Below, piece after piece: positions 1 to 25,237 of a DNA stretch of 25,237 nucleotides. A program made the translations under genes and the position numbers. The notes under the pieces were generated by a model that worked only from the letters and a program-made list of their open reading frames with translations, searched no databases and was not told where the DNA came from. Each line of letters starts with the position of its first letter. Within the stretch, counting starts at the first letter, position 1. Source of the stretch: a virus; IMG/VR virus record IMGVR_UViG_3300035698_011416, positions 1-25,237 of that record; one strand, given 5' to 3'.

Positions 1-200
1 AAATGAAATTCCCAGTCGGCAGGGTCGGTAGAGGTCAAGACGCCCAGCGGCCACAACTCAAATTTAACAAACCGCCGCAATTCCACCGGCTTATCATCAA
101 TAAGGTTGAAGTGTTCCTTCAGTTCCGCGTGACTGTTAGAGCCTACCCATAATAGCGGCACTCTTTTCTGGTGGATGATTCCTGATATTCCTATGCACAT
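1..200 (-). CDS. Hypothetical protein, 3' end cut by window edge
   Basis: The reading frame starts at an ATG at 200 and stays open to the left edge, giving the first 66 residues of a protein beginning MCIGISGIIHQKRV. It is preceded by a good ribosome binding site (AGGAG, eight bases before the ATG). The visible part has a short hydrophobic start, an LLWVGSNSH stretch and a mixed charged region with no signal peptide or catalytic motif I can name. I do not recognise the family. It lies beyond a terminator and two leader hairpins, so it may be expressed separately from the RHH gene upstream. The clean frame and ribosome binding site make it a real gene; its function is unknown. Confidence 0.65.
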   Translation of the reverse strand, partial: MCIGISGIIHQKRVPLLWVGSNSHAELKEHFNLIDDKPVELRRFVKFELWPLGVLTSTDPADWEFH

Positions 201-218
201 CTTTTAACTCCTAAAATA

Positions 219-269
219 CCCGGTGGCAGCTTCACACCACCGGGCTATCGGGTTTCCACGTCGCGTGGA
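219..269 (-). promoter_or_regulatory. Two leader hairpins upstream of the left-edge gene
   Basis: Two perfect inverted repeats sit between the terminator at 277-325 and the gene starting at 200. One has arms 219-226 and 237-244 (CCCGGTGG with CCACCGGG). The other has arms 255-260 and 264-269 (TCCACG with CGTGGA, three-base loop). On the minus strand the first ends just before TATTTTAGGAG, so it abuts the ribosome binding site. It could be a weak second terminator, an mRNA-stabilising leader or a translation control element. Only the pairing is directly seen; the role is inferred. Confidence 0.4.
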
Positions 270-276
270 GATTTAT

Positions 277-325
277 AAAAAAAGCCCGACAGCGACTGGG
301 ATTTTTCTCCCATACACTGTCGGGC
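277..325 (-). terminator. Rho-independent terminator
   Basis: On the minus strand, arms GCCCGACAG and CTGTCGGGC (317-325 and 284-292) pair perfectly over nine bases. An additional inner stem (308-312 with 297-301) surrounds the loop, and seven T residues (277-283) follow directly. This is a classic intrinsic terminator and would end the transcript that starts at the promoter near 650 and carries the RHH gene. Confidence 0.85.
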
Positions 326-441
326 CGGAGGCATGTAAAGTTGTTTGTAATGGATGGACAGGCTCGACGGTTGGAGTCGGGTTGGTTGGATATGAAGAAG
401 GGAAAGACGAGCCTGTCCAACTGAAGTTGTGTTGCCTCCAT
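277..441 (-). ncRNA. Possible small RNA or mRNA tail with 11-bp inverted repeat
   Basis: Downstream of the RHH gene lies about 185 bases without a convincing gene. It holds an 11-base perfect inverted repeat (356-366 with 408-418, GGACAGGCTCG and its complement) enclosing a 41-base loop that is pyrimidine-rich on the minus strand, followed by the terminator at 277-325. Together these could form a structured, terminated RNA. A competing reading is a 69-codon ORF (232-441, minus) whose ATG at 441 has a fair AGAGG site eight bases upstream. That ORF runs straight through the terminator stem and has no recognisable protein features, so I favour RNA structure or an untranslated tail. Low confidence either way. 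Confidence 0.25.
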
Positions 442-463
442 AACTTTTGCCTCTAAAAAATGC

Positions 464-622
464 CTACCTTTTTCTATCTCTTGGTTTATCTGGGCTTACC
501 ATTTCTTCTATCCGTTTGGTAATCAGAAAGTCCAGTTCGGAACTTATCGACCGACATTCAGCCTTCGCTAACTTACGCAGCTTGTCTTGCAATTTCTCTG
601 GCATATAAATTGTTTTAGTCAT
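464..622 (-). CDS. Ribbon-helix-helix (Arc/CopG-type) DNA-binding protein
   Basis: This is a 52-codon gene, ATG at 622 and TAG at 464-466. The protein has the layout of a minimal ribbon-helix-helix repressor: a short beta strand at residues 3-7 (KTIYM), a first helix around 9-23 (EKLQDKLRKLAKAEC), the RSISSEL turn typical of Arc/CopG proteins, and a second helix through about residue 42. A basic tail (KPRDRKR) follows. Such proteins bind DNA as dimers through the beta strand and commonly repress their own promoter. It sits directly downstream of a strong promoter that carries direct repeats overlapping the -10 region, which fits autoregulation. The ribosome binding site is weak (GGTAAG), suggesting low expression. 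Family assignment is by pattern; the target operator is inferred. Confidence 0.75.
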   Translation of the reverse strand: MTKTIYMPEKLQDKLRKLAKAECRSISSELDFLITKRIEEMVSPDKPRDRKR

Positions 623-642
623 AATGCTTACCGTATCAATCT

Positions 643-657
643 ATACTAAACATACTA
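643..657 (-). promoter_or_regulatory. Direct-repeat operator candidate
   Basis: ATACTA occurs twice on the plus strand (643-648 and 652-657), nine bases apart, overlapping the -10 box and the predicted transcription start. Tandem short repeats close to one helical turn apart are the usual target of RHH dimers bound side by side, so this could be where the 52-residue protein represses itself. The repeats are seen directly; binding is inferred. Confidence 0.3.
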
Positions 658-677
658 CAAAACACCCTCATCGTCAA
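649..677 (-). promoter_or_regulatory. Sigma70-type promoter for the RHH gene
   Basis: On the minus strand there is TTGACG (677-672), a 17-base spacer and TATGTT (654-649), with AT-rich DNA upstream and a predicted start near 642. The -35 matches the consensus TTGACA at five of six positions and the spacing is optimal. It lies in the 129-base AT-rich gap between the sigma-factor gene and the RHH gene, the longest non-coding gap between two recognised genes except for the terminator region, and would give the RHH gene transcription independent of the structural operon. Confidence 0.65.
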
Positions 678-751
678 ACAGATTATTTCAGAAAAATATA
701 GCAGAAAACATATATACTTATAAACTAAATAGTTATGACCGAAAAAATAAT

Positions 752-1387
752 TCAGTTACCAGAGAAAACATCCCGAACCCATGAACCTCGGTCGTGTAAT
801 TGTGAAACTATAGATGTGTTCATTTGAGAAATCCGACCTTCTGTGAGGCCAATAGTTCTGCCTACTTCCCGAAGGGTTAAGTTACATGGATAATACAACT
901 TGATAAGAAGCTGCTCTTCTTTGGTAAACCCCCGGCTGATTTTTGCCCATGTCTGCTGACTATTAAGCCTGTCAAACGGTCGTGGCTCATGACGATCAAC
1001 AGCAGTAGATTCCAAGGTAAAATCGTTTTCTAAGGATTGCAAGGACGATTCGTGGGTAATACTGACGTAATTGGACTGTCGAATACGAGTCAGGCGTGGC
1101 ACCCAGTCCCAATTGCGCCATCCGTCCTTAATTGCCCCAATAATACGACGCCCGGCAAAGGACGAGAATTGTACGCCCCGGCCAGGATCGAATCTTTCCA
1201 CCGCCTCGATTAACCCCATAGAGGCATCGGTGAACATATCATCTTTGTCATAAACGCCGGCATCGCTCCTATTGCGGGATTTGACAATCCATTTAGCCAG
1301 AGGGAGATAATGCTCTACTAAAAGATTCCGGCTGACAATCGACCGATCCGTTTGGTAATTTTTCCACAGAAGTACGGGATTTTCCAT
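752..1387 (-). CDS. Sigma-28/FliA-family RNA polymerase sigma factor
   Basis: This 211-residue protein shows the domain order of alternative sigma factors of the FliA/WhiG/SigB type. Residues 20-101 carry region 2, including the conserved segment around DDMFTDASMGLIEAVERF, then FDPGRGVQFSSFAGRRI (67-83) and the DWVPRLTR motif (94-101) seen in sigma-28 proteins. Residues 154-197 form region 4 with a helix-turn-helix (about 171-190, LREVGRTIGLTEGRISQ). It would direct host RNA polymerase to a specific promoter class, plausibly this phage's late or middle genes. The ATG at 1387 has an AAGGA site nine bases upstream, inside the preceding gene, which it overlaps by 95 bases. The C-terminus is complete. 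Region 3 (about 105-150) is poorly conserved. Family is confident; which promoters it reads is unknown. Confidence 0.88.
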   Translation of the reverse strand: MENPVLLWKNYQTDRSIVSRNLLVEHYLPLAKWIVKSRNRSDAGVYDKDDMFTDASMGLIEAVERFDPGRGVQFSSFAGRRIIGAIKDGWRNWDWVPRLTRIRQSNYVSITHESSLQSLENDFTLESTAVDRHEPRPFDRLNSQQTWAKISRGFTKEEQLLIKLYYPCNLTLREVGRTIGLTEGRISQMNTSIVSQLHDRGSWVRDVFSGN

Positions 1388-1610
1388 TTAGTTTTATCCT
1401 TTCCTCGATGCGTACCAGCATATCCTGCATCACCCGCAACCGGTTGTCAACCTCTTTTTGAAGAATTTTTGTTTCGTAGATTTCTCTACAGTTTACATCT
1501 ATCTGTTTTTTAAGGGCTCCTGACTGGGCGGCGACGCCGACAACAAAGATAAGCATTGCCGCCGAACAAAACCAAGTCGTAGTTGCGTTTTTCTTAATAG
1601 GCATAGGCAT
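1293..1610 (-). CDS. Membrane-anchored coiled-coil protein, spanin-like topology
   Basis: I place the start at the ATG at 1610 because AGGAG lies eight bases upstream; an in-frame start at 1652 would lie inside the previous gene and lacks such a site. The 105-residue protein has a short positive N-terminus (PIKKN), one membrane-spanning segment at about residues 12-30 (WFCSAAMLIFVVGVAAQ), then a charged helical, probably coiled-coil stretch at 35-75, and a polar tail. That is the topology of an inner-membrane spanin (Rz-like) and also of some small virion or lysis accessory proteins. No lipobox-bearing Rz1 partner was found in the overlapping frames and no endolysin or holin is nearby, so lysis is only a suggestion. 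The last 31 codons overlap the sigma-factor gene in another frame. Confidence 0.7.
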   Translation of the reverse strand: MPMPIKKNATTTWFCSAAMLIFVVGVAAQSGALKKQIDVNCREIYETKILQKEVDNRLRVMQDMLVRIEERIKLNGKSRTSVEKLPNGSVDCQPESFSRALSPSG

Positions 1611-1615
1611 GGTGT

Positions 1616-4600
1616 TTACTCCTGTTGTATCTTCAATGTTTCTATTAGCCATAACAAATCATTGACTTCTTGTTGCTGTTGTCTTTGTACGACTTTTAAT
1701 TCTCGTAGAGGTAGCTCTTTAGCAACTCTAGGCTGATGCTTCTGGGAAACATTTATTGGTGACCGGCTGCGGAGAGACTGGACGATCTGTCTCCCGGTGA
1801 TCTGATAGTCTTTGGTCAAAGTCTCAATATGTTTTAGGGTGGCAGCCTTGTCCCGGTTGATGATGGCGTGTTGTAAATCACGGTAGTAGGCGGACTTCTC
1901 CCAGTTTGCTCCCTGATAATCCTCCAAGATATTCTTTACCTGATAATCCTGTTTGATACGCCCGGTCACACTGGGCCGACCTTCAAGGGCCGCCTTACCT
2001 ACATCCACCGCCTGGGCGGTTCGTTTAACATCCGTAATCTCCGCTTGTACCATCCGCCAAATGGCTTGGCCTGTGTGTTGGGGTGCCTCTTGCATTGATG
2101 TAGCCGTTCGCGATAAGCTCTGCGCCGATGTCCATACCGGCCCGCCAAGCATGGAGGAGGCGATGTCCCCTGCGGTTCTGGCATAAGCCATTGAGGAGAA
2201 GAATGATAGCAGACCTCCCTGTAAAGCGTCCATCGCCAATCGCTTAACGAGCGACTGGTCGCTACGGTCCCGACCAGACAAAGGGTCAGTGACAATCTGA
2301 TAAAGCTCTCCGGCGATGGTGCTGGTAATCCACCATCCGACTGCTGGGCGAAAGTTACCATGCCGGGCTTCACGAAGAACCATGCGGCCATGCCGGTTAA
2401 GCTGATTATACCCCCAGGGTATTTTGAACTTAGTCATGGCTCGAAACATAGGATGCTTATGCCAGAAGGCGGGGTTGAAGATAATATCCGCTCGGAAGTG
2501 TTTACCGGCTGCCCCCTGCTCCATAATGATATTTGTCTCTCTGGCAGTTAAATAACCGCGATTAGTTATATCCTTTACCTGTTGTTTACTGAAAGAAGCA
2601 TTTTTGAAACGGGCCTTAGCTGCCTGGCGACCTTCCCCGCCTGCACTGAATATCTTTTTTAAGAGCTGCTTAAAGTCAGTGTTACCTTTTTTCAGCGTTG
2701 CTATATCCCTGATAGACTGAAGTTTAGCGGCCATAGCGGCATTGTAATTATTGCCCCGCTCGATGGCCGAAAAGCCGGTAGCCTCCAATTTCATACCAGT
2801 GAGTTTGTGCATTAAGGACTTACTGTTAGGACTGGCAGCCAGGCCGGAGAATCCAGCTCCACCGCGCACAGCACCACTGGCCCGAATTGCCGACCGTTGA
2901 CCCGGTAGTTTACTAAGAAATTCGGCTCGCAAAAAGTCAAACAGACCGTAATCGCCAACAGCTTTCATGCGTTCTGGATAGTTCTGCACGGTTGTGAACA
3001 GGCCCAGTTTTGTAGCTGTCTGCCAATCACTAAGAAGATTCGGCATGGTTTCCGTGCCAAATTGGGTGAGAGTCCCTTTGGGTACTTTGGCCTGATCGGC
3101 ACCGGGCCACAATGAAAGCCATTCATCTACGGAGTCTGTCATGTGGGGGTATGTCTCCGCCAGTTTATTACGCCATTGCCATGCTTTCTCATAATTCTTG
3201 CCATAATCTGCAGCCAGTTGCAAACGGGTAGCCAGATTCTCCAGATACTCCGTGTGCAGCATAACATCATCGACTGAGAATTTTAGATATTGGGCCGGGA
3301 CAATGCGTTTGACCCGCTCCCATTCACTGATAGTGCCGGAGCCAAACTGCTCGCCCAGCCGCGTAAGTATCCGGTGGGCCTGCCCCTCGTCGGCTGCCTG
3401 ACCGCCGGCTATCATATCCTGGACGAGTTTATTGCGGCGAAGGGCCGCCAATGTCTGTGGTGAATCGGCATTGATCGGTAATTTGGCCACGGCGGCATAT
3501 TCCTTCCAGAAGTTCTTGGTATAGGAATCGGGCCAGATCATACCCCCTCCGGCAGTCTTGAACTTCCGGCCACCGGATACCCGCTCACCGCCCAGGGCGG
3601 CGTATTCGTTCATCATGTCGTCCAGTTGACTCCGCAACCACACCGCGACCTGATTTTGCTTATCTGATAACGGAGCCATAATAGATTCCTGACCACCATA
3701 TTTGGCCACTCTGGCGCGGAGTTTGGGATTCTCCTGATAGTTAAGCCAGTTAAGAACCTTACCTAATGTCTTCCGTTCTTGTTTTGTCAATCCCTTGGCC
3801 ATTTGCTTCAGGTTCTCTTTGATAGTAGAGCCTCGGGATAATCCTACCGACATTGACTGGCGGGACTGGCGAATCCCCTCTTTGCCCAGCGGCCCCATAC
3901 TGCCTATCTCACTGTTGGGGGCGCTGATTATATTGAGAAGTTGGCGGATTTTGCCTTGACGCTTAACCGCTTGGCCCTGGACTACTTGGCCAGCCAGTCC
4001 TGTAACCGCCTTATCGGTCTTGGCTACGGCACCGGCTGGCGTGGCAGTCGGTACCATCTCAGCGGCTGCTTGTTTGCCGAACGGTACGCTCGGGTCTAAA
4101 ATTTCGTTGGCGATCCCCTTGACCGTGACAGACTGTGATGTGGGCACGTTACCGGGAAGCTCTGGGGTCGTAGGCGCCTCCAGTGCCAATTTCTTGGCCT
4201 TAATATCGGCGGTGTTAGCGTATCCCTGTGCCTTGCCCGCAGCCACATCGTAGGCAGTAGGAATTTCGGGCGGCTTGCGGCCCGGCACCCCGGGTCGTTT
4301 CATAGCCGCTTCGGTACTTGTCCTGAGTTCCCTATACTCTGGTATCCCCGCTTTCTCCAGGGAAATCTGGAGATTAGTTTTCAGTGTATCGTCAATCTTA
4401 CTTATCTTCTGGGCCAGTTTTCCGATAGCATCGTCGGCCATGCCCGGCCGCTGGATAGCCATCACCAGCTCCTTGCGTTGGCGCAGACCACGCATCATCT
4501 GCATGGCCTTGGCCTCGGAAAGAGACTTGGCGATTGCCAGTGACTTGTCTATCCCCCGGGCTACGGGCAAGGCGATCAGGGCGGCCTCTGACACCCAGCG

Positions 4601-5326
4601 GAGATTGCGGGCGATTTTCTCGTTGACACTGCCATGTTCGGCGATGTATTTGCTGGCCTGCTGAGAAGCGGCAACTAGATCATCTGGGGTTATGCCCGGT
4701 ATCCAGGTAACGGGGTTCAGCGTTGACCCAGCAGCGTCCATATATGCCCTGGAGAATGGCGTCTCCTTCTGCATCAGTTTTTGCCAGTGTTTCTGCATCT
4801 CGCCCATCTGGCCAAATACTATCCCTTCACGTACCGTAAACGGCTCTGCCGGTGTCGGGGCAGGCGGACTGCCCAGCGGCTGGTCACTGCCGTAACCGGC
4901 CATAATAGCCTGGAGGGGGTCTTGCATTGTACGTTCAAAAGTGGCCATAGTCTGAGCTTTGGTCATCTTATGTTTCAGACGGGCCTGTTCGGCGGGAGAG
5001 GCTGGTATCTGCGGTGAGCCTAGTTCAGCCCCCTTGCCGATCGGCGCCACAGGCTCAAAGAGCCAATCTTTGGCCCGCTGCACCAGGCCGGGTGGCTCTG
5101 GCTGCTCTATTTTTTCTGGTTTCTTAAGCTGAGAGGGAGGTATTACAGCGGCGCCCATAAAACCCCTGGTGGATTTTTTGATGCGGAACTCTTTTTCGGT
5201 CTTTGGCATCACATCCGATAACCGCCGGGGTGCATTAGGATCGCTCACTCCAGGGTCAGATTTGGGCATGACATCGGATAACCGCCGGGGCTTCCGCTGT
5301 TCCATATATTCTGACAGCGTGGTCAT
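1616..5326 (-). CDS. Very large internal virion / ejection-type protein
   Basis: A 1236-residue protein at the end of the structural operon, its ATG overlapping the previous stop by four bases (ATGA). The N-terminus holds an exact 10-residue repeat, PRRLSDVMPK, at residues 13-22 and 33-42. The middle is long, mostly helical and charged. The C-terminal third has several hydrophobic patches (for example AVGWWITSTIAGELYQIV and GLLSFFSSMAYARTAG) that could interact with membrane. Size, position after the nozzle-like and Q-rich proteins, and helical composition match the large ejected core proteins of short-tailed phages (T7 gp16-like role). I saw no lytic transglycosylase or protease motif, so an enzymatic activity is not claimed. 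Structural or ejection role is inferred from context. Confidence 0.65.
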   Translation of the reverse strand: MTTLSEYMEQRKPRRLSDVMPKSDPGVSDPNAPRRLSDVMPKTEKEFRIKKSTRGFMGAAVIPPSQLKKPEKIEQPEPPGLVQRAKDWLFEPVAPIGKGAELGSPQIPASPAEQARLKHKMTKAQTMATFERTMQDPLQAIMAGYGSDQPLGSPPAPTPAEPFTVREGIVFGQMGEMQKHWQKLMQKETPFSRAYMDAAGSTLNPVTWIPGITPDDLVAASQQASKYIAEHGSVNEKIARNLRWVSEAALIALPVARGIDKSLAIAKSLSEAKAMQMMRGLRQRKELVMAIQRPGMADDAIGKLAQKISKIDDTLKTNLQISLEKAGIPEYRELRTSTEAAMKRPGVPGRKPPEIPTAYDVAAGKAQGYANTADIKAKKLALEAPTTPELPGNVPTSQSVTVKGIANEILDPSVPFGKQAAAEMVPTATPAGAVAKTDKAVTGLAGQVVQGQAVKRQGKIRQLLNIISAPNSEIGSMGPLGKEGIRQSRQSMSVGLSRGSTIKENLKQMAKGLTKQERKTLGKVLNWLNYQENPKLRARVAKYGGQESIMAPLSDKQNQVAVWLRSQLDDMMNEYAALGGERVSGGRKFKTAGGGMIWPDSYTKNFWKEYAAVAKLPINADSPQTLAALRRNKLVQDMIAGGQAADEGQAHRILTRLGEQFGSGTISEWERVKRIVPAQYLKFSVDDVMLHTEYLENLATRLQLAADYGKNYEKAWQWRNKLAETYPHMTDSVDEWLSLWPGADQAKVPKGTLTQFGTETMPNLLSDWQTATKLGLFTTVQNYPERMKAVGDYGLFDFLRAEFLSKLPGQRSAIRASGAVRGGAGFSGLAASPNSKSLMHKLTGMKLEATGFSAIERGNNYNAAMAAKLQSIRDIATLKKGNTDFKQLLKKIFSAGGEGRQAAKARFKNASFSKQQVKDITNRGYLTARETNIIMEQGAAGKHFRADIIFNPAFWHKHPMFRAMTKFKIPWGYNQLNRHGRMVLREARHGNFRPAVGWWITSTIAGELYQIVTDPLSGRDRSDQSLVKRLAMDALQGGLLSFFSSMAYARTAGDIASSMLGGPVWTSAQSLSRTATSMQEAPQHTGQAIWRMVQAEITDVKRTAQAVDVGKAALEGRPSVTGRIKQDYQVKNILEDYQGANWEKSAYYRDLQHAIINRDKAATLKHIETLTKDYQITGRQIVQSLRSRSPINVSQKHQPRVAKELPLRELKVVQRQQQQEVNDLLWLIETLKIQQE
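5201..5290 (-). repeat. Two-copy 30-bp coding repeat, period 60 bp
   Basis: Codons 13-22 (5261-5290) and 33-42 (5201-5230) of the 1236-residue protein encode the same ten residues, with a few silent differences in the DNA (for example GACATCGGATAA versus CACATCCGATAA on the plus strand). The repeat unit is a short basic/acidic linear motif. The silent differences show the duplication is not recent and that the peptide itself is conserved. Confidence 0.8.
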
Positions 5327-6603
5327 TTAATACCCGCCTGCTGCATTTTGAGGTTAATCAATTCGTTAGTCTGCTCTTCGGTTAATCCATCTATAATGGG
5401 ATTCTCACCCCTTATTACCGCCTGTTTGGCTTGTTCAAAACCGCCAGTATCCAGAGATTGCTGCTGCCCCGGCCCAATAGCATCCCCGCCGCTACGCCAC
5501 TGCTCATAATACTGCTTATATAATTTGGCAGTTTCTTTGGATGTCATACGGTCGGTAATTTCATGACCCTGCTGCTGGATGAAAGTGACGGGCATAATTT
5601 CATAATCCTTCAAATACTTACTTGGCAATACGCCGGCATCGTGGGCCTGGCGGACCCGTATGTTCCAGATTCGTTCGATCTTGCTTCCTTGATAAAGGTT
5701 CAACAAGTCATTGCGAACATAGGCTTTATCGCCTCGACTGGCACTAGTCATACCTGGTATTTCTGCTATCATCCCACCAAAACTTCCCAAAGGTATCGCT
5801 TTTGAATTAAACAATTCAGGATATTCCACCCGGTTAATCTTCGTCCAGTTTTGTTCGTCGCCGGGCGGCAGTGTATCCTTCATACTGGCTTTGATTCTAG
5901 GAATATGCTTGGAAACTCGGGACTTGCTATTATCCACACTACTGGCAAGCAAACTGGTCACATTTTTTCTGAGTATCTTGTCGCTTTCGGAACGCTTCTT
6001 GGCGTCTATTCCGGTCTGAAGTTCGGCACCTACGACTTGACCAACAGTTAGCGGAGTAGGCTGGGATCGGGCGGGCGGGGCTGCCACTCCCAGACCTTCA
6101 TTCAAAGACGGCATATAATTTTCAGCTTGTGGTATTTTGCCCTGTCCCGTTGCCGAAGGGGCAATATTGCCGGTTTGACCATCAACTATCTGCGTGTTAG
6201 GGCTCACGCCTAGCATTGTATCCATAGCCATACCCTGAGCGGTTGGGCTGCCCATACCCGCCATAATCCGCGCCCTACTAGTTATTTCATCGGGGCCTTG
6301 TTGTCTCGGCGCGGTCATAAAGCCATTTACATCAAAACCGGGAGTTTTCATAGCGAGATATGCGCCATATCGTTTGCGGCCTGGTGAGCCTGGCTCAGTC
6401 TCCGTCATGGCCGTTTTCCAGGTTTCCATCTCCTGTTGTTCCCGCCTGTTAAGTGCGAAGTCCTGCTGCACCTTCAGATAGCCCTGTTGCGTTTGCTGCT
6501 GCTGTTTCTGCTGCTGCATCTGCCCTAAGTTCTGGCCCAGCCCGGTGAGGCTTTGTCCTATCTGCTGCCACTTATTAGGGCGTTGTGGTAATGCTGTCAC
6601 CAT
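5323..6603 (-). CDS. Q-rich structural (internal virion-like) protein
   Basis: The 426-residue protein starts at an ATG at 6603 with AGGAG seven bases upstream and ends overlapping the next gene by four bases. Residues 20-50 form a glutamine-rich helix (runs such as QQQKQQQQTQQ), likely a coiled coil. The centre is proline/glycine-rich and probably disordered, and residues from about 185 onward look globular and helical. There is no signal peptide or membrane segment. Q-rich helical proteins of this size next to the very large last structural gene resemble the mid-sized core or ejection proteins of short-tailed phages. The family itself is not recognised, so the role is inferred from neighbours. 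Confidence 0.6.
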   Translation of the reverse strand: MVTALPQRPNKWQQIGQSLTGLGQNLGQMQQQKQQQQTQQGYLKVQQDFALNRREQQEMETWKTAMTETEPGSPGRKRYGAYLAMKTPGFDVNGFMTAPRQQGPDEITSRARIMAGMGSPTAQGMAMDTMLGVSPNTQIVDGQTGNIAPSATGQGKIPQAENYMPSLNEGLGVAAPPARSQPTPLTVGQVVGAELQTGIDAKKRSESDKILRKNVTSLLASSVDNSKSRVSKHIPRIKASMKDTLPPGDEQNWTKINRVEYPELFNSKAIPLGSFGGMIAEIPGMTSASRGDKAYVRNDLLNLYQGSKIERIWNIRVRQAHDAGVLPSKYLKDYEIMPVTFIQQQGHEITDRMTSKETAKLYKQYYEQWRSGGDAIGPGQQQSLDTGGFEQAKQAVIRGENPIIDGLTEEQTNELINLKMQQAGIK

Positions 6604-6612
6604 GATATTCTC

Positions 6613-9612
6613 CTATCCGTAAAAGTTCTCTACAGTGGAATAACCCGCCATAGACAAGATATAGTCCGCTGAATTATCTACGTTTGTCTGACCCATGACC
6701 GTTACCCAATCGGCGTAACTCATCCCAATAATCTCAGCCAGCTTATTCTGATAACTAGAATCAAGGTAATTGGCCTTAATCAGGTTATCGAGCATCGAAC
6801 TGACGTTCGCTATCTCCTGCCCGATAACTGACTGCTCCATACCCGGCAATTTCGCCAACTTGATCATAACATCAACAGCATACTCGTCGGAGTACGTCCC
6901 GTGGGCCATTATATTGTCGTAAATACTGTCTATAGAGGCATAGGTAAGGTCAACGCCAGCCAATATATCTTTAACCTCAGGGCCTAGTTTTGTCAGGATA
7001 CTTGTGGTCTGAGCATTAGTCAGACCCACCTGAGAAGGCAGTCCCATGATCCCGGTCGCCGTATTCATAGCACTCAGGCGTCTATTCTCCATCGCCTCCA
7101 GGGCCGAAGCCTCTAAAGTACGGCCTTCCTGCATCATCTTGAACCGCTCGGCCTCGTAGCCCTGATAGACCCGGCGAGCCTCTTTGGCCAGATAAGTAGG
7201 CATTTCACTACCTAATACATTACCGCTGCGGACAAACTGCTCCTTGAGCCAGGGGGCGGTATCCTCTTGCCACTGCTCCATACCCGGATTAAGGATAGAT
7301 TCTCGGTATTCGGCGTTAATGGCATTGGGATCGAAGTTATAAGTTGACTGTGGGTTGCTAATCGACTGCTGTAGTTGGTTCCAGATATCCGGGTACTGCT
7401 TGGCAAACCACTGGTCGCCGGTCATAGACGGCAAGTCTGTGTTGTCAACGCCGGGCACGTCTGGTAAGGGTGTAATCGTACCGTCATCTACGGGTGGTAC
7501 ATCGCCGGGGAACCTTGGTTCAAAGTCCGTTGTCCCATCGCCTACATCTGGCGTCGGCGGTGTGCCGGGGTAGTTGAATCCTTGCGGGTGCCACATTCTC
7601 TCGCCGGCCTGGCCCTCGCCAACGGGGGTGTTCTGCCACCCGGTCGGGCCAGTACTGCCGTAATACGGGTTCATAAGGTATCTGCCACTTGCCGCATCCC
7701 AGTACATTCCGTCAGCACCCGTACCCTCTGTCTGGTTGGGGTCTGACGCCCAGAATCCTGTCTCATCGGCGTCGGTATAAGGATTGTTTCCCTCATATAG
7801 GCCGCCTGCCCCTGTCTGCCAGTTCCAGTTAGCTTGTGACCAGTCTGTGGGGTCAGGGGTTACGGCGTTCTGCGTAAACATATTTGAAGTATCATAGCCC
7901 GCCGGGGCATACTGGGCCTGCCCTGAATAGCCCTCATCTGGGGTTGTCCACTTCCAGTTGTCAAACGGGGCTTTAGTGTTTATCGAGTTAGTATATCCAG
8001 GCGTCATATACTGGCCGGTAGCGTTATCATAGTCCCAGCCGCCCTGGTACTGGTCGGCACCGGCGTTCCACGTGGAACCTGGCGTCCATTGGTTACCGCT
8101 GCCAGCTACGTTCCAGTTGCCTTCATTATACTCCCACGGTTGGTTCGACGCTCCCCAGTCGGTACGTTCGGTAGGTTCAAAGTTGCCGCCCCAATTGCTC
8201 TTATAAGTATTCCAACTGGGTTTATTGCCGGTATATTGTGAAAAAGCCCCGTAAGCGTCGGCGTTGGTAGGGTCATTTTTCCAGTCTCGGTATTCACTTT
8301 GCGACTGAATGTTCTGCATTTCGTAGCCCGTATTGGTATTGGCGTCAGGGTAGAACCACCTACTTTCTCCGCCTACCGGGCCGCCCTCAGCGCGGCCTGC
8401 ACCGGCCATACTCATCGCTGGCTGCATCATAGCGTTGGCGAGCATGTTCAGGGCGTTTTGGCTGCCGTCGCCCTGTGGCGGGCCCCCACCTGCTTGCGGC
8501 TGGCCTTGGCCGGGCATGGGCATCTCTTGACCTGTATTCTGCTGCGGTCCCTGTCCACCCTGCATTTGCGGTGGCAGAGCATGGTTAGGTATGATCTGAC
8601 CGGCTTGGTTAGGATCGAATAGCTCCGGACCCTGCTCACCGACCATATTCCGCTGGCCGCCTGCCGTAACGTGCATCTCCGGCCCTTGCTCGCCCACCAT
8701 GTTCACCTGTGATGGCTGGTTGGGCATAAAGCCACCTTGTGCGTAAGATGGGTAATATGGGCTGTACTTATTCTGAGTGCTTGGGTCTTGTTCGGTACCA
8801 TATTTCATTCCGTTACCGGCACCTACACCAGCGCCTATTATTGCGCCAACGGGTCCGCCTGCCAAAAAGCCAAGTCCGCCACCCGTCAAGCCCCCCAGTA
8901 GCGAAGAACTTTTATCTTTAACTTCCGGCTCCAAATACCCGGTCTGCGGTACTTGTCCATATTTCGGGTCCCACTGTGCCGTTTCCTGCATAGCCTGGGT
9001 CGTCTGATCCTGGCTCATAGGCCCCTTCCATAAGCCTGGTCTGGCCTGAGCGGCGTAGGGGTCGATAAACCCGCCCGGCTGACGCCAATTTTTATGGAAA
9101 TACTGAGGCTCTTTTTTAGCTGTGTCTGGTCTGGGCAATAACTTACCAGTCAAAGCCTGCTCACTGAACTCGTAAGGGGTACTTTCCATCTGTGGCCGCC
9201 TGCCGCTGAGGCTTTCGGCGGTTTTACCTATATTACCAGGCTCATAGTCCGATAACGCCTTCATATAGTCTGAGCCGCCCTGTTTCATAATCTGGCCCTG
9301 ATAGTTGGTCAGATCGGACGCCTGCTGAATGTTCTGCTGCTGCATCTGGGTCAGTGGCGCTACCCGGGGGCCGGGATATTCCTCCGGTGTCTCGGGGTCC
9401 CATTCAAAGACCTGGCCTCGTGGCGTCTTTATCCAGCGGCCCAGCCGGCTCATTGCCTGCTGCATAACCACATTGAACGCCTGCTTCTGCTGAGGTGTCA
9501 TCTTCGACGCCTGCTGCATCTTAGGCTCGTCTTCGGTAGCGGCCCCCAAAATACTGGAACCGGCCCCACCGATCATAGATATCATAGACAGAGTTTCTAA
9601 AATAGACATCAT
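6613..9612 (-). CDS. Large virion protein with glycine zipper, GEQGPE motifs and W/N/G-rich disordered region
   Basis: A 999-residue protein. Two adjacent ATGs (9612 and 9609) follow GAGGTG; the second has better spacing. Order of parts: hydrophobic glycine-rich start (1-25), Q-rich helical region (30-120), glycine zipper at 239-271 (GGLTGGGLGFLAGGPVGAIIG), two MVGEQGPE motifs (305-312 and 323-330) followed by IIPN, a P/G/Q-rich linker, a low-complexity region at about 415-685 with 19 tryptophans plus many N, G, Y and T, then a helical C-terminal domain from about 730. GEQGPE-like motifs are familiar from the C-termini of tape-measure proteins of long-tailed phages. The glycine zipper suggests membrane insertion on ejection. 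Probable internal virion or ejection protein; the disordered middle has no assignable function. Confidence 0.65.
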   Translation of the reverse strand: MMSILETLSMISMIGGAGSSILGAATEDEPKMQQASKMTPQQKQAFNVVMQQAMSRLGRWIKTPRGQVFEWDPETPEEYPGPRVAPLTQMQQQNIQQASDLTNYQGQIMKQGGSDYMKALSDYEPGNIGKTAESLSGRRPQMESTPYEFSEQALTGKLLPRPDTAKKEPQYFHKNWRQPGGFIDPYAAQARPGLWKGPMSQDQTTQAMQETAQWDPKYGQVPQTGYLEPEVKDKSSSLLGGLTGGGLGFLAGGPVGAIIGAGVGAGNGMKYGTEQDPSTQNKYSPYYPSYAQGGFMPNQPSQVNMVGEQGPEMHVTAGGQRNMVGEQGPELFDPNQAGQIIPNHALPPQMQGGQGPQQNTGQEMPMPGQGQPQAGGGPPQGDGSQNALNMLANAMMQPAMSMAGAGRAEGGPVGGESRWFYPDANTNTGYEMQNIQSQSEYRDWKNDPTNADAYGAFSQYTGNKPSWNTYKSNWGGNFEPTERTDWGASNQPWEYNEGNWNVAGSGNQWTPGSTWNAGADQYQGGWDYDNATGQYMTPGYTNSINTKAPFDNWKWTTPDEGYSGQAQYAPAGYDTSNMFTQNAVTPDPTDWSQANWNWQTGAGGLYEGNNPYTDADETGFWASDPNQTEGTGADGMYWDAASGRYLMNPYYGSTGPTGWQNTPVGEGQAGERMWHPQGFNYPGTPPTPDVGDGTTDFEPRFPGDVPPVDDGTITPLPDVPGVDNTDLPSMTGDQWFAKQYPDIWNQLQQSISNPQSTYNFDPNAINAEYRESILNPGMEQWQEDTAPWLKEQFVRSGNVLGSEMPTYLAKEARRVYQGYEAERFKMMQEGRTLEASALEAMENRRLSAMNTATGIMGLPSQVGLTNAQTTSILTKLGPEVKDILAGVDLTYASIDSIYDNIMAHGTYSDEYAVDVMIKLAKLPGMEQSVIGQEIANVSSMLDNLIKANYLDSSYQNKLAEIIGMSYADWVTVMGQTNVDNSADYILSMAGYSTVENFYG

Positions 9613-9645
9613 GTCACCTCATATTGTTATGCGTTTAATTCTTAC

Positions 9646-9957
9646 TTATCCTGTTGTACTCAAGGCTCGGACACGGATATATCCGCTGATCCTGGCCCCC
9701 AGATAAAACTTAGCTGCCGACGTATATAAAGCCACCTGCCCCACGTCCATCTGGGCACTGGTAGGTCGGGCGGCATAAATGTCATGGGTAGCCTGTCCCC
9801 TTTTCAGGTCGTGATACACATCGTCCACCATCCGCCGCAAAGTACGGTTGACGGCCTGCACATAGGTATTCATGGCCTTCTGCATCTGCTGCTCGTCCAT
9901 GCCCGAGAAGTCGGGTGCCTTGGGAAAAACCGGCGAAACTGTGGTCCTTATGCTCAT
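9646..9957 (-). CDS. Small virion-associated protein, unknown family
   Basis: A 103-residue protein whose ATG overlaps the stop of the nozzle-like gene by four bases (ATGA), so it is probably translated by coupling. The first half is helical (MDEQQMQKAMNTYVQAVNRTLRRMVDDVYHDL). The second half is a short beta-type module (ARPTSAQMDVGQVALYTSAAKFYLGARISGYIRVRAL). That pattern, an 'attribute plus label' beta motif, is common in small fibre-attachment and tail accessory proteins of phages, and the position between the nozzle and the internal proteins fits a virion part. I do not recognise a named family. Confidence 0.6.
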   Translation of the reverse strand: MSIRTTVSPVFPKAPDFSGMDEQQMQKAMNTYVQAVNRTLRRMVDDVYHDLKRGQATHDIYAARPTSAQMDVGQVALYTSAAKFYLGARISGYIRVRALSTTG

Positions 9958-12413
9958 GTTACACCGGCCTCTTCATACTCTACTGAGAACCACCGGACCT
10001 TAAAAGTTGAGTTAAGGGTGGCGTTACGGAACCGGAACCGGATAAGCTGGCTCTCGACGTTGCAGTCCTGGAAGTACCGTTCCCATGTAGCGCCCAAAGT
10101 TGAAGAACCGATCTCTGTCCAGGTAGTGCCGCCGTCGATAGAGTAGTAAACAGTTACCGCGTCGCCGGTCGCCTCAAAGTGGATACCACGCCATAGAGTA
10201 TATTCAGTCCTGCCACCAGAGGGGCTGGCGAAATCTTTAGAGTCCCAATAGGCGTCGATGATCTGGCCATTGTCACTCTTACTGGCGAATTCAATGTTAT
10301 GGATCGTACCACCGGAGGTACCAAACATAGCACCACCGACAACATCGGCAGCGGCCAGTCGGGAGTAACTGCACCCGGCGGTAACATTATCGAAGAACGA
10401 CCATATCGTCCAGGTTTTCTCTCTGGTATCGTAGAAGTATCCCTTGTCTGGGTAAGCACTGTCTGAGGGGACCATCAGGCCCACCAGAAACTCATTGTCG
10501 ATGCGGAAACAGAAACTCCGGTTACGATACTGGCCGTTGCTGTAGTCTATATCATCGTAGAAGTCATCTCTTATCGGATCGCCGATCATGGCCGGCTCAC
10601 CGGAACCCGCATATTGATAAATGTTTTTCAGACCCGCAAATAACATCCCGCCCGGCAGGTTAGTAAGTAAATTAGGGACAATCAACCCATCGTCTTCATA
10701 GGCCATAAGCCACGCAAAGACCGCTGTTTCACCGCCTAAGTGGGATACCCGGGCAACGGAATCGGTCTTAAAGACATAGGCATTGTCTTCATAGACAGTG
10801 GCGTTTTGAATCTTACCCTGACGGTCTGCCAGTAATACAGAACCGGCGGTCCCGGCGTCCCACACATCGCAGTCGAGCAGGTCGTCCCAGCGGCTGCGGA
10901 CATAATAGTCGGTCAAAGCCGTATCGGCGACATCAATGTATTCCGCCGTAGCCAGAAGTAATAGATGGCTCTTGAAGCCCAGCACCGCCCCGCAACGATG
11001 GAATTCAGGGGCCAGGTTAGTCACTGCGGCATTGTAGTCGTCACCGTCGTCCATAATGTAATAAGCATCACCCTGAGTAAAACGCACACAGTGAAAGTTA
11101 GCGTCTTCCGCCGCCCGGTTGACCCAGAACAGGCCAGCTAAGGTCGTCGCCAACAAAGTCTTCGAAGTTGCGTTAGATATGGAAGTTGTCAGCACCGTAC
11201 TGATAGTGGGGGCGGTTATTGTGGCGATAGTTGACAATGCGGTGCATTGCAGGTTTTCAACAATAGTAATATAAAAAGTGCAGGCCCCGATATCCCGGGT
11301 GGTTTCAAATAATATCTCACATGGTGACTTCCCTATCACTGTCCCCCAAGTACCACCATGATACTCAGGCACACAGGTTGCGTTAAAGTCCATTAGTGTC
11401 CAGGTATTTAAGATGACGGCGGTATTATTGGTATATACCATCTCATAACCAGACGCACCCTTTCCACCACTGAAGTCGATAAGTCGAACTTGCAGGTCGC
11501 CGGCAGCCAGGTTAATGTCACTGGTAATCCACAATCGTATAGTTGGACTATAAGCGGCAAACATGCCGGTAGGCGTAGAGGTGGCGAACGTCCCATAACT
11601 AAAGGCGGCGGCCAGATCACACTTAAAACTAAATCGAGACGAACCGTAAACAGCGGCGTCCTGAGCGGCGGCATTACCGCCCCATTTGTAAACCGCGTTC
11701 CAATAGTCACCTACGTTGTAAGGGTCATCGTCCAGCCAGCAGACATTACAGTAATCAGTGCCTGCCTCAGTTAAGGTCTGATGAGTAGTAGTACAGTTTG
11801 TTGGGGACGCCGTGCCTATGGCCCCAAAACCCATTCCAGCACCCTGCCACCATGTAGTACCTCCATTTATACTCCATATAAAAGTGTTAGGTGCGGCTTC
11901 GACATCTATCTGTACCCGCAACTCAAAGTCGGCACCCGCCTGGTTCCAGCCGCAAAAGAAATAGCCGTCTTCATAAGTAGCCACGATACAAGCAGAGGTT
12001 ATGTCCTCATGGCCGTCCACGCCAGTATATTCCTCAAAAGTGTCCTCGTTATAATTCAAATTAGTCAGTCGAGTAAACCTGGTATTGGCCACATCCCACT
12101 TATACAGGTCACGCAGATTCATAGCATAGAGGTCAGCGTATCCGGTAGCGTCGTCCCGAATATTGTCCTCGTACTGAACCAGATGGACAATCTCATAACC
12201 CACCGGCCCGCCGGTCATTGCTACTTGGGCCCGGTTGGCAGGGTCCCAATAACTCTTGCTGGTCCCATAACCAAACCGTTTGCGTATCTCGCCGTTCTTG
12301 AAAAAGACATTCATACAGTCCGAACACTGGCGATCATGGATATCAGTCGCAGGCTGCGACTTATCCAGGCCCCGGTCAGGCTGAGGAACGTCAATATATT
12401 TATACTTGCTCAT
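9954..12413 (-). CDS. Tail nozzle / tail tubular B-like protein with inserted beta-sandwich
   Basis: An 819-residue protein in the position of T7 gp12-like nozzle proteins, after the adaptor. Its N-terminus is typical: a proline-rich start, GLDKSQPATDI, then QCSDCMNVFFKNGEIRKRFGYG (29-50), the segment with which many such beta-propeller proteins begin. Residues 420-710 read as repeated beta-strand blades (for example LLLLATAEYIDVADTA, NAYVFKTDSVARVS, GMLFAGLKNIYQYAG). Between them residues about 250-395 look like an inserted jelly-roll domain of carbohydrate-binding type (TIRLWITSDINLAAGDLQVRL). Two Asp-box-like motifs occur, SINGGTTW (181-188) and SIDGGTTW (758-765). Likely role: lower tail tube and DNA exit, possibly with surface sugar binding. 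Fold assignments are from pattern only. Confidence 0.75.
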   Translation of the reverse strand: MSKYKYIDVPQPDRGLDKSQPATDIHDRQCSDCMNVFFKNGEIRKRFGYGTSKSYWDPANRAQVAMTGGPVGYEIVHLVQYEDNIRDDATGYADLYAMNLRDLYKWDVANTRFTRLTNLNYNEDTFEEYTGVDGHEDITSACIVATYEDGYFFCGWNQAGADFELRVQIDVEAAPNTFIWSINGGTTWWQGAGMGFGAIGTASPTNCTTTHQTLTEAGTDYCNVCWLDDDPYNVGDYWNAVYKWGGNAAAQDAAVYGSSRFSFKCDLAAAFSYGTFATSTPTGMFAAYSPTIRLWITSDINLAAGDLQVRLIDFSGGKGASGYEMVYTNNTAVILNTWTLMDFNATCVPEYHGGTWGTVIGKSPCEILFETTRDIGACTFYITIVENLQCTALSTIATITAPTISTVLTTSISNATSKTLLATTLAGLFWVNRAAEDANFHCVRFTQGDAYYIMDDGDDYNAAVTNLAPEFHRCGAVLGFKSHLLLLATAEYIDVADTALTDYYVRSRWDDLLDCDVWDAGTAGSVLLADRQGKIQNATVYEDNAYVFKTDSVARVSHLGGETAVFAWLMAYEDDGLIVPNLLTNLPGGMLFAGLKNIYQYAGSGEPAMIGDPIRDDFYDDIDYSNGQYRNRSFCFRIDNEFLVGLMVPSDSAYPDKGYFYDTREKTWTIWSFFDNVTAGCSYSRLAAADVVGGAMFGTSGGTIHNIEFASKSDNGQIIDAYWDSKDFASPSGGRTEYTLWRGIHFEATGDAVTVYYSIDGGTTWTEIGSSTLGATWERYFQDCNVESQLIRFRFRNATLNSTFKVRWFSVEYEEAGVT

Positions 12414-12805
12414 AACTGAAACGCCGTATAACGGACATAAGTACCACCGGTAGCCGCGCCACCGCTATTAACAAACATATGAAACTTCTGAGCCCCGCTT
12501 ACCGGCGAATACAGGTTAGCTCTGCCGGCCTTAATGTTGAAGCCGCTCAGATAGGTCTGGCCGGAGAGAAACACAAACAGGCCACTGGAATAGGTACTCA
12601 AAGCCGAAACGTTATGGACCATAACATAATCGACACTACTGCCGAGCCCGTAGTCGATGGTCTTAGATGTCTTGGCCATAATCAGGCCCATCGGGCTGTT
12701 ATAGTCGTCAATCCCACTTACCGTGAACGAGGCGTCCACCGGCTCCTTGGGCGTATGTAGGTTCTGGACCCGTATCCGCATATCAATCGTGGCTATACCC
12801 GCCAT
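12410..12805 (-). CDS. Small beta-rich structural protein
   Basis: 131 residues, with AAGGAG seven to eight bases before the ATG at 12805; the stop overlaps the nozzle-like start by four bases. The sequence is almost entirely alternating polar/hydrophobic with many T, S, G and V (for example ATIDMRIRVQNL, VDYVMVHNVSAL, LFVFLSGQTYLSGFNI), as in a small beta-sandwich. No cysteines, membrane segments or catalytic motifs. It probably belongs to the virion (decoration or adaptor-nozzle accessory), judged only by its position between the adaptor and nozzle genes. Confidence 0.6.
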   Translation of the reverse strand: MAGIATIDMRIRVQNLHTPKEPVDASFTVSGIDDYNSPMGLIMAKTSKTIDYGLGSSVDYVMVHNVSALSTYSSGLFVFLSGQTYLSGFNIKAGRANLYSPVSGAQKFHMFVNSGGAATGGTYVRYTAFQL

Positions 12806-12817
12806 GTTAATTACTCC

Positions 12818-13504
12818 TTAAATATCACTGCTGATCGGCAGCATCAGGCCCGTTTGCCAGAAGTCCCTTTGGATCGGCTCGCTGGCATAGATAGGCGTCC
12901 AGTCGGAAGGATTACCATCCACTCGTGACAGCCGCAGACAACTTTTATTGAACGCCTCATTGAATATCGTCATCCGGTTCCAATCGGCAATCGCCCGGGC
13001 ACCATAACCACTGGCCCGCTCGATGATCGCCTTTTCCAGCCGCTCCAGGGGACATTCATCATCGGCGTTAGCGTTGAACGCCTGCGGCCATTTAGTACAG
13101 AACAGCCGGATAGGATGGCCCGCCTCGTTAGGCGTCCGCCATAACTTCAGGTACTCACCTTCTTTAGTGTAAAACGACGGGGTACCAGAACCGTCTTCTT
13201 CCGGGTGGGGGAACTGGGCGTTAAACATGCGGGGCGATTTATAAACTAATTTTAGCGACTGGCTACCGTTAAGGTAGCTGGCATAGAGGATATCCTTTAG
13301 GCCCTGTGGTAGTTGATACTCCAGTCCATCCGCCCGGGTAGTGACACTTTCATCGACACCTTTCATATCCGACCAGTTACGGATCGTGGCCGCGTCCGTC
13401 ATAGACCAGTTAAGCCACTGGCGGATATAGGCGTCAGTCAGATTACTGCGGTTGCCTATGTTGAGACGAACCTGAGTAATCATTTCGCTTAATAACATTG
13501 CCAT
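12818..13504 (-). CDS. Head-tail adaptor (tail tubular A / gp11-like) protein
   Basis: I choose the ATG at 13504 (228 residues, MAMLLSEMITQ) because GGAG lies nine bases upstream. An in-frame ATG at 13552 would read through a G/C hairpin and give an atypical N-terminus. The protein opens with a helical segment (MITQVRLNIGNRSNLTDAYIRQWLNWSMTDAA) characteristic of phage adaptor proteins, then a beta-rich centre (LEYQLPQGLKDILYASYL, YLKLWRTPNEAGHPIRLF) and a C-terminal helical part (LERLEKAIIERASGYGARAIADWNR). Adaptors of this type form the dodecameric ring joining portal and nozzle. Length and gene order fit. Family assignment by layout rather than exact match. Confidence 0.7.
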   Translation of the reverse strand: MAMLLSEMITQVRLNIGNRSNLTDAYIRQWLNWSMTDAATIRNWSDMKGVDESVTTRADGLEYQLPQGLKDILYASYLNGSQSLKLVYKSPRMFNAQFPHPEEDGSGTPSFYTKEGEYLKLWRTPNEAGHPIRLFCTKWPQAFNANADDECPLERLEKAIIERASGYGARAIADWNRMTIFNEAFNKSCLRLSRVDGNPSDWTPIYASEPIQRDFWQTGLMLPISSDI

Positions 13505-13520
13505 AGTCGTATCTCCGATA

Positions 13521-13546
13521 GGGGGGAGGCAATTACACCTCCCCCC
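13521..13546 (-). promoter_or_regulatory. G/C-only hairpin in the adaptor leader
   Basis: Nine G/C-rich bases (13521-13529, GGGGGGAGG) pair perfectly with 13538-13546 (CCTCCCCCC) around an eight-base loop, immediately upstream of the adaptor ribosome binding site. There is no U tract after it, so it is not a standard terminator. It may stabilise mRNA ends, mark an RNA processing point or partly attenuate transcription between the highly expressed capsid block and the tail genes. Confidence 0.6.
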
Positions 13547-13573
13547 CACCATCCAGCAAGGAAGGAAAGAGGA

Positions 13574-13927
13574 TCAAAATCCGGTAGCATAGAACGAGCA
13601 ACTGGCAATAGTGCCAGGAGTGTTATTTATAAAAGCGGCTGGCGGGTTCGTTGACGCCGCCCCTCTCGTTGATAACTGGGCAAAAAGCCGCAGCACCCCA
13701 TTCTTGTGGGTCGTAGAAGGGAACCACTGGGCAACAAAACCACTTTGCAGGCCTAACCCTACTTTCATATAAATACACTTACCTTTGAAATACTTTTCGA
13801 TACCGCTGGTAGCAAAAGCTGAGTTACCAGACAGATTAAACTTTCCGGTTATCTGCCGAGCGTCACGACCATGCGACCTCTGGATACCTAGAGTATTAGT
13901 GTTTACGACAATTTCTCCAAGTGCCAT
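13574..13927 (-). CDS. Small decoration-like protein, paralogue 2 of a tandem pair
   Basis: 117 residues from the ATG at 13927, preceded by AAGGAG; a longer frame to 13966 would overlap the neighbour and lacks a ribosome binding site. It is clearly paralogous to the upstream gene: both start MALGEIVV, share FNLS.NSAFATSGIEKYF, QSGFVAQWFPSTT or PSGFVAQWFPSTT, KNGVLR and end NNTPG..ASCSF.ATGF. The composition is beta-rich with no membrane segment. Placement in the block directly after the capsid and its other tandem paralogues suggests a capsid decoration, head fibre or similar surface protein. Function is inferred. Confidence 0.7.
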   Translation of the reverse strand: MALGEIVVNTNTLGIQRSHGRDARQITGKFNLSGNSAFATSGIEKYFKGKCIYMKVGLGLQSGFVAQWFPSTTHKNGVLRLFAQLSTRGAASTNPPAAFINNTPGTIASCSFYATGF

Positions 13928-13938
13928 CTTAATACTCC

Positions 13939-14286
13939 TTAAAAGCCGGTAGCCCAGAAAGAACAACTTGCCAACTCGCCAGGCGTATTATTCCAGAACG
14001 CAGCCGACAAACCACTTTGGGCCGCCGAAGTTACCGATGTCTGCCCGAATATCCGTAGTACACCGTTCTTGCGTGTAGTGGATGGAAACCATTGGGCGAC
14101 AAAGCCACTCGGCAGCGTCACATCTACAAAGGTTGTCTTGCCACGAAAATACTTTTCGATACCACTGGTAGCGAACGCAGAATTAGCGGACAAGTTGAAC
14201 CGCCCAGTCACCGAACGCAAGCCACGGCCTATCCGCCTTTGAAAGCTAACCGAGTTGGTAGCTACAACAATTTCTCCTAAAGCCAT
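13939..14286 (-). CDS. Small decoration-like protein, paralogue 1 of a tandem pair
   Basis: 115 residues, ATG at 14286 with GGGAG upstream (AGGGAGTATTAAG, the same spacer as its paralogue). The leader, start and end of the two genes match, while residues about 48-58 and 80-98 vary, including a two-residue length difference (VDVTLPSG versus MKVGLGLQSG). The protein is beta-rich with one shared cysteine near the end (ASCSFWATGF). It was formed by tandem duplication followed by divergence. Probably exposed on the virion surface; no named family recognised. Confidence 0.7.
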   Translation of the reverse strand: MALGEIVVATNSVSFQRRIGRGLRSVTGRFNLSANSAFATSGIEKYFRGKTTFVDVTLPSGFVAQWFPSTTRKNGVLRIFGQTSVTSAAQSGLSAAFWNNTPGELASCSFWATGF

Positions 14287-14331
14287 CTTAATACTCCCTA
14301 AAAAGGCCCACCGCCCACCACACGTAACTCT

Positions 14332-15099
14332 TTAGTCAATGAAGATATCAGCCGGGCAATAGATGCTGCTGCCATCCACCTTACCTAGCGACTGACCTAC
14401 GATCATCGCCGACATGGTTGCCCCGGAAATATTACTGGTCTGGATCATCAGACACTTACCGGCACTAAGTACACAGGCGGTAGCGCATTTGAGCAGACCG
14501 TATCCCTTTGTTTGCAGCAGTTGGTAACCGCTGGTAGTGGCAGTCTGGGTACAAGCTCCAGCCGGAGTGCCGCAAGGGGTCATTCCGACACCACTAAGGG
14601 CAAACTCGATACAACCATAATACGGGTTAGGGGCAAAGATACCACGGGAACCGGTTGACAGGCCAGAACTTATCCCGCCTCGTATACGGAACTTAGTATA
14701 GCCCGTACCGCCCGGTTGTATCCAATCGACCGGATAAACGCCAATGCCCTGGCCAGAGAGAACTTCAAAGTATCCGTCTTGAAGTTTGTCAACCCAGGTC
14801 GCGCTGACCCGAGATAAACCATAGGCCCGGATAATAGTATTACCCGTCGCATCTCCGTATCCATTAACCGTGGCTGCCGGTGTAAACTGATCGCCGGCAA
14901 CGGAAACACATTGAAGGTTTCTGCCATTCTTGCGAACTATAACGCCTCTACGGGGCGTAGCGTCAGCAACGTGGGCCCATACATAGCGGCGTTTACCATC
15001 CTCGAAATAGGTTCCCAAAGGGATACCACGGGCGGTGGTTTGTTGACCCGCCTGTAGTAACTGTGCGGCGGACATCCCTTGTGATACTATCTGTTCCAT
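14332..15099 (-). CDS. Capsid-associated decoration/fibre-like protein, paralogue 3 of three (cysteine-rich)
   Basis: 255 residues, ATG at 15099 after TTAGGAG. It shares with the two upstream genes a nearly invariant N-terminal part (MEQI.SQG, GTYFEDGKRRYVWAHVADAT), a middle beta region (RAYGLS.VSA.WV..LQDGYF, GVYP.DWI...G.GY.KFR.RGG), a TTSGYQLLQT motif and the C-terminal YCPADIFID. This copy has eight cysteines against two and four in the others, six of them not shared by the two-cysteine copy (for example TPCGTPAGAC and LLKCATACVLSAGKC). Position after the capsid gene suggests head decoration, head fibres or an adhesin. No enzymatic motif was seen. Confidence 0.7.
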   Translation of the reverse strand: MEQIVSQGMSAAQLLQAGQQTTARGIPLGTYFEDGKRRYVWAHVADATPRRGVIVRKNGRNLQCVSVAGDQFTPAATVNGYGDATGNTIIRAYGLSRVSATWVDKLQDGYFEVLSGQGIGVYPVDWIQPGGTGYTKFRIRGGISSGLSTGSRGIFAPNPYYGCIEFALSGVGMTPCGTPAGACTQTATTSGYQLLQTKGYGLLKCATACVLSAGKCLMIQTSNISGATMSAMIVGQSLGKVDGSSIYCPADIFID

Positions 15100-15116
15100 A
15101 ATTTAACTCCTAAAAG

Positions 15117-15887
15117 TTAGTCAATAAAAATGTCCGCCGGACAATACTTGGCAATAGCTGGCTTGCCTAGTGATCTTGCCACTAGCACCGCTGAAGCTAT
15201 ATCTGTAGTTGATACCGTACTGCCATAAAGAATCATCAGCCCGGCACCAGAATCCAGTGCTGTCGCGCTGGCCGCTTTCAAAAGACCAGTACCGCGCGTC
15301 TGCAATAGCTGGTAGCCACTGGTAGTCCCGTCCTGGGTAATAACACCAGCGGCTACTCCCTGACTGCCGAAATTAGTAACACTGGTAAGAAACTCAACGC
15401 AGCCACGATACGGGTTAGGCAGGAACCGGCTCCGTGAGCCAGTTGACAGGGGCTTGGATATCCCGCCTCGAACACGGAATTTAGAGTAGCCAGCCCCGCC
15501 AACTTCTATCCAGTCCAGCGGATAGACGCCGGCTGCGGTACCAGACATGACCATAAAGTAACCGTCCTGAAGGGCGGCAACCCACGTAGCACTTACGACC
15601 GACAGGCCATAAGCCCGAATGGTAGTGTTACCCACCTCGTCACCATAACCACGCTCCGTAGCCGCCGGCGGGAAATGCGCTCCAGTTACGGAAACCAGAC
15701 CCGTATTGCCGGTGTTCTTACGAACAATAACCCCAGTGCGAGGGGTAGCGTCGGCGACATGAGCCCATACATAGCGGCGTTTACCGTCTTCAAAATAAGT
15801 ACCCAGTGAGATACCAAGGTCCGTGGTCTGCTGGCCCGACCGAAGCAGTTGGCCAACAGACAATCCTTGTGATACTATCTGCTCCAT
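15117..15887 (-). CDS. Capsid-associated decoration/fibre-like protein, paralogue 2 of three
   Basis: 256 residues, ATG at 15887 preceded by TTAGGAGTTAAATT, the same leader as the downstream paralogue. The constant N-terminal 55 residues and the C-terminal block match the siblings. The stretch from about 165 to 215 differs (CVEFLTSVTNFGSQGVAAGVITQ, LLKAASATALDSGAGL), and only two cysteines remain. The organisation is beta-rich throughout. The constant ends plus variable interior fit a virion protein with fixed attachment surfaces and a changeable exposed part. Function inferred from position and pattern. Confidence 0.7.
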   Translation of the reverse strand: MEQIVSQGLSVGQLLRSGQQTTDLGISLGTYFEDGKRRYVWAHVADATPRTGVIVRKNTGNTGLVSVTGAHFPPAATERGYGDEVGNTTIRAYGLSVVSATWVAALQDGYFMVMSGTAAGVYPLDWIEVGGAGYSKFRVRGGISKPLSTGSRSRFLPNPYRGCVEFLTSVTNFGSQGVAAGVITQDGTTSGYQLLQTRGTGLLKAASATALDSGAGLMILYGSTVSTTDIASAVLVARSLGKPAIAKYCPADIFID

Positions 15888-15897
15888 AATTTAACTC

Positions 15898-16671
15898 CTA
15901 AGCATGTTTGTCGATAAAGATATCTGCCGGGCAATAGACGCTAATAGACTTTTTGCCCAACGATCTTGCAACCGTTATCGTTGACGCATAGGTCGTTGAA
16001 ACTATACTGCCAACGATACCAAGACCGGCACCAGAATTTATCGTATGTGTATTCGATGCTCTCAAAAGTCCGATACCCCTGGTCTGTAGCAACTGATAAC
16101 CACTGGTCGTGGCAGCCTGGGTGATAACACCGGCGGCTATATGCCCTGACAAATAGCAGTTATCGACACCGGGGAACTCTATACAATTACGATACGGGTT
16201 AGTAAAAAACTTACCCCACGAAGCGGTCGAAAGACCTGCCTGCAAGCCGCCACGGATACGGAACTTGGTATAACCGGAACCACCCACCTCTATCCAGTCG
16301 ATAGGATAGACACCGATACCAGTCCCCGAAAGAACCGTAAAGTATCCATCTTGAAGGAGGGTAACCCAACTGGCACTTACGACCGACAGGCCATAAGCCC
16401 GAATGGTAGTATCGCCAGGTCCGTCACCGTATCTTCCGTTAGTAGCCGCCGCGGTAAATTGCGTACCGGCAACCGAGACACACTGTGCGTCCCGGGCATT
16501 TTTACGAACAACAACTCCGATTCGTGGAGTGGCATCGGCAACGTGGGCCCATACATAACGACGCTTACCGTCTTCAAAGTACGTGCCCAGTGGGATACCA
16601 AGATTGGTCGTCTGCTGGCCTGCCTGAAGCAGTTGGCCAACAGACATCCCTTGAGATGCTATCTGCTCCAT
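15898..16671 (-). CDS. Capsid-associated decoration/fibre-like protein, paralogue 1 of three
   Basis: 257 residues, ATG at 16671 with TTAGGAG upstream, directly after the capsid gene. Same architecture as the next two genes, with a three-residue C-terminal extension (KHA) beyond YCPADIFID. It has four cysteines. Silent-site differences from the siblings in the constant N-terminal region are numerous while the protein there is almost unchanged, so the duplication is old and the N-terminus is under strong purifying selection. Being first after the capsid gene, it may be the most highly made copy. Decoration or head fibre role inferred. Confidence 0.7.
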   Translation of the reverse strand: MEQIASQGMSVGQLLQAGQQTTNLGIPLGTYFEDGKRRYVWAHVADATPRIGVVVRKNARDAQCVSVAGTQFTAAATNGRYGDGPGDTTIRAYGLSVVSASWVTLLQDGYFTVLSGTGIGVYPIDWIEVGGSGYTKFRIRGGLQAGLSTASWGKFFTNPYRNCIEFPGVDNCYLSGHIAAGVITQAATTSGYQLLQTRGIGLLRASNTHTINSGAGLGIVGSIVSTTYASTITVARSLGKKSISVYCPADIFIDKHA

Positions 16672-16703
16672 AATATATACTCCTAATTATGTTTCAGTGG
16701 CTG

Positions 16704-17705
16704 TTAGCCGGTCAGAGAGATATTGTCGATACAGCCAAGATTTTCCGCCGAATTACGGGCGGTAGCACAAACAGAAAGAATCTGTTTGTGTTTGGTCTTG
16801 GGCACGTTCACCTGTTCTTTCCAGTCGGTCCAGTCAAACCAGTTATCCGAATCTACACATAAGTCGATGGCTCTATCGTCGATAGCCCGCATCTCGCCAC
16901 TGGGCGCCAGCTTACTCATGATAATATCAGCACCTTTGTACTTGATAGTCATATAGTTGTTGTCGCCAACCTTGGTCTCACTGCGGGTCAGGAAGTCAAG
17001 CTGGTTCTTCTCGTACATCTCGGCAATCGTCTGGGTAGTGAACCACCAGTCAACCTTACCATCTTCAAGCTCGATGGTGTTCTGCATCGTCAGCATATCG
17101 TCCGGCAGGAACTGCAAGGCAGGCCGCCCGGTCATGGAGATATACTGAGTTCTCCACCAAGAGAAGACCGCCGGGTCGATATTACCGATCACCGTAGTCT
17201 GTGACGCCCTGGCCGTCGCCGGAATAAGGCGGGTCAAGCCATCAGGCAGCAGGGTAGTGCCACCGGTACCGACCACTATCGCCTCTTCCAAATCCTTCCG
17301 CATACTCTTGACAGTATTATCTTCTTTGATTTTGATAATACTGTGAAGACGGCTGGAGCCCTTATTGACTCGCTGGTCCTTACGGGGAAAGACCACATTG
17401 TAGGCGATATTCTTAGGCAGATATGTCGCACCGGCCAACGGATCAAAGTTATTCATCGACACCCCGCCGGTCTCACTTATCCAGCCACCGTGGGGGTTGA
17501 CATCGACTTCCATCGGAATGAAGAACTGGTCGCCGCCGTCACTGAGTAAGCCAGTGTTCTTGCGGGCCAGGAATTTGGCCAGCAGAATCTTCTCTTTGAA
17601 CACCAGGTCAACAATGGTATTTTTCCGCTTAATCATAGTGGAGACAAACAACTCATCTACCGGAATTGTGCCGCTGCCACTTCTAACATACGTTGACTTT
17701 GCCAT
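16704..17705 (-). CDS. Major capsid protein
   Basis: 333 residues, ATG at 17705 with AGGAG seven bases upstream. It follows the scaffold gene and precedes decoration-like genes, the expected place for the capsid protein. Features that fit an HK97-fold coat protein are a helical N-terminal segment with hydrophobic residues (TIVDLVFKEKILLAKFLARK), a long beta-strand/E-loop-like part (GGDQFFIPMEVDVNPHGGWI), a spine helix (TVKSMRKDLEEAIVVG) and a C-terminal mixed alpha/beta part including NYMTIKYKGADIIMSKLAPSG and a VDSDNWFDWTDWKEQ loop. The leader contains a terminator-like structure described separately, implying special expression control. I could not match it to a named coat family; the assignment rests on context, length and composition. 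Confidence 0.8.
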   Translation of the reverse strand: MAKSTYVRSGSGTIPVDELFVSTMIKRKNTIVDLVFKEKILLAKFLARKNTGLLSDGGDQFFIPMEVDVNPHGGWISETGGVSMNNFDPLAGATYLPKNIAYNVVFPRKDQRVNKGSSRLHSIIKIKEDNTVKSMRKDLEEAIVVGTGGTTLLPDGLTRLIPATARASQTTVIGNIDPAVFSWWRTQYISMTGRPALQFLPDDMLTMQNTIELEDGKVDWWFTTQTIAEMYEKNQLDFLTRSETKVGDNNYMTIKYKGADIIMSKLAPSGEMRAIDDRAIDLCVDSDNWFDWTDWKEQVNVPKTKHKQILSVCATARNSAENLGCIDNISLTG

Positions 17706-17710
17706 GTCAT

Positions 17711-17759
17711 TTCTCCTAAAAAAAACGGAGAAGTAGATGAGTGCGCACCCACTTCTCCG
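17711..17759 (-). terminator. Intrinsic terminator-like hairpin fused to the capsid ribosome binding site
   Basis: On the minus strand CGGAGAAGT (17759-17751) pairs perfectly with ACTTCTCCG (17734-17726) around a 16-base loop, followed by eight U residues (17725-17718) and at once by AGGAG (17717-17713), the capsid ribosome binding site. It has all parts of a Rho-independent terminator, yet lies upstream of the most needed gene. The downstream arm (CTTCTCC) is also complementary to GGAGAA of the ribosome binding site (17716-17711), so an alternative hairpin with a ten-base loop could hide that site. Structure is seen; regulation is inferred. Confidence 0.75.
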
Positions 17760-17798
17760 GAGGTTGCCGTGTTACGGGCTTCCTTATCCTAAGGTTGT

Positions 17799-18554
17799 CT
17801 ATTCAGAATGTCCCATTTCCTGTAAACTTTCGGCAATCGCATCGTTGAGTGAGAGATTCTTGTTGGTCTTTACCGGAACATTTACAGGTCTTCGGGACTG
17901 CTGTTTGGCCTTATTGCCACGTCGTTTAGAAGACTTCTGGAATTGCTGATTCTGCTTTTCCAGTTGCTTATTCTTACCACGGGCAGCAAGACCTTCCGCT
18001 GAGGCATACGCCTCGTTCCAAGGTAAACCCCTGGAATTGAGCCTGACCGCTTCGGTGATGATAGCCTGTTTGGGATGCCCATCGAGCAGTACACCAATTA
18101 CTTCGTTCTGTAAGGTTAGCTGCCGTTGGGTCCACTCGTGGATACCTTTCACCTGCTGACCGGTATGTTGACCGGCCTGGGACAAAGCATAGCGTACAGC
18201 GTCCTTCTGACTAATAGCATCCAGATCGTCAGGCACATTGATCTGCTGGTAGTTAGCCTGCTGAGGAGGTTGTTGCTTGGGCCGTTGCTGGCCCTGCATT
18301 TGCTGTAAGGCATTAACTATCTGTCCCATACCCTGCTTCATTTCACTGAAGCTGGCTTTGAGTTCCTCGTAAGACTCTTGGCCCCCAGGCTGTTGCTGGG
18401 CGGGCTCGTCTTCGAGTTGCTCTTCTTCCTGGAGTTCTTCCTCAAGCTCTTCGGAATCTTCGGGTTCGAGATCATTTGTCTCGTTGCCTACTTGCTCATC
18501 GAGCTGTTCCGTTTCTTCTTGCGGTTGCTCCATATTTTCATATTCATCTGCCAT
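17799..18554 (-). CDS. Capsid scaffolding protein
   Basis: 251 residues, ATG at 18554 with GAGGAG upstream, directly before the capsid gene. The first 65 residues are extremely acidic (runs of E, D and Q), the middle is helical and Q-rich (KQGMGQIVNALQQMQGQQ), and the C-terminal third is strongly basic (KSSKRRGNKAKQQSRRPVNVPVKTNK). An acidic N-terminus, coiled-coil centre and basic C-terminal coat-binding end are the usual plan of phage scaffolds. It overlaps the upstream gene by 11 bases. No protease domain or catalytic motif is present. Function from composition and position. Confidence 0.8.
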   Translation of the reverse strand: MADEYENMEQPQEETEQLDEQVGNETNDLEPEDSEELEEELQEEEQLEDEPAQQQPGGQESYEELKASFSEMKQGMGQIVNALQQMQGQQRPKQQPPQQANYQQINVPDDLDAISQKDAVRYALSQAGQHTGQQVKGIHEWTQRQLTLQNEVIGVLLDGHPKQAIITEAVRLNSRGLPWNEAYASAEGLAARGKNKQLEKQNQQFQKSSKRRGNKAKQQSRRPVNVPVKTNKNLSLNDAIAESLQEMGHSE

Positions 18555-18990
18555 AGTTTAGCTCCTCTTGCTGGTTTGGTACTTCGGGTAACGCATCTTC
18601 GTCAAATGCTTCTTCTTCAATTACTTCTTCCTCTGGTTCAGGTTCCGGTGGCACACCATTAAAGTGCTGAATTGCATGCGACATCGGACGCAACAGTTTA
18701 CGGTAATCTCCCATGCACCACAATCCTACTAAGGTCACTACCGGCTCCATCACCGGCGAAAGAGTAACGGTTATGGTTCGCTCCTTACCATAGCCCGCCA
18801 GTCGCATCCGCAACCGCTCATTCTCCAGGTCACGGGCTGACGATGCTTCCCTGAAAAGGATCAGGTCTTTTCGTACCGCTTCCAGTTGGTTACGCAGGTT
18901 GGCAATCTCGTCGGACTTCTCGCTCACCGACTTCTCCAGATCGTACTTTTCCTGCACTGACATTTCCTTGGTTGACGTTCCTTCTTCCAC
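18544..18990 (-). CDS. Coiled-coil protein with acidic tail, unknown function
   Basis: I place the start at a GTG at 18990 (148 residues) because AGGAG lies seven bases before it; longer in-frame starts at 19014 and 19029 have no good site. Residues 10-65 are a strong heptad-type coiled coil (EKYDLEKSVSEKSDEIANLRNQ and following). A hydrophobic part at about 80-105 contains TVTLSPVMEPVVTLVGLWC. The C-terminus is acidic (PEPEPEEEVIEEEAFDEDALPE). The acidic tail resembles the start of the scaffold it precedes. The first about 34 codons overlap the end of the upstream gene in another frame. Possibly a scaffold- or portal-associated assembly factor; family not recognised. Confidence 0.6.
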   Translation of the reverse strand: MEEGTSTKEMSVQEKYDLEKSVSEKSDEIANLRNQLEAVRKDLILFREASSARDLENERLRMRLAGYGKERTITVTLSPVMEPVVTLVGLWCMGDYRKLLRPMSHAIQHFNGVPPEPEPEEEVIEEEAFDEDALPEVPNQQEELNYGR

Positions 18991-19747
18991 GTTTAAGCTC
19001 CTCTTGTAAGACATTATTAACACTGTCACTTACCAGGTCAAAATGCTGCTGGGTATTTTCTCGTCTGACTTCGCGCACTGCAAACGGGTCCATCTTGGCG
19101 ATCATTTCGTTATACATTCGCCATATTCGGCTACATGCTATCTGACATAGTTCGGTCAGGTCTTGCCGGTTCAGGTCTTCGCCGTCGGCGTAAAACACAT
19201 GGCCATTCTCCTGGGCGGCGGCGGCGATCTTAAATTCAGGGATCGACCACTTATCAAACTTATGCCGCTGGATAGTCCGCGACTTTTTCAGACGCATTAG
19301 TTCACTTTTAGATTTCAGTAGCTCGTCCCAGTTTATCGGCTCGCCATTTTTAGCTTTCTGCCATATATTCGTTCCGGCCTCGACCATATCGCCGGCCATC
19401 GTTCGGCTCATTACCGGCACCTCGTGGCTGACTATTTCCATACTGGTCGGCAGATCGCTACCGTTATGGATGCGGTCGATAATGCCGAGCATCTGCAAGA
19501 CGTTAAAACGCACTTGCGGTACATCGCCGAACACCTGGGAGAATATCCGCCAGAACACCAGATAGTCTACCCACTTAGGGCAGAACTGCATAAAGGCAGC
19601 TGACTGCTCCCATAAACTCTTGCGTGGTATAAACAGTTTGAGCCAGACCCGGGCCGCTACGATAACGGCGTGCAGGTGCTGACTGGTTTTTCTGGTACGT
19701 CTAAGCATACTGTTTCTTTCTCTAGATTCCTGCTGGTTCGAGTCCAT
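18890..19747 (-). CDS. Hypothetical protein between zinc-ribbon and coiled-coil genes
   Basis: 285 residues if started at the ATG at 19747 (AGAGGA eleven bases upstream, overlapping the previous gene by 26 bases); an alternative ATG at 19708 avoids that overlap but has a weaker site. The N-terminus is basic, followed by a mainly helical body with aromatic segments (WVDYLVFWRIFSQVFGDVPQVRFNVLQMLGIIDRI) and a basic C-terminus (LKRGRRNVNQGNVSAGKVRSGEVGEREVRR). The last about 33 codons overlap the next gene. No signal peptide, catalytic or binding motif was found. Its place among portal, zinc-ribbon and scaffold genes suggests a head-assembly role, but that is only context. Confidence 0.6.
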   Translation of the reverse strand: MDSNQQESRERNSMLRRTRKTSQHLHAVIVAARVWLKLFIPRKSLWEQSAAFMQFCPKWVDYLVFWRIFSQVFGDVPQVRFNVLQMLGIIDRIHNGSDLPTSMEIVSHEVPVMSRTMAGDMVEAGTNIWQKAKNGEPINWDELLKSKSELMRLKKSRTIQRHKFDKWSIPEFKIAAAAQENGHVFYADGEDLNRQDLTELCQIACSRIWRMYNEMIAKMDPFAVREVRRENTQQHFDLVSDSVNNVLQEELKRGRRNVNQGNVSAGKVRSGEVGEREVRRDCQPA

Positions 19748-19991
19748 GTTTCTTACATTCCTCTTTGAAGTGGTATTTGTTCTTAATGAAAATTGAGGGG
19801 CCGGGCAGGCTATTACATACAGAGCCCATCCGAGAACCCTTACCGGTATTAAATATAAGCCGACTGGAAACTAATAGTCTCGTTGCCTGCATTAAGCACT
19901 GTGGGCAGGCGGCGGGCCGGTTACGTTCGGCTACTGTCCGGTCCAATTCAAAAACTATATCGCAGTCGGGGCATTTAAATTCATAGATCAT
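19722..19991 (-). CDS. FmdB-like zinc-ribbon protein
   Basis: 89 residues, ATG overlapping the portal stop by four bases. The N-terminus is the FmdB/CxxC-CxxC zinc-ribbon pattern: MIYEFKCPDC (Cys7, Cys10) and ACPQC (Cys29, Cys32), a likely Zn-binding site. The rest holds a conserved-looking C-terminal part (FIKNKYHFKEECKKHGLEPAGI). FmdB-type ribbons are small putative regulators found in bacteria, and similar proteins occur in phage head-gene clusters; their biochemical role is not settled. Coupling to the portal gene suggests an assembly or regulatory factor made in proportion to it. Domain confident, function not. Confidence 0.8.
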   Translation of the reverse strand: MIYEFKCPDCDIVFELDRTVAERNRPAACPQCLMQATRLLVSSRLIFNTGKGSRMGSVCNSLPGPSIFIKNKYHFKEECKKHGLEPAGI

Positions 19992-21808
19992 CTAGGCGGC
20001 CCTCCCTGCATCGTTGGCGGCGGCCCTTGCTGCGGCCTGCCTTGCGGAGGTCCACCTTGCGGGGGGCCACCCTGTCCACTCATCATAGCGGCCAGAGACG
20101 GCGGGCCAGATGGCTGCTGCCGCATAAACTGCTGCTGATACTGCTCAAAGGGTATCGGGGGGCCCGGCGGCTGCTGTTGGTTTACCATTAAAGATTCGAT
20201 ATCCCAGTCGCCGCTGACCGCATGAAGAAGATACTGCCTGACCAGTGATTCAGGGTTGACGATACCGTTCTGGGCGAACGGCATTAGCTGAGACAGCAGC
20301 ATATTCGCTTCTTCGCGTCGCTCTTCCTGGCTCTTATAGCTCATAGATTCCAGAGATATACTGTAATGATAATCGGCTCGCAGATCGGCACCGGTAAACT
20401 CCACCAGAACCGGACGGCCACCGGCGTCGTAGGTTTTGATAATTTCCGGCTCGGTAGCGAAGTCAAATATCAGCTTCGACCAGTTTTGGACTACCTCTAA
20501 AATAGCTTCACGGATCACCCGGCGGCGTGGCGATAATGACTGGTCAAAACCGGCGTTGGCCTTCTGGGCCTCATACTTGGTATGGCGGCCACCTTCCATC
20601 TGGCCCCGCTGGTTAGGTCCGATACCCATGCCGAAGTTCTTAATCTCGTCCTTGGCGATATCAAGTTGCGGGCCCATGTCATAGGGCTGGGTCGGCTTGA
20701 AGTCGTGAAGGATATCGCCGACACTCTTATCGCCCAGTCGCATCTTGACGATAGCGCCTGCCTCGTCACTGGTAAGGTCTTCGATTGCCTTTTCTACCGA
20801 CTCTAAATCTTCTTCGTCTTCCAGGGCGGACACATTCAGTAGTATCTTGATAAGCTGGATACGACGATGACGCATCTGCATGGTACGGATATCGTTAATC
20901 TCCTGGGCCAGCGGTTCGAGCAGATCGAAGTCGGCGGTACCCCACCAGTACCGGCTGTTACGATTGAAGATTATCGGATGTATCGACAGCCGGTCGATCC
21001 GCAGCATTATCTCGTCAATTTCGTCACTGAGCGCGTAGGGGTACGTTGGATTATAGGTTGTCATATTGCCGGTCTTCAGATCGCGCCAGCTTATTAAAGT
21101 CACCATATCCATCTCGCCCATCGAATCGCCACTGGTCTCATTCTTGCGGATCATGGCAACTGAGGTATCGGCCTTAACCTGGGTCCGATGTTTCTTGATG
21201 AGTTTCTCGTCATCATGGACATCGCCCAGGGGTCGGGCATAGATATGAAAGAACCCCTGCACATCACTCATTCGTACCGAGCCGTAGGGCACCAGGATGT
21301 TAGCCGGATGGACCCGCATCGACCAGGGTTTATCATCGTAGATATTGGGATTGTATTCGATCCGTTCATTCTTCTGATTGGTTCGGGAGGTATCGAAGCC
21401 GTGCATGATAGTATCGGCTGATATTCCAAACTGACTGCCGAACCCGTCCATCAGGCATCCGGTCCCACAGGTCTGGGCATCCTGAACGGCGTCCTGTATC
21501 TCGGTAATCAGGTTAGTGATACGAATCATGTGGTTGATCTTAGCGGAGAGTATCCGGGCAGCCGGGATCATCTCCGGGGCGTTATCGGACGTTATCTCCA
21601 CCCGCACATCATTTATCAGAGACGCCTCCTGCCGTTGGGCGTCGCTTACCAAAACCGGGACCGGCAGGATATTATCTGAGATACCCGGATAGCGGGCCAT
21701 CCAATATTCCTCGAAGTCGCGCCAGCGTGAATCGGTATAGAGTTGCCGTCGATACGCCTCGGCGTTCTTCTGCATGGTCTTTATTTTATTAAGCTGCTGT
21801 ATTCTCAT
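19988..21808 (-). CDS. Portal protein
   Basis: 606 residues, ATG overlapping the previous stop by one base (TAATG). Long alpha/beta body: an N-terminal helical part (KTMQKNAEAYRRQLYTDSRW), a wing-like region with LISWRDLKTGNM and HPIIFNRNSRYWWGTADFD, a stem region with LAQEINDIRTMQMRHRRIQLIKI, then a clip/crown-like helical part (SPRRRVIREAILEVVQNWSKLIFDF). The segment around ADFDLLEPLAQEINDIRTMQ matches the usual phage-portal pattern of a conserved turn followed by a long stem helix. The C-terminus is a disordered proline/glycine/glutamine tail (PPQGGPPQGRPQQGPPPT). It sits between terminase and scaffold as expected. It forms the dodecameric DNA channel of the head. Confident by position and layout. 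Confidence 0.85.
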   Translation of the reverse strand: MRIQQLNKIKTMQKNAEAYRRQLYTDSRWRDFEEYWMARYPGISDNILPVPVLVSDAQRQEASLINDVRVEITSDNAPEMIPAARILSAKINHMIRITNLITEIQDAVQDAQTCGTGCLMDGFGSQFGISADTIMHGFDTSRTNQKNERIEYNPNIYDDKPWSMRVHPANILVPYGSVRMSDVQGFFHIYARPLGDVHDDEKLIKKHRTQVKADTSVAMIRKNETSGDSMGEMDMVTLISWRDLKTGNMTTYNPTYPYALSDEIDEIMLRIDRLSIHPIIFNRNSRYWWGTADFDLLEPLAQEINDIRTMQMRHRRIQLIKILLNVSALEDEEDLESVEKAIEDLTSDEAGAIVKMRLGDKSVGDILHDFKPTQPYDMGPQLDIAKDEIKNFGMGIGPNQRGQMEGGRHTKYEAQKANAGFDQSLSPRRRVIREAILEVVQNWSKLIFDFATEPEIIKTYDAGGRPVLVEFTGADLRADYHYSISLESMSYKSQEERREEANMLLSQLMPFAQNGIVNPESLVRQYLLHAVSGDWDIESLMVNQQQPPGPPIPFEQYQQQFMRQQPSGPPSLAAMMSGQGGPPQGGPPQGRPQQGPPPTMQGGPPR

Positions 21809-22353
21809 TAGTATCCCGCTACTAAGAAACCAAATCTGCCACTGGGTACCGTACTTGCCAGGTTGATAGCCACATAACCAGCGCCGTTCAGGGGGAAACT
21901 CAAATAACCCTTGCCGTTAGTCGCACCCACGTCTTTAACGGTTATCGTATTACCAAAGGAGCTTATACAACTAATAATCTCGGCATATCGACCAGAATTG
22001 TGAGCCGCTATACCACTAATAGCGCTGAACTTATATTGCCCAAATACAGTTGAGGCCAGCAGTACCCGTTCCATGTCATTGTTGCGGCCACGATAGGTAT
22101 CCACACGGAACCTGACGTTTCCGTTAGGAGCGCAACTTTCAGCGAACGGGGCAATCATTAAGTTGCGTACCTGATAACCAAAAAAAGCGCACACATCACG
22201 AGCTACCAGAGAAGTCCTGCGAATCCATCCACCACCGCCAGCAGGGTTGGCCACTCCAGAAGAGAAGTCGATAGCAGGCGCAGTTGTAAGGTCTCTTCGC
22301 CATATCTTCCACGGTACGCTATAGGTTGTTAAAATTACCAATGCTTTTGCCAT
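21808..22353 (-). CDS. Beta-rich structural protein between terminase and portal
   Basis: 181 residues, ATG at 22353 with AGGAG upstream. The sequence is rich in G, A, V, S and aromatic residues with alternating strands (KALVILTTYSVPWKIW, GNVRFRVDTYRG, GAGYVAINLASTVPSGRFGFLVAGY), suggesting a beta-sandwich virion protein. The GFLVAGY end resembles in style, though not clearly in sequence, the ATGF ends of the small paralogues downstream of the capsid gene. No catalytic motif. A decoration-like gene between terminase and portal is unusual; function inferred from composition only. Confidence 0.6.
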   Translation of the reverse strand: MAKALVILTTYSVPWKIWRRDLTTAPAIDFSSGVANPAGGGGWIRRTSLVARDVCAFFGYQVRNLMIAPFAESCAPNGNVRFRVDTYRGRNNDMERVLLASTVFGQYKFSAISGIAAHNSGRYAEIISCISSFGNTITVKDVGATNGKGYLSFPLNGAGYVAINLASTVPSGRFGFLVAGY

Positions 22354-22366
22354 TATTATTCTCCTG

Positions 22367-23998
22367 TTAATTTGCTATCCGGGCCGGCTGGTTCTGACTG
22401 GGGAATATCCCGCCGCCGTAAACATGGGTCTTACGAATAGAATTTTTAATCTCAGCCAGTGAGATAATGTTCGGGTTATGCTGGGGCAGGTTGGCCGCCG
22501 AATGTAGCGAAGGAGCCTTCTTAATGAAGTCCATAATATAACCCAGAGCATCCACAATATCCTTGCGGTCGGTATAGCCGAAATCCCGCATCTCATGGCG
22601 CAGGTCGCGATGGGTCTTCTTAATATGCAGGGCACCGTTGACATGATGCGGCTGCAAGCGTAAGATACGGCCGTCCTTATTACGATTCTTATGAGTAAGG
22701 ATACCAATCCGGTAATACAGGCCCTCCCGTTTCATGGCGTCCTTGAGTACCATTTCGAGAGTGTCCCTATAAAGATTTTCCTCGATATGAACTACGCTGA
22801 TATCGTAGTCTTTGACCATCTTATGAATCATTTTTATTTTACCGTTAGTATCAATTTTCTTGCGGATAGCCTCACCAACCCAGATATGCTTTTGTTCATC
22901 TACCCACAGAAGGACAAAGGCGGTATTGCAGTTCGCCGGGTGGGTGTGGTCAGCCAGGTCGATAAGGGCGTAAGTTTTATAGAGCCTGGGATTCTTAACG
23001 TAGCCGGGCGGATAGACACCCTTCCAATAAGTGTTATGGCCAACCGGGAACCCAGCATCCTTGGGGTTGCGGGGCATACATTCATATTGGGCATAGTACA
23101 TAAAGTCGCCCTGGCTGCGGCGGATACTTTCAAGCCGCTCCTCGGTCAGAACGCCCGGCCAGAGCAGGCTGCCATCCTCACGATGGGCACCCATAATCTT
23201 ACAGACGAACCCTTCCGCCTGTCCCTCTGTTCTCTGCTGGTGGTCAAGGATATACTGGGCGAAGTCCTGAGCGCCCCAGCGGTTGACGATAAACTGCGCT
23301 TTGGTCTGGCGGCTGATATTCTTAGTCAGAATTTGCAGTCCGTGCATTATCAGTTTATACCAGGCAATGGCTTTGTTCATTTCCTCTGGCCGGATAATCA
23401 TAACTCCATCTTCACGCAGATCGTCACGGCTGGCGGCAACAACATCATCTCCCAATATATAGTTGAAGTGGCGACGTGCCAACTGGGTCTCGACGCCGGC
23501 GGCGGTTACAGACGGTTCAGAGAAGATACCGCTGCGGTTAAGCTGGAAGGCCGAAGAACTCCACGGCTGGGAGGTTATACCCCTGACCTTTGTGGGGATC
23601 AGGTCCGGCACTAACTGGCGGAGCCGGTCGTTGAGGTTAAAGTGATCTAACATCTCTCCGACCGTCAGCCGGGCATTGTCAAAGGTGTTCTGCGGAACTA
23701 ATATCCTGTTGTTGCTGTCTCTTAGGAGTAGTTGTATTGCCCGACCAACGGTGCAGAAAGACGTCTTAAAAATACCCCTGGTTCCGACTAATAACTTGTA
23801 TGGTTCTTCAGTGTCAATAAAATCACACATCTCCTGATGCGGTACTTTCTCGGCGTCTTCGTAGCCGAGAATCTTCCTGCCCAGATAGAACAGGTCTTTC
23901 TGGCATTTGCGCAGTTCACGCTTACGGGCCGCTTCGTCCCGATAGACTTTCACTTCTTCATGTTTAATGCGTTTAGCCATAATTAGCTTCTGGGACAT
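22367..23998 (-). CDS. Terminase large subunit
   Basis: 543 residues if started at the ATG at 23998 (AGG five bases upstream, overlapping the microprotein gene by 16 bases); an ATG at 23980 (537 residues) directly after the microprotein stop is equally possible. The ATPase domain has Walker A VGTRGIFKTS (71-80; Lys78, Thr79) and a Walker B-like YILGDDVV (180-187; Asp184/Asp185). The C-terminal RNase H-like nuclease has the expected acidic residues: Asp347 in ALIDLADHT, Glu406/407 in HIEENLY and Asp483 in IVDALGY. It is the motor that cuts and packages phage DNA through the portal, here the second gene downstream. Function confident. Confidence 0.93.
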   Translation of the reverse strand: MSQKLIMAKRIKHEEVKVYRDEAARKRELRKCQKDLFYLGRKILGYEDAEKVPHQEMCDFIDTEEPYKLLVGTRGIFKTSFCTVGRAIQLLLRDSNNRILVPQNTFDNARLTVGEMLDHFNLNDRLRQLVPDLIPTKVRGITSQPWSSSAFQLNRSGIFSEPSVTAAGVETQLARRHFNYILGDDVVAASRDDLREDGVMIIRPEEMNKAIAWYKLIMHGLQILTKNISRQTKAQFIVNRWGAQDFAQYILDHQQRTEGQAEGFVCKIMGAHREDGSLLWPGVLTEERLESIRRSQGDFMYYAQYECMPRNPKDAGFPVGHNTYWKGVYPPGYVKNPRLYKTYALIDLADHTHPANCNTAFVLLWVDEQKHIWVGEAIRKKIDTNGKIKMIHKMVKDYDISVVHIEENLYRDTLEMVLKDAMKREGLYYRIGILTHKNRNKDGRILRLQPHHVNGALHIKKTHRDLRHEMRDFGYTDRKDIVDALGYIMDFIKKAPSLHSAANLPQHNPNIISLAEIKNSIRKTHVYGGGIFPSQNQPARIAN

Positions 23999-24102
23999 TT
24001 CTGCCTGGCGGCCTTACGACGACCGGTAGCACTTTTCTTTCGTCGGTACGATCCCTTATACGGTCCCGTACCATCTCGCTTGCCCTTTGCTGTGTTTCCC
24101 AT
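23983..24102 (-). CDS. 39-residue very basic microprotein upstream of terminase
   Basis: ATG at 24102, TAA at 23983-23985. The protein starts MGNTAKGKRDGTGPYKGSY and contains 14 Lys/Arg among 39 residues with an RRKAARQKCP end. It starts eight bases after the previous stop and ends two bases before the second terminase ATG, so it occupies the gap exactly. The ribosome binding site is weak, suggesting coupling. A conserved-looking KRDGTGPYKGSY core and gap-filling position argue it is real. It could bind nucleic acid or be a small terminase-associated factor; neither is shown. Confidence 0.6.
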   Translation of the reverse strand: MGNTAKGKRDGTGPYKGSYRRKKSATGRRKAARQKCPRS

Positions 24103-24110
24103 GTTTATTT

Positions 24111-24377
24111 CTACAATGTTTCTTCTGTCTTAGCCTTGAATATATCGTCCGGCTCCAAGGTTACAGTGTCCTTACTGATAGTAATATCAGACGGCAGACG
24201 CCGTTTATCTATCGGGTCAATCCGTCTGATAATCGCTTCTTTAAGTTGCTCTTGGGGTGCGGCAGGCAAGGCGACAGTCATCTTAGCTCCGTCATCGAAA
24301 GTCACATCAACCTGCCATGATGTCTGCTTATCATACTGTATGACCTTTTTCGCTATGTTGCTGATCGTATACGCCAC
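24111..24377 (-). CDS. Small protein of unknown function upstream of terminase genes
   Basis: 88 residues from a GTG start at 24377, chosen because AGGAGG lies six bases upstream, an almost perfect ribosome binding site. The N-terminal half is beta-type (YTISNIAKKVIQYDKQTSWQVDVTFDDGAKMTVAL) and the rest contains a charged helical part (PQEQLKEAIIRRIDPIDKRR). No metal, membrane or catalytic signature. It lies two genes before the terminase, where a small terminase subunit could sit, but it lacks an obvious helix-turn-helix, so I do not make that call. Confidence 0.6.
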   Translation of the reverse strand: MAYTISNIAKKVIQYDKQTSWQVDVTFDDGAKMTVALPAAPQEQLKEAIIRRIDPIDKRRLPSDITISKDTVTLEPDDIFKAKTEETL

Positions 24378-24392
24378 AACTATCCTCCTAAT

Positions 24393-25237
24393 TTATTTAG
24401 CCGTTATCGTTCTGCTTCCTATAGTATTAGCCTGATAGTGTATTCCAGCGGTTTCTATCAAGGCTTCTCCTGCATAAGCGTCCCCTGTCGCCGACACACG
24501 AGTTAATGTAAACATAAACTGGTCGCCTATCTTAAAGCTGGTCCCTGTAATTGCCGCAAAGTCAGAACGATAAGACTTGTATTGGGTATCTATTGCTGTA
24601 TCTGCGGTATCAATGGCTACTGCCGCATTTAAGGTTGTCCCGTCTCTCAGCAGAATATAGTTAAGCCGCCATTGAACATTGTCAGTTCCCGAAGGGGCAG
24701 CGATTCCTTGCCAGTGGACATGAAATACCAAGTCCGTCCCCTCAGCGTAATCATGTTGTAATTCAAAGCCACCATGGACCTTCTCGTCCACCGCAAAACC
24801 ATAAGTCTCTATTGTCGTGTCATCACCATTCTCATCGATAAACGAAACAATTCCTGGAGCCGACGATGTTGGTCTTGTTAATAAATATCCGGCAATGTTA
24901 ATGTCCCGGTAGGCCATAGCCGTACCCGCCATGGTTATGCCTGTAACACTTGCCACTACTGTATTCGCACCGGTACCGGCAGTTACAGAAGTTGTCGCGC
25001 CCAAAGTACCAACCACGTGCAATGTGTAACTCGGCGGCCCCGCGGCGCCAACCATTAAGTCTTGCGGCATTTCCACATAGCTGGCCGCTCCGATATCCAC
25101 CGTATTGCTGGTGGTGATAATACTGTCGGAACGGATAGCCAGATTACCGGAAAGAATTTGGCCGCCAAAAGCCATAGTAATGTCATTGGCACAATAAATA
25201 TTAGTGCAATTCACATCCGTTTTGACCGGGCCGCCCT
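24393..25237 (-). CDS. Beta-rich fibre or surface protein, 5' end beyond window
   Basis: The frame is open to the right edge (reading GGPVKTDVNCTNIYCAND before the first GTG inside the window at 25214), so the true start lies outside and at least 281 residues are seen. The first visible part has strand repeats with many T, S, V and A typical of fibre shafts (NLAIRSDSIITTSNTVDIG, GTLGATTSVTAGTGANTVV). The C-terminal about 150 residues form a compact beta domain with ELQHDYAEGTDLVFHVHWQG and a GDAYAGEALIETAGIHYQ motif near the end. That domain type is known to me from phage structural proteins, but without a defined activity. Likely a tail or head surface protein. Confidence 0.7.
   Translation of the reverse strand, partial: GGPVKTDVNCTNIYCANDITMAFGGQILSGNLAIRSDSIITTSNTVDIGAASYVEMPQDLMVGAAGPPSYTLHVVGTLGATTSVTAGTGANTVVASVTGITMAGTAMAYRDINIAGYLLTRPTSSAPGIVSFIDENGDDTTIETYGFAVDEKVHGGFELQHDYAEGTDLVFHVHWQGIAAPSGTDNVQWRLNYILLRDGTTLNAAVAIDTADTAIDTQYKSYRSDFAAITGTSFKIGDQFMFTLTRVSATGDAYAGEALIETAGIHYQANTIGSRTITAK

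Follow-up and report, generated by a model that had tools for sequence, protein, structure and literature searches.

What are the three similar genes that stand in tandem directly behind the capsid gene of an uncultured, short-tailed virus, and why has its lineage kept all of them? The virus is known from environmental DNA, and the window analyzed here is its entire viral contig of 25,237 bases. On one strand, the genes run from the terminase (PHROG 38) through a 181-aa protein, the portal and a likely scaffold to the capsid, and from there through the paralogues p1, p2 and p3 and a second tandem pair, q1 and q2, to the head-tail adaptor. The adaptor is followed by a 131-aa protein, an 819-aa structural protein (PHROG 3287), a series of large proteins, and a sigma-70-type factor with regions 2 and 4 encoded at 752-1387 (PHROG 351, E 5e-22). 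This gene set is the head and tail module of a short-tailed phage. The major capsid protein (333 aa; 16704..17705, minus strand) matches the PHROG 9953 major head protein (E 3.7e-21), and the adaptor (12818..13552, minus strand) is of the SU10 type (Pfam PF24175 SU10_adaptor, E 1e-13). The portal was assigned from a weak match to PHROG 156; the protein between portal and capsid is likely the scaffold by its position and composition, and the large proteins past the 819-aa protein may be ejection proteins by position. The terminase relatives found are 23-29% identical, so the virus is isolated, and queries with its capsid and portal against viral contigs returned no match.

The three paralogues are encoded on the minus strand as p1 (257 aa; 15898..16671), p2 (256 aa; 15117..15887) and p3 (255 aa; 14332..15099). 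A preliminary description of this DNA had pointed to three genes of 255-257 residues directly behind the capsid gene, with constant ends and a divergent interior, and this picture was upheld. All three open reading frames are intact and of the described lengths, each is preceded by a strong AGGAGT ribosome-binding site, and p1 starts 32 bases past the capsid gene. The proteins are 65-68% identical in pairwise comparison, and all three agree in 147 of the 260 alignment columns. Their longest uninterrupted stretch of agreement spans exactly 23 residues, as had been described (LGTYFEDGKRRYVWAHVADATPR, p3 residues 28-50), and lies on the minus strand at 16522..16590 in p1, 15738..15806 in p2 and 14950..15018 in p3; a run of at least this length arose in 7 of 100,000 column shuffles of the alignment. 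At the other end, the constant C-terminal PADIFID is part of a longer string, YCPADIFID, that is identical in all three copies (p3 14335..14361; p2 15120-15146; p1 15910-15936; minus strand). The divergent interior, placed at about residues 155-225, is real but is not one region. Divergence falls in columns 161-180 and 201-235, and since the conserved block TQ..TTSGYQLLQT.G.GLL (approximately columns 184-203) separates them, the variable part consists of two loop-like segments. In p3 these are approximately residues 166-180 (14560..14604, minus strand) and 204-236 (14392..14490, minus strand).

The preliminary description had also taken the many silent differences to mean that the copies are old and all maintained, and the substitution pattern agrees. 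Synonymous differences among p1-p3 are saturated (pS 0.67-0.77, against pN of 0.21-0.25), with pS at 0.55-0.87 even within the conserved N-terminal block. The first 60 columns show the least nonsynonymous divergence (pN 0.07-0.10) and columns 161-235 the most (0.31-0.43), and pN is below pS in every region. Because silent sites are saturated in the N-terminal block as well, its constancy cannot be accounted for by recent duplication or gene conversion, and both were ruled out. The copies are thus old and under purifying selection, with constraint weakest in the two variable segments, and with pN below pS throughout, nothing points to positive selection having diversified an exposed surface. 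The tandem arrangement in one operon, with a second tandem pair alongside, could also be read as a transient or dispensable amplification, such as a recent duplication, a product of gene conversion or an antigenic-switching cassette. We regard this as very improbable, as it is contradicted by the saturated synonymous sites in all blocks, by the intact frames and ribosome-binding sites of all copies, and by the purifying selection between them. Silent-site saturation likewise disfavors a diversity-generating retroelement, and no reverse transcriptase was found among the scanned proteins of the window, a contig that may be a fragment.

As direct queries, p1-p3 found no match in viral contigs (two pattern sets), genome contigs or phage records, nor in Pfam, PHROGs or the PDB. 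The route to their relatives led through a fibre-like protein at the contig end (24393-25214), which identified 28 viral contigs. Its last 180 residues, at the C terminus, are approximately 50-80% identical across these contigs, and most of the contigs have nothing further in common with the window over the compared stretch; judging from sequence, this C-terminal part is a mobile fibre-like module. One of the 28, L027, has its terminase, portal and capsid in common with the window. On the contig of L028, the locus L038 carries a 272-aa gene behind a different type of capsid gene, and searches seeded with L038 gave 11 and then 49 plus 2 loci. The resulting family comprises about 40 distinct, diverse proteins of approximately 255-290 aa. 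In nearly all loci with a recognized capsid gene, the family gene lies directly behind it, and these capsids are of two types (PF19821/PHROG 3437 and PHROG 9953). At L097/L098, a 161-aa open reading frame that by eye resembles a homing endonuclease (L097:3143-3628) lies between the capsid and family genes. The most conserved features of the family (GT..(W)DG+..Y, D.L.GGY, NPY, Q-T-x-G and Q.AGF.iD) are spread along the protein. Searches of Pfam, PHROGs, NCBIfam and the PDB yielded no match to the family, which is therefore undescribed in these libraries, although its role is likely of a known kind. One member sits in a bacterial MAG; among 298 genomes of that class it was the only one found, and the family thus looks viral rather than like a general bacterial gene.

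Several comparisons link p1-p3 to this capsid-neighbor family. When the paralogue alignment was compared by hhalign with nine family members, the P value was 0.079; with 44 members it was 5.9e-4 over 93 columns, and after independent realignment without the paralogues it was 4.4e-4. The real alignment scored 31.8; the best of 200 column shuffles reached 25.9, and the reversed alignment 15.0. Taken singly, the paralogues gave P values of 0.001-0.0055; the other 20 window proteins all stayed at 0.14 or above, so that the matches are 3 of 23 proteins, the paralogues themselves. In a search with a family HMM built without the paralogues, p1, p3 and p2 ranked at the top of the 23 window proteins. 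In a joint alignment, p1-p3 and the family show the motifs in one common order from end to end (GT..DG+..Y, D.LqgGY, NPY, T..gY..QT.G and Q.AGF.iD), with the C-terminal YCPADIFID aligned to the last of these. The paralogues also resemble the family, including L087, L095 and L038, in post-capsid position and in length; they differ in carrying an insertion after Q-T-x-G and in missing both the final C-terminal strand (MLQIS) and a portion of the central region. The evidence that p1-p3 are distant homologs of the family, at about 20% identity, is good but not overwhelming, and comes from profile comparison.

Copy number was compared across viruses with the capsid type of the window, PHROG 9953, which is common to L095, L087, L027 and L008. 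The window has three copies, L095 two, L087 one, L027 one or none, and L008 none recognized; in related viruses one copy is usual. Both L095 and L087 share capsid, portal and adaptor with the window. The two L095 copies are in tandem, counted over the whole record, and L096 looks like the same virus recovered from another metagenome; L087, like L088, has one copy over the whole record. The L027 locus has one 176-aa gene at the post-capsid site. Its motifs are similar to those of the family, but 2 of 100 shuffles scored higher than the real comparison, and kinship is not claimed. Behind that gene (L027:18332-20067) are encoded a 383-aa protein resembling a glycosyltransferase-methyltransferase fusion and a 195-aa deacetylase-like protein, both recognized by eye only. 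A 456-aa neighbor at L094 was rejected as an extra copy, as it gave a short match only. In the family tree, p1-p3 form one clade (100/99), indicating that their duplication occurred in this lineage, and the two L095 copies do not pair together. The gene would thus have multiplied at least twice; the very long branch of p1-p3 (4.3 changes per column) calls for caution here. Directly downstream of p3, with the same leader sequence, the window encodes the second tandem pair, q1 (115 aa; 13939..14286, minus strand) and q2 (117 aa; 13574..13927, minus strand), which are 67% identical to each other (E 1e-53) and unrelated to p1-p3. No relative of q1 or q2 was found elsewhere. In L038, L062 and L087, too, the family gene is followed by small tandem pairs.

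AlphaFold on p1-p3 alone gave no usable fold (pLDDT 29); the L087 member, modeled from 44 sequences including the paralogues, gave an all-beta fold with a pLDDT of 87.5 and a pTM of 0.83. When the paralogues are mapped onto this model, 67% of strand columns are invariant among p1-p3, compared to 52% of other columns. The first variable segment corresponds to a loop between strands, following the NPY strand, and most of the second is inserted, compared with L087, behind the Q-T-x-G strand. A Foldseek search of the model against solved structures gave no hit at E ≤ 1e-3. Short of this threshold were a partial and weak similarity to a capsule polysaccharide lyase (E 3e-3, approximately 100 columns) and, at only E 0.075 and TM 0.36, the capsid-stabilizing protein of TW1. 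Among predicted viral proteins, two matches of 160-164 aa were found, with TM scores of 0.65-0.72 when normalized by target length; one comes from "Podoviridae sp. ct9A73", and neither has a named function. The lyase similarity, the location of the genes between capsid and adaptor, and the fact that no obvious tail-fibre gene was recognized between the adaptor and the large tail proteins would fit virion proteins off the shell, that is, tail fibres, whiskers or a neck structure near the adaptor whose loops bind receptors. We consider this rather unlikely, since across two capsid types the family adjoins the capsid gene and not tail genes, no fibre or spike family matched, and the fold hits are not significant.

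The closest precedent in gene order is phage SU10, where gp10 is numbered between the capsid (gp9) and the adaptor (gp11), has a predicted Ig-like fold resembling a known minor capsid protein, and was not seen in the map of the SU10 head (PMC9509320). Like SU10 gp10 and Epsilon15-type minor capsid proteins, p1-p3 are encoded between the capsid and an SU10-type adaptor in a short-tailed phage; they differ in having no sequence or fold match to these proteins and in number, SU10 having one such gene and the window three plus a pair. As to an Ig-like fold, the all-beta L087 model has no significant PDB match. T4 Hoc, T5 pb10 and Sf14 gp20 would be similar to p1-p3 in combining a conserved capsid-binding part with a variable outer part, but in these proteins the two are separate capsid-binding and Ig domains, and no Ig match was found for p1-p3. 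The C-terminal half of the family faintly resembles a cement-like protein in L026 (E ~0.13) of the Phage_cement_2 kind (PF09956); the PF09956 Pfam model itself matches neither the window proteins nor any of 44 family members. To solved or characterized decoration proteins there was no sequence match in the PDB searches and no fold match by Foldseek. That gp10, in the same gene position, is not visible in the mature SU10 head would also suit p1-p3 as assembly factors or as another kind of non-virion protein encoded in the head operon by chance. The all-beta fold, loop-centered divergence, position and maintained duplicates fit a surface protein better, and we judge a non-virion role to be unlikely.

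Taken together, position, fold class, loop-centered divergence and the SU10 gp10 precedent point to a capsid-surface protein. We propose, with a probability of about 0.6, that p1-p3 are lineage-specific tandem duplicates encoding an all-beta virion protein, most likely a decoration or cement protein or a head fibre on the capsid surface; the duplication, its age and position, the distant kinship, the family's all-beta fold and the concentration of divergence in loops are shown by the data, and we infer from them that the proteins reach the virion, touch the capsid and divide the labor among the copies. The preliminary description had seen here the pattern of surface proteins with a fixed docking part and a diversified exposed part. 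The post-capsid site, the similarly placed relatives and the beta scaffold with diverging loops favor the surface assignment; there is no trace of positive selection for a diversified exposed part. A fixed docking N-terminus is one possibility; the motifs spread along the protein resemble strands that define the fold more than a dock at the N terminus, and conservation across the family suggests a scaffold distributed over the whole protein.

Under the capsid-surface reading, each copy would fold on the same conserved beta scaffold, through which all copies would contact the capsid lattice or their sister subunits. The two loop regions, differing in each copy, would then give it another outer surface or fit it to another position on the head, possibly a different quasi-equivalent capsomer site or a place in a mixed oligomer. 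A specific form of this, in which p1-p3 act as one surface system that tiles the head, each on its own quasi-equivalent position or all in a mixed oligomer, is speculative and in our estimate improbable. Three distinct versions on one head had been called unusual, which is apt for a trio of tandem paralogues but not for multiple kinds of decoration or head-fibre protein as such. Sf14 carries two kinds of decoration protein, gp33 and gp20 (PMC11821841), and the head-fibre proteins gp21 and gp29 of crAss001 serve different capsomers of one head (PMC10172136). Unlike p1-p3, crAss001 gp21 and gp29 are not known as tandem paralogues, and no homology between them and p1-p3 was found.

These results point to a previously undescribed protein family whose genes accompany those of at least two capsid types, and to a lineage that has multiplied this capsid-neighbor gene and kept all copies. 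If the proteins coat the head, p1-p3 would show in nature how the loops of a decoration protein diverge after duplication, and site specialization on one capsid would become testable.
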